DNA from: Anaerolineaceae bacterium
Lineage (GTDB): Bacteria; Chloroflexota; Anaerolineae; Anaerolineales; Anaerolineaceae
Length of the DNA stretch: 64,000 nucleotides
Reading direction: 5' to 3'
Assembly (NCBI GenBank): GCA_029975475.1
Contig: JARKPB010000008.1
Span: 434,001 to 498,000, forward strand
Part shown: positions 1 through 64,000 of the stretch, one piece after another
Numbering within the stretch: position 1 is the first letter of the stretch
How the letters are laid out: each line of letters begins with the position of its first letter
Program-made: the position numbers and the translations under genes
The notes under the pieces: generated by a model
Databases searched by the model: none
What the model saw: the letters and a program-made list of their open reading frames with translations, nothing else
Told to the model about the DNA's origin: nothing

Positions 1-363
1 GCCGATAATCGTGGCGAGCGCCCCGGTGAAGGGCCGGTTGGCGTTGATTAAGATTTGCTGAATCGCGCTGGCGGCGTCGCGCCCTACCACTGTCGAAATC
101 TCGGTCAGCAGGCGGCCTTGCGCCGCGGCAGGGCCAAAAACCAGCCCGGCAATGAAAATCGCGATTAACAGGAACGGCGCCATTGAAAAAATCGTGTAAT
201 AAGCCAGACCGGCTGACATGCGGTTGGCTTTATCTTTGCTCCATTCCCGGTACGTATCTCGAAAGAGAAACCAGATTTCTTTCAGGGCTGCCACAGGTTT
301 CAAACCGCGCATCAGCGCATGCATTTGCCTGAAAAAATCTGAAAGCGATGCATTCTTCGCCAT
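1..363 (-). CDS. YihY/BrkB-family inner membrane protein (partial, N-terminal part)
   Basis: Reading leftward from ATG at 363 gives about 120 residues before the window edge cuts the gene. After a charged N-terminal segment (about residues 1-50) the protein has the family's characteristic N-S/R-M-S-A-G-L-A-Y-Y stretch leading into a first membrane helix, then a region like the ribonuclease BN/YihY Pfam family. Members are multi-pass membrane proteins of unsettled function; the old RNase BN label is an error in the literature. The start is the only ATG before the family-like sequence begins. The C-terminal five or so helices lie outside the window. Family assignment is fairly secure, function is not. 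Confidence 0.8.
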   Translation of the reverse strand, partial: MAKNASLSDFFRQMHALMRGLKPVAALKEIWFLFRDTYREWSKDKANRMSAGLAYYTIFSMAPFLLIAIFIAGLVFGPAAAQGRLLTEISTVVGRDAASAIQQILINANRPFTGALATIIG

Positions 364-437
364 GAAGCCAATTTTACCTGATACCGGATGAGTTGAGCGA
401 ATGGTTAAGGAAAATATGGCGGATGTTCTGAGACGGC

Positions 438-466
438 TTGCTTTGTTGATTATTTAACGCAATAAT
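438..466 (+). promoter_or_regulatory. possible sigma70-type promoter of the formate-THF ligase gene
   Basis: TTGCTT (438-443) and AATAAT (461-466) are 17 bases apart, about 40 bases upstream of the start codon. The -35 match is weak, so this is only a candidate. Confidence 0.35.
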
Positions 467-504
467 AAACTTTACAGTTAAATCAACCCTTAGAGGAGAA
501 AAAT

Positions 505-2433
505 ATGGGCAGCCTTCAGCTGAAAAATCGGAAGCCTTTTACCCCCACAAAGTTAAACCGGGTGGTGCCGGTGCCCGCGGATATTGATATCGCCCAATCG
601 GGGACGCTCAAACCCATCAGTATGGTCGCGGAAGAACTGGGCGTCTTACCCGAGGAACTGGAACTGTACGGTCCTTATAAAGCGAAGGTCAAGCTGGAGA
701 TCCTTGACCGCTTGAAAGATGTACCCGATGGGAAATATATTGATGTGACTGCCATCACTCCCACCCCGCTCGGTGAAGGGAAAACCACCACCACGGTTGG
801 ATTGAGTCAGGCGCTTGGCGCGCACCTGGGGTACCGCGTGATGACCTGCATCCGGCAGCCTTCTCAGGGGCCAACTTTTGGGATCAAAGGCGGCGCGGCT
901 GGCGGAGGTTACAGCCAGGTGATTCCGATGGAGGAGTTCAACCTGCACCTGACCGGGGATATTCACGCCATCACCGCGGCGAATAACCTCATGGCGGCGG
1001 CCATCGACGTCCGCATGATGCATGAAGCCAAATCCAGTGATGACCAGCTCTTTAAAGCATTGTTCCCACTGGATAAGCACGGCAAACGGGTGATCGGACG
1101 AAACATGCGTCCGCGGCTGGAAAAACTGGGGCTCGCCCACATCACTGACCCAGAAGAACTCACCCCCGAACAGCGCAGCAAAGTCTGCCGGCTGGATATT
1201 GACCCGGATTCGATTACCTGGCGCAGGGTGATTGACACCTCTGACCGGTTTTTGCGCGGAATAACCATTGGGCAGGGCGAAGAAGAAACCGGCTTTGAGC
1301 GAAAAACCGGTTTTGATATCACCGTGGCCTCCGAGATCATGGCAATTTTAGCCCTGACGACGGACCTGGCGGACATGCGCAAACGGCTGGGGAAAATCGT
1401 CATCGGGGTAAGCCGGACGGGAGAAGCCATCAGCGCGGATGATCTGGGGGTCGCCGGGGCGCTGACTGTGTTGATGCGCGATGCCATCAAACCCAATCTC
1501 ATGCAAACCCTGGAAGGCACGCCGGTTTTTGTGCACGCGGGCCCTTTTGCCAATATCGCCCACGGCAACAGTTCAATTCTGGCGGATAAAATCGGGCTCA
1601 AACTGGCTGATTTTGTCGTCACCGAGTCGGGCTTTGGTTCCGACATGGGGATGGAAAAATTCTTTAACATCAAATGCCGCTATTCTGGCTTGATTCCCAG
1701 CGTTGTTGTGCTGGTAGCGACCGTCCGCGCGTTGAAAATGCACGGCGGCGGGCCGAAGGTGGTGGCTGGGAAGCCGCTTGATCCTGCCTACACCGGTGAA
1801 AATCTGGAATTGCTGCAGGCCGGCCTGCCGAACATGATCAAACATATCCAGAACGCGCGCAAATTCGGCATCCCGGTTGTGGTGGCAATCAATACCTTCG
1901 CCACCGATACACCGGCAGAACTGGAGCTGATCAAGCGAGCAGCGGTCGAGCAGGGCGGGGCTGAAGCAGCCTGCATCTGCCGCCACTGGGAGCTGGGCGG
2001 CGAAGGCGCGCTGGAGCTGGCCAAAGAAGTGGTTAAAGCGGCTGAAAAACCTTCCAATTTCCGATTCTTGTATGACCTGAAGGCATCCATCAAAGAGAAA
2101 ATCGAAATTATCGCCAGAGAGGTCTACGGCGCGGACGGAGTGGATTACTCACCGGAAGCCGAGGAGAAGATCAAGGAATACACCCGCCTGGGCTTTGATC
2201 AGCTGCCCATCTGTATGGCCAAGACTCACCTCAGCTTTAGCCATGATTCCACGCTCAAAGGTGTGCCAACCGGTTTTCGCATGCCGGTTCGCGACATTCG
2301 CGCCTCAGTCGGCGCGGGCTTTCTCTATCCGTTGGTCGGAAAGATGAGCACGATGCCCGGTTTGCCAACCCGCCCCGCTTTCTATGATGTGGATATTGAT
2401 CTGGAAACCGGCAGGGTGGTTGGCCTGTTCTGA
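505..2433 (+). CDS. fhs: formate--tetrahydrofolate ligase (long, eukaryote-like form)
   Basis: Makes 10-formyl-THF from formate, THF and ATP in the cytoplasm, feeding one-carbon metabolism or the methyl branch of the Wood-Ljungdahl pathway. The P-loop-like [11 protein letters not shown] is at about residues 87-97, followed by the family blocks [22 protein letters not shown] and, at the C-terminus, MPGLPTRP. At 642 residues it is about 80 longer than the usual bacterial enzyme of about 556. The main extra segment, roughly residues 170-235, follows ALF and includes an LTPEQ..LDID stretch of the kind I associate with the synthetase domain of eukaryotic C1-THF synthase. The ATG at 505 is preceded by GAGGAG at a good distance. 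It is a single gene followed by a strong terminator. Confidence 0.95.
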
Positions 2434-2459
2434 TACCTCGCCTGTAACAAACCAATCAA

Positions 2460-2485
2460 AGCCGCCAGGTCCTGGCGGCTTTTTG
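2460..2485 (+). terminator. rho-independent terminator after fhs
   Basis: AGCCGCCA and TGGCGGCT form an 8-bp stem with a short loop, followed directly by a run of T. It lies 27 bases past the fhs stop codon. Confidence 0.85.
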
Positions 2486-2518
2486 TTCAGGGATGTTACA
2501 ATTGCGCAGGAGTATCCG

Positions 2519-3304
2519 ATGGAGATCTTTTTTTCAAAATTTCTTCCCACCCTGGTCTATCCGCTCGGACTGGTCACATTACTCTTATTCGCCGCGGTGT
2601 TATCCCGCAAGAAACCCCGTCAGAGCAGAACTCTGGCGCTGATCGCGCTGCTGATCCTTTTTCTGGGCGGTAACCGCTGGGTCTCTTCCGCCCTGGCGCG
2701 GTCGTTAGAGGTTCAGTATCAGGCGCCTGCCCAGATTCCGGCAGCGGATGTCATCGTGGTGCTGGGCGGAGGGACAGAGTCAGCCTCACCGCCGCGCGCG
2801 TATACCGAGGTGAACGGAGCTGGCGACCGCGTGATTTACGCCTTCCGGTTGTACCAGCAGGGAAAAGCCAGCCACCTGCTGCTGAGCGGCGGCCGAATTT
2901 CCTGGCTGGATGAAGAGACCAGTTCTCCCGCGGAGGATATGGCTGAATTATTGACCCTGTTTGGCGTTCCAGAAGACGCCCTCTGGCTGGAAGATCAATC
3001 CCAAAATACAGAGGAAAACGCCGCTTACGCGCGGGCGTTTCTCGCGGAAAAAGGGATTAACCGCATTATTTTGGTAACTTCAGCGATGCATATGCCGCGT
3101 TCTGTCCGGCTGTTCCAGGCACAGGGTTTTGAGGTGATCCCCGCGCCGGCAGATTTCGCGGTGACCGACGACCGCTGGCAGGCGCTGCTTCATCCAGACT
3201 GGCGGACATTTCTGGTTGACCTGCTGCCCAGCGCTTCCAGTCTGAACCTGACCACCAACGCGCTGAAAGAATACATTGGTATGGCCGTCAATAGGTTTAA
3301 GTAA
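2519..3304 (+). CDS. YdcF/ElyC/SanA-family membrane protein (DUF218)
   Basis: A 261-residue protein with two N-terminal membrane helices (about residues 9-29 and 38-52) and a DUF218 domain beginning with DVIVVLGGG at about 77-85. Other family blocks are the LLLSGG segment, SQNTEENA and the LVTSAMHMPRS segment near the middle of the domain. Relatives such as SanA and ElyC affect cell-envelope integrity and peptidoglycan precursor use, but the biochemical activity is not established. I chose ATG at 2519, which has GCAGGAG upstream; the reading frame is open further upstream but that stretch covers the fhs terminator and is not protein-like. It is probably transcribed on its own. Confidence 0.85.
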   Translation: MEIFFSKFLPTLVYPLGLVTLLLFAAVLSRKKPRQSRTLALIALLILFLGGNRWVSSALARSLEVQYQAPAQIPAADVIVVLGGGTESASPPRAYTEVNGAGDRVIYAFRLYQQGKASHLLLSGGRISWLDEETSSPAEDMAELLTLFGVPEDALWLEDQSQNTEENAAYARAFLAEKGINRIILVTSAMHMPRSVRLFQAQGFEVIPAPADFAVTDDRWQALLHPDWRTFLVDLLPSASSLNLTTNALKEYIGMAVNRFK

Positions 3305-3354
3305 TTCATTTCCATCCGGCTGGTTTACCGGACGCGAACAGCCGGATGATGTGA

Positions 3355-4710
3355 TTAATTCCCGGCGATACTGAACGATGGGAGCGATCCGCTGCCTGGA
3401 CCGGCCAGATACGCGACCAGGTTGACCGCGCCGCTGTCGAAGACTCGCAGTTCCCAGCCCCCGCCTTCATCGGTGATGTACACAAACCGATCGGGAGATA
3501 CCCACCGCAGATCCAGCACCCTGCCCACAGGCGTGAGGGTTGAAACCCCGCCGCTGGTATCGACCAGGTAAAGCCCGCCGGGATCGCTGGCGCTTACCGC
3601 CAGGCGGGAGGAATCGGGCGACCAGTACAACTGGTCGTAACTGCCTGTGCCTGCCAGACGGTCGCCCCCGCCGTCCAGGTTGACCAGGTGCAGCTCGCTG
3701 GTCGTTCCGCTGTCTCCGACTGGCCGCAGGTAAGCCAGCCAACTTAAATCAGGGCTGAAGGGGGCGGTATTTAACGGTCGATTGGTGATGGTGCCGATTG
3801 AGCCCGCAGGCGATCCGTCAACGGGCAGGTTCCAGACTGTGCTGTTCGGGGTCGGCAGAGCGAAAGGCTCGACCGGGGGCACAACCGCGCGTAACGCCGC
3901 GCCGTCAAAGCGCCAGGTAGGGAGGACATGGTAGGCGTATTCGCTGGCGGTATTGATGAACGGGTACGTCAGCACGTTCATGCGCAGATTGCCTCCATCC
4001 GCGTTCATTAAACTTACTGAGGTTGGCGTTGATACAGCGATCTGAGCGCCGTCAGGCGCATAGGTGAACATGCCGCCGCTTCCCGCTGGGAGCAGATTGG
4101 TGCGGGTAAGCGTTTCGGTATCGATCACCCAGAGATCGCGGTTTAACAGCAGCCCGGGTCCGTCAAATACCAGGCGGGTTGAAAACGCCAGCCGGGTGCT
4201 GCGCGGGATCCACTCCATTTGATGGATGTTCAGCGTCAGCGCGCCCGCATCTGTGCGCGGCATCCCGGCCAGATCCGCTGCGCTGAGGAGCAGGATTTCG
4301 CCGCTGCCATCCGCGCGGATTAAGTACAGATTTTGATTGGTGAAATCCGAGGAGCGCACGAAGGCGATCCGGCTGCCATCCGGGGAAAGGCGGCAGAACA
4401 GGACATCCCCGCTAAAGGTTAACTGCTGCGGCAGGCTGCCCTCTGTCCAGATCCAAAGGTTGCTGCCGGTATCCAGATACGCCACGCGGAGAGGCGCGGC
4501 CGGCGAAGGAGTCGGGCTGGCCGCCGCGGGTTCAAGCGGGGTGGAAGGCGCGGGCGCGCCAGCGCTGACCGTTGCCGCCACCGCGGTCGCAATCGCGTCC
4601 GGTGAAAGCGTGGCAGGTGCCGCCGGCAGCCCGGGAAAAGATGGGACGCAGGCGGTTAACAGCACGACTGCGAGCAAAGCGATAACCGGGTAGAGCAGGT
4701 TGCGGGTCAT
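3355..4710 (-). CDS. lipoprotein with WD40-like (PD40/TolB-type) beta-propeller
   Basis: A 451-residue predicted lipoprotein. The signal sequence ends in a lipobox LTAC with the acylated Cys at residue 21. An Ala/Pro/Thr-rich linker follows to about residue 70, then repeated blade motifs of the PD40 type such as SPDGSRIAFVRS, APDGAQIAVS and SPDSSRLAVS. It should sit on the outer face of the membrane; the ligand is unknown. The start at 4710 has GGAGAA upstream and begins the signal peptide cleanly; an upstream in-frame extension lacks these. It is transcribed away from the XRE-cupin regulator. A related partial gene lies at the other end of the window. Confidence 0.8.
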   Translation of the reverse strand: MTRNLLYPVIALLAVVLLTACVPSFPGLPAAPATLSPDAIATAVAATVSAGAPAPSTPLEPAAASPTPSPAAPLRVAYLDTGSNLWIWTEGSLPQQLTFSGDVLFCRLSPDGSRIAFVRSSDFTNQNLYLIRADGSGEILLLSAADLAGMPRTDAGALTLNIHQMEWIPRSTRLAFSTRLVFDGPGLLLNRDLWVIDTETLTRTNLLPAGSGGMFTYAPDGAQIAVSTPTSVSLMNADGGNLRMNVLTYPFINTASEYAYHVLPTWRFDGAALRAVVPPVEPFALPTPNSTVWNLPVDGSPAGSIGTITNRPLNTAPFSPDLSWLAYLRPVGDSGTTSELHLVNLDGGGDRLAGTGSYDQLYWSPDSSRLAVSASDPGGLYLVDTSGGVSTLTPVGRVLDLRWVSPDRFVYITDEGGGWELRVFDSGAVNLVAYLAGPGSGSLPSFSIAGN

Positions 4711-4815
4711 GGAATTTCTCCTTCCGGGTAAAATAGGAGTATAGAGAATATGACTTTGATATACTATACCAAAAATATCCAAATTATGCTATTCAGGTGA
4801 GGTAAAGGAGGGGAT

Positions 4816-5469
4816 ATGGAATACCCGGCGCGTGACGCATTGTCCATTGATGTCGCCCAGCGTTTGAAATCCTTAAGGGAGGAACGCGGCATCTCTATTC
4901 GCGAACTGGCCAGGCGCAGCGGTTTATCCGCCAATGCTTTAAGTATGATCGAGCGCGGGTTGACATCCCCTTCGGTGAGCACATTAAATAAAATCGGCGC
5001 CGCGCTTGAAATTCCAGTTACCGCTTTTTTTCGCCAGGAACTGGAAAAGCGGGCTGTGGTCTTTCGCAAAGCCAGCGAACGCATGCGCGCGCCGATCAGC
5101 CGCGGCCTGTGGGAAAGCCTGGGAGGGGAAGAATTTCAGGGAAGGGTTGAAGCGTTTCTGTTAACGCTGGAAAACGGCGGCCACAGCGGTCCGCATGGTA
5201 TGATCCATACCGGGCACGAATTCGTCTTCTGCCTGCGCGGCAAACTGGAGTACGAGGTCGAAGCCGTGCGCTATTTGCTTGAACCCGGCGACAGCCTCCT
5301 GTTCGCGGCCAGGCTAAATCACCGCTGGCGCAATCCCGGCGATACGGTCAGTTCAGCGATTATCCTGATCTCTGGATTTGAGGAGTCCGAACGCCCGGGT
5401 GAATTTCATCTCGCCTCTCAAGCGGACGCAAAAACCCCGGGCCCGCAGGACATGATCTACGAAGGTTAA
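4816..5469 (+). CDS. XRE-family transcriptional regulator with C-terminal cupin domain
   Basis: A 217-residue regulator. Residues about 12-66 are a helix-turn-helix of the XRE/HipB type (ISIRELARRSGLSANALSMIE). Residues about 110-190 are a small cupin barrel with the family pattern of His and Glu residues (HTGHEFVFCLRGKLEYEV, then LEPGDSLLF). Such proteins bind a small molecule, often an amino acid, polyamine or sugar derivative, and repress neighbouring genes. The start has a strong AAAGGAGGGG ribosome site. It converges on the diaminopimelate dehydrogenase-like gene and diverges from the lipoprotein gene; its targets cannot be read from the sequence. Confidence 0.88.
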   Translation: MEYPARDALSIDVAQRLKSLREERGISIRELARRSGLSANALSMIERGLTSPSVSTLNKIGAALEIPVTAFFRQELEKRAVVFRKASERMRAPISRGLWESLGGEEFQGRVEAFLLTLENGGHSGPHGMIHTGHEFVFCLRGKLEYEVEAVRYLLEPGDSLLFAARLNHRWRNPGDTVSSAIILISGFEESERPGEFHLASQADAKTPGPQDMIYEG

Positions 5470-5470
5470 G

Positions 5471-5505
5471 AAAAAACACCGCCGGCCTGATTATGACCGG
5501 CGGTG
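5471..5505 (-). terminator. rho-independent terminator of the leftward GntR/PLP/dehydrogenase operon
   Basis: CACCGCCGG (5477-5485) pairs with CCGGCGGTG (5497-5505). Read leftward the stem is followed by six T. It sits just past the stop of the dehydrogenase-like gene and may also stop the convergent XRE gene. Confidence 0.85.
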
Positions 5506-5509
5506 CAGT

Positions 5510-6421
5510 TTATACCAGCCTTTGCGATAACTCATCCAGCGAAGCGGGCAGGAAGTAACCCAGCGGTACTTCCAGCATGGTGTGAGCTCCCGGGGAAAGG
5601 CGGGTGGCTGCACGGGCACAGCTGACCAGAACCTGCGCGGTTGAGGCGGGATTATGAAAGGTCGTTTCAAAGCGCAGCAGCTGGTTATCGATCCCGCAGG
5701 CGCCGCCCTTGCGGAAAACCTGAATGGCGTGCCCGGTATCCACCAGGGGTGTCACATCTGGCACCTGGAAAACGCGCACATCATCCTTGATGAAGTACGG
5801 GTCTTTTAGAATGGCGTTCTTAACCGCTTCAAAATCTGCACCTGGTTCCAGCTCCAGATAGAGGTCGCGTTTATGACAGCCCGGGTCGCCCGGTCGGGTT
5901 ATCGAGAGGGCGTCTTTAACCCCCGCGTAGGAACGCGCGGCCACACTGTGCCCCATTGACATTCCAGGGCCGTAGGTTACATAAGTCAGGCCGGTCGGCG
6001 CCCACATTTCAAACAGGGCTCGGATCATGGTGCTGACGCCCGGGTCAACTCCGCCGCCCATGATTGCCGCCGTTCCAGCCTGGCGGGCAGCCGGATCGAG
6101 CGTGTTTTTCAGCCGAAGGAACGGTTCTCCGTGAAGGTCAAAACAATCCACCGTGTGAATCCCGGCCGCCAGAAGCGGCGGGGCGACTTTTTCGACACTC
6201 CGGGTGGGCACAGCCAGGATGACCACATCAGGTTTAACCGGCAGTTCATCCACCGAGGCCGCCACCGGGATGTCTCCCATACGGCATTGAATTTCATCCA
6301 CATGTTCCGGCAGGTCTATCACGCCGGCCAGACGCATATCCGCGGCCAGTTCAATTCCCCGAACGGCCATTTCACCGATGTGGCCGCAGCCCATCACTGC
6401 AACATGAATCAATTTCTCCAT
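5510..6421 (-). CDS. diaminopimelate dehydrogenase-family NADP-dependent oxidoreductase
   Basis: A 303-residue Rossmann enzyme. The dinucleotide motif GCGHIG is at residues 11-16. The rest carries the signature blocks of meso-diaminopimelate dehydrogenase: DPGVSTMIR, GPGMSMGHS, AGVKDALS.TRPG and a tail with FHNPASTAQV. The known reaction is reversible reductive amination of 2-amino-6-oxopimelate to meso-DAP with NADPH and ammonia, a one-step branch of lysine and peptidoglycan synthesis. Here it is the last gene of an operon with a GntR regulator and an unidentified PLP enzyme, not of lysine genes, so a catabolic role or another diamino acid substrate is possible. Family is well supported; exact substrate is inferred. 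Confidence 0.8.
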   Translation of the reverse strand: MEKLIHVAVMGCGHIGEMAVRGIELAADMRLAGVIDLPEHVDEIQCRMGDIPVAASVDELPVKPDVVILAVPTRSVEKVAPPLLAAGIHTVDCFDLHGEPFLRLKNTLDPAARQAGTAAIMGGGVDPGVSTMIRALFEMWAPTGLTYVTYGPGMSMGHSVAARSYAGVKDALSITRPGDPGCHKRDLYLELEPGADFEAVKNAILKDPYFIKDDVRVFQVPDVTPLVDTGHAIQVFRKGGACGIDNQLLRFETTFHNPASTAQVLVSCARAATRLSPGAHTMLEVPLGYFLPASLDELSQRLV

Positions 6422-6477
6422 CTAATTTAACCCTCCCGTTGCGCTGCCATTATACCGCGACATCACCGGCAGAATGA

Positions 6478-6504
6478 GGAGCAGCCTGGGGGTCAGGCTG
6501 CTCC
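6478..6504 (-). terminator. strong hairpin between the PLP enzyme and dehydrogenase-like genes
   Basis: An 11-bp perfect stem (GGAGCAGCCTG with CAGGCTGCTCC) and a 5-base loop. There is no T run on the leftward side, so it may be an mRNA stability or processing element rather than a full terminator. Confidence 0.5.
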
Positions 6505-6528
6505 ACCAAAGGAGTGATGCGGCTTACC

Positions 6529-7998
6529 TTAATCAAGCAGCCCGGCATGGCGGCTGATAATCTCAATGGCTTTGAAGCAGCAGCGCACAATCAAACGGGT
6601 GGGCTCTTCGAGTAAGTTGCCGTTCTCATCCAGGTTGCCGACCCCGTTCGAAATCATAATATTGGCGTCATAACCGATGGTAGGCACCAGCCCCATCTGT
6701 GACATACAGTTCTGAACGATGTTGGAACCGGCGTACATGTCCTCAATGGAGAAGATCGGAATGCCCATTTCATCTTCGGTCCAGCTGTCGTAATAATTCA
6801 GCTCGACAGCCAGGCAGTTTTTCGACTTGAAGATGTTCCAGCCTTTCTGCAGCTTTTTGGGCAGCATGGCGAACTCTTCGGTGACGATCTTGTATAAACC
6901 GTCCAGTGCGCTGCTGGCGACTTCGGGATGATCTTTCAAGATGCGCATGGCTGCCAGAGCTCCGGCCAGGGCTTCTTTACCGGGATCAAAACCCACATAA
7001 GCCGCTTTGCCGTGGGATGAGAGCGTTCCGTAACGGGCGCCGTGGATTCCCAGGGCTCGGCGGATGAGCACCATCGGTTCTTCCTTGCCGATGATCAACC
7101 CGCAGGTGGGAGCGCCGGCTGCTTTATCCATGGAATAAACCATCACATCCGCCCCGTTCTGGCGAATATCGGTGCCGAGGAAAGGCACACCCCATGCGTT
7201 GTCAACAATATAGGGCACATCGTATTTTTCAGCCAGCTTCGCCAGGCCGCGCTGCAGGCTGGGAGCCCCATTGCGGTCCTTCTCGCCGTACCCATAACCG
7301 GGGGTGTCATAGCCGAGGGAAGCGTAACCGGCGAGGGTATCCGCGTGGCGGGCAGAGATTTCTTCGATCCGTTCGATGGTTTTTGAAGCATCCACATGCA
7401 GCATGTTGGGGATCGGGTTGTATTTGATCCCGTGGCATTCGTACGTCGCGCCGACGGGTTTGACGAAAATTGTATCCAGGTTGAAAGCGCGCTTTCCTTG
7501 AACGCCGTATTCGCCCGCCGCCTCGCCGCGCTCAGCGTTCACTTCTTTGTATTTCGGGGGGAAGGGCCGCCCGTACGCACCCTGGTGATGCATGTGGCGT
7601 TCGTACGGAGCGATATAGCGGGCGCGGTAAGGCTCGCCGCGGCCCAGGGTCGGGGGCATACACAGGACATCGTAGGCGACGTTAATCCCGGCTTCACAGG
7701 TGCTGATCAGGGCGGCGTCGTAGCCGTCTCCGTAATATTCTTTGACCAGTTCGCGAATTTTCTCATCCAATACTGCGCTGGGGATCACCTTGCGGGCAGA
7801 ATCGCTCATCGCGCGGTCGACCTCGCTTGCCAGCAGCCCGTGACAGCCAGAAACCGCGCCGGTCAGACCAAGGTTATTTTTCAAATCACCTTTTACGCCG
7901 ATTTCTTCGGCGGCCTGGCGCGCCTCGGCATAAATCGCCGCCTGGCTGGCCTGCAGGTGCTTGTACAGCTGATACTTGAACTTGAACTTGTTTGCCAT
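6529..7998 (-). CDS. SelA/SepSecS-like fold-type I PLP enzyme, substrate unknown
   Basis: A 489-residue PLP enzyme I cannot name precisely. Asp266 in IVDNAWG should bind the pyridine nitrogen, and Lys292 in VYSMDKAAGAPTCG should form the Schiff base. The spacing and the S-x-D-K-x-x-x-x-P-x-x-G pattern resemble selenocysteine synthases (SelA, SepSecS) and the SelA-like D-glucosaminate-6-phosphate ammonia lyases, which all eliminate or replace a group at the beta carbon. No cysteine desulfurase or class I aminotransferase signature is evident. ATG at 7998 has AGGAGAAG upstream. The gene lies 32 bases after a GntR regulator and upstream of the diaminopimelate dehydrogenase-like gene, so the three likely form one amino-acid pathway. 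The fold call is fair; the reaction is inference. Confidence 0.65.
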   Translation of the reverse strand: MANKFKFKYQLYKHLQASQAAIYAEARQAAEEIGVKGDLKNNLGLTGAVSGCHGLLASEVDRAMSDSARKVIPSAVLDEKIRELVKEYYGDGYDAALISTCEAGINVAYDVLCMPPTLGRGEPYRARYIAPYERHMHHQGAYGRPFPPKYKEVNAERGEAAGEYGVQGKRAFNLDTIFVKPVGATYECHGIKYNPIPNMLHVDASKTIERIEEISARHADTLAGYASLGYDTPGYGYGEKDRNGAPSLQRGLAKLAEKYDVPYIVDNAWGVPFLGTDIRQNGADVMVYSMDKAAGAPTCGLIIGKEEPMVLIRRALGIHGARYGTLSSHGKAAYVGFDPGKEALAGALAAMRILKDHPEVASSALDGLYKIVTEEFAMLPKKLQKGWNIFKSKNCLAVELNYYDSWTEDEMGIPIFSIEDMYAGSNIVQNCMSQMGLVPTIGYDANIMISNGVGNLDENGNLLEEPTRLIVRCCFKAIEIISRHAGLLD

Positions 7999-8030
7999 GA
8001 TCTTCTCCTGATATGATGGATTCGGATGGT

Positions 8031-8768
8031 TTATTCCTGCCCGACAGGCTCAAATTGCCTGCTGATATTTTCATGGACGAGGTGGGCGAGGTCGTCCAGG
8101 TTGTTGGCGCTTAAATCTTCCAGCACACTGAGCATGTGGTTGCGCATCAATCCCTCCGCAGCGGCTGCGTCCCGGGCTGCCAGGGCTTCAAAGACCCGTT
8201 CGTGCTCGCGCGAGGATTTGTGCATCCGTCCCTGCTGGTAGTTTGCCAGGGTGCGGTAGCGGTGAAGGTGGTCATCCAGATTGTTTAAGATGCCCGCGAG
8301 GCGCTGATTGCCCGCGCAGGTCACGATTCTCTGGTGAAAACCGCGGTTGCATTGTTCAATACCAGGGAAATCTTGATCATCAACCGCCTGCTGATGGCGG
8401 GCAATTATCCGGCTCAGGGTGTCCAAATCCTCCGGCGTGCATCGGAGTGCTGCCTGTCCCGCGGCGAAACCTTCCAGAGCCGCGCGCAGGGCAAAGATTT
8501 CATGTAAATCCTGCTGGGTTAATTCGGCAACAAAGGCCCCTTTGTAGGGTAACTTCACCACCAAACCTTCGTTCTCAAGGCGCGAAAGCGCATCCCTTAC
8601 CGGGGTTTTTGAAATTCCAAGCTGTCGGGCCAGTTCGGATTCGACCAGCGCTTCACCGGGCAGGAGTTGATAGGACAAAATGGCTTTTTTGATGGAATCA
8701 TAGGCCAGTTTTTCCAGGGAAATCAGGCTGGCGACAGGTTCAAGGGCGGTAGAAAGCGGATGGGACAT
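8031..8768 (-). CDS. GntR-family transcriptional regulator (FadR/FCD subfamily)
   Basis: A 245-residue regulator with an N-terminal winged helix (about residues 15-85; LPGEALVESELARQLGISKTPVRDALSRLE pattern, split here by family blocks) and a C-terminal all-helical FCD domain (about 95-225). FCD domains typically bind a carboxylic acid or amino acid, often through a metal held by Asp and His residues; several His are present around residues 130 and 170. It is the first gene of the operon with the PLP enzyme and the dehydrogenase-like enzyme and so probably controls it. A near-perfect 18-bp palindrome lies just upstream. Confidence 0.9.
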   Translation of the reverse strand: MSHPLSTALEPVASLISLEKLAYDSIKKAILSYQLLPGEALVESELARQLGISKTPVRDALSRLENEGLVVKLPYKGAFVAELTQQDLHEIFALRAALEGFAAGQAALRCTPEDLDTLSRIIARHQQAVDDQDFPGIEQCNRGFHQRIVTCAGNQRLAGILNNLDDHLHRYRTLANYQQGRMHKSSREHERVFEALAARDAAAAEGLMRNHMLSVLEDLSANNLDDLAHLVHENISRQFEPVGQE

Positions 8769-8780
8769 AAGCGGTCATCA

Positions 8781-8798
8781 TATAAGATATATATTATA
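8781..8798. promoter_or_regulatory. candidate GntR operator, 18-bp near-palindrome
   Basis: TATAAGATATATATTATA is a near-perfect inverted repeat (one mismatched pair) 12 bases upstream of the GntR start codon. On the leftward strand it contains TATAAT, so a repressor bound here would cover the -10 region. A 15-of-18 match lies upstream of ridA at 55799-55816. Confidence 0.5.
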
Positions 8799-8899
8799 CG
8801 ATATACATATTTTACATCGGCTGGCGGGTTCTGTCAATAGGCGGGTGAATTTTTTAAGCCAAATCCGGCGCGCCAGGCAGCCCCGGGTTGTGCTATTCT

Positions 8900-9616
8900 A
8901 TGAACATGCAGCCATTTGCGGAAAAAACTGAGAAAGGTTTATCTGCCAGAATGGGTCTGGCTGACCGCGCCTGGTTAGAACACTTTGCGGTTTTCTACCA
9001 GTCGCAGGGATATTTACCTGGCACGCGGTCAAGCAGCAACGATTGCGGTCCGGCCGCCGCTGCCATGCTGATGAATTACTGGCGCGCGCGCATGTCTCTG
9101 GGCGCCAGCGCCGATCTCTTCGCTCAATTTCGGGCATCGCTGCGACCGGTGGTGGAAAGAGTGCCCGCCTTGCCTGTGACCGGGTGGAAATGGCTGGACC
9201 GACTGTGGCTGCCCTGGCGGGCCCGCGCGGGAGCCAGCGCGCCCTGGGGCCTGGTAAGGGTACTTCGCCGCGAGTTTTCCCGGGCCGGGTTAAAGGCCGC
9301 GGTTGGCTGGCGCAGCCGCTGTTCGTTTGAGGATCTGAACCGCGAGCTGGCGCCTGGCAACCCGTGCGCCGCGCTGTTGATCTGGCCCGCGGAATACGGC
9401 AACGGCGGGCACTGGGTCGTGGTAATTGGCTATTCGCCTGAGCAGGATTGTCTGTATCTGTTAGATCCGGATCCTGCGCGCGAGCAGCTGCCCGGTCAGG
9501 AAAAAATCCGCCGGGTAGAGCGCGAATGGTTCGAACGTTACTGGGGGAACAGCAACTGGTGGTCGCGGCTGCTCGGCTTGAGGCGGGTGCTGCTCACCGT
9601 CCAGCTGCTGCGCTAA
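8900..9616 (+). CDS. C39-like papain-fold cysteine peptidase domain protein
   Basis: A 238-residue protein with a peptidase C39-like layout: Cys49 in SNDCGPAAAAMLMNYW, a His in NGGHWVVVIGY, and an Asp in LYLLDPDPA. These match the Cys-His-Asp catalytic arrangement of the family. There is no signal peptide or membrane helix that I can see, and no bacteriocin exporter alongside, so the substrate and location are unknown. Arg and Trp content is high. The start is uncertain: ATG at 8900 or 8906 are equally plausible and neither has a clear ribosome site; a TTG at 8888 is also in frame. It is followed immediately by the copper operon promoter but need not be related. Confidence 0.65.
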   Translation: MNMQPFAEKTEKGLSARMGLADRAWLEHFAVFYQSQGYLPGTRSSSNDCGPAAAAMLMNYWRARMSLGASADLFAQFRASLRPVVERVPALPVTGWKWLDRLWLPWRARAGASAPWGLVRVLRREFSRAGLKAAVGWRSRCSFEDLNRELAPGNPCAALLIWPAEYGNGGHWVVVIGYSPEQDCLYLLDPDPAREQLPGQEKIRRVEREWFERYWGNSNWWSRLLGLRRVLLTVQLLR

Positions 9617-9618
9617 TC

Positions 9619-9647
9619 TTGACATAAACGCTCTGTTTTGCTATACT
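9619..9647 (+). promoter_or_regulatory. sigma70-type promoter of the csoR-copZ-copA operon
   Basis: TTGACA (9619-9624) and TATACT (9642-9647) with 17-base spacing, a near-consensus promoter. The -35 box begins just after the stop codon of the preceding gene. Confidence 0.85.
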
Positions 9648-9656
9648 CAAACAAAA

Positions 9657-9682
9657 ACCCCTCCCCGTACGGGGGGGGGGGT
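9657..9682. promoter_or_regulatory. CsoR-type operator (C-tract, GTAC centre, G-tract)
   Basis: CCCCTCCCC, then GTAC, then eleven G form an almost perfect palindrome just downstream of the -10 box and 14 bases before the csoR start codon. G/C-tract pseudopalindromes are the known operators of CsoR/RcnR proteins. Bound repressor would block transcription start; copper would release it. The G11 run may be prone to slippage or sequencing error. Confidence 0.75.
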
Positions 9683-9695
9683 AAGGCGAGATACC

Positions 9696-9965
9696 ATGAA
9701 AAATCCTGATGTTCTGCAGCGTCTCAAAACTGCTGAAGGCCACCTGCGCGGCATCCAGCGAATGGTCGAAGAAGACGCTTACTGTATTGACCTGATCCGG
9801 CAAATTCAGGCTGTTCAGGCTTCCCTGAACAAAATCAGCGCGATCATCCTCAACGATCATCTGAATTCCTGCCTGATCACCGCCGTTCGCGGCAACGACC
9901 CCGCTGAACGCGAACGCGTGCTTAAAGAGATCAGCGAGGTCTTTGACGCTTCTAACCGTATCTAA
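9696..9965 (+). CDS. csoR: CsoR-family copper-sensing repressor
   Basis: An 89-residue all-helical metal-sensing repressor. Cys30, His55 and Cys59 give the C-H-C copper(I) ligand set of CsoR, and RLKTAEGHLRGI near the N-terminus is the conserved first helix. In the absence of copper the tetramer binds the operator directly upstream; Cu(I) lowers affinity. It is first in an operon with copZ and copA, and the copper neighbours separate it from the nickel-sensing RcnR and formaldehyde-sensing FrmR branches. ATG at 9696 has AAGGCGAG upstream. Confidence 0.92.
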   Translation: MKNPDVLQRLKTAEGHLRGIQRMVEEDAYCIDLIRQIQAVQASLNKISAIILNDHLNSCLITAVRGNDPAERERVLKEISEVFDASNRI

Positions 9966-9984
9966 CCACAAAAGGAGTAAATCC

Positions 9985-10191
9985 ATGACAACCCTGACTT
10001 TATCCGTACCGGCCATCTCTTGCGGGCACTGCGTTCACACCATTCAGACAGAACTGAGTGAGTTAGAAGGCGTTCAGCAGGTCCAGGCTGACGCGGCGGC
10101 GAAAACCGTTGTGGTAACCTTCGCGCCTCCGGCGAGCGAAGAAACCATTAAAGCCCTGCTCGCTGAGATAAATTACCCTGCAGTAGATTAA
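9985..10191 (+). CDS. copZ: CopZ-like copper chaperone (HMA domain)
   Basis: A 68-residue single heavy-metal-associated domain. Cys13 and Cys16 in ISCGHCV form the metal site, with the usual ferredoxin-like beta-alpha-beta pattern around it. It should carry Cu(I) in the cytoplasm and hand it to CopA or CsoR. The ATG at 9985 has AAAGGAG upstream; the frame is open further back into csoR, but that part is not domain sequence. The His in the C-G-H-C motif, in place of the more common A-x or E-x, is also found in other CopZ-like proteins. Confidence 0.9.
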
Positions 10192-10200
10192 ATCAAACAG

Positions 10201-10216
10201 CGCGGATTGTTCCGCG
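10201..10216 (+). other. small hairpin between copZ and copA
   Basis: CGCGGA and TCCGCG form a 6-bp stem with a TTGT loop in the 41-base gap. With no T run, it is more likely an mRNA processing or stability element than a terminator; it could also be incidental. Confidence 0.35.
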
Positions 10217-10232
10217 AGAATACAGGTGCATT

Positions 10233-12668
10233 ATGAGCGAAACCAGGCAGGTGATCCTTCCCATTACCGGTATGACCTGCGCAAATTGTGTGGCCACCAT
10301 CGAGCGCAACCTGAAAAAACTGGATGGGGTCGCCAGCGCGGCGGTAAACCTTTCTTCAGAACGCGCAACAGTCGAATTTGACCCTCAACAGATCCATCTG
10401 ACGGATATCTTCGCCCGGGTCAGAAAAGCAGGATATGATCTGGCAGTTGGCGAGCTTGACTTTGTCGTCCCCGGGTTGGGGGACGACGCGGACGCGCGCC
10501 GCCTGGAAAAAACCCTTGCCAGGCTGGATGGGGTTGAGCAGGCCGCGGTTTCACTGGCGACGGGCCGGGTGAAGGTGCGCACGGTTCCGACCCTGGTTGA
10601 CCGCCTGGATCTGCGGAAGGCGGCAGCCGCAGCGGGGTTTGAACTGGTCGAACTTGGTGAAGACGGTCAGGATATTGAAGAAAAAGCCCGTCAGGCTGAA
10701 ATCGCACAGCAAAAACGTTTTCTGACGGTGGGCTTGATCTTTACCCTGCCTTTATTTGTCCTTTCAATGGGGCGGGATCTGGGGATATTCCCCTGGGACT
10801 GGATGCACGCTGCCTGGATGAACTGGATCTTCTTAGCGCTGGCCACCCCTGTGCAGTTTTATGTTGGCGCGCAGTACTACATCAGCGCTTATAAATCGCT
10901 GGCCAACGGCACAGCCAATATGGATGTGTTGATCGCCCTCGGTTCGACAGCCGCTTATGTCTACTCGCTGGTGATCATCCTGGCCGGTCTGCAGATGCAT
11001 GTCTATCTGGAAACCGCCGCGGTCATCATTACCTTAATTCGTCTCGGAAAATTCCTTGAAGTCCGCGCCCGCGGCCGCACCAGCGATGCCATCAAGAAGC
11101 TGCTCGCCCTTCGCCCGCAGACCGCGCGCGTCCTGAAAGAAAACAATGAATTCGAAGTGCGTGTAGATGATGTTCAGGTCGGGGATGTGCTTGTGGTCCG
11201 GCCCGGTGAAAAAATCGCTGTGGATGGCACGGTGATTGACGGCCACAGCTACGTCGATGAATCGATGTTGACGGGTGAATCGACTCCGGTCGAAAAAGGG
11301 CCGGGTTCCGAGGTGATTGGTGCGACCTTAAACAAAAATGGTTACTTTAAATTCACCGCCATGCGAGTCGGCCGGCACACAGCCCTGGCTCAGATCATCC
11401 GGCTGGTTGAAGAGGCGCAGGGCAGCAAAGCGCCAATTCAAAAACTGGCTGATCAGGTTTCGGCCGTGTTCGTGCCGATTGTGATCATCATCGCTGCGGT
11501 CACATTTCTCCTCTGGTTGTTTGTTTTACCGGCGCCCGTGACCGCGCACAGCATGACGATGGATACACCCCTCTCAAGGGCGTTAATCAAAATGGTGGCG
11601 GTCCTGGTGATTGCCTGCCCGTGCGCGATGGGGCTGGCGACTCCGACCGCGATCATGGTTGGCAGCGGGAAAGGAGCGCAGCAGGGCATTCTGTTCCGAT
11701 CCGGCGAGGGGTTAGAACGGGCAGGAAAAGTTAAAACCATTGTTCTGGATAAAACCGGAACCCTGACCCTCGGCCAGCCGGTGGTTACGGAGATCCTCCC
11801 GTTTGCCGGCCTCACAGAGGATGAAGCGCTGCGTCTGGCTGCCAGTATTGAACGGGGCAGCGAGCATCCTCTGGGGGAAGCGCTTCTGGCAGAAGCGGGC
11901 AACCGCGATCTGGCTCTCGCCGAGCCGCTCGAGTTTTCCTCCCAAACCGGCGTCGGGGTTTCTGCGCTGGTGGAAGGGCGGCGGGTTCAAGTGGGCAGTC
12001 CGCGCTTGCTGGAAGGAATTTCGATACCGGCGCAGATCTCTCAAGCGATTGAACATATCCAGATGGATGCCAAAACGGCTATCGTCATGCTGGTTGACGG
12101 CGGAATCGCGGCGGTATTTGGTGTGGCCGACGCTCTCAAGGAGGGCTCGCGCGAAGCGGTGGAACAGTTGATGTCGATGGGGCTGGAGGTGATCATGCTC
12201 ACCGGAGATCATCCGCGGACCGCCGAAGCCATTGCGCGCAGGGCGGGGGTCAAGACAGTCCTCGCCGGGGTACTGCCGGATGGCAAAGCCGAAGAAATTA
12301 AGAAATTACAGGCTGGAAACCGGGTGGTCGCGATGGTTGGGGACGGGGTGAACGATGCGCCGGCGCTGGCTCAGGCGGATGTGGGTATGGCGATTGGAAC
12401 CGGCGCGGACGTCGCTGTGGCTGCAGCGCAGGTGACCCTGATATCCAGCGATCTTCGTGCTGTCCCCCGGGCTGTCGCTCTCTCTCGAGCGACGTTGCGC
12501 ACCATCAAGCAAAACCTTTTCTGGGCTTTTATTTACAATGTGATCCTTATCCCGGTGGCGGCCGCCGGCTTGCTCAATCCGATGCTGGCAGCCGGGGCAA
12601 TGGCTTTCAGCAGCATATTTGTGGTGACCAACAGCTTAAGGCTGAGGCGTTTTGAGCAGCATTTCTGA
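10233..12668 (+). CDS. copA: copper-exporting P1B-type ATPase
   Basis: An 811-residue Cu(I) efflux pump of the cytoplasmic membrane. An N-terminal HMA domain has Cys16 and Cys19 (GMTCANC). A second HMA-like domain, about residues 68-145, keeps the fold pattern but has GLGDDAD where the metal motif should be. Membrane helices follow; the translocation motif is Cys462-Pro-Cys464, TGES is in the actuator domain, the phosphorylated Asp506 is in DKTGTLT, and the hinge is [19 protein letters not shown] plus a copZ/csoR operon indicates Cu(I) rather than zinc or cobalt. A 48-residue-spaced loop rich in His and Met near residue 435 (TAHSMTMD) may help bind metal outside. Confidence 0.95.
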
Positions 12669-12755
12669 TTGATTGCGAATCGAGCCTTTAACCGCTTTTT
12701 CCCGCCTGCCGGCTGATGGTAAAATTAGCCAATCCTTGGTTGGGTGAGGTGTTGT

Positions 12756-13202
12756 ATGATTGTTGCCTTTGCGTGTGACCATGCCGGCTTCCCCCTGCGG
12801 GAAGCCGTGATTGACGCCATTCGAGAAGCGGGCCACCAGGTGTTAGACCTCGGCACAGACTCCCTGATCCCGGTGGATTACCCGGATATGGCTGAAAAAG
12901 CCGGCAAAGCCCTGCAAAGCGGGCAGGCTGCCCGCGCGGTTGTGCTTTGCGGTTCCGGCGTTGGGGCTTGCATCGCCGCGAATAAGATGCGCGGGGTGTA
13001 TGCCGGTTTGTGTCATGATACCTACTCGGCGCATCAGGGTGTTGAACATGACAATATGAATATGCTTTGTCTGGGCGGGCGGATTATCGGGGTCGAGCTG
13101 GCCCGGGAGATCGTCAAATCCTTCTTAAAAGCCGAATATTCAGGTGAAGAGCGGCACGCCCGGCGGGTCGAAAAGATCAAGAAAATTGAAAACAGCCAAT
13201 AA
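12756..13202 (+). CDS. rpiB: ribose-5-phosphate isomerase B
   Basis: A 148-residue RpiB/LacAB-family enzyme interconverting ribose 5-phosphate and ribulose 5-phosphate. Family blocks are ACDHAGFPLRE at the N-terminus, DYPDMAEK, the CGSGVGACIAANK active-site loop with the catalytic Cys, and HDTYSAHQGVEHDNMNML. ATG at 12756 follows a GGTGAGG ribosome site; a GTG four codons earlier is less likely. The stop is 10 bases before tal-pgi, so the two pentose phosphate genes are probably one operon. An allose-6-phosphate isomerase role is possible in this family but the neighbour argues for ribose. Confidence 0.92.
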   Translation: MIVAFACDHAGFPLREAVIDAIREAGHQVLDLGTDSLIPVDYPDMAEKAGKALQSGQAARAVVLCGSGVGACIAANKMRGVYAGLCHDTYSAHQGVEHDNMNMLCLGGRIIGVELAREIVKSFLKAEYSGEERHARRVEKIKKIENSQ

Positions 13203-13212
13203 GAGAGGCAGT

Positions 13213-15963
13213 ATGAGCGATCGCTTAAGAAAAGTCCACGCGCTCGGTCAATCCATCTGGTACGATTACATTCAGCGGCGCGAATTGCAGGACGGTACGC
13301 TGGCAAATTTGATTGATCGCGGAGAAATTTCCGGGGTTACTTCCAATCCCTCAATTTTTCATACCGCCATCGCCAAAACCCGGGATTACGATTCAGCGCT
13401 CAAGCCAATGGCGCTGGCTGGGTTGTCTGCGGATGAAATCTATACCGTCCTATCGGTTGAGGATATCCAGGCAGCTCTGGATCTGTTTTATCCCCTGTAT
13501 CAAAAGAGCAGCGGTCGGGATGGGTACGTCAGCCTGGAAGTCAGCCCCAGACTGGCCCACGACACGCAGGGCACGCTGCGCGAAGCCCAAAGCCTCTGGC
13601 AGCAGGTCAACCGCCCTAATTTGATGGTCAAGATTCCCGCCACCCGGGAAGGGATCCCCGCTGTGCGTGCGGCCATTGCCGCCGGATTGAATATCAACGT
13701 TACCCTGATTTTTTCGCTCGATCGTTATCGTGAAGTAATTGACGCCTATCTCGCCGGCCTGGAAGACCGCCTCCAGGCGGGCCTGCCGGTTGACCGCGTT
13801 GCTTCGGTGGCTTCGTTTTTTGTCTCGCGCGTGGACACCAAAGTTGACCAGCGGTTGACCGCTCTTGGGACGGGTTCCAATTTGCTGGGCCGGGCGGCAA
13901 TTAATAATGCCCGGCTGGCGTATGCGCTCTTCAAACAGGCTTTCTCATCGCCTCGCTTTGCAGCGCTTCAGGCTGCCGGGGCGCAGCTCCAGCGCCCGCT
14001 GTGGGCTTCCACCAGCACCAAAAACCCCGCCTACCGTGATGTCCTCTACATCGAAGAATTAATTGGCGAAAATACGGTGAATACCGTCCCGCCTCAAACC
14101 CTGGCCGCTTTTCGCGATCATGGGAATGCGGAACTCCGCCTGGAGAGCGGGATCGAGCAGGCGCAAGCAGAACTGGCGGAATTGGAAGCTCTCGGAATCT
14201 CGATGCGCAAGGTGACCGATGAACTGGAAGCGGAAGGCGTGAAAGCTTTTGCGGATGCTTTTCAGTCCATGATGGATACGATTGAGGAACGCAGAAAAAA
14301 TGTGGTCAGGGATGCCGGCCGTCTGGCTGAGGGGGTTAAATCTGCGGTTTCTGCCCTCAAAGAAAAAAACGCGGTTAAACGCATGTTCGAACGCGATGGT
14401 TCTCTGTGGACTGCGGACCCGGCCGGACAGGAAGAAGCCCGCCGGCGGCTGGGTTGGCTGGACGCGCCCGGCACCGCATTGGACGGTCTTTTTGCCGGCA
14501 GGCAATTAAAAGATCATCTGGCCGCGGAAGGATTCAGTCACGCATTGCTGCTCGGGATGGGCGGATCATCCCTGGCGCCCGAAGTGCTGGCGGTCAGTCT
14601 GGCCGCCCCATCTGGTTTCCCGGGGCTTGATCTGGCGATCCTGGATTCGACCGACCCGGCTCAGGTCTGCGAGGCTTTTGACCGCGCCCCGGTGGAGAAA
14701 ACGCTGTTTATTGTCTCCAGTAAATCCGGCAGCACGGCTGAAGTAAACGCCTTTCTGGATGCGGCCTGGTCGCTGGCGGTTGAAAAACTTGGCAATCGGG
14801 CCGGGTCTCATTTTATTGCTATCACGGATCCGGGGACGGTTCTGGAAAAGCTCGCGGTTGAGCGGAAGTTTCGGGCTGTCTTTGGCGGAGACCCAACCGT
14901 CGGCGGGCGGTACTCTGCCTTGTCGGCTTTTGGCATGGTCCCGGCTGGATTGATGGGCCTGGATGACTCGCTGGTGAAAAGCGCGCAGGTGATGGCGAAG
15001 CAGTGCGGGCCGCATGTTCTGCCGGAGCGCAACCCGGGTCTTGTTCTTGGAGCCGCCGTGGCCGCGGGCGCATTAGCCGGGATGGATAAACTGTGCATCC
15101 TGGCGGACGCTCCAATTCGCTCGCTGGGATCCTGGCTGGAACAACTTGTGGCTGAATCCAGCGGCAAGGAAGGCAAAGGGATTGTCCCGGTCGACCTGGA
15201 ACCAATCTCCGCGCCTGACGCGCTTTCAGCGGATCGTTTATTTGTCTATCTGCGCCTGACCGGAGAACATGATTCGCTGGTTGGCGGGCTTACCTCAGCC
15301 GGTCATCCGCTGATCACCCTGGACCTGGAAACCGCTGCCGATCTTGGGGCGGAATTCTACCGCTGGGAGATCGCGACCGCGCTGGCCTGCGCATTAATGG
15401 GTGTGAACGCTTTTGATCAGCCCGATGTGCAGGACAATAAAAACCGCACGGTCGCGAAAATCAACGAGTATCACCTTCACGGTGTTCTCGCTGAAGGAGA
15501 GCCGGTCTGGGAAGCTGGCGGCGTCAAAGTGTACGGAATGCCGTTTGAAGGGCTGAACGGCTGCCGTGAGATTAAGGATGTGATCGAAAGATTTGCCAGC
15601 CAGGCAAAACCGGGAGATTATATCGCTGTCAATGCGTATTTGCCGCGGCGTTCAGACACGCTCGCAGATTTGCAACTTCTCCGCGAGCATCTGTTGAAAC
15701 AAAGCGGAAACGCCACCACCCTGGGTTTTGGCCCTCGCTTCCTGCATTCGACCGGCCAGCTGCACAAAGGCGGAGCGAACAACGGTCTGTTTATCCAGAT
15801 TACTTCTGAACCGGAGCATTTTCTGCCGATTCCGGGTCAGGGGATGGATTTTGGAACTCTGGAACGGGCTCAAGCGCTGGGAGACCTGGAAGCGCTTCTC
15901 AGTCGGGGTCGGCGGGTGATTCGAGTTCATCTGCCGCGGCCAGAAGTCAGGCTTTTACTGTAA
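13213..15963 (+). CDS. bifunctional transaldolase / glucose-6-phosphate isomerase
   Basis: A 916-residue fusion. Residues 1 to about 365 are transaldolase: SGVTSNPSIF, LEVSPRLA, the Schiff-base Lys in NLMVKIPAT, and NINVTLIFS. From about residue 410 to the end is phosphoglucose isomerase: LLGMGGSSLAPEV, the SSKSGSTAEV phosphate loop, and the C-terminal part from about 680 with NAFDQPDVQ. The fusion joins the non-oxidative pentose phosphate pathway to glycolysis in one cytoplasmic protein. Such fusions are known in several bacterial phyla. ATG at 13213 has AGAGAGG upstream; an in-frame extension into rpiB is not conserved-looking. It forms an operon with rpiB and ends in a strong terminator. 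Confidence 0.95.
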   Translation: MSDRLRKVHALGQSIWYDYIQRRELQDGTLANLIDRGEISGVTSNPSIFHTAIAKTRDYDSALKPMALAGLSADEIYTVLSVEDIQAALDLFYPLYQKSSGRDGYVSLEVSPRLAHDTQGTLREAQSLWQQVNRPNLMVKIPATREGIPAVRAAIAAGLNINVTLIFSLDRYREVIDAYLAGLEDRLQAGLPVDRVASVASFFVSRVDTKVDQRLTALGTGSNLLGRAAINNARLAYALFKQAFSSPRFAALQAAGAQLQRPLWASTSTKNPAYRDVLYIEELIGENTVNTVPPQTLAAFRDHGNAELRLESGIEQAQAELAELEALGISMRKVTDELEAEGVKAFADAFQSMMDTIEERRKNVVRDAGRLAEGVKSAVSALKEKNAVKRMFERDGSLWTADPAGQEEARRRLGWLDAPGTALDGLFAGRQLKDHLAAEGFSHALLLGMGGSSLAPEVLAVSLAAPSGFPGLDLAILDSTDPAQVCEAFDRAPVEKTLFIVSSKSGSTAEVNAFLDAAWSLAVEKLGNRAGSHFIAITDPGTVLEKLAVERKFRAVFGGDPTVGGRYSALSAFGMVPAGLMGLDDSLVKSAQVMAKQCGPHVLPERNPGLVLGAAVAAGALAGMDKLCILADAPIRSLGSWLEQLVAESSGKEGKGIVPVDLEPISAPDALSADRLFVYLRLTGEHDSLVGGLTSAGHPLITLDLETAADLGAEFYRWEIATALACALMGVNAFDQPDVQDNKNRTVAKINEYHLHGVLAEGEPVWEAGGVKVYGMPFEGLNGCREIKDVIERFASQAKPGDYIAVNAYLPRRSDTLADLQLLREHLLKQSGNATTLGFGPRFLHSTGQLHKGGANNGLFIQITSEPEHFLPIPGQGMDFGTLERAQALGDLEALLSRGRRVIRVHLPRPEVRLLL

Positions 15964-15978
15964 TTGCCCGTACTTTCG

Positions 15979-16014
15979 GGGGGCTAACCCGGCCGGTTAG
16001 CCCCCTGTTTTTTT
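15979..16014 (+). terminator. rho-independent terminator after tal-pgi
   Basis: GGGGGCTAACC pairs with GGTTAGCCCCC across a CGGCC loop, followed by TG and seven T. The stop codon of the convergent leftward gene lies within the stem. Confidence 0.9.
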
Positions 16015-17003
16015 CTTCTCATTAGGTTCATCAGCGCCCAAAGTCCGATTAAAAGCACCAGCGGGTGCGAAGCAGTAAAGAGCAGGCCGGTTGCCAGCAG
16101 ACGCAGCCGATTGACTTTCTTCACATGTCCGACGGGCAGTCTGTCCGCAGGTTGTTTCCAGTCAAAATCAACCAGCCGCGAGAGCCAGCCTCGCCAGACG
16201 CAGCCTTCAAGGCTAAAGATATAGGCCGGTTTTCCGCACTGCGCGGTCATGCGAAGATCGCGCTCAAATGCTTCCCAGCTCAGCGGGGTTGAAGGGACCG
16301 TCCCTTCGATGATCACCCCGCCGCCGGTGACTCCGATCCCGACCGCCCCGGCATCCGGCAGGTAACTTGCCAAAACAGCCGCGCCGGCTTCAGGCAAAAA
16401 GCTGCTGTACAGCATTAAAACTTCCCGATCGACTGGCAGGTCAACCAGACCCAACAGGCGCAGCAGCAGCCTGGAACGACCGCGCCGTTCTTCCAGGATG
16501 ACCGGAAATTGATACGCTTCCAGCCAGTACCCCGCCGCGCAGATCTGGTTCGCGAGTTTTATGTACCGTGCCTGTCGTTGTTTCCAGTCTCGATTCAGAA
16601 ATACTTTAATCAAAAGACTGATCGCGGTCCGGCCCGGGTGTATTGAGAACCGGCGCAGCATGCCAATATCCGGTTCGATGTCCAGACCCACCCCGGCCCA
16701 GTCCAAACGATGCAATGCGCTCCAGGAGAGGAATTCACGCCAGCGGTTTTCGGCTGCGTCAATATTTTCCAGATTAAACCAGTAACCATCTTTTTGGGGT
16801 AACAACAGCCAGGCTGTCACCGGGATACCGGCTTGATTCAGTTTTTGAACCAGGGCAGCCCGCTCCGGGCTGAAGTCAATGATACCGAGGCTCACCTTTG
16901 CCGACAATGCCTGCAGACTGGGGAGAACTTCCGGCCGGTCAAATACATCCGCGAGCAGCGGTCCATCAAGCTCGCAAAAAAATGTCAGTTCAGGCCGCGT
17001 CAT
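15984..17003 (-). CDS. unidentified TIM-barrel-like protein with C-terminal membrane helix
   Basis: I do not recognise this 339-residue protein. Alternating hydrophobic strands and helices with short acidic loops (SLGIIDF at 38-44, VTAWLLLP at 62-69, GVGLDIEPD at 104-112, MLYSSFLPEAG) look like a TIM barrel of the glycosidase type, with Asp108 and Glu110 as possible catalytic residues. A hydrophobic segment at about 300-325 followed by RRKK should anchor it to the membrane. No signal peptide is visible. It is the last gene of the six-gene glycoside operon, starting 2 bases after the alpha/beta hydrolase stop, which suggests a role in glycan metabolism. Function is not known. Confidence 0.55.
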   Translation of the reverse strand: MTRPELTFFCELDGPLLADVFDRPEVLPSLQALSAKVSLGIIDFSPERAALVQKLNQAGIPVTAWLLLPQKDGYWFNLENIDAAENRWREFLSWSALHRLDWAGVGLDIEPDIGMLRRFSIHPGRTAISLLIKVFLNRDWKQRQARYIKLANQICAAGYWLEAYQFPVILEERRGRSRLLLRLLGLVDLPVDREVLMLYSSFLPEAGAAVLASYLPDAGAVGIGVTGGGVIIEGTVPSTPLSWEAFERDLRMTAQCGKPAYIFSLEGCVWRGWLSRLVDFDWKQPADRLPVGHVKKVNRLRLLATGLLFTASHPLVLLIGLWALMNLMRRKKQGANRPG

Positions 17004-17005
17004 CG

Positions 17006-17782
17006 TTAAAAGTCCATCAGTTCACCTGGAAGCGGACGGTCATCCAGGAACGCGTTCAGGATTCTGGCAAATAATGCCGGGTTTGAGAGCGGCCAGTTGT
17101 GGGACTCACCGCGGACGCGAAAAGCGCGGCAGTCTGGCAGGGTTTTGCGCAAGTCGCGGGCGGAATCGAGCATTGCGCCCAGCTCTTTTTCACCGACCAG
17201 TGCCAGGGTTGGCCGCGCCGCATTTTCTAAGCCGGGGGGCATACCAAAAGTCATGTTTTCGGTGGTGATTCGCTGAAAAGCGGCCGCGCTGAGTTTGCGG
17301 GTGTCTTCCGCGAACGCTTCGTAATATTCCAACGGGACCCCGAGCGATCGCATATTGGCCTTGATCAAAGCGGGAATGTTGCGGAAAGGCATGTACAGCC
17401 AGCCCATCCATCCGGCCAGCCAGCTTCCCGGCAATCTCCGCACCAGAGCGCCGCTAAGCAGGGCTTTATTAATCCGGTGGGGGGCATCCGCCAGAATTTT
17501 CAGCGCTACCTGAGCGCCGAGCGAAAGCCCGGCCAGGGAAAACACGCTTTGCGGAAATGCGTGATCGGCCAGTTCAAGGACTTGTTCAGCGGCCTGAGCG
17601 ATGTGAAATTCCCCGCAGTCCAGAGAGCCTCCGGTCTCGGGCAGATCAATTACCACACAGTGCCGCTCTGGAAGCAATTCCACCGCTGGTTTCCAGCTCC
17701 ATCCGCTGACTCCGCCGCCGGGCAGGAAGAAGATGGGCGGTTGATCTTGTGAACCGGTTTCATAAAAATATAAGGATTTCAT
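17006..17782 (-). CDS. alpha/beta-fold hydrolase
   Basis: A 258-residue hydrolase with an oxyanion-loop FLPGGGVSGWSW at about 19-30, the nucleophile Ser87 in GLSLG, and a catalytic His228 in GESHNWP. An acidic residue near 198 (VGEKE) would complete the triad. A cap region at about 115-170 is rich in Trp and aromatic residues. The substrate is unknown. Placement between GH51 and the barrel protein suggests removal of an ester from an oligosaccharide, but this is a guess; no acetylxylan or feruloyl esterase signature is clear. ATG at 17782 follows AAAGGGAC and lies 4 bases after the GH51 stop. Confidence 0.8.
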   Translation of the reverse strand: MKSLYFYETGSQDQPPIFFLPGGGVSGWSWKPAVELLPERHCVVIDLPETGGSLDCGEFHIAQAAEQVLELADHAFPQSVFSLAGLSLGAQVALKILADAPHRINKALLSGALVRRLPGSWLAGWMGWLYMPFRNIPALIKANMRSLGVPLEYYEAFAEDTRKLSAAAFQRITTENMTFGMPPGLENAARPTLALVGEKELGAMLDSARDLRKTLPDCRAFRVRGESHNWPLSNPALFARILNAFLDDRPLPGELMDF

Positions 17783-17786
17783 CTGG

Positions 17787-19691
17787 CTAGTCCCTTTCAA
17801 ATTCCCACGTGGTGATCGAGCAGGCTGGTAAAATTCCGCTGGCCTCCGGGTATTTCCAGCCCGGCATTTGTGCGGGGGAAATCTTGCATTGGTCAGGCGC
17901 ATCCAGCGTGTTGGCGGACTGCGGCGTCGGCGCGGTCATCTGTCGGGCGCGAACTGGCTGCAGATCTTGCGCGCCAGTCAGCCGCACCGTGACCTTTACC
18001 TTCTGATCAGGGCTGCGGTTAATCAACCCGATGGTCAGGCGCGATCCATCTATGGAGCGTGTGGCAGTCATGTCCAGCACAGGAACACCGCTGCGGGCGG
18101 TAATGTTTTCTCCCAACCCCTGGCAGGCGAACACCGGGCTCTCCACCCTGACCCGCAGCGCCAGCGGCTGCATGGAGCGGTAGAGCAGGAAGGGGTAATA
18201 CATGCTCGTGGCCGCGGCCCGGGTTGAGTCGGTGACAATCAGCGGAAGCACATTGACGAGCTGGGCGAGATTGGCCATTCCCAGCGATTGACACTGGCGG
18301 TGAAACACATTCAGCATCCCCGCGCAGTAAAGCGCATCGCGCATCGTATAGACGACCTGATGCATGCTGGCCGCTTGGGGCGGCGGGGTTAGCCACAGGT
18401 TCCATTCATCCAGGGCAATTTTGATCGGGCGTGTCTTCTGATGCGCTTGAATCTGGGCTGCCATGCGCTGGATCATTTCTTCCACGTCCAGCGGTGCTGC
18501 GGTTACAGTCTTATGCAGCTCGTCCGGATCGTAGGTTTCCAGCCAGCCGCTTTGGTCGGGCTGATACACGTGAAAAGAAAGCAGATCAATCTCTTCGGCG
18601 CAGGTTTGCAGCACGGCCTGATTCCAGAGTCGGCCGCGGTCATCCGGCGCGTCTGAAAGGACCGTGTCGCCCACAGCGATATTCTCAATTGTTGGGTCAA
18701 CCGCCCGCATTTCCGCGATGAAGGCTCGCAGACGCTGCGCGTATTTGTCGGCAGACGTTGTGCCGATCTGCCAGGCTCCCCAGACTTCATTGCCAACCCC
18801 CCAGAGGCGGATACAATAGGGCTCGAGCGTCCCGTTCTTTGCCCGCCGTTTTCCCTGCGCGCTGCTGGCCGGTTCGTTGCAGTACGCCACCCAGCGCGCG
18901 GCTTCATCCGGGGTGCCGGAACCGTCGTTGACGGTGATATACGCTTCTGTGCCAAGCCGGCGGACAAACGCCATAAATTCATCTGTTCCAACCTGGTTGC
19001 TCTCCCAGGCGTTCCAGGCCTGGTCAAAGCGCTTAGGGCGCTGGTCCCGCGGACCGATGCCGTCTTCCCAGTGATACCCGCTGGCAAAGTTTCCTCCAGG
19101 ATAGCGGATGACCGGCGGTTTCAAGGCGTGGATCAGCTGGTAAGTGTCCTCTCGCAGCGCTGTGCCGTCCGGGTTCCAAATCCCGTCATAAATACAGCGT
19201 TCCAGATGTTCAATGAACTGGCCGTAGACCCGGGGAGAGATTTCACCGATGACATCTTCGATATTCAGATCAGCGCTCGCGGTCAGGGCAGGGCGCAGGC
19301 CTCCGGGCAGTTTCAGGCGCGGTAGTTTTAGCGCGGCCTTTTTCTTTTGCCTGGTGTTGTAGGTAAAGCTGACTTCGCCGATTTCTACCGTTGTCAGGGT
19401 CATTCCTAACTGTACGGGCAGGGGAAATCCGTGGATCCGAACCGTGATCACGGCGCCAAACGGTATTTTGAAAGGGTGCTGCGGATCAATATCCGCCGCC
19501 TTGAACGTCTGGTTTTCCAGTTCAAAGGTAACATCATGCGGGGGAATGGTTTTCCCGTCCGCCTGGATGGCGATGTGATGTAATGTGCCCGGGGCAAAGG
19601 TATTGCACAAGCGAAAGATAAATCCATCCGCTGAGGGGTTCAGGCTGTCAGGCACAATCAATTTTCTCAGGATGAACTCCGGGACTGCCAT
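17787..19691 (-). CDS. GH51-family alpha-L-arabinofuranosidase
   Basis: A 634-residue glycoside hydrolase releasing arabinofuranosyl side groups. The catalytic barrel starts at about residue 140 with ISPRVYGQFIEHL, a GH51 hallmark. Glu302 in GVGNEVWG is the acid/base and Glu429 in ALDEWNLW the nucleophile. A C-terminal beta domain follows about residue 500. The first 130 residues are an additional beta-rich domain not found in the standard enzyme of about 500 residues. No signal peptide is present, so it acts inside the cell on imported oligosaccharides. It is flanked within a tight operon by GH31 and an alpha/beta hydrolase. Confidence 0.9.
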   Translation of the reverse strand: MAVPEFILRKLIVPDSLNPSADGFIFRLCNTFAPGTLHHIAIQADGKTIPPHDVTFELENQTFKAADIDPQHPFKIPFGAVITVRIHGFPLPVQLGMTLTTVEIGEVSFTYNTRQKKKAALKLPRLKLPGGLRPALTASADLNIEDVIGEISPRVYGQFIEHLERCIYDGIWNPDGTALREDTYQLIHALKPPVIRYPGGNFASGYHWEDGIGPRDQRPKRFDQAWNAWESNQVGTDEFMAFVRRLGTEAYITVNDGSGTPDEAARWVAYCNEPASSAQGKRRAKNGTLEPYCIRLWGVGNEVWGAWQIGTTSADKYAQRLRAFIAEMRAVDPTIENIAVGDTVLSDAPDDRGRLWNQAVLQTCAEEIDLLSFHVYQPDQSGWLETYDPDELHKTVTAAPLDVEEMIQRMAAQIQAHQKTRPIKIALDEWNLWLTPPPQAASMHQVVYTMRDALYCAGMLNVFHRQCQSLGMANLAQLVNVLPLIVTDSTRAAATSMYYPFLLYRSMQPLALRVRVESPVFACQGLGENITARSGVPVLDMTATRSIDGSRLTIGLINRSPDQKVKVTVRLTGAQDLQPVRARQMTAPTPQSANTLDAPDQCKISPAQMPGWKYPEASGILPACSITTWEFERD

Positions 19692-19693
19692 GT

Positions 19694-21973
19694 TTATTCC
19701 TCCGTTTGAATCGGGATTGCGATATTGGTCTGGAGCGGTTGGGTAAACTGGAGCGTAAACTGGCCGTTTTGAGGGTCATAAACGGCCGATTCGACCAGCG
19801 GTTGAGGCTGCACCCGGGCTGGCTGTTTCATTCCGTGAAGTATCAGCGCGACTTTGCGGTGAGGCTCCTGAAGGAGAATTTCAGCTTTGGCAGCCTGCGC
19901 GCGAAAATTCCAGCCCGCTGGCTGCTTTTCAATCTCGTAGCTGCACCAGGACGCCTGGGCGCGCTGGTAAGCGCGCGTGCAGCCGTCCTCATCCGCGAAA
20001 TCGAATCTGGCGGAATACGGCGGCCAGAGGTGAAGCTCGAGCGGATCAAATTTGTGGCCGTCCGGGATGAATTGAAGGTCAGAACCAAGCGGCAGGAAAT
20101 ATCCGCCGCGAACGAAAAGGGGCAGTTGATCCAGAGGAGCGGGCACCTCGCATACAACCGGCCCTTGATAATGGGCGCCGGTCCAGAAATCGTACCAGTC
20201 TCCAGCGGGGAATCGAACCGTGCGCGTACGCGCGCCGGATTCCAGAACCGGAGCTGCCAGTAATGCTGATCCCAGCATCAGTTGATCATCGCAATCCAGG
20301 AGTGAGGGTTCTCCTGGAAATTCCAGGAACATGGGGCGGGCGATGGGGCAGCCGGTCAGGTATGCCTGCCAGGCGAGGGTGTTCAGGTAGGGCAGGAGCC
20401 GGTACCGCAAAGAAAGATGCCGTTTGAAATTCTCTTCGGCTTCTTCTCCGTATGCCCAGGGAAAGCGGGTCGCGTCCACCGCGGGCGGACGCAGGAAGTA
20501 GCGCATGACGGGAGAGAGTATGCCAATCTGGACGCCGCGCATGTGCGTTTCCAGGGTCGTTTTCCCATCCAGCCCGAAGGTATCGGCGGTCCAGTAGCTA
20601 AAACCGGCCAGACTCATATTCAGACCTGCACGCAAAGCGCGCCGCATATCTCCGAATGATGATTTTTGATCGCCCAAAAACAACGCGGGGTAGCGCTGGG
20701 AACCAGCCCAGGCCGAACGGGCGTAGATGAGCGCACGGCGGTCATCCAGCGACTGCATACCCTCATAAATAGCCCGGGAATAATAAAAACCGTAGAGGTT
20801 GTGCGCCTCTCGGCCGTCCATTCCGTTCCAGGTCCGGGCGTCGGATGGCAGGTACTCACCGTCGTCGTTTTTGAAGAATGACACTCCCTGCTGGTAAAGC
20901 GGCTGCAAAGATTCATTCCACCAGGCGCAGGCTTCGGGACAGGTGAAGTCAAGCATCCCTCCGCCGCCAAACCACCAGGAGGCGTTCGCGTGAGCGAAAT
21001 AGCCTTTATCCCTTGCAAACGCGTACCGATCCAGCGCGCGTTCATCCCGGTAAAATTCACCCGGGGTCACATTTCCGACCAGGACCTGCAGGAGCGCTTT
21101 CTTTATCCAGTCATTGCGGCAATTGACAAAGGGCGTGAAAATCAAACCGGTTTTTATTCCGTCTGATTTCAGCCGCGCGAGCAGGCCGGCTGGATCGGGG
21201 AAAAGCGAGGGGCGCCAGTGAAAATTGTGAAATTTTTCTTCCCAGTGGTAATCCAGGATGACCGCGTCCAGCGGGATCTTGCGCTGGCGGTGCTGACGGA
21301 CGGATGCTTCGACGATTTGTTGATTTTCCTGAGGATAGGAAGTGACCCAGAGACCGAATGCCCAGCGCGGGAGGAGCGGCGGCCGGCCAGTGATTTGCGT
21401 ATAGACATCAACAAGGGTTTTATAGTCTCCGGCGTTGATCAGAATCAGGTCAGCGTTGCCTTTAACGAACCGGGCTTTTAACCCCCGGTCTGGATAGAAG
21501 GATATCCTGGCCGGGTAGCTGTTGAGCAGAAAAGCGGCGTAGCCGCGGCTGCTGATGAAAAAAGGGATGGTTGAATAAGTCTGGCGCCCCTGCAGCAGCG
21601 CCGGAGACTCGCGGCAGGTCAGGTTGATGTGACCGCTGCGGCGTGAGAAGCCGTTAAACCATTCTCCAAATCCAAAAAACCGCTCTTCAAGCGCGCCGGA
21701 AAATCGAATTGTAACTGCCCCATGCTTCTCTTGTCTGGAGTCTAGGGCGAGCTGGCCGCCTCTGATTAATTCGACAGAAAGTGTGTTGCCGAATTCGGAG
21801 GTGGAAAACGCCGGCCTGAATTCAACCGGAATTCCGGGAAGAAGGACATCCTGAAGCCAGGGCGGATCTGCGGGACAGGTCCCGTCAGGAAGCGCAGCGG
21901 TTAAACGTACTGCGTTCGGGTGCAGCCAGATTGTCCGCCAGTGCTGTGCCCGGGGGGCGGCGCTTTCCGTCAT
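19694..21973 (-). CDS. GH31-family alpha-glycosidase, YicI-like (probable alpha-xylosidase)
   Basis: A 759-residue GH31 enzyme. The nucleophile Asp370 lies in FFKNDDGEYLP, aligning with the KTDFGE motif of alpha-xylosidase YicI, and the acid/base Asp435 lies in LFLGDQKSS. GLWVTSYP, DYHWEEKFHNF and SLAGFSYWTAD are other family blocks. The order is an N-terminal beta domain, barrel, then C-terminal beta domains. It lacks a signal peptide. The Lys in the nucleophile motif favours an alpha-xylosidase over an alpha-glucosidase (which has WxDMNE), but substrate is inferred. It starts within the stop codon of the MFS gene, so the two are translationally coupled. Confidence 0.88.
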   Translation of the reverse strand: MTESAAPRAQHWRTIWLHPNAVRLTAALPDGTCPADPPWLQDVLLPGIPVEFRPAFSTSEFGNTLSVELIRGGQLALDSRQEKHGAVTIRFSGALEERFFGFGEWFNGFSRRSGHINLTCRESPALLQGRQTYSTIPFFISSRGYAAFLLNSYPARISFYPDRGLKARFVKGNADLILINAGDYKTLVDVYTQITGRPPLLPRWAFGLWVTSYPQENQQIVEASVRQHRQRKIPLDAVILDYHWEEKFHNFHWRPSLFPDPAGLLARLKSDGIKTGLIFTPFVNCRNDWIKKALLQVLVGNVTPGEFYRDERALDRYAFARDKGYFAHANASWWFGGGGMLDFTCPEACAWWNESLQPLYQQGVSFFKNDDGEYLPSDARTWNGMDGREAHNLYGFYYSRAIYEGMQSLDDRRALIYARSAWAGSQRYPALFLGDQKSSFGDMRRALRAGLNMSLAGFSYWTADTFGLDGKTTLETHMRGVQIGILSPVMRYFLRPPAVDATRFPWAYGEEAEENFKRHLSLRYRLLPYLNTLAWQAYLTGCPIARPMFLEFPGEPSLLDCDDQLMLGSALLAAPVLESGARTRTVRFPAGDWYDFWTGAHYQGPVVCEVPAPLDQLPLFVRGGYFLPLGSDLQFIPDGHKFDPLELHLWPPYSARFDFADEDGCTRAYQRAQASWCSYEIEKQPAGWNFRAQAAKAEILLQEPHRKVALILHGMKQPARVQPQPLVESAVYDPQNGQFTLQFTQPLQTNIAIPIQTEE

Positions 21974-23250
21974 TTTTCCTCATCAACCGGGGAACTGGTT
22001 CGGGTTTCGCGGGCGCGCAGCAGCGGCAGCGCGGCCAGCAGAGTGGCGATCCCACCAGCCTGGAACACCAGAGGGGGCGGCACAAATCCTGGTTGCCCAT
22101 CCAAAATTATCGGCGCGCCAAAGGTGGTGGAAATCCACGAGCCGATCAGCGGCCCGGGGATCATCGTAAAGGCGACTGAAAAAAGGATCACATATCCGGC
22201 GAACTGACCGCGCTTATCCTCAGGGAACAGATCTTTCACCCAGGTTGTGGTGGCGATCGTCCACCCAGAAATCGGCGCTACCCAGAGAATGCCGGTGATC
22301 ACCAGGAGCGGGTACGACCGGCTGAAAGAAAACAGCAGCAATCCCACCGCTTCAGCTACCACCATCATTAAGGCAACCTTCCGCCTGCCGATGCGGTCGG
22401 TCAGTAAACCAAATGGATAGGCTGTGCCAATCCCGCCAATCAGGATGGCGATAAAAACCAGGATCGAGGATTGCAGGGTCGGAATTTTAAGGTGGTGGTT
22501 CAGGTAGATGAGCAGATACGGGAAAAAGATCTGCTGCGCGATTCCCCAGAGCGTGATCGCAAAAAGGACCTGCAGCAGGTCTTTTTGACGCTTTAAGGTC
22601 TGCCATTGAAAGGTGGAGGTAATTTGAGACCAGTAGCTGCCTTGAACCGGCTCTGCGGGTCGGTTTTCCTGAATCAAGACGGCGGAAAGCAAACCCAGAA
22701 TAAACACCATCCCGCCGATCAAATAGAAAAATGCGTTGTAACCGACCCCTTCGATAATAAAACCGGCCCCGCCGTATACGATCAACAGCGCCACCCAGGT
22801 CAGAATTTGGAGCACGCCCATTACCCTGCCGCGGTTGCAGACGGTGGTGATATCGGTAACATAGGCGTGGAATACGCTGTCATTGGCTGATGAGCCAAAA
22901 AAAGTCATGGCGCAGTCGAATAAAATCGCCAGAAAGATCGCCAGACCGACCGGCTTAAAGAAGGCGGCGGTGGGGAAAGCGGCGGTCGTGATCCCCCAGG
23001 CGAGATAGCCGATCAGCAGAAACGGCTTGCGGCCCCAGCGGTGGCGCAGACGGTCAGAGAGCGCGCCCATAAAGATACTGGCAAAGGTGGCGGTTAATGC
23101 GCTGGCGGCCACCATCCAGGATATCGGACGCGGGTCCGGGGTGATGTTGTTGTACATAAAAGTATTAAAAAATTGGTTTTCCACCCCCCAGGCCAGCGAA
23201 CCAAGAAAACCCAGGGTGATGATCACAAACCAGGTCCGTTTGCTTAACAT
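21970..23250 (-). CDS. MFS transporter, probably for sugars or oligosaccharides
   Basis: A 426-residue membrane protein with about 12 hydrophobic segments. The loop after helix 2 has GALSDRLRHRWGRKP, the cytoplasmic signature of the major facilitator family, and a second copy is GLLTDRIGRRKV in the second half. Placement between a sugar kinase and two glycosidases suggests uptake of an arabinose- or xylose-containing oligosaccharide, driven by protons or sodium. The ATG at 23250 overlaps the kinase stop by 7 bases, and its own stop overlaps the GH31 start by 4. Confidence 0.85.
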   Translation of the reverse strand: MLSKRTWFVIITLGFLGSLAWGVENQFFNTFMYNNITPDPRPISWMVAASALTATFASIFMGALSDRLRHRWGRKPFLLIGYLAWGITTAAFPTAAFFKPVGLAIFLAILFDCAMTFFGSSANDSVFHAYVTDITTVCNRGRVMGVLQILTWVALLIVYGGAGFIIEGVGYNAFFYLIGGMVFILGLLSAVLIQENRPAEPVQGSYWSQITSTFQWQTLKRQKDLLQVLFAITLWGIAQQIFFPYLLIYLNHHLKIPTLQSSILVFIAILIGGIGTAYPFGLLTDRIGRRKVALMMVVAEAVGLLLFSFSRSYPLLVITGILWVAPISGWTIATTTWVKDLFPEDKRGQFAGYVILFSVAFTMIPGPLIGSWISTTFGAPIILDGQPGFVPPPLVFQAGGIATLLAALPLLRARETRTSSPVDEEK

Positions 23251-24164
23251 GGTTTCACCTCATTTGCAGCAGTGTCAAAAGCCTGTTTCGCCATGGCGAC
23301 ACAACCGAGTATGCCGGCTTTACTTCCCAGGCCGGGCGCGACGATATAAGCATCCATCTCATTCAAAATGCGGGGAGACTGCACGTAACCGTTGAGCATC
23401 TGAAGCGTTTCTTTTCGAATTAGCGGAAACATCCCCGTCTGACTCATCACCCCGCCTCCCAGAATAATCCGCTGCGGTGAAAAGCAGACGATGAACACCC
23501 ATAAAGCCTGAGCCAGATAATGGGCTTCCAGCCGCCAGGCGGGGTGATCCGCGGGGAGATACTCGGCCCGGCTTCCCCAGCGGCGTTCCATCGCCGGCCC
23601 GGCCGCGAGGCCTTCCAGGCAGTCGCCGTGGAAAGGGCACATGCCGGTAAACGGATCGTTTTGCGGGTCGCGGCGAAGAGGGATATGTCCTAATTCCGGA
23701 TGCACCAGGCCGCGAAGCGGTTTTCCATCCGCGATCACCCCTCCGCCAATCCCGGTACCAACCGTCAGGTAAATTAACGATTTCAGGCCGTTTCCAGCTC
23801 CCCAGGTCAACTCGCCAACGGCCGCGGCTGTGACGTCCAGATCGAACACCATGGGCAGCATCAATTCATTTTTCAAGATTTGAAGCAGGGGCACATTTTG
23901 CCAGCCCGGCTTTGGGGTCGAGGTTACCGAACCAAAAGCTGGCGATTGCGGGTCCAGGTCAACCGGGCCAAACGATCCCAGGCCGATCGCTGCGGGCTCA
24001 AGGCCGGCTTTTTTCTGCTCCTTAAAAAAATTCACAACCTGTTCCAGGGATTGTTCCGGGCTGGTTGTGGGTATGGTGATCGAAGCGCGAATATCATTCG
24101 GATGGCTGGCGATCATACAGTTGATTTTGGTTCCGCCAGTCTCAATACCGCCGTATAGGGTCAT
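23244..24164 (-). CDS. ROK-family sugar kinase (fructokinase-like)
   Basis: A 306-residue kinase. The phosphate loop is GGIETGGTKI at the N-terminus; the catalytic Asp is in FDLDVTAAAVGE; TVGTGIGGGVI is the second family motif; and HPELGHIPLRR with CPFHGDCLEG gives the ROK zinc site (His and three Cys). The CPFHGDCLEG form is typical of the ROK fructokinase branch. It should phosphorylate a hexose released by the operon's glycosidases or taken up by the MFS protein. It is the first gene of the leftward operon. I chose ATG at 24164, with AGAGGTG upstream. Confidence 0.88.
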   Translation of the reverse strand: MTLYGGIETGGTKINCMIASHPNDIRASITIPTTSPEQSLEQVVNFFKEQKKAGLEPAAIGLGSFGPVDLDPQSPAFGSVTSTPKPGWQNVPLLQILKNELMLPMVFDLDVTAAAVGELTWGAGNGLKSLIYLTVGTGIGGGVIADGKPLRGLVHPELGHIPLRRDPQNDPFTGMCPFHGDCLEGLAAGPAMERRWGSRAEYLPADHPAWRLEAHYLAQALWVFIVCFSPQRIILGGGVMSQTGMFPLIRKETLQMLNGYVQSPRILNEMDAYIVAPGLGSKAGILGCVAMAKQAFDTAANEVKPC

Positions 24165-24220
24165 AGGCACCTCTGGGAAAAGACTGGATTAACTATAGCA
24201 CAACCCGCGTTAAGGATAAT

Positions 24221-24249
24221 TTCGAGCGCGGTGTAAAATACAGTATAAT
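24221..24249 (+). promoter_or_regulatory. candidate promoter of the serine palmitoyltransferase-like gene
   Basis: TTCGAG (24221-24226) and TATAAT (24244-24249) are 17 bases apart, about 90 bases upstream of the start codon. The -10 is perfect, the -35 weak. Confidence 0.45.
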
Positions 24250-24340
24250 GTTTTAATTGTTTGCAAGTCAGGCTGCAGAAGATTATTTTTGACGGCACGC
24301 CAATTTATCCTTTATCCATCCAGCGAGGAGTAAATTTATC

Positions 24341-25519
24341 ATGGATATTTTTGCAAAGTGTGCGACCTTCACCGATGCGCGTGAAGCCATTGCGGCAGGC
24401 TTCTACCCTTACTTCATTCCCTTGAATGAAAATGAAGGCACCGAGGTGGTCTATAAGGGCCAGCGGTTGATTATGTGCGGATCAAACAATTACCTGGGTT
24501 TGACCACTCACCCGAAAGTGCGAGAAGCGGCCGTTAAAGCCGTAGAGCGGTACGGAACCAGCTGCACGGGCTCGCGCTTTTTGAATGGTACCCTGGCAAT
24601 GCACGAACAATTAGAGCATGAACTGGCAGATTGGGTCGGGAAGGAAGCTGCCCTGGTCTTCTCGACCGGTATGCAAAGCAATCTCGGCACGATCAGCGCG
24701 CTGGTCGGCCGGGATGATGTGGTGATCCTGGATAAAGATGACCACGCTTCCATTGTGGATGGTGCGCGTCTTGGATACGGCAAGATTGAACGTTTTCGCC
24801 ACAACGATCTGGATCATCTGGAGCGGGTTTTAAAGTCCATCCCGGATACTGTTGGAAAGCTGCTGGTTGTGGACGGCATGTTTAGCATGGAAGGCGACCT
24901 CGCCCCGCTGCCGGAGCTATGCCCGCTGGCGAAAAAGTACGGCGCGCGCGTCATGGTTGACGACGCTCACGGGATGGGTGTGCTGGGCGGCGGGCACGGC
25001 ACGGCGGCTGAACTGGGCGTTACCGATCAGGTGGATCTAATTATGTCAACGTTCAGTAAGTCCTTTGCTTCGCTGGGCGGTTTTGTGGCTGGCGATGATG
25101 ACGTGATCCATTACATCAAGCACCACGCGCGCGCATTAATCTTTAGCGCCAGCATCCCACCAGCGAACGCCGCGGCCGCCCTGGCTGCCTTGCAGGTCAT
25201 GCGAGAAGAACCGCAGCGGGCGGCCCGCGTCATCGAAGTGGCGGAGATGATGCGCAAGGGCTACCGCGAGATGGGCTTTAACATTGGCGCGTCCACCACG
25301 CCGGTGGTGCCGATCATCATCGGCGATGATATGCTCACCTTCACATTCTGGAAGCGTCTGTTTGAAGAAGGGGTCTTTGTCAACCCGGTGATCTCGCCGG
25401 CTGTCTCGCCCGGGCATCAGCTGCTACGCACCAGCTATATGGCGACCCACACCAACGAGCAGATGCATAAAGTACTGGATATCTTCTGCAAAGTTGGCAA
25501 AGAACTTGGCGTCATTTGA
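24341..25519 (+). CDS. alpha-oxoamine synthase, serine palmitoyltransferase-like
   Basis: A 392-residue PLP enzyme that condenses an amino acid with an acyl-CoA. Lys240 in STFSKSFASLGGF holds the cofactor; DDAHGMGVLG gives the ring-binding Asp; GSNNYLGLT and GSRFLNGTLAMHE are family blocks. The N-terminal YPYF..L, the SMEGDLAPLPEL segment and FVNPVISPAVSPG resemble bacterial serine palmitoyltransferases from Bacteroidetes more than KBL (glycine C-acetyltransferase) or BioF. The product could thus be a 3-keto-sphinganine-type long-chain base. Threonine breakdown is the main alternative. It is a single gene with a good GAGGAG site and a terminator. Confidence 0.75.
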   Translation: MDIFAKCATFTDAREAIAAGFYPYFIPLNENEGTEVVYKGQRLIMCGSNNYLGLTTHPKVREAAVKAVERYGTSCTGSRFLNGTLAMHEQLEHELADWVGKEAALVFSTGMQSNLGTISALVGRDDVVILDKDDHASIVDGARLGYGKIERFRHNDLDHLERVLKSIPDTVGKLLVVDGMFSMEGDLAPLPELCPLAKKYGARVMVDDAHGMGVLGGGHGTAAELGVTDQVDLIMSTFSKSFASLGGFVAGDDDVIHYIKHHARALIFSASIPPANAAAALAALQVMREEPQRAARVIEVAEMMRKGYREMGFNIGASTTPVVPIIIGDDMLTFTFWKRLFEEGVFVNPVISPAVSPGHQLLRTSYMATHTNEQMHKVLDIFCKVGKELGVI

Positions 25520-25523
25520 AGAT

Positions 25524-25555
25524 AAAAACCTCCGCTTGACCGAGCGGAGGTTTTA
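25524..25555. terminator. bidirectional rho-independent terminator
   Basis: AAAACCTCCGCT pairs with AGCGGAGGTTTT, giving A/T runs on both sides. It sits between the rightward synthase gene and the leftward degV-like gene. Confidence 0.85.
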
Positions 25556-25565
25556 TTTCATCACC

Positions 25566-26402
25566 TTATTTCAGGGAGTAGATAATTCCCAGCGTGTCTG
25601 GTCCGCAGTGGCTGGCGATGACGGCGCCAGCGTTGGTGATTAAGACCTCCTCAAAGGGAGCGAGCGCGAGCAGTTCTTGTTTAATCGCCTCGGCTTCCTC
25701 CACCGTGCCGGTGTGGGTGACAAAGATGCGGTGAAGATCTACATTCGCGAGGTCTTTTTTGAGAATTTGCACCAGGCGGTGCTGGGCTTTTTTCCGCGTA
25801 CCGCTCACTTTATCTTTAACTCCCAGGGTGCCGTCCTGACGGACTTCAATCACCGGGCGGATTTTCAAAATTGAACCAACCAGCGCTTGCATGGCTGTGC
25901 ACCGCCCGCCTTTGTATAAATAATCCATCGTATCTATGACAAAGTAGCAGCGGACATTTTGCTTCTCATTTTCCAGCCGCTGCACGATTTCTTCTGCGCC
26001 AAGACCCTGCTCGAGAAGTTCGCAGGCTTTCAACACCTGAATTCCGATTCCAGTGGACAGATTGGCTGAATCAATCACATGAACTTTTTTCTTGGAAGCT
26101 TCGGCGGCCAGGATTGCGGATTGATAAGTGGCCGATAATTTCGCGCCAATCCCCATATAAATAATTTCATCAGCCGGAGAAGCATTAAAAAATGCGGTAA
26201 AGTCTGCCACGGACGGTGCCGATGTCTTAGGCAGTATTCCGAGTTCTTCAACGGATTGAAATAACCGCGGCACATCAATTTCGACCAGGTCTTTATAGGA
26301 TGTTTCACCAATAATGACCTGCAGCGGGATAAAACGCAGCCCGTAGCGGGACATCAGCGGTTGGTTGAGATCAGCGGTGGAATCGGTAACTATTTCAATC
26401 AT
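25566..26402 (-). CDS. DegV-family fatty-acid-binding protein
   Basis: A 278-residue protein with the DegV N-terminal signature IVTDSTADL, the second-domain block IYMGIGAKLSATYQSA (the Ser near residue 93 binds the fatty acid carboxylate in homologues), MDYLYKGGRC and the C-terminal GPDTLGI. DegV/FakB proteins present fatty acids to the FakA kinase for phospholipid synthesis, but FakA is not in this window, so the fatty-acid kinase role is inferred from family only. ATG at 26402 follows GGAAAGG. It diverges from the HAD-like gene. Confidence 0.9.
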   Translation of the reverse strand: MIEIVTDSTADLNQPLMSRYGLRFIPLQVIIGETSYKDLVEIDVPRLFQSVEELGILPKTSAPSVADFTAFFNASPADEIIYMGIGAKLSATYQSAILAAEASKKKVHVIDSANLSTGIGIQVLKACELLEQGLGAEEIVQRLENEKQNVRCYFVIDTMDYLYKGGRCTAMQALVGSILKIRPVIEVRQDGTLGVKDKVSGTRKKAQHRLVQILKKDLANVDLHRIFVTHTGTVEEAEAIKQELLALAPFEEVLITNAGAVIASHCGPDTLGIIYSLK

Positions 26403-26482
26403 TGCGGCCTTTCCTTCAGAGGACTGATACAATGGAAGTATAAAAGCAAATTATACCGGAAAGTCAGAGATAATCACATAAG

Positions 26483-27643
26483 ATGAATACGACGGTAATT
26501 TTTTTGTTTGATCTGGATGGGGTTCTGATTAAACCAGGCGGTTACCGAAAGGCAGTCAACGCCACTTTAAGCGATCTTCAAAAATGGTGCGGGTTCACGG
26601 CAAATAATCTCACGGAAGCCGATCTCTTGCTGTTTGAAGCCGCCGGGATCACCAATGAATGGGATATGATTGCTTTGACTCTGGCGGCCTGGCTGGAAAC
26701 TGCCGCCGCCGCGGGGGTCGAAATTCAAGCTGAGGAATATGCTCAATTACGCGGCGCTGTCCAGGTCAGCACGGCTCTGGAGATGGATTACCGGTATTGG
26801 ATCGGTCAATTTTCTGAACGGCTAATTCCAGGTTTAACCCCGCCACGGGGAGTGCTGGCTGGAGAAGAGGGGGGCAGCCGGTTGTTCCCCCATCTGCCTG
26901 CGAACCTGCTGTCCAGCCTGCTGGCTGGCACAGACAATTTTTCAACCAATCCGCTCAGCATGCTGCAGGAGAACTATGTGCTTGGCAGCGAGACTTTTGC
27001 CAGATATTACTGCCGCCCGGCGCTAAGGGATACACCTTCTTTCTTACAGCAGGAAGACCGGCCTCTCATCCGCCCTTCGGTTCGGGACCAACTCCTCAGC
27101 CTTCACTCAAGCGGTAAAGTTCGGCTGGCGGTCATGACCGCGCGCCAGACCCTGCCGGATTCCTGGGAGGAATTACCGCCTGGCACCTGTTTTCCGGAAG
27201 GTGAGATGGCGCTTGATCTGCTGGGAATGAACGCTTTGCCTTTAATTGGATACGGCCACCTGCTTGAGGCAGCCGACCGGTTTGGTGAGCCGGTGGACAG
27301 CTGGATTAAACCCGCTGCGCGCCACGCGCTGGCTTGCTGCCTTTCTGCGCTCGGGATCCCCGATCCTATCCTGGCAGCGCGTGATCTCACCCTGGGCAAG
27401 CCGCGGTCTCTGCCAGAGAAAATATCGCTGCATATCTTTGAAGACGCCAGGGTGGGTTTGCTGTCCGGTATGGAGGCTGCGCAAGTGCTGCGCAGCAGCG
27501 GCAGCAGCGTCACCGTTCACCTCTGGGGAATTGCCACAAGCCCGGAAAAAGACGCGGCGCTGGTAGATGTCGGCGCGAAAGTGTTCGCGGATATTAATGC
27601 CGCGCTTGAGACCGGGTTGAAATTTATTCCTCCGATCGATTAG
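26483..27643 (+). CDS. HAD-superfamily hydrolase-like protein with large cap insertion
   Basis: A 386-residue protein with the HAD motifs in order: FDLDGVLIKPGG (nucleophile Asp at about 10), MTAR (motif II, about 219), IKPAARHAL (motif III Lys, about 275) and FEDARVGLLSG (motif IV, about 320). The segment between motifs I and II is about 200 residues, much longer than a normal cap, and has no recognisable second domain. The ITNEWDMIAL segment recalls HAD-IA proteins sometimes found beside histidine genes, but no his genes are near. A phosphatase activity is likely; the substrate is unknown. Confidence 0.65.
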   Translation: MNTTVIFLFDLDGVLIKPGGYRKAVNATLSDLQKWCGFTANNLTEADLLLFEAAGITNEWDMIALTLAAWLETAAAAGVEIQAEEYAQLRGAVQVSTALEMDYRYWIGQFSERLIPGLTPPRGVLAGEEGGSRLFPHLPANLLSSLLAGTDNFSTNPLSMLQENYVLGSETFARYYCRPALRDTPSFLQQEDRPLIRPSVRDQLLSLHSSGKVRLAVMTARQTLPDSWEELPPGTCFPEGEMALDLLGMNALPLIGYGHLLEAADRFGEPVDSWIKPAARHALACCLSALGIPDPILAARDLTLGKPRSLPEKISLHIFEDARVGLLSGMEAAQVLRSSGSSVTVHLWGIATSPEKDAALVDVGAKVFADINAALETGLKFIPPID

Positions 27644-28617
27644 AACCACCCGCGTTTTTTAAAGAACAGGATCATACCCAGGGCAATACTGATAAATACA
27701 CCCCAGACAAACAGGTATCCCAGCCGCCAGGTGATCTCAGGAAAATACTGGAAGTTCATGCCGTAAACGCCAGCGATAAAAGACAGCGGCAGGAAAATCG
27801 TTGAAACGATGGTCAATGCCTTCATAATCTCATTCAACCTGAGAGAGGTCGAATTCAGGTAAATATCCAGCGAACCGGAAACGATATCGCGAATATTTTC
27901 GGTCATGTCCTGAAGGCGCACCATGTGGTCGTAGACATCCCGAAAATAAATGCGGTTTTGAGCCTGGATCATCGGCAGGTCATCCCGGCTCAGGCGGTTC
28001 ACAACCTCTCGCTGCGGGGCGATCATGCGGCGGAAGGACATAATACTGTGTTTCAGGGTCAGCAGGCGTTCCAGTGTTTTGGGGTTTGGTCTTTCCAGCA
28101 CTCGATCTTCCAGCAGCTCAATTTCATCTTCCATTTGATCAATGACCGGCAGGTAAGCGTCCACCATGCTGTCCAGAATTGAATAGAAGAGAAAATCAGC
28201 TCCATGCGTGTAGATGCGTTCGTCGCGGCTGATACGGGTTTGAATCTCTGCCACAGGCGGCATGGCAGGCGCCAGAAAACTGGTGACGACAAAATTTTGT
28301 CCCAGATACGCGTTTAACTCGATGGTTTCCAGATTGTGAAAATCCTGTGTGGGGCTTAATGCGTGCGTGATGATAAAGATATATTTGGAAAACTCATCCA
28401 CTTTGGGTGTCTGATACCCGTTGGAAAGACAATCTTCAATGGTCAGCGGATGGAAATGAAAGATTTCCTCCAGGATTTCGTATGTTTCCTGGGTGGTAGC
28501 TGCTTCAAGGCTGATCCAGGTCAGGTGATCTGGTTTGGTCAGCGCGTCGAGAATCTCATTTTTCCCCGGCGAAGGTACGGGGCGCCCCTGCTTATCCCAG
28601 ATGAAAGTTTTAATCAT
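27640..28617 (-). CDS. corA: CorA-family magnesium/divalent cation channel
   Basis: A 325-residue CorA protein. A large cytoplasmic funnel domain comes first, with a long helix at about 150-260. Two C-terminal membrane helices (about 265-285 and 298-318) follow, and the GMN selectivity motif is in VYGMNFQ between them. The tail FFKKRGWF is typical. It transports Mg2+ and possibly Co2+ or Ni2+. The stop overlaps the convergent HAD gene's stop by 4 bases. It is divergent from the SCP2 gene. Confidence 0.93.
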   Translation of the reverse strand: MIKTFIWDKQGRPVPSPGKNEILDALTKPDHLTWISLEAATTQETYEILEEIFHFHPLTIEDCLSNGYQTPKVDEFSKYIFIITHALSPTQDFHNLETIELNAYLGQNFVVTSFLAPAMPPVAEIQTRISRDERIYTHGADFLFYSILDSMVDAYLPVIDQMEDEIELLEDRVLERPNPKTLERLLTLKHSIMSFRRMIAPQREVVNRLSRDDLPMIQAQNRIYFRDVYDHMVRLQDMTENIRDIVSGSLDIYLNSTSLRLNEIMKALTIVSTIFLPLSFIAGVYGMNFQYFPEITWRLGYLFVWGVFISIALGMILFFKKRGWF

Positions 28618-28690
28618 AAATTCTCCGCCAACGATTTCTTTTTAGTATAATCTTAAAGTATATCTGGAAGATCGATTGGGAGGTGAAATC

Positions 28691-29020
28691 ATGCCTGAAT
28701 ATACCCTGGAACAATACATGGCCGGCATTCCAGCCGCTTTTCAGCCCGATAAAGCTGCCGGGATCGATGCGCAAATCCAGTTAATTGTGGATGAAACCCG
28801 TTACTGGCTGATCACGATTCGCAACCAGACCTGCGCGGTCACGCAGGAGAAAGCCGCCTCCCCGCGGTTGACGCTAATCGCCAGCGAGCAGGATATTCTG
28901 GACGTGTTTACCGGAAAGCTGGACGGGATGAAGGCCGTCATGAGCGGGCGGTTAAGAATGCAGGGCGATATTGGACTGGCGATGAAGTTCGCGAACCTCT
29001 TCGCGACCGGAAAGGCTTAG
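28691..29020 (+). CDS. SCP2 sterol-binding-domain protein
   Basis: A 109-residue single SCP2 domain. The family signature is the block DVFTGKLDGMKAVMSGRLRMQGDIGLAMKF in its shorter recognisable pieces: FTGKLDGMKAVMSG and RLRMQGDIGLAMK, which form the end of the hydrophobic lipid-binding pocket. Bacterial relatives bind fatty acids, acyl-CoA or other lipids; the ligand here is unknown. The ATG at 28691 has GGGAGGTG upstream. Its stop overlaps the convergent sufT-like stop by 4 bases, so it is only a neighbour of the Fe-S locus. Confidence 0.85.
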   Translation: MPEYTLEQYMAGIPAAFQPDKAAGIDAQIQLIVDETRYWLITIRNQTCAVTQEKAASPRLTLIASEQDILDVFTGKLDGMKAVMSGRLRMQGDIGLAMKFANLFATGKA

Positions 29021-29370
29021 CCGTACAACCCCCATTCGCCTCCCAGCCCTTCTTCCATCATGGAGAAATCCCACATTTCCATTCCCAGGTCCAGCACGAT
29101 CGGCTTGGGCGACACGGCTTCGGCTTTTTCGCGCGTGGTTTCCAGCATCGCCGGCCCATAAGGGCAAAATGGGGTGGTTAAAATCATCTTCACCAGGATG
29201 CTGTCATCCCGATCGGTCACATTGCGCACCAGACCGAGCTGGATAATATTTAAGCCCAGTTCAGGATCGATTACTTCAGCGAAACTCTGCTTAAATTTTT
29301 CGGTCAACTCGGGATTTTGCTCTTCAATATCCCATTTTGGACGGTTGGTTCCTGGGATCGATTCATTCAT
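29017..29370 (-). CDS. sufT: SufT/MIP18-like (DUF59) iron-sulfur cluster assembly factor
   Basis: A 117-residue stand-alone DUF59 domain. DPELGLNIIQLGLV (35-48) and TTPFCPYGP with Cys69 are the family hallmarks. Such proteins help insert or carry Fe-S clusters, as shown for SufT in staphylococci and mycobacteria. The start codon overlaps the stop of sufR by one base (TGATG), so the two are co-translated and transcribed leftward from the divergent suf promoter region. The gene name is by family and context; PaaD in phenylacetate degradation shares the domain but no paa genes are here. Confidence 0.85.
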   Translation of the reverse strand: MNESIPGTNRPKWDIEEQNPELTEKFKQSFAEVIDPELGLNIIQLGLVRNVTDRDDSILVKMILTTPFCPYGPAMLETTREKAEAVSPKPIVLDLGMEMWDFSMMEEGLGGEWGLYG

Positions 29371-30002
29371 CAGGCAGTCTCCTTACCGGTCTGCGCCGGG
29401 ATCACATACGTGCATACAGAATCGCCGCGTAAAACACACTGAATTTTCTCTGCCGGGATGGAGAGAATGTTCGAGATGACTTTTTGATCCACCGCACATA
29501 CTTCCGGGTGAGATTGTCCGATGTGGTAATACGGGCAGGTCAGTTCCTTAATGTGGTAGGCATCGCCGTGCTTCTCCCATTCAACGCCAAAACCTTCACC
29601 AGAAAGCACCTCTTTGATGATATCCAGCTTCTCTTCGATTGAAAGACTTGCCAGACGATCAGCCTGACCTTCCACCAGGTCGTCCGCCATTTGGGTGAAG
29701 AGGCGATTAACCAGCGGGGCTGGTAAGGTTTCTTTTAGTTGATCCAGCAGGCGAGTGGTTAATTTCAAGTAGTTGGTGGGAAACCGCTCGAGCCCTTTTT
29801 CTGTGAGCAGATAAACCAGGCGCGGCCGGCCGACGCCGTGCCGCTCCTCTTCCGCGCTGAGTAGGCCCTCCGCTTGCAGGCTGCTCAAATGGTGGCGCAC
29901 CGAAATCGCGTTGATGCCCACCGCCTCCGCCAGTTCATTGATGGTCATGCGCGGGTTATTCCGCAGGGTCTGTAAAATTCGTTCTCGCGTACTTTTGATC
30001 AT
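29370..30002 (-). CDS. sufR: SufR-like Fe-S-sensing transcriptional repressor
   Basis: A 210-residue DeoR/ArsR-type winged-helix protein: helix-turn-helix at about residues 18-45 (MTINELAEAVGINAISVRHHL), wing with GVGRPRLVYLL at 56-66. The C-terminal part has Cys156, Cys169, Cys189 and Cys197, matching the ligand-rich tail of SufR, which binds a [4Fe-4S] cluster and represses suf genes when clusters are plentiful. The start at 30002 has AGGGTG upstream; an extension to 30059 would read through the promoter. It is divergent from sufCBD and followed by sufT. Confidence 0.88.
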   Translation of the reverse strand: MIKSTRERILQTLRNNPRMTINELAEAVGINAISVRHHLSSLQAEGLLSAEEERHGVGRPRLVYLLTEKGLERFPTNYLKLTTRLLDQLKETLPAPLVNRLFTQMADDLVEGQADRLASLSIEEKLDIIKEVLSGEGFGVEWEKHGDAYHIKELTCPYYHIGQSHPEVCAVDQKVISNILSIPAEKIQCVLRGDSVCTYVIPAQTGKETA

Positions 30003-30029
30003 CGCACACCCTATATTTTCTCTCTCGAA

Positions 30030-30059
30030 AGTATAGCATAGCGAAAAGAAAATTGTCAA
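30030..30059 (-). promoter_or_regulatory. promoter of sufR-sufT (leftward)
   Basis: On the minus strand TTGACA (30059-30054) and TATACT (30035-30030) are 18 bases apart, about 28 bases before the sufR start. Its -35 overlaps the left arm of the suf inverted repeat. Confidence 0.75.
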
Positions 30060-30088
30060 TATATATGATTATTATATAAAATATTGAC
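30055..30088. promoter_or_regulatory. candidate SufR operator: 8-bp inverted repeat across both -35 boxes
   Basis: GTCAATAT (30055-30062) and ATATTGAC (30081-30088) are perfect inverted copies with an 18-base AT-rich spacer. The arms overlap the -35 boxes of the two divergent promoters. One dimer, or a pair, bound here could repress both sufR-sufT and sufCBD. Confidence 0.65.
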
Positions 30089-30112
30089 CGAATTAATCCC
30101 CGGTGCTATAAT
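30084..30112 (+). promoter_or_regulatory. promoter of the sufC operon (rightward)
   Basis: TTGACC (30084-30089) and TATAAT (30107-30112) with 17-base spacing, about 60 bases before sufC. The -35 overlaps the right arm of the inverted repeat. Confidence 0.85.
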
Positions 30113-30178
30113 TCTGTGTAAGTCCAAATACGACAAATAATATCCAGTATAACCTGGAACGCGAAGGAGAAGAATCTG

Positions 30179-30958
30179 ATGAACCCCGTGCTTGAAATTA
30201 TCAATTTGCATGTCGCTATTGATGGGAAGGAAATTATCAAGGGTCTGAACCTGGTGATCCCCAGCGGTGAAGTGCACGCCATCATGGGACCCAACGGAAC
30301 GGGAAAATCAACCCTTGCGTATACCCTGATGGGCCATCCTTTTTATGAAGTTACCGAAGGGGATATCCTGTTTAAGGGAGAAAGCATCCTTGAAATGGAG
30401 CCCGACCAGCGCTCTCAACGGGGAATGTTTCTCGCTTTCCAGTATCCGGTTTCCATTCCCGGGGTAACCGTGGCGAACTTTTTGCGCACGGCGATTAATG
30501 CCCGCCGCAGGGCGGCCAACCCTGAGGATAAGGGTATTCCGATCCCCGAATTCCGAAAACTTTTGAAGGAAAAGATGGATTATCTCAAGATGGATCCTTC
30601 CTTCGCAGGGCGTTACCTGAATGAAGGGTTCTCGGGCGGGGAAAAAAAACGCGCTGAAATTCTTCAGATGGCTGTGCTGAAACCGGAAATTGCCGTCCTG
30701 GATGAAACGGATTCGGGTCTGGATATTGACGCTCTTAAAATAGTTTCGGAGGGCGTGAATGCTTTACGCGGACCAGACCTGGGCGTCTTGTTGATCACCC
30801 ATTACCAGCGGATTTTGAACTACATCAAGCCGGATGCCGTGCACGTGATGATGGACGGCCGCATTGTGGAAACCGGCGGTCCGGACCTGGCTTTGCATTT
30901 GGAAGAACACGGGTATGACTGGGTGCGGGAAAAAGTCGAAAACGGCGCGGCCGCGTAA
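30179..30958 (+). CDS. sufC: SufC, ATPase of the SufBCD scaffold
   Basis: A 259-residue ABC-type ATPase. Walker A is GPNGTGKST at about 39-47, the signature is [11 protein letters not shown] at about 150-160, and Walker B ends in LDETDSGLD (SufC has this extended ETDSGLD form). It powers the SufBCD complex that builds Fe-S clusters in the cytoplasm. It is the first gene of the rightward suf operon, with GAAGGAG upstream of the start. Confidence 0.96.
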
Positions 30959-30978
30959 GGTTCGCCAAGGAGATACGA

Positions 30979-32391
30979 ATGAGCAGCAATCCTGAAACGG
31001 ATTTTCTGAATAAGATAGGCGATTATAAATACGGTTTCAGCGATCCCGATCAGTCGGTTTTCAAGACCCGCAAGGGTCTTGACCGGGATGTGGTCGCTCA
31101 AATTTCCGCGATGAAGGGCGAACCGCAATGGATGCTTGATTTTCGCTTGAAAGCCTACGAGCATTTCATCCGCCGCCCGATGCCAACCTGGGGCGCTGAT
31201 CTGTCTTCGCTGAATCTGGGTGATATTTACTATTATGTCAAACCAGCAGAGGCTGCCGGGCGCACCTGGGATGAAGTGCCGGAGACGATTAAGAATACCT
31301 TTGACAAACTTGGTATCCCAGAAGCCGAACAGAAATTCCTGGCGGGAGTTGGGGCTCAATACGAATCTGAGATGGTCTATCACAGCATTCAAGAGCACCT
31401 GGAAAAACAGGGTGTGATTTTCTTGAGCATTGAAGACGGTCTGCGGCAGCACCCGGATCTTTTTCGCGAATATTTCGGCACGGTGATCCCGATTGAGGAT
31501 AACAAATTTGCTGCTTTAAACAGCGCGGTATGGTCGGGCGGGTCATTTGTCTACGTGCCGAAAGGGGTCAAGGTCGATTTACCCCTGCAGGCGTATTTCC
31601 GCCTGAATGTGGCCAATATTGGGCAATTTGAGCGTTCATTGATCATCGCCGATGAAGGCGCGCAGGTGCATTACGTCGAAGGTTGCACCGCTCCGACCTA
31701 CACAACGGACTCCTTCCACAGCGGGGTCATTGAAATTGTGGTTCGTAAAGGCGCCCGCGTCCGCTATACAACCATTCAAAACTGGTCCAATAACGTATAT
31801 AACCTGGTGACTCAGCGCGCGAAAGTTGAAGAAAACGGCACCATGGAATGGGTGGATTGCAACCTTGGCTCAAAGGTCACCATGAAATACCCCTCGACCT
31901 ATTTGATGGGCCCGGGAGCGCATGGGGAAATCCTGTCTGTGGCTTTTGCCAGCCGCGGGCAGCATCAGGATGCTGGCGGCAAAGTGATCCACATGGCGCC
32001 CAATACCAGCAGTAAGATTACCTCGAAGTCAATCAGTAAAGACGGCGGTCGAGCATCTTACCGGGGGCTGCTCAAGGTGTATAAAGGCGCGACCGGCGCT
32101 AAATCGAATGTGGTCTGTGATGCGCTGCTGCTGGATCCTGCTTCGCGTTCAGACACATATCCTTATATCGAAATTGATGAAGAAGATGTGACCATTGGTC
32201 ATGAAGCCACCGTCTCAAAAGTGGGTGAAGAACAGCTCTTTTACCTGCAGTCGCGGGGCTTAAGCGAAGAAGAAGCGACCACGATGGTGGTCTCCGGTTT
32301 CATTGAGCCGCTGGTCAAAGAATTGCCCATGGAATACGCGGTTGAGATGAACCGGTTAATCCAACTGCAAATGGCTGGATCGGTGGGATAA
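30979..32391 (+). CDS. sufB: SufB, Fe-S scaffold subunit
   Basis: A 470-residue SufB. Recognisable blocks are FYVPKGV-like [45 protein letters not shown] and, near the C-terminus, [22 protein letters not shown]. The conserved Cys in EGCTAP and the C-terminal His/Glu residues belong to the cluster-building site with SufD. Length matches the family. It starts 20 bases after sufC with AAGGAGA upstream. Confidence 0.96.
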
Positions 32392-32407
32392 GGGAAAGGA
32401 TCAAAAC

Positions 32408-33760
32408 ATGGCAGAAACCCCCAAAGTAATTTCACGAGCTGAACGGCCGGCTGCCCCTTCTCAGGCATTTTCGTTTACGGAAGGGATGCTGCGGCCGCAG
32501 GTCAATCCGAAACTCGAAGCCTACCGCCGGTCTGCCTGGCAGACTTACCAGAGCCTGCCGTTTCCCACCACCCGGGAAGAAGCCTGGCGCAGAACGGATC
32601 TCCGAAAATTAAAAGCGGATCAATTTCGCCTCGCCTCGAATCTTGCGGTTGAGCAGCCCGTTCCGGCGGATTTGCTCGCTCCGCTGGCCGATTCTCAGCA
32701 CGGCGGGGAAATCATTCTCTCATCCAGCCACGCGAAGGTTACCCTGGCAGCGGAGCTAAAAGCAAAAGGGGTGATTTTCACGGATTTGCTCACAGCCGAG
32801 AAAGAACACCCTGAACTTCTGGCAAAAATCATGGGCCAGCTGGTTCGGCCAGAAGAGGGCAAGTTCGCTGCGCTGGCGTCCGCACTGGCGGAAAACGGTG
32901 TTGTTCTGTATGTTCCCCGCAGCGTGGTGATTGAGGAACCGCTTCACAGCCTTTACTGGGGCGCGGGCGAGAAAGCCGCGCATATTACCCACATCCTCGT
33001 CTGGCTGGAAGAAAACGCTTCAGTCACGTATTTGCATGAATCGGCTTCTCCGGCGGACGAACGCGACCAGGCGCTTCACGCCGGCATTGTCGAAGTGCAT
33101 GTTGGCTCAGGCGCGAACCTGCGCTTTGTCGAATTGCAGTCCTGGGGCGAAAACGTTTGGAACTTCACCCATGAACGCGGCCAGGTGGAACGCGGCGGAA
33201 ATCTGGACTGGATTTTTGGCGCGGTTGGAAGTCAATTGACCAAAAATTTTTCAACCCTCGATCTGGTTGGTGAGGGAGCGGTGGGCAAGATGTCCGGTTT
33301 TTATTTCACCGACCGCGATCAGCATCTTGATCATGATACCCAGCAGAACCACCTCGCACCGGCAACGACCAGCGATCTCCTGTTCAAGGGAGCGCTGCTG
33401 GAGAACAGCCGCTCTGTCTGGCAGGGGATGATTTATGTCGCTCCGAACGCGCCAAAGGCGGATGGTTATCAGGCCAATCGAAACCTGGTGCTCAGTAAAT
33501 CGGCGCGAGCCGACAGCATCCCCGGTCTGGAAATCTTGACCGATGACGTGCGCTGCACCCATGGGGCGACGGTTGGACGGATTGACCAGGATCAGGTCTT
33601 TTATTTGCTCAGCCGCGGTATTCCACAGCGCGAAGCTGAACGATTAATCGTTGAGGGTTTCTTTGAACCGATTATGCAGCGAATTCCGTTTGAAGGCGTT
33701 CGCCAGCGGTTCCAGGATTCGATCTCAAAGAAAATGGACCTGTACACACACGGAAATTAA
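32408..33760 (+). CDS. sufD: SufD, Fe-S scaffold subunit
   Basis: A 450-residue SufD, paralogous to SufB. The N-terminal helical part contains PFPTTREEAWRRTDLRKL, the core is a right-handed beta-helix of repeated short strands, and the C-terminal block is CTHGATVGRIDQDQVFYLLSRGI, where the conserved His for cluster formation lies. Together SufB, SufC2 and SufD form the scaffold. It starts 16 bases after sufB with GGAAAGGA upstream. Confidence 0.95.
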   Translation: MAETPKVISRAERPAAPSQAFSFTEGMLRPQVNPKLEAYRRSAWQTYQSLPFPTTREEAWRRTDLRKLKADQFRLASNLAVEQPVPADLLAPLADSQHGGEIILSSSHAKVTLAAELKAKGVIFTDLLTAEKEHPELLAKIMGQLVRPEEGKFAALASALAENGVVLYVPRSVVIEEPLHSLYWGAGEKAAHITHILVWLEENASVTYLHESASPADERDQALHAGIVEVHVGSGANLRFVELQSWGENVWNFTHERGQVERGGNLDWIFGAVGSQLTKNFSTLDLVGEGAVGKMSGFYFTDRDQHLDHDTQQNHLAPATTSDLLFKGALLENSRSVWQGMIYVAPNAPKADGYQANRNLVLSKSARADSIPGLEILTDDVRCTHGATVGRIDQDQVFYLLSRGIPQREAERLIVEGFFEPIMQRIPFEGVRQRFQDSISKKMDLYTHGN

Positions 33761-33829
33761 CCGCAGCGGCAGGTTTATTGGCTTTGTGCTAAAATAGGCT
33801 GGTTAAAATCTTGGAATGGGTTGGTGAAA

Positions 33830-34129
33830 ATGGCTCAATCTTCTTACATGAGGCCCCCTGAAAACACCGGTTCTTTTGAAGTTGGGGATACGGTGGAAGT
33901 GTTCTGCGACCACGAAAAAGGCGGCGAGCGCATTCGCGGCTGGCAGAAAGGTATTGTGGTTCAGGTCGATAATAAAATGGTCGCGGTGCAATTCCGCACA
34001 AATGTTTATCTCACGGACGGCTGGATGGTCCCGGATCATATTTTATGGTTCCCGCTTAATTCCGAGAATATTCGCAACCTGAGCGGAAAAGATAACAAAG
34101 CTGAATTACCCCATATCGAGCAGCTATGA
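33830..34129 (+). CDS. small SH3-like protein of unknown function between sufD and sufS
   Basis: A 99-residue protein I cannot name. Residues about 17-75 form a beta-rich run typical of SH3/KOW-like barrels (VGDTVEVFCDH, GWQKGIVVQVDNKMVAVQF, then TDGWMVPDHILWFP). One Cys lies in the acidic FCDHEKGGER loop. The stop codon overlaps the sufS start (ATGA), which ties its translation to the cysteine desulfurase. A 69-base gap after sufD holds an extended -10 motif (TGCTAAAAT at 33787-33795), so an internal promoter is possible. ATG at 33830 was preferred over TTG and GTG slightly upstream. A role in sulfur transfer or in regulation of SufS is a guess from position. Confidence 0.7.
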   Translation: MAQSSYMRPPENTGSFEVGDTVEVFCDHEKGGERIRGWQKGIVVQVDNKMVAVQFRTNVYLTDGWMVPDHILWFPLNSENIRNLSGKDNKAELPHIEQL

Positions 34130-35352
34130 CCTTCTCTGTTGAGGCGGTTCGCGCGGATTTCCCCATCCTCTCTCGTAATGTCGCCAGCGGCAAGCGGATC
34201 ATTTACCTTGATTCGACTGCCACAGCTCAAAAACCGCTGTCGGTCATCCAGGCGATGGACCGTTATTACCGCTTCAGCAACGCGAACATTCACCGCGGGG
34301 TCCACACGCTGGCTGAGGAGGCGACCGCCGCCTATGAAGGGGCTCGCCAGAAGGTGGCCAGCTTTATCGGCGCTTTTTCATCCCGCGAAGTTATTTTTAC
34401 CCGGAATACCACCGAATCCATTAATCTGGTCGCCCAGGCATGGGGTCGATCAAATTTGCAGCCCGGCGATCTGATTCTCCTGACCGAGATGGAACACCAC
34501 AGCAATCTCGTCCCGTGGCAAATGCTGGCCGCGGAAAAGGATTTGCGCCTCGAGTTCATCCCGGTAAGCGATGACGGTGAGCTGGATTTGGCGGAATATG
34601 AGCGATTGCTCGAACAATCTCCCCGTCTGGTAGCCTTCACGCACATGTCGAACGTCCTGGGGACAATCAACCCGGCGAAAGAGATGATCGCCAGAGCTCA
34701 TTCAGCCGGCGCTTTAACCTTGGTGGACGGCGCGCAGTCCGTGCCTCATTTTCCAGTCAACGTAAAAGACTTAAATACCGATTTTCTGGCTTTCTCAGCC
34801 CATAAGATGCTTGGACCCACCGGCATCGGGGTCCTTTGGGGACGCGAGAAATTGCTGGCTGCCATGCCGCCTTTCCTGGGCGGCGGGGACATGATTAAAA
34901 AAGTGCATCTGCGCTCATTTACTCCTAACGATCTACCGCACAAGTTTGAGGCTGGCACCCCGGCCGTGGCTGAAGCTGTTGGATTTGGCGAAGCGGTGGC
35001 GTACCTGGAAACGCTCGGTATGGATAATGTCGCCGCGCATGAAACTGACCTGACCCGCTACGCCCTCCAGCGTTTCGCTGAACTGCCCGGCGTGCGGGTT
35101 CTTGGCCCTGCAGCTGAAAAGAAAGGCGGGGTTATCTCGTTTGTGATGGACGGCATTCATCCCCATGATGTGGCCCAGCTGCTTGATCGAGATGGCATCG
35201 CCGTTCGGGCAGGCCATCACTGCGCCATGCCGCTGCATGAGCGCTATCAGCTGCCAGCCACATCCCGGGCCAGTTTTTACGTATATAACACTCGCGAAGA
35301 AATTGACCTGCTCATTTTATCGCTGGCGCGCGTCAGGGAGTTATTTTCCTGA
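34126..35352 (+). CDS. sufS: SufS cysteine desulfurase
   Basis: A 408-residue class V PLP enzyme that takes sulfur from cysteine for cluster assembly. Lys227 in FSAHKMLGPTG binds PLP, and Cys366 in RAGHHCAMPLH is the persulfide-forming residue in the shorter group II loop. IYLDSTATAQKPLSVI and NANIHRGVHTLAEEAT are typical N-terminal SufS blocks. It partners with SufU, encoded next. Confidence 0.95.
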   Translation: MTFSVEAVRADFPILSRNVASGKRIIYLDSTATAQKPLSVIQAMDRYYRFSNANIHRGVHTLAEEATAAYEGARQKVASFIGAFSSREVIFTRNTTESINLVAQAWGRSNLQPGDLILLTEMEHHSNLVPWQMLAAEKDLRLEFIPVSDDGELDLAEYERLLEQSPRLVAFTHMSNVLGTINPAKEMIARAHSAGALTLVDGAQSVPHFPVNVKDLNTDFLAFSAHKMLGPTGIGVLWGREKLLAAMPPFLGGGDMIKKVHLRSFTPNDLPHKFEAGTPAVAEAVGFGEAVAYLETLGMDNVAAHETDLTRYALQRFAELPGVRVLGPAAEKKGGVISFVMDGIHPHDVAQLLDRDGIAVRAGHHCAMPLHERYQLPATSRASFYVYNTREEIDLLILSLARVRELFS

Positions 35353-35372
35353 AGCGGATCAGGACGGCACCC

Positions 35373-35771
35373 ATGGATGATCTGTATCGAGAAATTATTA
35401 TCGATCATTACAAAAATCCCCAGTATCGCGGTCAGTTAAATCCGGCTGACTTCACCTTTGAAGATGAAAACCCGCTCTGCGGGGATCAACTGCGCATCGA
35501 CCTGCGCCTGGGGGATGACGGCAAAGTGAAAGAAGCCGCTTTTAGCGGGCACGGCTGCGCAATCTCCCAGGCCTCTGCTGATTTGCTCCTTGAAATGGTG
35601 ATAGGAAAAACCCTGGATGAGGTTAAGAACCTGAAAAAAGAAGATTTGCTGGATGTCCTGGGAATCGAGCTTGGACCGGTACGTTTAAAATGCGCATTGC
35701 TGTCATTTAAAGTTTTGAAAGGCAGCGTTTACGGGCTGAAATCCGGCGAAAGTTACACGGAGGAAGAATGA
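35373..35771 (+). CDS. sufU: SufU, zinc-dependent sulfur acceptor / scaffold-like protein
   Basis: A 132-residue SufU. Cys36 with Asp38 (PLCGD), Cys62 (GHGCAISQAS) and Cys107 (RLKCALLS) are the ligands that in Bacillus SufU bind zinc and receive sulfur from SufS. The segment of about 18 extra residues near 77-96 (LDEVKNLKKEDLLDVLG) is the SufU insertion that separates it from IscU. It starts 21 bases after sufS and its stop overlaps the Rieske gene's start (ATGA). Confidence 0.93.
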   Translation: MDDLYREIIIDHYKNPQYRGQLNPADFTFEDENPLCGDQLRIDLRLGDDGKVKEAAFSGHGCAISQASADLLLEMVIGKTLDEVKNLKKEDLLDVLGIELGPVRLKCALLSFKVLKGSVYGLKSGESYTEEE

Positions 35772-36091
35772 CGGATCTGGAATATTTTCCGGTGGCGCGC
35801 ATCGAAGATATCCCCAACGGCGGACGGATTTATGTCGAATTTGGCGGGATGATTATCGTGGTGTTCAATGTTGGCGGTAATTATTACGCAACCGGCGATG
35901 TGTGCAGTCATGATGACGGACCCATCGGTGATGGCGAGCTGGATGGATATCAGCTGGTCTGCCCGCGGCATGGCGCGCGGTTTGATATCCGCAGCGGCAA
36001 AGCCCTGACCCTGCCGGCGGTTGAAGACATTCCTTATTTTCCAACCCGGGTTGTTGACGGCCAGGTGGAGATCGGGATAAGCCAGGGATAA
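35768..36091 (+). CDS. Rieske-type [2Fe-2S] ferredoxin
   Basis: A 107-residue Rieske domain. Cys46-x-His48 (CSH) and Cys65-x2-His68 (CPRH) give the two-Cys two-His cluster ligands. It resembles the ferredoxin subunits of ring-hydroxylating dioxygenases, but no oxygenase is near and it lies at the end of the suf operon, translationally coupled to sufU. In Actinobacteria a similar protein is often found within suf operons, so it may supply electrons for assembly or be a cluster carrier. Confidence 0.9.
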   Translation: MTDLEYFPVARIEDIPNGGRIYVEFGGMIIVVFNVGGNYYATGDVCSHDDGPIGDGELDGYQLVCPRHGARFDIRSGKALTLPAVEDIPYFPTRVVDGQVEIGISQG

Positions 36092-36110
36092 ATTGGATGA
36101 ACTGACAAAA

Positions 36111-36144
36111 ACAAAACGGCTCCGATTTTCCGGAGCCGTTTTGT
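36111..36144. terminator. bidirectional rho-independent terminator after the suf operon
   Basis: ACAAAACGGCTCCG pairs with CGGAGCCGTTTTGT, with T runs on each strand. It lies between the suf operon and the convergent deacetylase gene. Confidence 0.9.
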
Positions 36145-36148
36145 TCGC

Positions 36149-36802
36149 TTATTCGTGCATGCAGCCGAATGCGCTGACGATCCGCAGGATATCAAATCCC
36201 TCAGCGTACGGCCGTTCGGCGATTGCGCCGTTGCGTGTAAAAATCGCCCGGGTCAGAGCGGGATCAAAATAATATTTATTCTGGTAGGTTTTGTATTTAG
36301 CCAGCGCGGCAACTTTTGCCTCGATATCTGCCTCGCTCACTTCGACCAGGAAGCTGGGGAAGAAGCCGTAACTGCTGCGGATGACATCGAAACCCAGCAC
36401 GGTTGTTCCGCGGAAAGCCCGCAAAGCTTCACTGGTTACCGTGCCGTGATCCTGGTGAATATCCGCTCGGGTGTGGACAAAGACGATATCCGGGCGAAAA
36501 TCGTGATTCAACTGCACCATGAATTCCAAGATTTCCTGGCGGGAGTCTTGAAACCTTCGGGTCTCGAATTGTCCTAAGATCACTTTTTCGCGCGGGACGC
36601 CGAGCACGGACATGCTTTCGAAATGTTCCGCAGGCAGATTTGGCAGGTCGGGGTTTTTCTGATTGTCCGAAAGGGTGACGCACATCAGTTCTGTCTTGGG
36701 GGCGATATGATGGATAAGCGCCCCGCAGCCCAGTTCGATGTCGTCAGGGTGAGCCCCAAGAAACAGGATGCGCCTGCCGTAGAAATAGAGCGATTGGGCC
36801 AT
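36149..36802 (-). CDS. PIG-L/LmbE-family deacetylase
   Basis: A 217-residue zinc-dependent N-deacetylase family protein. The zinc site is AHPDDIELGCGA (His, Asp, Asp) near residue 17 plus the later HQDHGTV His. Relatives deacetylate GlcNAc-type sugars in mycothiol, bacillithiol, GPI or antibiotic pathways. It follows the methyltransferase with a single base between stop and start, so the two are coupled. The substrate is unknown; a sugar nucleotide or glycolipid is likely given the polysaccharide genes nearby. Confidence 0.88.
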   Translation of the reverse strand: MAQSLYFYGRRILFLGAHPDDIELGCGALIHHIAPKTELMCVTLSDNQKNPDLPNLPAEHFESMSVLGVPREKVILGQFETRRFQDSRQEILEFMVQLNHDFRPDIVFVHTRADIHQDHGTVTSEALRAFRGTTVLGFDVIRSSYGFFPSFLVEVSEADIEAKVAALAKYKTYQNKYYFDPALTRAIFTRNGAIAERPYAEGFDILRIVSAFGCMHE

Positions 36803-36803
36803 A

Positions 36804-37607
36804 TTATTTGGTAGCCAGGAACCCGCCTACCACTTTAGTCATGACCAGTTTGCCGTCCCGTTCCAGCCGCTTCTGGGCAGCCTGTTCGATGGCTTTCATC
36901 ATCTGTTCGAATTCTTCCTTGCCCTGGAAGAAAGTGCTCCAAAGCTTACGATCTTCTGAGAGCGATGCGCGCGTATAGGCGATAAACGGTTCGACGGTTT
37001 CAAAAGTCAGCGGATTTTCAAAAATCTCCACTTCCACTTTGCTGAACAGGTTCTTGATCGTGGCCAGGAATTCGGTGGAGTAGCGCGAGCTGCCCGGCAT
37101 GGGCGGGATGGGCTTGTTGTTGGTTGCTTCGCGGATGATGTCGTAAAAGAGCTGCTTGTTGGTTGGCATCGGGCCAGTGGTGAAGAGTCGGCCGCCCGGT
37201 TTTAAGACGCGGTGCATTTCACTGATCGTGAAGGGGACGTTTTCGGCATAGTAAATGGCAAAGCAGCAGGACACCAGATCATAATGGTTGTCAGGCAGGG
37301 GGAATTTTTGATTGAAATCCAGGTCGATGAATTTGATGCCGGTGCCTTTGGCTTGATCGGTTTCACGCGCCTGAGCCAGCAGTTCTTTATCCACATCGCC
37401 GCCGGTAATGTCCGCTTTGCCGTTCAGGTAAGCGTGGTAAGAAAAGCATTGCTTCCCGGAGCCGCAGCCGACATCCAGGATAACATCACCGGGCTGGATC
37501 TTGAGCAAATCGAGCATCCAGGTGTCAATATTTCGCCCTCCAAATTTTGAATGGATGTCAATTCGCGTGGCAAGATCGCTGGTCGTTTCTTTGTACTCAA
37601 TTTTCAT
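36804..37607 (-). CDS. class I SAM-dependent methyltransferase
   Basis: A 267-residue methyltransferase with motif I VILDVGCGSGKQ at about 42-53, GGDVDKELLAQA (motif II), and LKPGGRLF at about 130. The Methyltransf_11/25-type core takes most of the first 140 residues; a helical C-terminal part of unknown role follows. The methyl acceptor cannot be told. ATG at 37607 follows GGAGAA. It heads a two-gene operon with the PIG-L-type deacetylase. Confidence 0.85.
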   Translation of the reverse strand: MKIEYKETTSDLATRIDIHSKFGGRNIDTWMLDLLKIQPGDVILDVGCGSGKQCFSYHAYLNGKADITGGDVDKELLAQARETDQAKGTGIKFIDLDFNQKFPLPDNHYDLVSCCFAIYYAENVPFTISEMHRVLKPGGRLFTTGPMPTNKQLFYDIIREATNNKPIPPMPGSSRYSTEFLATIKNLFSKVEVEIFENPLTFETVEPFIAYTRASLSEDRKLWSTFFQGKEEFEQMMKAIEQAAQKRLERDGKLVMTKVVGGFLATK

Positions 37608-37718
37608 TGGGTTTCTCCGTATATACAATCATTGAATACTGGTAAGTATAAAGGGTTCGCGGTGGATGTCAAGGCGCAACCTATGGTTCGTCTAAAGGTA
37701 AATAAGTATAATTGTGAA

Positions 37719-39522
37719 ATGAAACCTGTGGTTCCGCGGATAAAACCTGAAGGCCTTTTTGTTATCCTGGCGTTGATTGCCGGGCTTGTACTATCTTTCA
37801 TGCTGCCTGCCGGGTCTGGAACTGATGAAGAGACGCATTTTGCCAGGATTTATGAAATGGCATTAGGCAAGCCAGTTCCCAACTCGCTGTTTCCAAGAAT
37901 TGGCTTGCCGCAGGGGTTCAACGAAATATCTTACCGTCAGAAAAAAAATACTGCAACCAATAACCAGTGAGTATTTTGAGGAGAACCGCTATTATACGGT
38001 ACGAAACACCGAGGCAAATTCATACCGAACACGGGCAACATACTCGCCATTAAACTATCTGCTCCAGGCTGTTTTGTTTCGAATTTTTGGCTGGGAATTG
38101 AATACACCCCTCCTTTTTTTATATTATTTACTGCGATTAACGTACGTTTTTACTTATACCATCTTAGGGTATTGGGCGATTCGGCTGCTCCCATTTGGGA
38201 AATCGATCCTGCTGGTGCTTGCGCTTGCGCCAACGGCTGTTCTTCAATCCGCGACGATCTCAGCTGACCCGGTCGCGAATGGAGTTAGTTTTCTTTTTAT
38301 TGCGTGGACTCTGCGTCTAATCATTAACCAGCATGTATTGGATACAAAGACCATCGGAATTACTTTGGGGCTGGTGTTCCTGTTAGCCAATATTAAGCTC
38401 AACGCAATACTGCTTGTGATTTTACTGGTGTTCATTTCTAGAAACCAATATCGTTCAAAAAAAATGATGCTGGAATTTTGGATCGCAGTTATGCTGATCG
38501 TGCTTGGTGTAGCAGGGGGATGGAATTTGATTGCTTGGCAGTCGGATTCGGTGCGGCGCGGTTTGGAAGGGGTCAGTCCATTAACCCTTCTCGTCAATAA
38601 TTTAAGTCACCCGTTGGATTTCATCCATGGCCTCTTGGCTTACATTTGGGCAACTGGTCCCCAGGTGATTAAGGGTTGGATTGCCTCCACGGGTTACAAT
38701 TACTGGCAAGTTCATCCTATGGTTTTCCCGGTCTGGTTGATGGCACTCGCAGCCGCGGCGTTTGACTCATTCTCTGAGCCAAAAATCCCAGGTCGTTTGC
38801 GGGCTGGAATACTGGCTATTTTCATGCTGTTGACTGCGGGTACTTTTGCGATTCGGTTCATATTAATAAAATCGATCGACAATCTTGTTTCTGTAAGTGG
38901 TCGCTATTTTTCTGCCTTTTCTCCGCTCCTCTTTTTAGGATTGGCTGGATGGGGAAAACCGGTTATTAAGAGAATTCGGTGGGAACGCCTGGCAAATGCT
39001 GCCGTAGGTATAGCCCTTTTGTTTTTCATTATTGGACAGTGGATGTCTTACCATGTGGTATGTGGCTCTGCGCAAATTAGCGGGCAGCCCTGCATTCTTC
39101 CGTTTTATAAAAACTGGGATCCGCGCCCTGGAGCCAGTATCCTCCTTAAGAAAGGCGTTAATTTTTCCCAAGAGTTTGAACCTCAATGCGATTCCATCCG
39201 TGCCTTGCGGATTTATTCTTTTTCATCCGGGCACACTATTGGAGTCAGCGGCAGTTATTCATTGGTTGATACAGAAACTGGGCTGAACCTGGTTAACGGG
39301 ACATTTAATGACTTATTACCAGTAGACAATTATTTCGAGTTAAAGTTTCCGAGTATTTCTGGGGTGGCCAACAGAAGGTTGGAAATTCAATTTCAGGTGG
39401 AGAAAGCTGATGATTCCACCTCCCTGGCGATTTCGGAAGGGGATCAATACCGGGGGGTACTATCTGTAGACGGTAAAGTGTTGTCGGACGATCTATTGCT
39501 TAAGTATGTTTGTGACAATTAA
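37719..39522 (+). pseudogene. frameshifted DUF2142-like multi-pass membrane protein
   Basis: Two overlapping frames together encode about 600 residues of one membrane protein. The first frame (from ATG 37719) has a helix EGLFVILALIAGLVLSF and then SGTDEETHFARIYEMA, the conserved D-E-x-x-H block of DUF2142/GT-C-like proteins, then stops at 37968. The second frame picks up at the eight-A run 37941-37948, continues ITSEYFEENRYY and runs through about ten helices to 39522. Removing one A restores a single frame. A perfect TATAAT ends 7 bases before the ATG, so the mRNA may be leaderless; ATG 37683 is another start. Likely role: transfer of a lipid-linked sugar at the cell surface. A sequencing error, a true pseudogene or slippage are all possible. 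Confidence 0.7.
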
Positions 39523-40466
39523 TTCGACAGGCTTGAATCATCCTCTGAATTAACCTTATGATATTTAAGGCGTGCTAAAAATAGCAAGCTCAGGCTTGTC
39601 AATCCCATAAAAATTTCTACTATGATATATAGAAATCGGTGCACTGTGGATAATGCCAGTGCCTGTGAAGGAGCCATGACTCCGCTAAGTAACCATGTCA
39701 GCATACCTTCGCGGATGCCAATCCCGCCGGGAGCGAAGATCGCTACATAGCCTACCGACCAGCTTAGAGAATAAACACAGATTGCCAGAGGGATGTTTTC
39801 CAATTTGAATTGCGGCCAAAGCAGTGTGAACGATCCGCTCAGGCAGATCCAGGTGATAATCTGCAGCAGGATTACCCGCAGCACACGTTGGGTGTCCATC
39901 TTTTTCACCCGCAATCGGTAAAGTCGATCAAAAAGCATCAATGCGCCAAACCAGAGAGCTGTAATTGCGGCAGCGAGAACTAAACCGACATTTCGTGAAG
40001 TTTGCAATCCGATTTGAGCAAGCATGGTGAGGACCTGAGGCGAAAGCAGCCCGAAAGCCAGCCCAACCGCCACAGCCCCGCTAAGCAGCCAGACATTTTC
40101 GATGATGAGAGCGCGGGTTGATTTCTTTAGAGAAACTTCCTGCTCTTTATACATGTTAATGCGGCCGAGAAAATGCCAGACACCTCCCGGTATGTACTTG
40201 CCCAGTTGGGAGAGGGCAACAATTTGAAACAAGGTGGAAAACCCGAATGTAAACCCCTCACTTTGCAGGGACCATTTGGAAAGAATTACCAGCAGCAGTT
40301 TTCCGATGAGCAGCAAAACACTGGCTGCCAGCAGGCTGCCCAGTGAAACGCTGGAAAGGAACAGGCGCATGCTGTCCCAATTTTTAATTAAATAGAAAGC
40401 TGTTGCAATGATTACCGCCGCGATCCACAACCATTTTAAAACGGTAACAAATGATTTAGCTTTCAT
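39519..40466 (-). CDS. flippase-like / LPG-synthase-TM-family membrane protein (UPF0104)
   Basis: A protein of about 315 residues with seven or eight hydrophobic helices and the family blocks SQLGKYIPGGVWHFLGR and FAPGGIGIREG. Such proteins share the membrane domain of lysyl-phosphatidylglycerol synthase, which flips lipids, and are frequent in polysaccharide clusters. The cytoplasmic transferase domain is absent. I chose ATG at 40466, overlapping the previous gene by 11 bases; an upstream ATG at 40520 is also in frame. It is the last gene of a leftward four-gene surface-glycan operon. Confidence 0.8.
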   Translation of the reverse strand: MKAKSFVTVLKWLWIAAVIIATAFYLIKNWDSMRLFLSSVSLGSLLAASVLLLIGKLLLVILSKWSLQSEGFTFGFSTLFQIVALSQLGKYIPGGVWHFLGRINMYKEQEVSLKKSTRALIIENVWLLSGAVAVGLAFGLLSPQVLTMLAQIGLQTSRNVGLVLAAAITALWFGALMLFDRLYRLRVKKMDTQRVLRVILLQIITWICLSGSFTLLWPQFKLENIPLAICVYSLSWSVGYVAIFAPGGIGIREGMLTWLLSGVMAPSQALALSTVHRFLYIIVEIFMGLTSLSLLFLARLKYHKVNSEDDSSLSN

Positions 40467-41712
40467 CAAGTAGACCGCGGAGGTATATAAATTGGCGTTC
40501 TGAGGAGGATTTAACCTCATCGAGACAGGGACGCATTCTTTGATGCAGATCTTCTGATTGCACTACCATGCCTGCCAGGGTCTCGCCGAGATCATGATCT
40601 GCGCAGCGGTAATCGAAGACGTAGGCTTCGAGGCCAAACCGCTGCATGGCTTCAAGATATTTATGTCCCCACCCGATGACCAAAGTTGGAACGCACAACC
40701 GCAAGCCAAAGACCATAGCATGGAAACGCGAGGTAACAAGGACATCCGCCCGGCGTACAATCCTGTCAATCCCTGCGGTGTTGAGGTCGTAAGCGATCCA
40801 GGTGATTCGCTTGTACAGCGGCAGGGGTAAGGATAATTCCGCTGCGGCGCGAAGGCGTTCGATAACCGGGATGTCGTTGTTGCGTTTTTTCTTAGAGCGC
40901 TCGCGCGAGGCGTTTGGGAATATTACAAAATGAATATTTTGCTGGCTGCATGCGTTGATCATCTTGAGCAATAGCTCTGTGTAATTAACATTGATTGAAC
41001 TGGATTTTTCTTCCACCAGACTGCTGGGGGAAATGGCAATCACTTTTATCCCATTGCGTTTTAACGCATCAAGCTGATCAGATACCTGCTTTACTGCAGT
41101 TTCGTTTTCTTTTGTCAGGCAATAAGAAGGTTCAAAGCAAAAGGCAGCATCCGCGGCGGGTTGAAAAATGTCACCAGGCAAACCCAACTCAGTCAGGTAT
41201 TCGCGGGTCTTTTCGCCGCGTGCGAAGATCATTTTGCAGCGCTTAAGGAAAATCCGCGCAAGAGTACGAATTACGGGGTTCTTAAAAGACCCGGCAGCCT
41301 GCGAAAGCTTGATTACCGGGACGCCCAGCAGCATGGCCGGCCAGATGGTCAAAATATTGTAAGGTAAAAAAATCAGGCGTCCGTCAGCGAAAGTTATACC
41401 GCCAACATCCAGCAATAGTTTGGATCCTGCCAGGGCTTGCACCGCCCCGGAGAAATGCGGTTTTCTTCCCAGTTTGCGCCAAAACCATCCCGCAGCCGCG
41501 CTGACAAAGTAGCCAATGAGCGCCAGCGGTCGGCTATCGTAAAATTGCAGGTTTGAATTTCCTGCCAGGGATGCATCTTTTTGCGGATAGGGCGTAAAGA
41601 TCGCAAGCTGCAAATCTGGTTGGATTAGCAGCAAGCGCGCGATTGTGGTTTCCAGCATGGCAGCTGCGCCGCGGTTTCCCCAGATGGATCCGCCGATGAT
41701 GGCGATTTTCAT
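40456..41712 (-). CDS. polysaccharide pyruvyl transferase-family protein
   Basis: A 418-residue member of the CsaB/WcaK-like family, which adds pyruvate ketals to sugars from PEP. The N-terminal IAIIGGSIWGNRGAAAMLE, RADVLVTSRFHAMVFGL and the following VIGWGHKYLEAM are family blocks. It could modify surface polysaccharide, which in other bacteria serves as a docking site for S-layer SLH domains. The start at 41712 gives the standard N-terminus; ATG 41730 overlapping the previous stop is possible. It lies in an operon with an FrhB-like protein, a common pairing. Confidence 0.85.
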   Translation of the reverse strand: MKIAIIGGSIWGNRGAAAMLETTIARLLLIQPDLQLAIFTPYPQKDASLAGNSNLQFYDSRPLALIGYFVSAAAGWFWRKLGRKPHFSGAVQALAGSKLLLDVGGITFADGRLIFLPYNILTIWPAMLLGVPVIKLSQAAGSFKNPVIRTLARIFLKRCKMIFARGEKTREYLTELGLPGDIFQPAADAAFCFEPSYCLTKENETAVKQVSDQLDALKRNGIKVIAISPSSLVEEKSSSINVNYTELLLKMINACSQQNIHFVIFPNASRERSKKKRNNDIPVIERLRAAAELSLPLPLYKRITWIAYDLNTAGIDRIVRRADVLVTSRFHAMVFGLRLCVPTLVIGWGHKYLEAMQRFGLEAYVFDYRCADHDLGETLAGMVVQSEDLHQRMRPCLDEVKSSSERQFIYLRGLLDES

Positions 41713-41723
41713 AGGATTGTGAT

Positions 41724-42827
41724 TTACCATACCTGCAGCGCCTTAAAGAACAACAGGTACAACTTGATGACCTGTTTGGGGATGCGCCCGACAAGCATTC
41801 GTCCTCCAGCTGTGCTGGTCAGGCGGAAATTAAACAGAATGATCAGGGCAATCAGGTAATCCACCAGGCGTACTTTTTCTTTCACCGGTTCGTTTAGCGG
41901 CAGGCCCAACAATCGGGCTGCTTTCGCACGTGCGCTGACATTATAGTGCAGCGGCAAGGAACGCGCCTGGCCGTCCGCCACGATCTCTACCGGAACAGAT
42001 TGAAGATTAATTGCGCCAGCCTGATAAGCGTTTTGGAGGAAATTTTCAGCAACCTCCGTCCTGGCGAGGACGGCGTTGTGCTTTATGGGGTTGTTCTTCA
42101 TTGCCATTAACCAGATATCTCCCACTGCCAGATCACTGTCATAACCGGTGTGATCGTGGCAGCGCAGACATTTCCTGGCGCAGAAGAAATACAGATTCTG
42201 GTAATCACTGAAAGCGGAGAAGGGCTTTTCAATCAGGCTGCCGTCTTCAAAACCAAATTGAAGGTTACCGCGCCAGTGACCGATGCGGTTGCGAAAATAT
42301 GTCAGGCTGAGGCCCGGTTTTTTCGCTTTTCGGATGACCAGGCGGGTCAGGCCAGGGTCGGAAATGTGGCCGCAGAAGAGAGCGATTCTTAAAACAATTT
42401 TATTTGCAAGTTCAGGATTGTTGCGCATCAGGCGGTTTACCACCCAGGTATCGCAAGGCAGCAGGGTAAGCGCAAGACGGCCATGAAAATTTTGGATGAG
42501 CGGCACGGCATCGTGGGTAAAATTGGTTTCAAAATACTTGCTTCCCTGGGCTTGCATCAGTTCTGCGCGGGTGGTGGCAATTCGGTATTCCGCTTTTACT
42601 TCATTGCCGGAAACCGACGAGGTCATCACCAGCGCGCCATCAATCTGCCCGATTTCCAACAGGTGCGCCAGCAGGGCAGTGATGGTCCCGCCAGAAGCGG
42701 CGTTTCTGCGAATGGCTTCATCCTGTGCATAGGCCAGCCAGGCAGATCGAACCTGGCCAAGATACTTTTGAAGGCGTTCTGGAGTCCAATGGCGTTTGAA
42801 AAGCCGATCTGCTAAACGATTAATCAT
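41724..42827 (-). CDS. FrhB/FdhB-like Fe-S flavoprotein of a polysaccharide operon
   Basis: A 367-residue protein of the coenzyme F420 hydrogenase beta-subunit family. RRNAASGGTITALL near residue 40 and QGSKYFET match the N-terminal FrhB domain; FFCARKCLRCHDHTGYDSDLAVGDIW supplies Cys ligands for an Fe-S centre, in pieces CARKCLRCHD and DLAVGDIW. Members of this branch occur next to pyruvyl transferases and glycosyltransferases in surface-glycan loci, where the redox reaction is not defined. The stop lies just before the transferase start; its start overlaps the GT2 stop by 8 bases. Confidence 0.8.
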   Translation of the reverse strand: MINRLADRLFKRHWTPERLQKYLGQVRSAWLAYAQDEAIRRNAASGGTITALLAHLLEIGQIDGALVMTSSVSGNEVKAEYRIATTRAELMQAQGSKYFETNFTHDAVPLIQNFHGRLALTLLPCDTWVVNRLMRNNPELANKIVLRIALFCGHISDPGLTRLVIRKAKKPGLSLTYFRNRIGHWRGNLQFGFEDGSLIEKPFSAFSDYQNLYFFCARKCLRCHDHTGYDSDLAVGDIWLMAMKNNPIKHNAVLARTEVAENFLQNAYQAGAINLQSVPVEIVADGQARSLPLHYNVSARAKAARLLGLPLNEPVKEKVRLVDYLIALIILFNFRLTSTAGGRMLVGRIPKQVIKLYLLFFKALQVW

Positions 42828-43800
42828 TCCGATCCGCCGGGCGCGTGTAAGTCTGTTTTTTTAAGTGATAAAGGATTTTTTCCTGGTTCTGGCGCAGGCG
42901 CATAAACATATCCGCCAGAAAACCAGTGATGAACAGTACCAGCCCCAGGCTAACCAGGTAGATCCCGGCAAATCCTACGGCTTTGTAAGGAGTGAACTGG
43001 CCGTTCTCAATGTAATAAAAGAGCATAAAGACGATTGCGGCCAGACCCAATACAAACGGCGGCAGGCCCAGCAAAATAAAAAAGCGTAATGGCCGAAAAT
43101 CGCGGTAAGCGCGCAGGATGATATTGAGCGTTCGCAGCGTGTACTTGAACAGGTTGCCTGCCACCCGCGATTTTCGCTCGGGGAAATAGTGAATGGTCAC
43201 CGGCACTGGCTCAATGCGTAAATTCTTGAAGGATAGGTCTAAAAAAGTCTCCTGGGTGTAGGTAAAGACCCCGGTCAAATTGAGCTGCAGCAGCGCTTCG
43301 CGGGAGTAAGCGCGAAATCCGCAGGACACATCATTAAAGCGTTTGTTGGTCAGGGATCCTATCAGCCCGGACATCACCTGATTCCCCCAGTATTTCAGAC
43401 CGGACATATTCCCCGGTCTGCGGATCCCGCCGTTTGCCTGCGCGAAGCGGTCCGCGGGCACAAAATCTGCCCGGCCAGCCAGAATGGGCTCAATTAATAA
43501 CGGGATTTCAGAAGCTTCGAACTGGCCGTCCCCATCGATGTTGACCATGATATCCGCGCCTGCGTCAAGCGCTGCCTGTAAACCGGTCTGGAAGGATCGG
43601 CCGACACCCTGATTGCCCTGATGCGAAATTACCCTGGCGCCAGCCTTTCTGGCGACTGCCGCGGTCTGGTCTGTCGAGCCGTCATCAATGACGATAATTT
43701 CAATCTGGTCAATGCCTTCAATTTTTTCAGGAACAGCGCGAATGACCTTCGCAACCGCTTCTTCTTCATTCAATGCGGGAATGATGACCACCAGTTTCAT
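42820..43800 (-). CDS. family 2 glycosyltransferase with C-terminal membrane helices
   Basis: A 326-residue GT-A enzyme. VVIIPALNEEEAVAKVI at the N-terminus, IDDGSTDQT, and NIDGDGQFEASEI with the metal-binding D-G-D are as in dolichol-phosphate mannose synthases and undecaprenyl-phosphate glycosyltransferases. Two hydrophobic helices (about 243-265 and 280-305) anchor it. It likely makes a lipid-linked sugar used by GT-C enzymes such as the DUF2142-like protein. ATG at 43800 begins the family sequence; upstream in-frame codons do not. It is first in the leftward operon. Confidence 0.88.
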   Translation of the reverse strand: MKLVVIIPALNEEEAVAKVIRAVPEKIEGIDQIEIIVIDDGSTDQTAAVARKAGARVISHQGNQGVGRSFQTGLQAALDAGADIMVNIDGDGQFEASEIPLLIEPILAGRADFVPADRFAQANGGIRRPGNMSGLKYWGNQVMSGLIGSLTNKRFNDVSCGFRAYSREALLQLNLTGVFTYTQETFLDLSFKNLRIEPVPVTIHYFPERKSRVAGNLFKYTLRTLNIILRAYRDFRPLRFFILLGLPPFVLGLAAIVFMLFYYIENGQFTPYKAVGFAGIYLVSLGLVLFITGFLADMFMRLRQNQEKILYHLKKQTYTRPADRND

Positions 43801-43867
43801 GGTCTTGAATATACTTGCGGATGATGAGATTGTCAATCGTCTGCCAGTCTGCGTCTGAACGCATGCC

Positions 43868-43896
43868 TTGACAGGCGGAGACCCTTCGGGTAGAAT
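43868..43896 (+). promoter_or_regulatory. promoter of the tRNA-Ala genes
   Basis: TTGACA (43868-43873) and TAGAAT (43891-43896) with 17-base spacing, 18 bases before the first tRNA. A near-consensus promoter; it may also drive leuS. Confidence 0.85.
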
Positions 43897-43913
43897 ACCA
43901 CCATTCTGACCGA

Positions 43914-43986
43914 GGGCCTGTAGCGCAGTTGGGAGCGCGCTTCAATCGCACTGAAGAGGCCAGGGGTTCGAATCCCCTCAGGTCCA
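43914..43986 (+). tRNA. tRNA-Ala (anticodon CGC)
   Basis: A 73-base cloverleaf. GGGCCTG pairs with CAGGTCC (one G-U), the D-arm has GCGC/GCGC, the anticodon stem is CTTCA/TGAAG with loop ATCGCAC giving CGC at 43947-43949, and the T-arm is AGGGG-TTCGAAT-CCCCT. The discriminator base is A; CCA is not encoded. It reads the GCG alanine codon. Confidence 0.95.
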
Positions 43987-44026
43987 CTGCAGGGGAATGC
44001 CCCTGGAACATTGAAATCCGAAATCT

Positions 44027-44099
44027 GGGCCCATAGCGCAGTTGGGAGCGCGCCTCAATGGCATTGAGGAGGCCGAGGGTTCGAATCCCTCTGGGTCCA
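44027..44099 (+). tRNA. tRNA-Ala (anticodon GGC)
   Basis: A 73-base cloverleaf. GGGCCCA pairs with TGGGTCC, the anticodon stem is CCTCA/TGAGG with loop ATGGCAT giving GGC at 44060-44062, and the T-arm is GAGGG-TTCGAAT-CCCTC. D-arm identical to the first tRNA. CCA is not encoded. It reads GCC and GCT. A small hairpin (CAGGGG/CCCCTG, 43990-44005) lies between the two tRNAs and may guide processing. Confidence 0.96.
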
Positions 44100-44106
44100 C
44101 ACAGCA

Positions 44107-44135
44107 GAGCGTATGGAGATCATACGCTCATTTTG
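44107..44135 (+). terminator. hairpin after the tRNA-Ala genes, possible weak terminator
   Basis: AGCGTATG pairs with CATACGCT across GAGAT, followed by CATTTT. The T run is short, so it may be leaky and allow read-through into the leuS leader, for which I see no separate promoter. Confidence 0.5.
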
Positions 44136-44139
44136 TAAA

Positions 44140-44385
44140 GCCATAGCGGGAGTAGTAAACCATCCGCCAGAGAACCGGTGGTCGGTGCAAACCGGTGGGC
44201 AGCGCGGACTGTCGTACAGGTTGAACTCGCCCGCTGCCGCAAGGCAGGCTGCCGCGGTGAACCATCAGCCGCAGCCGGGTTCCTCCCGTTAGCGAGGTCT
44301 GAGCGGTCCGGCAGAAATGTCGGGCAAGCAGGGTGGTACCACGGAGATCTGCGTCTTCGCCCCTGAGGCGAAGACCTATTTTTTT
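44140..44385 (+). ncRNA. T-box riboswitch, leucine, controlling leuS
   Basis: The leader of leuS has the parts of a T-box. Stem I region has GGGAGTAGTAAAC near 44148, and AGAGAACCGGTGGTCGGTG near 44190 is the classic upper stem I. The T-box sequence AGGGTGGTACCACGG is at 44330-44344. The TGGT inside it can pair with the ACCA end of uncharged tRNA-Leu, whose discriminator is A. A CTC at 44226-44228 is a candidate leucine specifier codon. A terminator follows. Uncharged tRNA-Leu should favour the antiterminator and turn on leuS. Class and target are secure; the specifier is a proposal. Confidence 0.9.
44353..44385 (+). terminator. T-box-controlled terminator before leuS
   Basis: GTCTTCGCC pairs with GGCGAAGAC across CCTGA, followed by CTA and seven T. 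It is immediately downstream of the T-box sequence and 19 bases before the leuS start. Confidence 0.9.
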
Positions 44386-44403
44386 AAGACTGGAGATGGC
44401 GCG

Positions 44404-46860
44404 ATGATGACCGAGAAAACAATCCCTCCTTATAATCCGGCCGAAATCGAGAAAAAGTGGCAGGACCGCTGGGAAAAAGACGGTCTCTACCATGCGGATA
44501 TTGATCCCTCGAAACCCAAACATTATGCGTTAACCATGCTTCCATATCCTTCTGGCGATTTGCATATCGGCCACTGGTACGCGATGACGCCTTCCGATGC
44601 GCGCGCCCGCTACATGCGCCTGCGAGGGTTCAATGTCATGTTCCCAATGGGTTTTGACGCCTTTGGTCTGCCGGCTGAAAACGCGGCCATTAAACGGAAC
44701 ATCCATCCGCGGGAATGGACGTATAAAAACATCGAAAATATGCGCCGGCAGCTGCGCAGCATGGGCGCGATGTTTGACTGGCGCCGGGAGATTGTCAGCG
44801 CGGATGAAAAATATTACCGCTGGACGCAGTGGTTTTTCCTGCAGCTCTACAAGGCTGGTCTGGCCTACCGCAAACGCTCACCGGTTGACTGGTGCCCGAA
44901 CTGCAATACCACGCTGGCGCGCGAGCAGGTGTGGGGCGATGACCGGCATTGCGAGCGGTGTGAAACGCCGGTGATTAAGAAAGACCTGGAGCAGTGGTTC
45001 TTCCGTACCACCGCTTACGCTGAAGAACTGCTCAATTACGAGGGCATGGACTGGCCCGAAAGAGTTCGCACCCTGCAAACCAACTGGATCGGTAAATCCG
45101 AAGGCGCGCTGGTGCGATTCTGCACCGAGGGTGAAGATGAAATTGAAGTTTTCACCACGCGGCCGGATACGCTCTGGGGGGTTACGTTCATGGTGCTGGC
45201 TCCAGAGCATCCCCTGGTAAAAAAGTTGACCACGCCGGAACAATCTCAGGCGGTCGAGGCTTATATCCACCAGGCTGTCCGTCAGACCGATATCCAGCGC
45301 GAGTCGACGGATAAAGAAAAGACTGGTGTGTTCACCGGCGGATATGCGGTTAATCCGGTCAATGGGGAGCGCGTGCCGGTCTGGATTGCTGACTATGTGT
45401 TAATGACCTATGGAACCGGCGCGATTATGGCGGTCCCCGCGCATGACGAGCGCGATTTTGCGTTTGCCAGAAAATACAATCTGCCGGTAAAAGTGGTAAT
45501 TCAGCCAGAAGGCGAAGTGCTGGCGGACGGCGCAACGATGGAAGCGGCAGTTCCCGCTCACGGGCGGATGGTCAATTCCGGCGAGCTCAGCGGTACCCCG
45601 GCCGATCAATCTTTTGACGCGGCGGTGAAATACGTTGAAGCGCGCGGGTTTGGCAAACGCTCGGTCACGTACCGCCTGCGCGACTGGCTCATCTCCCGAC
45701 AGCGTTACTGGGGCGCGCCGATTCCGATCATCTACTGTCCTGCGTGCGGGATTGTGCCGGTGCCAGAAGATCAGCTGCCGGTCGCTTTGCCAGATGACAT
45801 CGAATGGCGGCCAACGGGTGAAAGCCCGCTGAAACTGCATCCCACCTGGAGCCACGTCGCCTGTCCCAAATGCGGTGCGCCGGCCGAACGCGAAACCGAT
45901 ACCATGGATACATTTATGTGTTCTTCCTGGTACCACCTGCGCTATTTAAGCCCGGATTATTCAGAAGGGCCCTTTGACCCGCGAGAATACGCCTACTGGA
46001 TGCCCGTGGATACCTACACAGGCGGAATTGAACACGCGAACATGCACCTGATCTATACGCGTTTCTTCCACAAGGCCGGTCGGGATATGAAGATCATGCA
46101 GGGAAATGAGCCCATGATCCAGCTGCGAAATCAGGGGATGGTGTTGGGAGAAGATTCCGAAAAGATGTCAAAAAGCCGAGGAAACGTGATTGCTCCGGAC
46201 GATCTGGTGAACGCGTACGGCGCGGATACCGTTCGCGGGTACCTGACTTTCTTCGCGCGCTGGGATATGGGCGGCCCCTGGAACAGCGGCGGGATTGAAG
46301 GGACTTCGCGCTGGCTAAGGCGCGTGTGGCAAACTTTTCTCGAGGAAACCGAACCCGGGTCAGCGGATGAAGCCAGCGTAAAAGCCATGCGCCGAAAACT
46401 GCACCAGACTTTGAAATCCGTCACCCGCGATTTTGAAGAATTCCAGTTTAACACCATTGTATCCAGCCTGATGGAGCTGTTAAACGAGATTGTGAAGCAA
46501 AAGCCCGCGATCTACGGCGCGCCGGTCTGGGATGAAGTCGTAAGAATCTACCTGATAATGCTCGCTCCGATTTGCCCGCACATCGCTGAAGAACTGTGGC
46601 AGCGCCTGGGTAAACCCTACTCCATTCACAACGCTGTTTGGCCCGAAGTTGATGAAGAGGCTGCGCGCGCTGACGAAATCGTGCTGGTCGTTCAGGTAAA
46701 CGGTAAAGTTCGCGACCGCGTAACCGTTCCGGCGGGAATTACCGATCAGATGGCGCGAGAAGCCGCGCTTTCCAGCGAGGCCGTGAAAAAATTCCTGGAA
46801 GGTAAAGCTCCGCGGCAGGTGATCGTTGTCCCGGGGAAACTGGTCAATATCGTTATTTGA
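44404..46860 (+). CDS. leuS: leucyl-tRNA synthetase
   Basis: An 818-residue class I synthetase charging tRNA-Leu. The HIGH motif is in PSGDLHIGHWY at about 54-57 and the KMSKS motif is in SEKMSKSRGN. An inserted editing (CP1) domain with MAVPAHDERDFAFA follows; zinc-ribbon-like Cys pairs occur at CPNC...CERC and at CPACG/CPKCG. The anticodon-binding helical domain and C-terminal domain complete it. ATG at 44404 has GGAGA 7 bases upstream; ATG 44407 is the alternative. An open frame extends back through the T-box and is not coding. Controlled by the leucine T-box. Confidence 0.97.
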   Translation: MMTEKTIPPYNPAEIEKKWQDRWEKDGLYHADIDPSKPKHYALTMLPYPSGDLHIGHWYAMTPSDARARYMRLRGFNVMFPMGFDAFGLPAENAAIKRNIHPREWTYKNIENMRRQLRSMGAMFDWRREIVSADEKYYRWTQWFFLQLYKAGLAYRKRSPVDWCPNCNTTLAREQVWGDDRHCERCETPVIKKDLEQWFFRTTAYAEELLNYEGMDWPERVRTLQTNWIGKSEGALVRFCTEGEDEIEVFTTRPDTLWGVTFMVLAPEHPLVKKLTTPEQSQAVEAYIHQAVRQTDIQRESTDKEKTGVFTGGYAVNPVNGERVPVWIADYVLMTYGTGAIMAVPAHDERDFAFARKYNLPVKVVIQPEGEVLADGATMEAAVPAHGRMVNSGELSGTPADQSFDAAVKYVEARGFGKRSVTYRLRDWLISRQRYWGAPIPIIYCPACGIVPVPEDQLPVALPDDIEWRPTGESPLKLHPTWSHVACPKCGAPAERETDTMDTFMCSSWYHLRYLSPDYSEGPFDPREYAYWMPVDTYTGGIEHANMHLIYTRFFHKAGRDMKIMQGNEPMIQLRNQGMVLGEDSEKMSKSRGNVIAPDDLVNAYGADTVRGYLTFFARWDMGGPWNSGGIEGTSRWLRRVWQTFLEETEPGSADEASVKAMRRKLHQTLKSVTRDFEEFQFNTIVSSLMELLNEIVKQKPAIYGAPVWDEVVRIYLIMLAPICPHIAEELWQRLGKPYSIHNAVWPEVDEEAARADEIVLVVQVNGKVRDRVTVPAGITDQMAREAALSSEAVKKFLEGKAPRQVIVVPGKLVNIVI

Positions 46861-46888
46861 AAGCGGCTGGAAAGCTGGAGGTGCCCGC

Positions 46889-47569
46889 ATGCGTCTGGAA
46901 GAAATGAACTGGATGGACGTCGAATCCTACCTGGAGCAGGACGACCGCATTCTGTTGATTACCGGTTCCTGCGAACAGCACGGGTATTTAAGTCTGTTAA
47001 CCGACATAAAAATCCCCGTGGCTCTGGCGGACGCCGCCAGTAAAAAGAGCGGGGTGCTGGTGGCGCCGCCGCTCAATTTTGGCGTTTCACCGTATTATCT
47101 CGCCTATCCGGGGACGATCAGTCTGCGCCAGTCGGTTTTCCTGGATGTTCTGCGGGATGTGGTCGCGTCTCTGTACCGCGCCGGCTTTCGCAGAATGCTG
47201 GTGGTCAACGGCCACGGCGGAAATGAAGCCGGCAGCAACACCCTGGTGGAGCTGATGAATGAATTTGACGGCTTGAAAACCGCCTGGTACTCCTGGTGGG
47301 AGTCGCAAAGTGTCACGGCGGTCGCCCGAAAATATAACCTGCGGGCAGCCCATGCGGGCTGGATTGAAGCCTTCCCGTTTACTATGGTTGAAGAATTGCC
47401 GCAGGAACCGAAGGCGCCCGTTCAGCAAAAGGGATTGTTGAGCGCGCGGGGGGTGCGCGCCCTGCACGGCGACGGCGTTTCTGGAGGCCCTTACCAGGTT
47501 TCACCTGAAATAATGGATGAAATTTTTGCGGCCGCGCTTGCGGATATTCTGTTTGAATTAGAATTCTAA
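46889..47569 (+). CDS. creatininase-family amidohydrolase
   Basis: A 226-residue protein of the creatininase family. Metal ligands are in GSCEQHGYLSLLTDIKIP (Glu, His, Asp), in NGHGGNEAG (His) and in AHAGWIEA (Glu). The family includes creatininase, formamide hydrolases of riboflavin synthesis in archaea and MftE peptidase of mycofactocin. The usual LP after EQHG is replaced by YLSLL, and no mycofactocin genes are near, so the substrate is open. It starts 28 bases after leuS with GGAGG upstream and likely shares its transcript. Confidence 0.85.
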   Translation: MRLEEMNWMDVESYLEQDDRILLITGSCEQHGYLSLLTDIKIPVALADAASKKSGVLVAPPLNFGVSPYYLAYPGTISLRQSVFLDVLRDVVASLYRAGFRRMLVVNGHGGNEAGSNTLVELMNEFDGLKTAWYSWWESQSVTAVARKYNLRAAHAGWIEAFPFTMVEELPQEPKAPVQQKGLLSARGVRALHGDGVSGGPYQVSPEIMDEIFAAALADILFELEF

Positions 47570-47586
47570 GCCGCATATTGATGCCC

Positions 47587-47613
47587 GCAGGGCTGCTGTT
47601 TCGGCAGCCCTGC
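47587..47613 (+). terminator. terminator-like hairpin after the creatininase-family gene
   Basis: GCAGGGCTGC pairs perfectly with GCAGCCCTGC across a 7-base loop, followed by GTGTTTATC. Strong stem but a poor T run. Confidence 0.65.
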
Positions 47614-47645
47614 GTGTTTATCTATTGTTATTTTCTGATCATTCG

Positions 47646-49370
47646 ATGCATAATCACCGTGTGAATGCCCAGCGCTGGTTGTTTACAAAATATTTTCAGC
47701 AGCCGTGCGGTGTCCTGACTGCGCTGATCCTGTTCCTGCTCGGTTTTAGCATGATCTTTCAAGCCAGATTGCTGGCATTTTTGACGGACCGCTTGTTTAC
47801 CGCGGGACAATCCACCGCCGCGCTTTCGTTTTGGTTTGGCCTGGCAGCCGCGGTGATCACCATCCGGGCGGTTTTATCCTGGCTGGCATCCGCGCTGGCG
47901 GCGAGAACCTCTCAAAGGATAAAACAGAACTTTCGGCGCGATATCATGGACGCTGCGTTGAAATCCAGCTACAACCAGCGAGAACCGGACCCGGTAAGCC
48001 GGAGCGCTTATCTGGCGGGCGAAGGCGTGGAGCAGCTGGACGCTTTCTTCAGCCAATATGTCCCCACATTCGTGCTCGCTGTGCTTTTTCCTTTGCAATG
48101 CGTGGCGTTTATCCTGCCGTTTGACTGGCTTTCAGCTGTGATATTTCTGGTCACCGCGCCTTTAATCCCGCTATTTATGATTTTAATTGCTCAGGGGGCT
48201 GAAACTGCGACCCGCAGGCAGTGGCGGGGATTGCAGCGAATGAGCGCGTATTTATCCGATTCTATTCGCGGGCTGCTTGAGCTGCGCCGGCTGGGTCAGA
48301 TCCGTCAGCGGCTTGAATCTCTTGACCAGGTGGAAGCGAACTACCGCCGGGATACGCTTGCGGTGCTGCGGATGACGTTTCTTTCCGCTTTTGCCCTCGA
48401 ATTTATCGCTACGATCAGCACCGCCATCATCGCGGTCGAAATCGGGATTCGGCTGCTGCAAGGGGCGATCAGTTTTGAAGTTGGGTTCTTTATCCTTTTG
48501 CTTGCGCCGGATTTTTATACCGTGCTGCGAGCGGTTGGACTGCGCTACCACGCCAGCGCGCCGGGGCTCGAGACGGCGGCTCAAATCCTCGATTCGGAAA
48601 ACCATCCTGCGGCCCAGACCGCCGAACCGCGCCCGGTGATGTATTCTGGCGGTAAGGCGCCGGAAATAGAATTTTTACAGGTCAGCGCGCGTTACCCCAA
48701 CCGGGATGAATCTGCATTGAATGATTTAGACTTTGTTTTACCCGCGGGCGCGGTTACCGCGCTGGTCGGGCCAAACGGAGCCGGCAAAACCACCACCGCG
48801 GCTTTACTGATGGGATTCATGGCTCCGGAAAAAGGCAAGATTCTGGTCAACGGGATAAATCTGGCGGAAATGGATTTATCCTCCTGGCAGGCGCGCATCG
48901 GCTGGCTGCCTCACCTTCCAGCGGTGTTTACCGGCAGCTTTTTGGAGAATTTAACTGGCAGGCAATGGGTTGAAAATCTTGATCCGGTCTGGGATGCGCT
49001 GGAGCTGGCAGGTCTGGCAAACCTTGTGCGTACCTGGCCCAGGGGGTTGTTTGAACCGCTGGGTGAAGACGGCAAGACCTTAAGCGCTGGAGAGCGGCAG
49101 CGGCTGGGCCTGGCGCGCCTGCTGCTGCGCTGTCAGGATCTCCTTATTCTTGATGAGCCGTCCGCCTATCTTGATGCGCCCGGGGAAATCGAGTTCTCTC
49201 ACCTTCTTCACCGCCTGGCTCAAGGCCGGACCGTGCTGTTGATCGCCCACCGCAGGGCGAGCGTGGCGCTGGCAAGTCAAGTGATTACCCTGCGCGGCGG
49301 GCGGATTGCGGATATTCGTTCATCCGCGACAACAACTTTGAAACAAACACGCGGGGAGCGCTTGCATTGA
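47646..49370 (+). CDS. cydD: CydD, thiol/heme ABC exporter subunit
   Basis: A 574-residue ABC half-transporter. Six membrane helices fill about residues 10-310; Walker A is GPNGAGKTT near 380, signature LSAGERQRLGLAR near 485, and Walker B LLILDEPSAYLD. With CydC it exports cysteine or glutathione and is needed to assemble cytochrome bd, encoded a few kilobases on as cydAB. No ribosome site is obvious upstream of ATG 47646; a TTG at 47625 is also possible. The stop overlaps the cydC start. Confidence 0.88.
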   Translation: MHNHRVNAQRWLFTKYFQQPCGVLTALILFLLGFSMIFQARLLAFLTDRLFTAGQSTAALSFWFGLAAAVITIRAVLSWLASALAARTSQRIKQNFRRDIMDAALKSSYNQREPDPVSRSAYLAGEGVEQLDAFFSQYVPTFVLAVLFPLQCVAFILPFDWLSAVIFLVTAPLIPLFMILIAQGAETATRRQWRGLQRMSAYLSDSIRGLLELRRLGQIRQRLESLDQVEANYRRDTLAVLRMTFLSAFALEFIATISTAIIAVEIGIRLLQGAISFEVGFFILLLAPDFYTVLRAVGLRYHASAPGLETAAQILDSENHPAAQTAEPRPVMYSGGKAPEIEFLQVSARYPNRDESALNDLDFVLPAGAVTALVGPNGAGKTTTAALLMGFMAPEKGKILVNGINLAEMDLSSWQARIGWLPHLPAVFTGSFLENLTGRQWVENLDPVWDALELAGLANLVRTWPRGLFEPLGEDGKTLSAGERQRLGLARLLLRCQDLLILDEPSAYLDAPGEIEFSHLLHRLAQGRTVLLIAHRRASVALASQVITLRGGRIADIRSSATTTLKQTRGERLH

Positions 49371-51103
49371 AGACCGTTTGCGGCCTTTTCCAATTTTTAA
49401 GACCATACTGGAAAGATGCCCTCCTGGCGCTGCTGCTGGGGATGGCTGCTTTATGCGCCGCGGTGGGGCTGCTGGGTGTATCTGCTGATTTGCTGGCAAG
49501 GGCTTCCCTGCGCCCTTCCATCGCTGAACTGCAGGTAGCGATCGTCGGGGTGCGTTTCTTTGGACTGAGCCGGGCAGCCTTTCGCTATTTGGAGCGACTG
49601 GCTTCCCACCGCACCAACCTGAAACTTCTAGGCCGCATCCGCCGATGGTTTTTCCGAATCCTCGCCGGGATGCCCGCCGATAAACTGGAAACCCAGACCA
49701 GCGCAGATCTGCTGACCCGCGCGGTTGAGGATATTGAAACCCTGGATCAATTTTTTGTGCGCGCGCTGGCGCCGCTGCTGACAGCCGCGGTTGCCACGGC
49801 CGGTATGGGTATCTTTCTCGGGAATACCGCCGCGGTGCTTGGCTGGATCCTTGTGCTTGGAATGGGAACGGCCTGTGTCGGAATTCCTTTCCTGACAGTG
49901 AAATCACTTGGCCGAAAAGAGAGGGATGGGATTGCGCTTCGCGCCCGCTACCATTCGCTGACCCACGAAACCATTGAACTTGCCGACCACTGGCGGCTTT
50001 TTGATCTGACCTCCACGCGCATGCAGCAGTGGGAAGCGAGTTCCAGGGCATACGCTTCAGCCCAGGCTGCCCAGCGGGTCATTTCCGCGGCCGCGGACGC
50101 CGGCACAACCTGGGCGGCGGGGATGACGGGGCTGGCGGTATTGATTGCAGCGGGAATGCTCAATCGGGAAGGACTGATCCCCGGGACGAAAATCGCAGTC
50201 CTGGCCGTGCTGGCTATGGCAGTTTTTGAGGCCGCCAGCCCGCTGAACGCGGCCGCTGGTTGGCTGCGAGCCTGCATTCATGCTGGAGAGCGCATCCTGG
50301 CATTTCAGCAGGAGCCGCGGCGGCCAAATTCCCTGGAGGTCCAGGAGAGAGAAACTGGGATCGGTCCTGGTAAATTGCGCATAGATAATATAGGATATAC
50401 GTATCCCGGTGCTCAAGCACCGGCAGTAGCGGGAATAAGTCTGCGTCTCCGCGCTGGAGAGAAACTCGGAATCACCGGCCTCAACGGCAGCGGCAAAAGC
50501 ACGCTGCTGCGCATCGCCGCGGGCGAACTCCTCCCTCAGCAGGGGCAGGTCGTATGGGAAAACAGCGCTTCCCAGTTCGCCGCGGGGAGTTTTTTAGCGG
50601 CGCGGCCGTATATCTTTTCGAACAGCCTGGCGGATAATTTGCGCCTGGCAAATCCCCAGGCCAGCCAGGAACAGATTTGGCAGGCGCTCTCCTGGGTCGG
50701 GCTCGACCGCTGGGCGCGTTCCCTCCCGGAACAACTGGAGACCTGGCCGGGCCGTCTGGGATGGCAGATCAGCCAGGGACAGCGCCAGCGTATCGGGCTG
50801 GCCAGATTGTTTCTGGCAGACGCGCCGATTCTATTTCTGGATGAGCCGCTCGCCAATCTAGATTCAGCCTTTCGGGTGAAAATGCGCGCCAGGTTAATCG
50901 AATGGAGCCGGGATAAAACCGTCTTATGGGTATCCCATGATTTGAGCGAACTGATTGCGCTCGATACGATTGTGGTTTTATCCGCGGGAAAAATCGCGCA
51001 GCAAGGCTCACCGGATGATCTGCTCCGGCAGGACGGCTGGTTTGCCCGGCAGTTCCTGGCACAACAGAGCCTTGAGAATACCCGGTTTGATCCGGGTGAT
51101 TAA
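49367..51103 (+). CDS. cydC: CydC, thiol/heme ABC exporter subunit
   Basis: A 578-residue ABC half-transporter paired with CydD. Six helices lie in about 15-310. Walker A is GLNGSGKST, the signature ISQGQRQRIGLAR has Q in place of the second G, and Walker B is ILFLDEPLANLD. The start is TTG at 49367, overlapping the cydD stop (TTGA) with GGGGAG upstream; no ATG fits the N-terminus. Translation is thus coupled to cydD. Confidence 0.88.
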   Translation: MKTVCGLFQFLRPYWKDALLALLLGMAALCAAVGLLGVSADLLARASLRPSIAELQVAIVGVRFFGLSRAAFRYLERLASHRTNLKLLGRIRRWFFRILAGMPADKLETQTSADLLTRAVEDIETLDQFFVRALAPLLTAAVATAGMGIFLGNTAAVLGWILVLGMGTACVGIPFLTVKSLGRKERDGIALRARYHSLTHETIELADHWRLFDLTSTRMQQWEASSRAYASAQAAQRVISAAADAGTTWAAGMTGLAVLIAAGMLNREGLIPGTKIAVLAVLAMAVFEAASPLNAAAGWLRACIHAGERILAFQQEPRRPNSLEVQERETGIGPGKLRIDNIGYTYPGAQAPAVAGISLRLRAGEKLGITGLNGSGKSTLLRIAAGELLPQQGQVVWENSASQFAAGSFLAARPYIFSNSLADNLRLANPQASQEQIWQALSWVGLDRWARSLPEQLETWPGRLGWQISQGQRQRIGLARLFLADAPILFLDEPLANLDSAFRVKMRARLIEWSRDKTVLWVSHDLSELIALDTIVVLSAGKIAQQGSPDDLLRQDGWFARQFLAQQSLENTRFDPGD

Positions 51104-51109
51104 AATTGA

Positions 51110-51150
51110 ACACGCGCTGTCAGGTTGTCCCGGTTCCTGAAAGCGCGTGT
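51110..51150 (+). terminator. hairpin after cydC, possible terminator
   Basis: ACACGCGCT pairs with AGCGCGTGT, with an inner CAGG/CCTG stem. No T run follows. The rest of the 179-base gap to prmC holds nothing I recognise. Confidence 0.45.
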
Positions 51151-51282
51151 CCGAATAGAGGAGAATGCAGCCTATTTATATTACGAATAAATAAACACAA
51201 GGTGAAAACTGGTTAATAGTTTGATGAGAAGTTGCTGCATTTTTCCGGGGTTCAAAAAATCCGTACAAAAGGACAGTAAGTG

Positions 51283-52131
51283 TTATTTCCTGTTGATGAT
51301 TAAGAAACGATCTCTGCCTGCCAGGTCCTTCCGCAGCGTAATGTCCCACCCAGGAAGAATCTGCCCGGCCGCCTGCAGGGCAGATTGACCGGTGGTTTCT
51401 TCAATTTCCAGGATCATTTGTCCCTTGTGCTTCAAAACCTCTCTGGACTGAACCAGCAGTTTTTTCACAAACCTCAGCCCGTCCGGCCCGCCGTCCAGAG
51501 CGAGGCGCGGTTCGCGGCGCGCTACCTCCAGATGATCCAGTATTCTGGTCGGTATATAGGGGAGGTTGGCCACAATCAGGTCAAATTTCTTCTTGCGGTT
51601 TCCAAATAAATCCGAATGGACAAAGCGGATGCGTGCGCTCACCTGATGCGCGCGGGCATTTTTACGGGCGACCTTCAGGGCTTCTGGCGAAATATCCAGC
51701 GCGTGGATGGTAACAGTCGGGCAATTAACTGCCAGTGAAACCGCGATGCAGCCGCTGCCCGTCCCGACATCCGCAGCCCAGACCGGCCCGTCCTGCGATC
51801 TTAACCAGTCTAACGCCAGTAAAACCAGCTCTTCTGTTTCCGGGCGGGGAATCAACACCTGTGAATTAAGAAAAAATTTTAAGCCGTAAAATTCCCACCA
51901 GCCGAGAAGGTAAGGAAGCGGATACCCTTCCGTTCTCTTTTTCCATTTCTCCATCAGGCGGATGCGCTGTGCCCCGCTGAGTGGAATTTCCGGGTGAGAG
52001 AGGATGGTCTCACGCGGCAACTTAAGCGCGTCGGCCGCCAGAATGGCGGCCTCTGATAGCGGATTGTCGATCGCCGGGTATTTTTGCTGGCGGATTTCAG
52101 CCAGCCAGCCGCGCAGGGTAAATTTACCCAT
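51283..52131 (-). CDS. prmC: PrmC (HemK), release-factor glutamine methyltransferase
   Basis: A 282-residue SAM-dependent enzyme methylating the Gln of the GGQ motif of peptide release factors. The N-terminal helical domain spans about 1-90; ADVGTGSGCIAVSLA is the SAM motif. The substrate-binding N-P-P-Y motif appears as Asn189-Leu-Pro-Tyr192 (NLPYIPT), with the first Pro replaced by Leu. It follows prfA with an 8-base overlap, the classic prfA-prmC arrangement. The Asn, Pro and Tyr are kept, so activity is expected. Confidence 0.92.
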   Translation of the reverse strand: MGKFTLRGWLAEIRQQKYPAIDNPLSEAAILAADALKLPRETILSHPEIPLSGAQRIRLMEKWKKRTEGYPLPYLLGWWEFYGLKFFLNSQVLIPRPETEELVLLALDWLRSQDGPVWAADVGTGSGCIAVSLAVNCPTVTIHALDISPEALKVARKNARAHQVSARIRFVHSDLFGNRKKKFDLIVANLPYIPTRILDHLEVARREPRLALDGGPDGLRFVKKLLVQSREVLKHKGQMILEIEETTGQSALQAAGQILPGWDITLRKDLAGRDRFLIINRK

Positions 52132-53197
52132 GCGCCTCCCCGGCAGTCGCCAGGCGCTGGCTTTGCTCCTGCAAGGTTAATTCATCGATAAACATGTCAA
52201 GGTCTCCGTCCATCACGGCGGAAATATTAAAACTGGAAAGGTTGATGCGGTGGTCGGTAACGCGCGATTGCGGGAAGTTATAGGTGCGGATTTTTTCTGA
52301 ACGCTCGGCGTTTCCGGCCTGCGATCGGCGCGTTTGCTCCAGCTCTTCCTGCCGCTTTTGTTCCTCGATCTCATAAAGACGGGCTCGAAGAATGCTCATC
52401 GCCCGCAATTTATTCTGCAGTTGAGAGCGTTCGTCCTGGCAGGCGACCACGATGCCAGTGGGGAGGTGGGTGATGCGGATCGCGGTCGAATTTTTCTGGA
52501 CATTTTGACCGCCCGCGCCGGCTGACCGGTACACGTCAATCTGAATATCCGATTCCGGGATATTGATTTCAACATCATCAACTTCCGCCAGCACAACCAC
52601 CGTCGCGGTCGAGGTGTGGATGCGTCCTTGAGCTTCGGTCGCTGGCACGCGCTGGACCCGGTGAACGCCGGATTCATATTTTAACCTCGAGTAAGCCCCT
52701 TTGCCCTTGACCGTGAAGATCACTTCTTTATAACCGCCTTCGCCGGTCTCGTTGGCTGAAATTATTTCCACAGACCAGCGTTTTCTTTCCGCGTAGCGGG
52801 TGATCATCCGCATCAGATCCGCGGCGAACAAAGCGGCTTCATCTCCGCCAGTTCCCGCCCGAATTTCCACGATGACATTGCGGTCGTCGCGGGGATCGCG
52901 GGGAACCAGCAGTAAGCGCAGCTCTTCTTCGACTCGGGTTAATTCTGGAACCAGCCGGTCAATTTCGGCTGCGGCAAGTTTCCTTAATTCCAGGTCCTCA
53001 TCGTTTGAAATAGCCCGGGCTTCTTCGAGCTGCTTTTCAATGTTTCTGTATTGATTGGCCTTTTCGACAATCGGTTCTAAATCAGATCGTTCCTTTGAAA
53101 TTTCGGCGACGGTTTGATAATCCAGCGACGGATCCATTAACTGCCGGGTAAGTTCCTGATAACGGTCTTCAATCGTTTGAATTTTTTCAAGAAGCAT
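52124..53197 (-). CDS. prfA: peptide chain release factor 1
   Basis: A 357-residue class I release factor reading UAA and UAG. The P-A-T tripeptide anticodon lies in RVPATEAQGRIHTS, and GGQ in AGAGGQNVQKN is the peptidyl-transferase centre motif; domain 1 is a coiled helical part at 1-100. The P-x-T rather than S-P-F separates RF1 from RF2. ATG at 53197 begins the normal N-terminus; GTG at 53209 is in frame but less likely. Operon with prmC. Confidence 0.96.
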   Translation of the reverse strand: MLLEKIQTIEDRYQELTRQLMDPSLDYQTVAEISKERSDLEPIVEKANQYRNIEKQLEEARAISNDEDLELRKLAAAEIDRLVPELTRVEEELRLLLVPRDPRDDRNVIVEIRAGTGGDEAALFAADLMRMITRYAERKRWSVEIISANETGEGGYKEVIFTVKGKGAYSRLKYESGVHRVQRVPATEAQGRIHTSTATVVVLAEVDDVEINIPESDIQIDVYRSAGAGGQNVQKNSTAIRITHLPTGIVVACQDERSQLQNKLRAMSILRARLYEIEEQKRQEELEQTRRSQAGNAERSEKIRTYNFPQSRVTDHRINLSSFNISAVMDGDLDMFIDELTLQEQSQRLATAGEAHG

Positions 53198-53227
53198 AAG
53201 AATTTCCACAAATAGATTTCGACCCCA

Positions 53228-53236
53228 ATTATACCA
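53228..53236 (-). promoter_or_regulatory. extended -10 promoter of prfA-prmC
   Basis: On the minus strand TGGTATAAT is an extended -10 element, about 30 bases before the prfA start. No clear -35. Confidence 0.5.
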
Positions 53237-53245
53237 GCGTGTCTT

Positions 53246-53274
53246 TTGTGTTTTTCTTCACTTTAGAATATACT
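53246..53274 (+). promoter_or_regulatory. promoter of cydAB
   Basis: TTGTGT (53246-53251) and TATACT (53269-53274) with 17-base spacing, about 65 bases before cydA. The leader ends in GAGGAG. Confidence 0.5.
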
Positions 53275-53339
53275 CATTTCGGAGATCCTCGATTTTAGAA
53301 TCAGGTTGAACCGCTTGTAAATTACTTTGAGGAGACGCT

Positions 53340-54725
53340 ATGGAGCAGGTCATCAGTTTATCTCAGTGGCAATTCGCCATCACCTCGGTCTATCACTTCT
53401 TTTTTGTTCCCCTGACGCTGGGCCTCTCAGTGCTGGTCGCCATCATGGAGACCCTGTATGTGCGCACTGGCGAACTGACATACAAACGTATGGCCAAATT
53501 CTGGGGGACCCTGTTTGTGATCAATTTCGCCATGGGCGTGGTGACCGGAATTGTCCAGGAATTTCAATTTGGAATGAACTGGTCGGAGTACTCTCGCCTG
53601 GTGGGTGATGTGTTTGGTATCCCCCTGGCGATCGAAGCGCTGGTGGCATTTTTCCTGGAATCAACTTTCCTCGGATTGTGGATCTTCGGCTGGGACCGCA
53701 TCTCGAAAAAATTGCATCTCGCCGCTATCTGGATGGTGGCGTTTGGTTCAACGCTGTCCGCGCTCTGGATATTGGTGGCTAATTCCTTCATGCAGGCTCC
53801 GCCGATCGGCCCGAACGGCGAAATCTTAAAAGACCTGGGTTCCCTTCTCTCTAACCCGAATGTCTGGGTGCAATTTCCCCACACGGTGTTCTCTGGATAT
53901 GTAACCGGCGCGTTCTTTGTCCTTGGCATCAGCGCCTACCATCTGATTCGTAAAAACGAAGTCGAACTGTTTAGAAAATCCCTGAACATCGCCACCGTAT
54001 TTGGATCCATCGCGATTCTGTTCGTGATCCTGATTGGCCATTCCCAGGCTCAAAATATGGTCGCTGTACAACCGATGAAGATGGCTTCTGCCGAGGCATT
54101 GTGGAACAGTGAAGACCCGGCGTCATTCTCGATTTTTACCATTGTCAATCAACAAAATCGGACCAATCTCATCGCTCTGCCGCGAATCCCGTATGTCCTC
54201 AGCATCCTGGCCTATAACCGGCCGTACGGCGAAGTCAAAGGCGTCCTCGAGTTACAGTCGCTGTATGAAACCCGCTACGGACCGGGAAATTACATCCCGG
54301 ACATCAATATCGCTTATTTCTCCTTCCGCATCATGGTCGGAGCCGGCTTCTTAATGGCCGCCATGGCTGCTTATCTCCTGATTCGCATGCTGCGCAAACG
54401 CCACAGTTCTCAGGTCAGATTTTTAGGTCTTTTTGTACCCGCGATCGGCCTGCCTTACCTGGCAAATACCTTCGGCTGGATATTGACGGAAATGGGCCGC
54501 CAGCCCTGGGTGGTATACGGCATTCTGAAAACCCAGGACGCGGTTTCGCCCAACCTGACCCCCGGGATGGTTCTCGCCAGTCTGGTGGCTTTTACGCTGG
54601 TTTACGGCTTGCTGATGGCGGCTGATGTCTACCTGATTGTCAAGTATGCCAAAGCAGGCCCACCTCAAATAATAGAAGAGCGTAAAGTTAAAGTCACCAC
54701 CGCTGACGAAGCCTATCTGGAGTAG
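53340..54725 (+). CDS. cydA: cytochrome bd quinol oxidase subunit I
   Basis: A 461-residue membrane oxidase subunit reducing oxygen to water with electrons from quinol. The N-terminal RWQFAITSVYHFFFVPLTLG-like segment here reads QWQFAITSVYHFFFVPLTLG, with His19 as the high-spin heme ligand; GWILTEMGRQPWVVYG is the family signature. The Q-loop is short, as in Bacillus and most non-enteric bacteria. About nine helices. It starts with a strong GAGGAG site. The operon with cydB, and cydDC nearby, gives a complete bd system. Confidence 0.96.
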   Translation: MEQVISLSQWQFAITSVYHFFFVPLTLGLSVLVAIMETLYVRTGELTYKRMAKFWGTLFVINFAMGVVTGIVQEFQFGMNWSEYSRLVGDVFGIPLAIEALVAFFLESTFLGLWIFGWDRISKKLHLAAIWMVAFGSTLSALWILVANSFMQAPPIGPNGEILKDLGSLLSNPNVWVQFPHTVFSGYVTGAFFVLGISAYHLIRKNEVELFRKSLNIATVFGSIAILFVILIGHSQAQNMVAVQPMKMASAEALWNSEDPASFSIFTIVNQQNRTNLIALPRIPYVLSILAYNRPYGEVKGVLELQSLYETRYGPGNYIPDINIAYFSFRIMVGAGFLMAAMAAYLLIRMLRKRHSSQVRFLGLFVPAIGLPYLANTFGWILTEMGRQPWVVYGILKTQDAVSPNLTPGMVLASLVAFTLVYGLLMAADVYLIVKYAKAGPPQIIEERKVKVTTADEAYLE

Positions 54726-54733
54726 GAGGAAAA

Positions 54734-55753
54734 ATGAACCTGGAAACTTTATGGTTCTTACTGATATCCGTTCTATTTATTGGTTATTTTATTCTCGAAG
54801 GGTTTGACATGGGAGTCGGGATTCTGCTGCCGTTTATCGCGAAGGAAGACACCGAACGCCGCATGATGATTAATACCGTCGGGCCGCATTGGGATGGGAA
54901 TGAAGTCTGGCTGATTACCGCCGGCGGGGCGATGTTCGCCGCGTTTCCGGACTGGTACGCGACCTTGTTCAGCGGTTTCTACCTGCCCTTATTGCTGATT
55001 TTGCTGGCGTTAATCGTGCGCGGGGTGGCATTTGAATTTCGCAGCAAAGAAAATTCGCCTGCCTGGCGCAGCACATGGGATTGGGCGATTTTTGCCGGAA
55101 GTTTGACCCCGGCTTTCCTCTGGGGAGTCGCGTTTGCCAATTTTGTCCGCGGCGTGCCCATTGACGCCAATATGCAGTATGTCGGAGGCTTTTGGAATCT
55201 GCTCAATCCGTACGCGCTGCTTGGCGGTCTGGTCAGCCTGAGCGGTTTTATTTTCCAGGGTGCGCTGTTTCTGAGCCTCAAGACCGCCGCTCCGGTGAAA
55301 GAGCGGGCGGCTCTGGCCGCCCGGAGAGTCTGGCCGGTCACCACCGTGGTAGTGAGCCTGTTTGCGCTGGCCAGTTATTTTTTCACCGATTTTCTCAATA
55401 TTCTCGGCGTAAATCCGGGTGTTGTGCCCATCAGCGCGGTATTGGTGCTGTTTGTTTGCGGATGGTTCGTATCTCAGCGCCAGTTCGGCTGGGCTTTTGG
55501 ACTGAACAGCCTCGCGATCGCGTTATCCGCGGCGACAATTTTCCAAACCCTTTATCCCCGCGTGTTGATTTCCAGCATTGATCCAGCCGCTTTCAGCCTG
55601 ACGATCTACAATGCCGCGTCCAGTCCTGAGATCTTGCGCACTATGAGCATTGTGGCGCTAATCTTTGTACCGCTGGTGCTGGCGTATCAGGGGTACACCT
55701 ACTGGGTTTTTCGCAAACGAATCACCCAGGATCCAAAAGATCTGCATTATTGA
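54734..55753 (+). CDS. cydB: cytochrome bd quinol oxidase subunit II
   Basis: A 339-residue membrane subunit. ILEGFDMGVGILLPF at the N-terminus and GPHWDGNEVWLITAGGAMFAAFP, in the pieces GPHWDGNEVWL and AAFPDWYA, are the family signatures. Eight or nine helices. It stabilises the heme groups of CydA. It starts 8 bases after cydA with AGGAGG upstream. Confidence 0.96.
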   Translation: MNLETLWFLLISVLFIGYFILEGFDMGVGILLPFIAKEDTERRMMINTVGPHWDGNEVWLITAGGAMFAAFPDWYATLFSGFYLPLLLILLALIVRGVAFEFRSKENSPAWRSTWDWAIFAGSLTPAFLWGVAFANFVRGVPIDANMQYVGGFWNLLNPYALLGGLVSLSGFIFQGALFLSLKTAAPVKERAALAARRVWPVTTVVVSLFALASYFFTDFLNILGVNPGVVPISAVLVLFVCGWFVSQRQFGWAFGLNSLAIALSAATIFQTLYPRVLISSIDPAAFSLTIYNAASSPEILRTMSIVALIFVPLVLAYQGYTYWVFRKRITQDPKDLHY

Positions 55754-55798
55754 TTGGACCGCTGGTATCAGCGCCAAAAACGGGATACAATATTAAGA

Positions 55799-55816
55799 TG
55801 TAAGATATATCTTGTA
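55799..55816. promoter_or_regulatory. palindrome before ridA matching the GntR candidate operator
   Basis: TGTAAGATATATCTTGTA contains a perfect 12-bp palindrome (AAGATATATCTT, 55802-55813) 12 bases before the ridA start. It matches 8781-8798 at 15 of 18 positions. A TACAAT at 55786-55791 could be the -10 box of ridA. Confidence 0.45.
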
Positions 55817-55827
55817 AGGAGATCACA

Positions 55828-56265
55828 ATGACCTGTTCATGCTGTGAAAAGAATGTTGTTGCAACCGACAAAGCTCCCCAGGCGATTGGCCCGTACTCGG
55901 TAGCGATTAAAGCGGGCGGATTTGTTTTTACTTCGGGGCAGATTGGCCTCGTACCTGAAACCATGACCCTGGTCGAAGGCGGGGTTGAAGCTGAAGTCCG
56001 CCAGGTGTTGACCAACCTTCGCAATGTCCTGGAAGCGTCGGGCGTGACCCTGGAGGATGTGGTCAAAACAACTGTTTTTCTTAAAGATATGAATGACTTT
56101 ACCAAAGTCAACGCGATCTATGCCGAGTTTTTTACCAACAAGCCGCCTGCTCGCTCCGCGGTGGCCGTGGCTGCGCTGCCAAAGGGAGCCCTGGTTGAAA
56201 TAGAGGCGGTTGCCTTAAATCCGGCAGAATGCGATTGTCATCAGGACGGTTGCGGCTGCCATTAG
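55828..56265 (+). CDS. RidA-family protein with Cys/His-rich N- and C-terminal tails
   Basis: A 145-residue YjgF/RidA-family enzyme, of the kind that hydrolyses reactive imines such as 2-aminoacrylate released by PLP enzymes. Core blocks are PQAIGPYS, FTSGQIGL, VLTNLRNVLEASG and the C-terminal PPARSAVAVAALPKGALVEIEAVA with the substrate-binding Arg. Unlike ordinary RidA of about 125-130 residues, it begins MTCSCCEK and ends CDCHQDGCGCH. These add seven Cys and two His that could bind a metal. Start at 55828 with AAGGAG. It follows cydB after 74 bases but has its own palindrome and probably promoter. Confidence 0.85.
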   Translation: MTCSCCEKNVVATDKAPQAIGPYSVAIKAGGFVFTSGQIGLVPETMTLVEGGVEAEVRQVLTNLRNVLEASGVTLEDVVKTTVFLKDMNDFTKVNAIYAEFFTNKPPARSAVAVAALPKGALVEIEAVALNPAECDCHQDGCGCH

Positions 56266-56283
56266 TTTTTAACGAAGAAAGAG

Positions 56284-56321
56284 TAGGCGGAAACCAGCCT
56301 CGCTGGCTGGTTATCCGCCTA
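56284..56321 (+). terminator. long hairpin after ridA, possible terminator
   Basis: TAGGCGGA-AACCAGCC pairs with GGCTGGTT-A-TCCGCCTA, a 16-bp stem with one bulge. It is followed by TTATCTTG, a weak T run. Confidence 0.6.
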
Positions 56322-56487
56322 TTATCTTGAGTTCCTGCCGCAGCCAAAAACGGTCAATGGCAATCCTTTCATTTTCATTCTTAGGCTGGTTGGTTCATTA
56401 TCCGGAAACCCCAGAAATTGATTTTCTGAGCGGATTCTTTTTGGCGAAAAATTATCGGCTCAGATAATTCTGTAATTGGTTATCTCT

Positions 56488-56496
56488 TGTTATAAT
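56488..56496 (+). promoter_or_regulatory. extended -10 promoter of the envelope operon
   Basis: TGTTATAAT is an extended -10 element about 90 bases before the first gene of the operon. No good -35. Confidence 0.5.
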
Positions 56497-56589
56497 GAGA
56501 GCGGTCAGCAAGCAGGGCGTAGGCTTTCCCGGTATTGGGGTTCGCGCCTGAATTAATATTGACCAAAACTGGTGATCAAACAACGGGAT

Positions 56590-58014
56590 ATGGCATCTAA
56601 AAAACCCTATTCATCCATTGGGTGGAGGATCAGGCCGTCCGAGCGCCGCTTCCTGCTCTTTGTGGTTGACTTGCTGGTGACTGTTGCCAGCCTGATTCTG
56701 GCCTTATATATCTGGTCGCGGGCTGATCCATATTTTAGTTTCAACTGGGAATTTATCTTTTCCCAGCCCCCCGCCTGGTACTTCTTATTACCGTTTCTTT
56801 GGCTGCTGCTGCTTTCTGAGCTGTACGACAACCGCCGTTCTAACCGCGTTTCAGAAGTCATTAAAGGCATTGCCATGGCGGTGGCGATCAGCGCGGTGGT
56901 CTATCTGGCGATTTTCTTCCTGTCAAAACCCAATTCTCTCCCGCGCCTGGGGGTCGCTTTTTTCTTCCTGTTCGCGGCGGTTTTCACGCTGATCTGGCGC
57001 TTGATCTACATCCGGATATTTACCGCCCCGTCCTTTATGCGCCGTATGCTGGTGGTTGGGGCGGGCAGAGCAGGATCTGAGCTGGTAAGCATTATAAAAG
57101 GGCTTTGGCCGCAGCCTTTTTATCTGGTGGGGTACATTGATGACGATGAAAACAAGCAGGGGACCGAGATCGCCGGCCTGGAAGTCCTGGGCGGCGGCAA
57201 GGACCTGCTGCGGATCATTGAAGAGCAAAATGTGTCGGACCTGATTTTTGCCATCTCCGGCGAGATGCAGGATGACACCTTCAAAGCGCTGCTGACCGCC
57301 GAAGAAAACGGCATCGAGATCACGACCATGCCGGTGGTGTATGAGCAGCTGCTTGGTCGGGTGCCAATTTTCCTTTTGCCGTCTGACTGGGTGCTGCGTT
57401 CGTTTGTTGATGCTGCCCATTCTGCGGGCGCTTATGAGCTGGGTAAAAGGCTGATTGATCTGCTGGGCTCTCTGGTCGGGCTGCTGATCCTCGGCGCTTT
57501 TATGCCGCTGATTTCGCTGGCGATCTGGCTGGACTCCGGCGGGCCAATATTATATTCGCAGGTGCGAATGGGCAAAAACAACCGCCCTTACAACATTATT
57601 AAGTTCCGCACCATGCGCAAAGACGCTGAAAGTGACGGGGTTGCCCGGCCGGCATCGGAGAATGACGAGCGCGTTACCCGGGTTGGCCGCATCTTGAGAA
57701 AAAGCCATCTGGATGAGCTGCCCCAGTTTATCAATGTCTTGAAGGGCGAGATGAGCCTGGTAGGACCGCGCCCTGAAAGACCAGAGATCATTGAAAAATT
57801 ACAAAATAAAGTCCCCTTTTACCGCGCGCGTCAGTTTGTCAAGCCGGGGGTGACGGGCTGGGCTCAGGTCAATTTTCACTATGCCGCGACAGTTGAAGAC
57901 ACCGCGGTGAAACTGGAATACGATTTGTATTACATCAAACATCGTAACCTGCTGCTGGATATTACAATCCTGATCCGCACAGTCGGGGCGGCGATTGGGC
58001 TGCGGGGACAGTAA
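56590..58014 (+). CDS. polyprenyl-phosphate glycosyl-1-phosphate transferase (WbaP/WcaJ-like)
   Basis: A 474-residue membrane enzyme that moves a sugar phosphate from a nucleotide sugar to undecaprenyl phosphate, starting glycan assembly. Four N-terminal helices are followed by a Rossmann-like CoA-binding-type domain (LVVGAGRAGSELV at about 155-167). The C-terminal bacterial transferase domain starts near 285: a membrane hairpin helix, LYSQVRMGKN, IIKFRTMRKDAE, RKSHLDELPQFINVLKGEMSLVGPRPE in pieces. The start is uncertain (ATG 56590 or GTG 56572). The ATG of the next gene overlaps its stop. Confidence 0.9.
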   Translation: MASKKPYSSIGWRIRPSERRFLLFVVDLLVTVASLILALYIWSRADPYFSFNWEFIFSQPPAWYFLLPFLWLLLLSELYDNRRSNRVSEVIKGIAMAVAISAVVYLAIFFLSKPNSLPRLGVAFFFLFAAVFTLIWRLIYIRIFTAPSFMRRMLVVGAGRAGSELVSIIKGLWPQPFYLVGYIDDDENKQGTEIAGLEVLGGGKDLLRIIEEQNVSDLIFAISGEMQDDTFKALLTAEENGIEITTMPVVYEQLLGRVPIFLLPSDWVLRSFVDAAHSAGAYELGKRLIDLLGSLVGLLILGAFMPLISLAIWLDSGGPILYSQVRMGKNNRPYNIIKFRTMRKDAESDGVARPASENDERVTRVGRILRKSHLDELPQFINVLKGEMSLVGPRPERPEIIEKLQNKVPFYRARQFVKPGVTGWAQVNFHYAATVEDTAVKLEYDLYYIKHRNLLLDITILIRTVGAAIGLRGQ

Positions 58015-59909
58015 TGTCATCAAAGAAACCCTGGCTGCGAAACCGTTACGTGATTCTGGGCGATCTGGTGCTGATCGTCATTTCCATCCTTGGCTCCTTT
58101 ACCCTGCGCTTGGAGTTAAAGGAAAATTTCTTTATTTACGTCCCGTCTATGTACTGGATGATGGGATTTTCGCTGGTCATTAAACCACTGGTTTACTACC
58201 TCTTTGGACTGTACCGCAGGGTATGGATTTACGCCAGCACGCGGGAATTAAAAATCATCCTCATGGCAGTCACGACCGCATCCGTTCTGGTTTCCGCGGC
58301 GATGATTCTTGCGTTTACCCTGGGCAGTTTTACCGGGTTTGTCCGCTCAGTTCTGGTTATTGACTGGTTGATTTCCCTGTTCGCGGTTGGCGGGTTACGC
58401 CTGTCTACCCGCCTTATTGCTGAATCGCGGCATTTGCCGGCAGCCACAATTGACAGCGCGCAATCGAAGAAAGTATTAATCATCGGGGCAGGGGACGCGG
58501 GCGCGCTGGTTGTGCGCGAATTACAGAAAAATCCGCAGCTTAATTTAACAGCGGTAGGTTTTCTGGACGACAATCCGGCCAAGCAGAAGCAGGAGATCCA
58601 CGGCGTTCCGGTGGTGGGCACATTAAAAGATATCACCGCCGTTCTAAACCGCCAGCACATTGACCAGGTTGTCTTCGCGATCCCGACCGCTCCCGGGCGG
58701 CTGATTCGACAAATATCTGAAGCCTGCCGCCAGAAAGGTATCCCCTTCCGCACCATGCCCGGCTTGTTTGAACTGCTCGGAGGCAAGGTCTCGATCAGCC
58801 GGCTGCGCGAAGTGGATATCGCTGACCTTTTACAGCGCGAACCGGTGCACACGGATGATCAACTGGTGGGCACGGTTTTGAGCGGCAAGGTCGTCATGGT
58901 GACCGGCGCGGGCGGTTCAATTGGTCGGGAGCTGTGCCGTCAAATTGCGCGCTGGGGACCGTCGGAACTGGTGCTGCTTGGACACGGTGAAAACTCCATT
59001 TTTGAAACCTACCTGGAAATCAGCGATAGTTTCCCGGGGCTGGTGCTGCGTCCGGTAATTGCCGATCTTCGCGATCCGCAGCGCTTGCAGCAGGTGTTTG
59101 ACCGACTGCGGCCAAAAGTTGTCTTTCACACGGCGGCGCACAAACACGTGCCGTTAATGGAAATTAATGTCGAGGAATCTGTTTCCAATAATGTGATCGG
59201 CACCCGTAACCTGGTGGAAGTCTGTCTGCAAAAAGGGGTCAGCCGGTTTGTGATGATCTCGACCGATAAAGCCATTCGTCCGGCCAATGTTTACGGAGCA
59301 ACAAAGCGCCTGGCGGAAATGATTGTCCTGGATGCGGCCAGAAAATCAGGGCTGGCGTACAGCGTGGTGAGGTTTGGCAATGTGCTCGGAAGCCGCGGGA
59401 GCGTGGTTCCGCGCTTTAAGCGCCAGATTGCTCAGGGCGGCCCGGTGACAATTACCCATCCGGAAATGAAACGCTATTTTATGACCATCCCGGAGGCCGT
59501 TTATCTGGTGCTGCAGTCCGCCAGTATGGGCAAAGGCGGCGAAACGTTTATTCTAAACATGGGCGAGCAGGTGCGGATCCTGGATCTGGCAGAAGATTTG
59601 ATCCGCCTTTCTGGACTTGAGCCGGGTAAAGATATTGAAATTATTTTTACTGGAATCCGGCAGGGTGAAAAATTATCAGAAGATCTCTGGGAAGAAGGGC
59701 ACCAGTTCGACCCGACCAGCCACCCGGAAATTTTCCGCCAGGATATCCACGATAATCTTAATAACGGCCCGTTGGATGAGATTGTCAATCTTCTGGCGGC
59801 ATTGAGCGAAAAAGGTGACTCGGAAGAAATCATCCGCCTGCTGGATGAAACCATTCCCGGTTCAACCATTCGCAGCACACCCCCGCCGGAAATAGGGTCC
59901 ATCATTTAA
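58014..59909 (+). CDS. FlaA1/CapD-like nucleotide-sugar epimerase/dehydratase
   Basis: A 631-residue protein with four N-terminal membrane helices (about 15-130), a Rossmann CoA-binding-type domain (VLIIGAGDAGALVV near 150) and a C-terminal SDR domain beginning VMVTGAGGSIGREL near 293. FVMISTDKAIRPANVYGATKRLAE gives the catalytic pattern, in pieces ISTDKA and VYGATK. In FlaA1, PglF and WbpM the Tyr position is usually Met (MGATK); here it is Tyr, as in classical SDR enzymes. The product may be a dideoxy or epimerised UDP-HexNAc for surface glycan. Start overlaps the previous stop by one base. Confidence 0.88.
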   Translation: MSSKKPWLRNRYVILGDLVLIVISILGSFTLRLELKENFFIYVPSMYWMMGFSLVIKPLVYYLFGLYRRVWIYASTRELKIILMAVTTASVLVSAAMILAFTLGSFTGFVRSVLVIDWLISLFAVGGLRLSTRLIAESRHLPAATIDSAQSKKVLIIGAGDAGALVVRELQKNPQLNLTAVGFLDDNPAKQKQEIHGVPVVGTLKDITAVLNRQHIDQVVFAIPTAPGRLIRQISEACRQKGIPFRTMPGLFELLGGKVSISRLREVDIADLLQREPVHTDDQLVGTVLSGKVVMVTGAGGSIGRELCRQIARWGPSELVLLGHGENSIFETYLEISDSFPGLVLRPVIADLRDPQRLQQVFDRLRPKVVFHTAAHKHVPLMEINVEESVSNNVIGTRNLVEVCLQKGVSRFVMISTDKAIRPANVYGATKRLAEMIVLDAARKSGLAYSVVRFGNVLGSRGSVVPRFKRQIAQGGPVTITHPEMKRYFMTIPEAVYLVLQSASMGKGGETFILNMGEQVRILDLAEDLIRLSGLEPGKDIEIIFTGIRQGEKLSEDLWEEGHQFDPTSHPEIFRQDIHDNLNNGPLDEIVNLLAALSEKGDSEEIIRLLDETIPGSTIRSTPPPEIGSII

Positions 59910-60901
59910 TGTCTGAAATCACCGCTGACCGCTGGAATGAATTCCTGCAGAAAAATCCTCAGGCGCATATACTGCAAACGGAACCATGGGGGCGGGTAAA
60001 ATCCGCATTTGGGTGGAAAGCAGTATATTTTCAGGTTGGGTTGGCCGGCACGCAAATGCTGCTGCGCGCTCTACCTGGCGGTTTTCAAATTGCCTACATT
60101 CCGCGCGGTCCGGTCGGAAAAGACTGGTCAATCCTCTGGCCAGCCCTTGACCGCTATTGTAAAGATCACCGGGTAATATTTTTGAAGGTAGAACCCGATG
60201 CCTGGGAAGACGACGACTCACTTCTGGAACGGAAGTTAAGCGGTTTCGTGCGCGGCGACCCGGTCCAACCGCGGCGGACGCTGGTCGTTGACCTGCAGGG
60301 AGATGAAGACCAGATTCTGGCCGCAATGAAGCAGAAAACCCGCTACAACATCCGCCTGGCGGAAAAAAAGGGGATTGTGGTGCGGGAATCTGAGGATGTG
60401 GCCGCGTTTTACCGCCTGATGCTTCAAACCGGCAAGCGGGACGGTTTTGGCGTTCACAGCCTGGATTATTATCAAGCCGCCTATCAAGCCTTTTTGCCCG
60501 GAAATCAGGTCGCGCTGCTGATCGCCGATTACGCGAATACCCCCCTTGCCGGCTTGATGGTCTTTCGCAGCGGCCAGCGATCGTGGTATTTTTACGGCGC
60601 GTCCAATGATCAGGAACGTCACCGCATGCCCACTTACTTACTTCAATGGCGGGCGATGCAGTGGGCGAAAACCCATGGGTGTGTGAGTTATGACCTCTGG
60701 GGTGTGCCTGATTATGATGAAGAAACACTGGAAAGCCAGTTTGAACACCGTTCGGATGGCCTGTGGGGCGTGTATCGGTTCAAGCGCGGGTTTGGAGGCC
60801 AGTTAAAGCGCTCTGCAGGCGCGTGGGACCGTATTTATTCGCCGGCGCTTTACCGCTTCTATCGTGTTTACCGGCGTTTTCGCGGGGGAATAAATGCGTG
60901 A
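59909..60901 (+). CDS. FemA/FemX-family peptidoglycan or aminoacyl ligase, copy 1
   Basis: A 330-residue double-GNAT-fold protein of the FemABX family, which adds amino acids from aminoacyl-tRNA to lipid II stem peptides. AYIPRGPVGKDW, MKQKTRYNIRLAEKKG and QWRAMQWAKTHGCVSYDLWG are family blocks; the last includes the Y-D-L-W-G signature. No coiled-coil arm is seen. It is followed by a paralogue overlapping by 8 bases, in an operon with glycan genes. Amino acid and acceptor are unknown. Confidence 0.85.
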   Translation: MSEITADRWNEFLQKNPQAHILQTEPWGRVKSAFGWKAVYFQVGLAGTQMLLRALPGGFQIAYIPRGPVGKDWSILWPALDRYCKDHRVIFLKVEPDAWEDDDSLLERKLSGFVRGDPVQPRRTLVVDLQGDEDQILAAMKQKTRYNIRLAEKKGIVVRESEDVAAFYRLMLQTGKRDGFGVHSLDYYQAAYQAFLPGNQVALLIADYANTPLAGLMVFRSGQRSWYFYGASNDQERHRMPTYLLQWRAMQWAKTHGCVSYDLWGVPDYDEETLESQFEHRSDGLWGVYRFKRGFGGQLKRSAGAWDRIYSPALYRFYRVYRRFRGGINA

Positions 60902-62021
60902 AGGCTGCCGAAGCGGGCTGGTTCGCCGCGAAATTCTTAATCCGTTGGAATGGGACGCTCTGATCGCTTCCCGGGATGATACCCATTTTCTTCAATCCTG
61001 GGCCTGGGGAGAAGTTAAGAAAGCCACTCACTGGAGTCCGTTGCGGTTGGCCTGGTTCTGCGGCGAACATCTGGCTGGCGCGGCCTGTCTTTTATTTCGT
61101 CCGATCCGCTTTGGCCCAATTTCAGCGGCGATTAGCTATATCCCTCGGGGGCCCTTACTGAATTGGAATGACCCGGACGTCTGCGATGCCATACTTGACG
61201 ATATTCTTCTGACAGCCCGCCAGTCCCGTGCGGTATTTCTCAAGATGGACGCGGAAATTATCACGGCCAGAGGTGTGCCGGGCGAAGACGAGTCGGCTGA
61301 CCCATCCGGCAAAATGATCCTGGAGCGGTTGTTGCGGAAGGGCTGGAAACGCTCGCCAGAGCAGATTCAGTTTAGGAATACAATGTGGATTGATCTTGGC
61401 GGTGGTGAAGAGACCTGGCTGGCCAGGATGAAGCAGAAAACGAGATATAACCTGCGTCTGGCTGAGAGAAAAGGGGTTTTGGTCCGCCAGGCGCAACCTT
61501 CAGAGTGGCATTTGTTGTACCGGATGTACGCTGAAACCGGTCTGCGAGACGGGTTTATCATCCGCCCGGAAGCGTATTACCAACGCGTCTGGGATCTATT
61601 TGACCGCCAGGGCATGTTGACAGCGTTGATTGCGGAAGTGGATCATCAACCTGTCGCCGGTCTCATCATGATTCGTTACGGCCGTAGAGCCTGGTATCTG
61701 TACGGCATGTCGCGCGCGGTTCATCGCGATAAAATGCCGAATTATTTACTCCAGTGGCAGGCCATGCGGATTGCTGCCCAACACGGCTGTCAACTGTATG
61801 ATCTCTGGGGTGCTCCGGATACCTTTAGCGAAGCGGACCGGATGCAAGGTGTGTTTCGTTTCAAGGAAGGGCTGGGTGGTCAGGTCATCCAGACCCTAGG
61901 CGCACTGGACTATGTGATGCGGCCGATGGTTTACTGGATGTACAGCCGGGTGCTGCCATTTTTACTGGACCAAATGCGAAAAATACGATTTTCTCAAATT
62001 CAGCAGGAGATATCTGAATGA
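60894..62021 (+). CDS. FemA/FemX-family peptidoglycan or aminoacyl ligase, copy 2
   Basis: A 375-residue paralogue of the preceding gene, sharing MKQKTRYNLRLAERKG, a WYLYGMS block and a QWQAMRIAAQHGCQLYDLWG block. It is about 45 residues longer, mostly through an insertion near 105-135. Two FemX-type enzymes in tandem commonly add successive residues of a bridge, so the pair may do the same. The stop overlaps the start of the next gene (ATGA). Confidence 0.85.
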   Translation: MREGCRSGLVRREILNPLEWDALIASRDDTHFLQSWAWGEVKKATHWSPLRLAWFCGEHLAGAACLLFRPIRFGPISAAISYIPRGPLLNWNDPDVCDAILDDILLTARQSRAVFLKMDAEIITARGVPGEDESADPSGKMILERLLRKGWKRSPEQIQFRNTMWIDLGGGEETWLARMKQKTRYNLRLAERKGVLVRQAQPSEWHLLYRMYAETGLRDGFIIRPEAYYQRVWDLFDRQGMLTALIAEVDHQPVAGLIMIRYGRRAWYLYGMSRAVHRDKMPNYLLQWQAMRIAAQHGCQLYDLWGAPDTFSEADRMQGVFRFKEGLGGQVIQTLGALDYVMRPMVYWMYSRVLPFLLDQMRKIRFSQIQQEISE

Positions 62022-62980
62022 TTCCTCGCACAAAATTTGCCCTTCTGCCAACGGCGATCGAATCCATGCCGCGGTTAACAGCCGCTCTGAATGGTCCCAG
62101 ATTATGGGTGAAACGCGATGATCAAACCGGGCTAGCGATGGGCGGCAATAAGACCCGCAAACTGGAATTTGTCCTGGCGGAAGCGCAGGCTCACGGCGCG
62201 CGCACCCTGATCACCGTGGGGGCCGCGCAATCCAACCACGCCCGCCAGACAGCCGCTCTGGCAAAAAAATTTGGGCTGGATTGTATCCTGGTACTTTCAG
62301 GCAAAGAGCCAGAGCTTTACACGGGCAATTTATTGCTGGATAAACTCCTTGGGGCTGAGATTATCTGGTCTCGATATGAAGACAGGGAAGACGTCTTGAA
62401 GCGTACCTTTGAGGATGCCTGGGCAGCGGGACGCCGGCCTCATTTAATCCCGCTTGGCGCTTCGGACGCGGTGGGGACGATGGGGTATTACTTCGCCTTT
62501 CAGGAGATGCTGGAGCAGCAGAAAGATTTCGACTGGATTGTGGTGGCATCTTCATCTGGCGGAACACAGGCGGGCCTCGCCCTCGGTGCGTCAACAGCGG
62601 ACTGGCCGGGCAAGGTGCTTGGCATCAGCATTGATCTTCCGCAGCGCGAGCTGCAGGAGAAAGTTGCCAGCCTTGTGAATCAGGCGGCGGATAAATACCT
62701 GCTGGATACCGCTTTAAAGCCTGAACAGATTTTGGTGAATGACGATTACCTCGGGGCAGGCTACGGCGTGCTTGGCGAGCGTGAAGTCGAGGCGATTCAG
62801 TTATTTGCCCGTTTTGAGGGCATCTTTCTTGATCCGGTTTACACCGGCCGGGCAGCCGCAGGTTTGATTGATCTGATCCGAAAAGGTTTCTTCACGCGGG
62901 ACGATCGGGTCCTCTTCTGGCATACGGGCGGGCAGCCAGCATTATTTGGCGACCGCTATACCCTTGAACTGAACCGCTGA
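62018..62980 (+). CDS. D-cysteine desulfhydrase / ACC deaminase-family PLP enzyme
   Basis: A 320-residue fold-type II PLP enzyme. The cofactor Lys is in MGGNKTRKLEF near residue 48; VGAAQSNHARQTAALA and ASSSGGTQAGLALGAS bind the substrate and phosphate. Known members turn D-cysteine into pyruvate, sulfide and ammonia, or deaminate ACC or D-serine analogues. D-cysteine desulfhydrase is the most common match for this length and motif set, but substrate is not provable here. It is the last gene of the envelope operon, coupled to femX copy 2, which hints at D-amino acid handling. Confidence 0.85.
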   Translation: MIPRTKFALLPTAIESMPRLTAALNGPRLWVKRDDQTGLAMGGNKTRKLEFVLAEAQAHGARTLITVGAAQSNHARQTAALAKKFGLDCILVLSGKEPELYTGNLLLDKLLGAEIIWSRYEDREDVLKRTFEDAWAAGRRPHLIPLGASDAVGTMGYYFAFQEMLEQQKDFDWIVVASSSGGTQAGLALGASTADWPGKVLGISIDLPQRELQEKVASLVNQAADKYLLDTALKPEQILVNDDYLGAGYGVLGEREVEAIQLFARFEGIFLDPVYTGRAAAGLIDLIRKGFFTRDDRVLFWHTGGQPALFGDRYTLELNR

Positions 62981-62987
62981 TTACAAA

Positions 62988-64000
62988 TCACGGCCGCCAG
63001 GATGGCTGAAAGTCCAGCTCGCTGCCGGTTGTCAGGCGGGTAATCTCGCGGCTGTTGACATTGACTCGATAAAGATCGCCGTCCATCTCATAGACGACAA
63101 AACTGCAGTCTGGAGAGACATCCGGATCATAGAGAAATCCTTTGCCTTCGATCAACCGCTCCGGCAAACCGCTGGTTAAGCCCTGCCGCGTCAGCCAGCG
63201 CTCAGCGGGCGTTTCGACAAAATAAACATACTGACCGTCCGGTGAAATATCCGGCATCAGCGACGGAGACACATTATTGAGGTATCGCTCCCCGGCATTT
63301 GGATTTTCCGCCTTTTCTTTGGGGTTGCGCACATTGATGAAATACACCCCGTTCGCGTTCTGGGCTTCAACCGCATATAAATTTCCATCCGGTGCCAGCG
63401 AGGGATGCCGGTCATAGCGGGCAGACGCGGGCATGCGGCTGGTGGTGTTGGCGGTTAAGTCGCGAAAATAAATAAAGGGTACGATTTTTTGGCCTTCCCT
63501 CAGCGAGGTAAAGGCGAGTTTTTGCCCGTCGGCAGACCAGGCCGGGTTAAAATCGCCGCCTGGAACGGTTTCCACCAGCCGCACCACGGGATTGGTCAGG
63601 GAATCTCCCGAGAACGTGGCGATGTAAATGGATGTGTTTTTATAGATTTCTGCTTTTCCCTGGCAGGGTGAAATAAACGCCAGCCGCGTGCCGTCCGGCG
63701 ACCAGGCCGGCTGACAGGCGCCGTCAACATTGCTGATTAAGAGCGAGATATCTCCGCTGCGGGTATCGAGCAGATAGATCTGAGGCAGGCCGTTTCGGTC
63801 GGAGGCGAAGGCGATCTGCCCCTCGCCGCGGGAATAGCCTGCCGGAAGAGCTGCGGTGGGTTGCTCGGTCGGCTGATCTGTCGGGGTGACCGCTGGAGTG
63901 TCCGTGACCTTTGCGGCAACCGGGCTGCTGGCTGGCAACGTGGGCGCCAGGCTGGCCGCGGGCTGTCCCTTTGGAGATGGAGAGACCAGGAAAAATAAAA
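62988..64000 (-). CDS. WD40-like (PD40/TolB-type) beta-propeller surface protein (partial)
   Basis: About 337 residues are visible; the frame remains open to the window edge, so the N-terminus is missing. After a Ser/Pro/Thr/Ala-rich linker come propeller blades: IAFASDRNGLPQIYLLD, SPDGTRLAFISP, SADGQKLAFTS, SPDGQYVYFVE. This is the same architecture as the lipoprotein at 3.4-4.7 kb, but the two are not close copies. The hydrophobic residues nearest the edge (LFFLV) suggest a membrane anchor or signal just before. The ligand is unknown. Convergent with the D-cysteine desulfhydrase-like gene. Confidence 0.8.
   Translation of the reverse strand, partial: LFFLVSPSPKGQPAASLAPTLPASSPVAAKVTDTPAVTPTDQPTEQPTAALPAGYSRGEGQIAFASDRNGLPQIYLLDTRSGDISLLISNVDGACQPAWSPDGTRLAFISPCQGKAEIYKNTSIYIATFSGDSLTNPVVRLVETVPGGDFNPAWSADGQKLAFTSLREGQKIVPFIYFRDLTANTTSRMPASARYDRHPSLAPDGNLYAVEAQNANGVYFINVRNPKEKAENPNAGERYLNNVSPSLMPDISPDGQYVYFVETPAERWLTRQGLTSGLPERLIEGKGFLYDPDVSPDCSFVVYEMDGDLYRVNVNSREITRLTTGSELDFQPSWRP

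Follow-up and report, generated by a model that had tools for sequence, protein, structure and literature searches.

The locus described here raises the question of what a meso-diaminopimelate (DAP) dehydrogenase-like protein might do beside a GntR-type regulator and a pyridoxal phosphate (PLP) enzyme of no named family. It lies in a 64,000-nucleotide stretch of the genome of an Anaerolineaceae bacterium (phylum Chloroflexota), hereafter the window. The original prediction had described three leftward genes with short gaps, and these are indeed present as open frames in a minus-strand row, with the regulator recognised by PF00392 and PF07729 and the dehydrogenase by TIGR01921 (Table 1); the intergenic gaps are 32 bp (between the regulator and PLP genes) and 107 bp (between the PLP and dehydrogenase genes). 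By count, promoter-like sites (2, against 3.3 ± 1.9 in shuffles) and terminators (6, against 5.1 ± 2.7) are not in excess, and the 116-nt stretch that holds the 11-bp hairpin has a fold z of -1.37, with 16 of 200 shuffles folding equally well.

Table 1. Genes and candidate signals of the three-gene set (window coordinates)
Feature	Position	Strand	Basis
GntR/FCD-family regulator, 245 aa	8031..8768	-	PF00392 58.3 bits and FCD PF07729 112.1 bits, both above cut-off
Fold type I PLP enzyme, 489 aa, no named family	6529..7998	-	Open frame, alignment, model
Type II meso-DAP-dehydrogenase-like protein, 303 aa	5510..6421	-	TIGR01921, 3wb9
Promoter-like site TTGACA-17-TAAAAT, 5' of the regulator gene	8809..8837	-	Consensus match only, 11/12
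11-bp hairpin between the PLP and dehydrogenase genes	6478..6504	-	In the gap where relatives hold the mutase block
Intrinsic terminator 3' of the dehydrogenase gene	5476..5506	-	Fold z -6.57; 0/200 shuffles as stable

A longer operon in related genomes

In five related Chloroflexota loci, the three genes belong to a longer operon of seven, in the order GntR regulator, PLP enzyme, a protein of ~80 amino acids, a B12 mutase of ~610 amino acids, a KamB-like reactivase, DUF6917 and dehydrogenase. As the four additional genes of these relatives sit where the window has its 107-bp gap, the window trio can be regarded as a cut-down version of the longer operon. The four missing genes are found together on the same contig (C18:115.6-119.2 kb), ~320 kb away, and at this distance the two halves are not one transcript. 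In L001, L002, L003, L005 and L024, a regulator homologue directly precedes the PLP gene, and a DAP dehydrogenase (DAPDH)-type gene is in an operon with, or adjoins, the PLP gene in six of the seven Chloroflexota-group loci (the window, L001-L005 and L024). Synteny in relatives thus bears out the earlier view that the genes belong together.

The gene set occurs in Chloroflexota and Bacillota loci, and also in one Verrucomicrobiota locus without the reactivase gene. Among the 28 sources compared (L001-L026, L028 and the window), the mutase is present in 15, the KamB-like gene in 13 and DUF6917 in 17 (RidA rows set aside), while a DAPDH-type gene is found in 6 and a flavin adenine dinucleotide (FAD) oxidoreductase in 8, with no source having both; a DAO oxidase gene lies in or near the PLP locus L028. 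At the genome level, 27 genomes or records with the PLP gene were compared (leaving out L019, which is from the same isolate as L016), and 18 of them carry the mutase, against 1 of 400 genomes of a phylum sample, that one being the window's own genome; DUF6917 is present in 23 of the 27 and 12 of the 400 (for the PLP protein and the mutase alignment, the search of the 400 genomes scored up to three first-look candidates in each). Given that 9 of the 27, including two Paracoccaceae, carry the PLP gene without the mutase, the PLP enzyme may draw its substrate from a source other than the mutase. L003, L005 and L007 also contain transporter genes of the branched-chain-amino-acid or oligopeptide type (oligopeptide type in L005 and L007). 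As a possible substrate clue, the genes that flank six loci (L008, L009, L011, L012 and L020 among them) were considered; they include beta-lactamase-like, MBL hydrolase, Ca/Na antiporter and thioredoxin reductase genes and show no consistent pattern.

The PLP enzyme

That no known family accounts for the PLP enzyme, as originally proposed, agrees with our Pfam and TIGR searches, in which all matches were sub-threshold (that is, SepSecS at 16.3 bits with a cut-off of 21.1, SelA at 13.9 with a cut-off of 22.8 and the DgaE-like TIGR01437 at 29.3 with a cut-off of 385.3) and no racemase family scored above its cut-off. The enzyme resembles SelA, SepSecS and DgaE in being of fold type I and in a short similarity around the PLP lysine; however, these matches span 33 to 63 residues and miss every curated cut-off, and membership of these families was rejected. 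Relatives were found in 25 loci by a search of genome contigs. In an alignment of 24 of the 28 sequences, leaving out L018 and L025 (both partial) and L026 and L028 (both from other sources), K292 and Asp266 are invariant in the 24 rows, and motif and alignment indicate that K292 is probably the PLP lysine, together with Asp266. A fold search with the structure model (mean pLDDT 87.2) returned generic fold type I (best Z 23.1, the first 50 rows within 1.5 Z), with no closest family among the matches listed; SelA, SepSecS and DgaE did not stand out in this structural comparison, and the beta-elimination or beta-replacement chemistry first suggested for the enzyme is not supported. In a tree that leaves out L018 and L025, the two Paracoccaceae enzymes group with the Chloroflexota set to which the window enzyme belongs (9 rows, support 100/99).

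The dehydrogenase and the diaminopimelate route

The dehydrogenase is a clear member of TIGR01921 (202.9 bits, cut-off 180.6), and its top match in the Protein Data Bank (PDB) is StDAPDH of Symbiobacterium thermophilum (3wb9, E 2.9e-81), to which it is similar over nearly its full length. According to an excerpt of PMC7424261, ten residues of StDAPDH contact meso-DAP, and Arg35 and Arg36 bind the 2'-phosphate of NADP. Eight of the ten contacts are kept in the window enzyme (S151 read by eye), which allows a diamino acid substrate as judged by residue identity, and T171, R181, H227 and N253 are kept in all six operon copies (in L003 the gene is two frames split by an unread stretch, of which the larger piece was used). 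In contrast to StDAPDH, Trp121 is replaced by Val in all six copies and Phe146 by Tyr in five, positions at which 8zmx, the second PDB row compared, also differs from StDAPDH, as it does at 227. The place of Arg35 is taken by Asp in the window enzyme and by Asp or Glu in five of the six copies (Ala in L024; read by eye). This acidic residue at a position that binds the NADP phosphate makes NAD+ likelier than the NADP of the original prediction, and we suggest that the window dehydrogenase is probably NAD+-dependent and acts on a D-amino acid. The kept contacts do not fix its substrate, given that type II enzymes (DAPDH) act on 2-oxo acids (excerpt of PMC7084900) and that StDAPDH and NmDAPDH act on pyruvate (excerpt of PMC7424261). 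A further difference from StDAPDH is that the gene set of the window-type enzyme includes, in relatives, a B12 mutase.

Searches of the whole 98.9%-complete genome with three families, Semialdhyde_dh PF01118, DHDPS PF00701 and DAP_epimerase PF01678, returned no match at E 0.001, whereas the control genomes matched in 14/14, 14/14 and 9/14 cases, respectively. The three families stand for aspartate-semialdehyde dehydrogenase, DapA and DapF. As these three key families are unmatched, the dehydrogenase is hardly biosynthetic, and a role in lysine or cell-wall biosynthesis was rejected. Of the undescribed route for breaking down or making a diamino acid that had been put forward, the breakdown is partly supported, an undescribed catabolic route being the reading that best fits the three-gene set.

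The mutase, its small partner and the reactivase

The model of the ~610-amino-acid L001 mutase (mean pLDDT 84.9) has the TIM barrel and B12 domain fold of aminomutases. Its closest fold is that of lysine 5,6-aminomutase alpha (8t0v_A, Z 32.3, r.m.s.d. 3.2, 386 aligned residues), with Z values of 27.2 for glutamate mutase E and 25.7 for OraE, and its B12 domain is KamE-like (E 2.6e-18 against the lysine 5,6-aminomutase beta subunit). Identification of the protein as a glutamate mutase was rejected by the glutamate mutase family model, PF06368, which has no match in the window's own genome. In the same genome, Lys-AminoMut_A PF09043 matched an OraE-like gene only (C18:145.6-147.2 kb) and not the 610-aa gene, and KamD-like proteins of other Chloroflexota (family f33; L038-L045) gave no match to the mutase profile at E 10. 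The likeness to KamDE, with KamB and KamC, lies in the predicted barrel fold, the B12 domain and the KamB-like reactivase, of which the L005 protein matches KamB NF052386 over the whole model at 186.1 bits, below the cut-off of 210. Unlike KamDE, the mutase holds barrel and B12 domain in one chain, with the B12 domain first.

A second difference concerns PLP. In known aminomutases, Lys144 or Lys629 of the B12 domain binds PLP (excerpt of PMC3958899). This lysine is absent from the mutase, the equivalent site (His + 11) being Leu in 13/13 alignment rows (13 of the 15 locus mutases, all but L009 and the partial L012; L014, likewise partial, was aligned but left out of the derived profile). The residues of aminomutases that hold the PLP phosphate (Arg184, Gly187-Ser189 and Arg268) were also compared: RTTGQS is not at its aligned place, which reads HFDPS..., and Arg268 falls on a Gly-rich stretch, in a weak pairwise alignment (E 8.4e-5, one comparison). 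The 80-aa protein scored 22.8 against a 160-aa stretch of OraE (shuffles 11.2 ± 1.9, highest 17.7; 0/100 reach it) and a non-significant 12.9 against the N-terminal part of KamE (shuffles 10.3 ± 2.0, highest 18.0); of the 15 loci found with the profile used alongside this comparison, 4 had been profile seeds.

An ornithine-type cluster

Ornithine fermentation uses a racemase, the OraSE mutase, the Ord dehydrogenase and OrtAB. As an Ora/Ort-type ornithine cluster is present in the genome (C18:142-150 kb, read by eye), the B12 mutase set would be a second mutase route. Each of the two sets encodes a B12 mutase and its small partner, together with a reactivase, a dehydrogenase for an amine and a PLP enzyme (Orr, OraS, OraE, reactivase, Ord, OrtA and OrtB in the ornithine cluster). 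The B12 mutase set differs from the ornithine cluster in the domain order of its mutase, in the missing PLP lysine of that mutase, in the apparent fold type of its PLP enzyme, in a dehydrogenase of DAPDH rather than Ord type and in DUF6917 in place of a clear OrtA.

Proposed model

We favour, with some reserve, the interpretation that the three genes and the distant block together make up a module for the catabolism of an amino acid derived from peptides. Gene content, synteny, co-occurrence, the predicted fold of the mutase and the missing matches to three DAP-route families are direct observations; that the genes form one pathway, its direction and the activity of the mutase with B12 are what we infer. 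Several findings weigh against a joint module, namely that the PLP gene occurs without the mutase in 9 of 27 genomes or records, that among the 12 phylum-sample genomes with DUF6917, 10 show no PLP relative at E 1e-30, that the mutase is without the PLP lysine of known aminomutases and without a PF09043 match in the own genome, and that the halves are 320 kb apart.

Assuming that the host is an amino-acid-fermenting Chloroflexota bacterium, the trio would supply the regulator, a PLP step and an amine-oxidising step, and the distant block an adenosylcobalamin mutase made of two proteins (80 aa and 610 aa), its KamB-like reactivase and DUF6917. By analogy with ornithine fermentation, the B12 mutase may rearrange the substrate first, after which the DAPDH-type enzyme (seemingly replaced by an FAD enzyme or DAO oxidase in other lineages) would oxidise the amine beside the carboxylate with NAD+ as acceptor. 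The PLP enzyme and DUF6917 might then break a C-N or C-C bond or act as an epimerase, and in some lineages the product may be handed to RidA or to a 2-oxoacid:ferredoxin oxidoreductase.

To our knowledge, B12-dependent amino-acid rearrangements are few (glutamate, lysine and ornithine), each in its own fermentation route. It is possible, although we put it forward only tentatively, that the module represents a third adenosylcobalamin-dependent amino-acid fermentation (after those of lysine and ornithine), with a new mutase class, a new PLP family and a D-amino or diamino dicarboxylic acid (for example, cell-wall diaminopimelate) as substrate. The mutase class would be marked by a B12 domain before the barrel, a dimerisation-like domain that has become a protein of its own (the 80-aa protein) and no PLP site. 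Among the open-licence PubMed Central papers retrieved, none was taken to describe the operon, which is weak evidence of novelty, and a search there for DUF6917 gave no paper.

Alternative explanations

The PLP enzyme could instead racemise or epimerise an amino acid and so supply a D-amino-acid dehydrogenase or oxidase, with DUF6917 as part of racemase-plus-oxidase sets, which we consider unlikely. Its gene is near a DAPDH-type gene (6 sources), an FAD oxidoreductase gene (8) or a DAO oxidase gene (L028), and DUF6917 also occurs away from it: in three of six genomes inspected that have DUF6917 but no PLP relative, it adjoins a Pro_racemase gene (L096, L101 and L097, the last of which also has a DAO oxidase nearby). 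However, besides the missed racemase cut-offs, RidA-like genes (an imine hydrolase family, of which a racemase has no need) are found in seven sources, five of which (L006, L007, L010, L019 and L026) have no DAPDH or FAD enzyme in the stretch.

Rather less probable is that meso-DAP, or a compound much like it, is taken from the walls of dead cells and broken down anaerobically. The DAPDH-type enzyme would then use NAD+ to oxidise the D-centre, and the rest would be processed by the PLP enzyme and B12 mutase. The StDAPDH contacts kept in the window enzyme, the four residues kept in every copy and the oligopeptide-type transporter genes are consistent with this, as are the three unmatched DAP-route families, by which DAP would come from outside. 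Yet the changes at Trp121 and Phe146 speak against it, the 2-oxo acids and pyruvate accepted by type II enzymes mean that the kept contacts do not fix the substrate, and we know of no scheme by which a B12 mutase would act on DAP.

More doubtful still is that the PLP enzyme and DUF6917 form a PLP-dependent thiolase like OrtAB (2-amino-4-oxopentanoate thiolase), with DUF6917 related to OrtA. In L008-L011, L013-L016 and L018, the gene immediately before that of the PLP enzyme is DUF6917, and local alignments of two OrtA with 17 DUF6917 proteins gave means of 36.5 and 41.7 against 29.0 ± 2.3 for shuffles (highest 37.35; 3/300 reach the lower mean). Profile comparison is less favourable, as hhalign aligned 15 columns (E 0.043) with a score of 16.8 that lies within 200 shuffles (mean 11.5, highest 21.0), and hmmsearch gave E 0.05 and 0.06 in a search of two targets. 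Furthermore, OrtB is of fold type II, whereas the PLP enzyme is of fold type I among the matches listed in the fold search, and DUF6917 has other partners.

That the dehydrogenase serves lysine or peptidoglycan biosynthesis as a DAPDH and has unrelated neighbours is, despite its clear membership of TIGR01921, highly improbable in view of the unmatched PF01118, PF00701 and PF01678 (found in 14, 14 and 9 of 14 controls) and of its recurrent place beside the PLP gene.

Implications

The gene set offers concrete proteins to assay, namely a mutase between the glutamate-mutase and lysine-aminomutase types, an unassigned PLP family and DUF6917, and the catabolic module that we favour would account for a 'DAP dehydrogenase' in a genome without matches to three families of the DAP route.

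A recurring gene set around the PLP enzyme

The three genes that the original prediction had grouped, encoding a GntR/FCD regulator, a 489-aa PLP enzyme and a type II diaminopimelate (DAP) dehydrogenase-like protein (hereafter the dehydrogenase), were all located on the minus strand as predicted; the finding is confirmed and extends beyond what was first described. A scan of site models placed a promoter-like site ahead of the regulator gene and a stable terminator downstream of the dehydrogenase gene, such sites being, over the whole scan, no commoner than in shuffles.

Coordinates of the three genes in the window
Gene	Position	Strand
GntR/FCD regulator	8031-8768	minus
PLP enzyme	6529-7998	minus
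Dehydrogenase	5510-6421	minus

An XRE-cupin regulator gene (window 4816-5469) is convergent with the dehydrogenase gene, with no operon relation seen, and a 939-aa frame at 13144-15963 resembles, by eye, a transaldolase fused to glucose-6-phosphate isomerase.

Relatives of the PLP enzyme occur at 25 loci in the genome collection and on one Variovorax plasmid; in a 400-genome phylum sample that includes the genome of the window, two genomes carry one (that genome and G394). All-against-all comparison of the frames around the PLP gene in 28 sources (loci L001-L026, L028 and the window) revealed a recurring gene set. The order in Chloroflexota is GntR regulator, PLP enzyme, ~80-aa protein, ~610-aa putative B12 mutase (hereafter the mutase), ~350-aa KamB-like reactivase, DUF6917 protein and dehydrogenase (L001, L002, L003, L005 and L024); L004 has no dehydrogenase gene within the stretch covered around the PLP gene. 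Among nine loci titled Bacillota or subgroups thereof (L008, L011-L015, L018, L020 and L025), a GIDA-like FAD oxidoreductase gene directly follows the PLP gene in six and precedes it in L015, and DUF6917 stands immediately before the PLP gene at six of them, L008, L011, L013, L014, L015 and L018, and is separated from it by one RidA-like gene in L012. Across the 28 sources, the 610-aa protein was found in 15, the 350-aa protein in 13 and DUF6917 in 17, the last count setting aside three RidA rows drawn into the cluster via L010, where a single frame joins DUF6917 to a RidA-like part. DUF6917 also adjoins or lies near the PLP gene in two further sources, outside the clustered frames (L017, as L103, and L028, as L102), and the ~80-aa gene precedes the 610-aa gene in all 15 loci searched (partial in one).

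The PLP gene is accompanied by the dehydrogenase in six sources and by the FAD enzyme in eight, the two never together (0 of 28), and by a DAO-family oxidase in G394. RidA is annotated nearby in L026, scores above the cut-off in L007 and is assigned in L006 through its cluster. Weaker RidA-like proteins occur in L012 and L020 (55.8 and 52.4 bits; cut-off, 106.25), and proteins similar to these two are present in L019 and L010. Genes for 2-oxoacid:ferredoxin oxidoreductase precede the PLP gene in L022 (by cluster also in L023) and follow it shortly in L010, and M20 peptidase-family genes are present in L007 and L017. Away from the PLP gene, DUF6917 adjoins Pro_racemase genes (L096, L097 and L101), lies two genes from a DHDPS-family gene (L098) and adjoins an Asparaginase_2 gene in a Bathyarchaeota genome with its PLP gene on another contig (L104); in L100 it is beside none of these three. 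A single frame in L102 combines an M20 dimerisation domain with DUF6917. Given these neighbours of both genes, their common thread would be the breakdown of an amino acid, in which DUF6917 may be a general helper.

A putative mutase with apparently rearranged aminomutase parts

The 610-aa protein starts with a B12-binding-like domain (30.1 bits for the copy in the genome of the window, below the Pfam cut-off of 32.1), and its family profile matches the lysine 5,6-aminomutase beta subunit (E = 2.6e-18). The structure predicted for the L001 copy (mean pLDDT 84.9) gave Z scores of 32.3 with lysine 5,6-aminomutase alpha, 27.2 with glutamate mutase E and 25.7 with ornithine aminomutase. With the KamB reactivase model the 350-aa protein reaches 186.1 bits (below the cut-off of 210), and the 80-aa protein resembles the stretch of OraE before the B12 domain (22.8 versus 11.2 ± 1.9 in shuffles, 0 of 100 as high), with no detectable likeness to the KamE N-terminal part. 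Judging from these matches, the three proteins seem to share the parts of known aminomutases between them, differently arranged.

In lysine 5,6-aminomutase, a lysine of the B12 domain and an RTTGQS motif hold PLP (PMC3958899). That lysine is leucine in all 13 aligned 610-aa rows, the motif is aligned, weakly, with HFDPS, and PF09043 has no match at the 610-aa gene of the window's genome; we therefore do not file the protein as an aminomutase. An invariant lysine (Lys366, own numbering) could still hold PLP; the tyrosine five residues after it aligns with the PLP-stacking tyrosine of the known enzyme.

The 610-aa protein of L001 has a 71%-identical copy in the genome of the window (C18:117.2-119.0 kb), on the same contig as the window genes and ~320 kb from them, in one row with DUF6917, 350-aa and 80-aa frames. 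As L003 carries a complete operon beside homologues of two other window genes (a beta-propeller protein and formate-tetrahydrofolate ligase), the separation of the window genes from the rest of the set probably arose secondarily.

A separate 622-aa frame of the same genome (L033 3876-8233; C16:258-262 kb) is weakly like the mutase B12 domain (E = 2.7e-5) and adjoins opine-dehydrogenase-like and asparagine-synthetase-like genes (by eye), an unusual trio.

Probable cofactor and direction of the dehydrogenase

The dehydrogenase is a TIGR01921 member closest to the Symbiobacterium thermophilum enzyme StDAPDH (PDB 3wb9), for which PMC7424261 gives Asp92, Trp121, Phe146, Ser151, Met152, Gly153, Thr171, Arg181, His227 and Asn253 as meso-DAP contacts and Arg35 as binding the NADP phosphate. 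The window protein retains eight of the ten contacts; Trp121 is valine in all six operon copies and Phe146 tyrosine in five, and the solved chain 8zmx also differs from StDAPDH at 121, 146 and 227. Because 2-oxo acids are substrates of type II enzymes (PMC7084900), the retained contacts are no proof that DAP is the substrate. The place of Arg35 is taken by Asp or Glu in five of the six copies and by Ala in L024 (by eye), which leaves the predicted NADP dependence unsupported; we infer that the enzyme would use NAD+ and work in the catabolic direction.

The original prediction had allowed for making as well as breaking down a diamino acid. The 98.9%-complete genome of the window gave no hit to the Semialdhyde_dh, DHDPS and DAP_epimerase families (found in 14, 14 and 9 of 14 control genomes, respectively), and a biosynthetic role is accordingly judged very unlikely from gene content.

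Companions of the PLP enzyme

Of the 27 genomes or records that carry the PLP gene, 18 also have the mutase, which in three of these (the genome of the window, G417 and G418) lies outside the stretch covered around the PLP gene; in G417 the contig ends within the PLP gene. The nine without it are G394, two Paracoccaceae, a Rokuibacteriota, an Armatimonadetes, an alphaproteobacterium, two Bathyarchaeota and the Variovorax record, for which the search covered the plasmid only. In the phylum sample, the mutase occurs in the genome of the window alone (1 of 400). When mapped on a tree of 26 PLP sequences, presence of the mutase requires four changes versus 8.2 for shuffled labels (none of 500 shuffles gave so low a count), numbers that describe clustering and not independent gains, the genomes being related and mostly metagenome assemblies of unstated completeness. 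DUF6917 is found in 23 of the 27 versus 12 of 400 in the phylum sample, both PLP-bearing genomes included; of the two, DUF6917 thus accompanies the PLP enzyme more closely, the mutase being found in only part of the PLP family.

A candidate amino-acid fermentation module

The genome of the window also holds an apparently complete ornithine fermentation cluster (L046 5295-13216; C18:142-150 kb) of Ord, OrtA, OrtB, OraS, OraE, reactivase and the ornithine racemase Orr, in which OraE alone has a family match (PF09043, 143 bits) and the other members were assigned by eye. A genome of the same family (L047) has a lysine (Kam) set, with KamD recognized by PF09043 (861.6 bits) and the rest by eye. 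The layout of the new set is like that of the ornithine one, but the new mutase, dehydrogenase and PLP enzyme belong to different types.

The PLP enzyme itself stays below every family cut-off of Pfam and NCBIfam, with the best matches spanning only the stretch around the PLP lysine, and the beta-elimination chemistry first proposed for it found no support in the tests made. An undescribed route of amino-acid breakdown, in line with the original suggestion, is the best reading and, in our judgement, a somewhat probable one; by analogy, the new set would work like a mutase-based fermentation module, filed as a member of neither the ornithine nor the lysine type.
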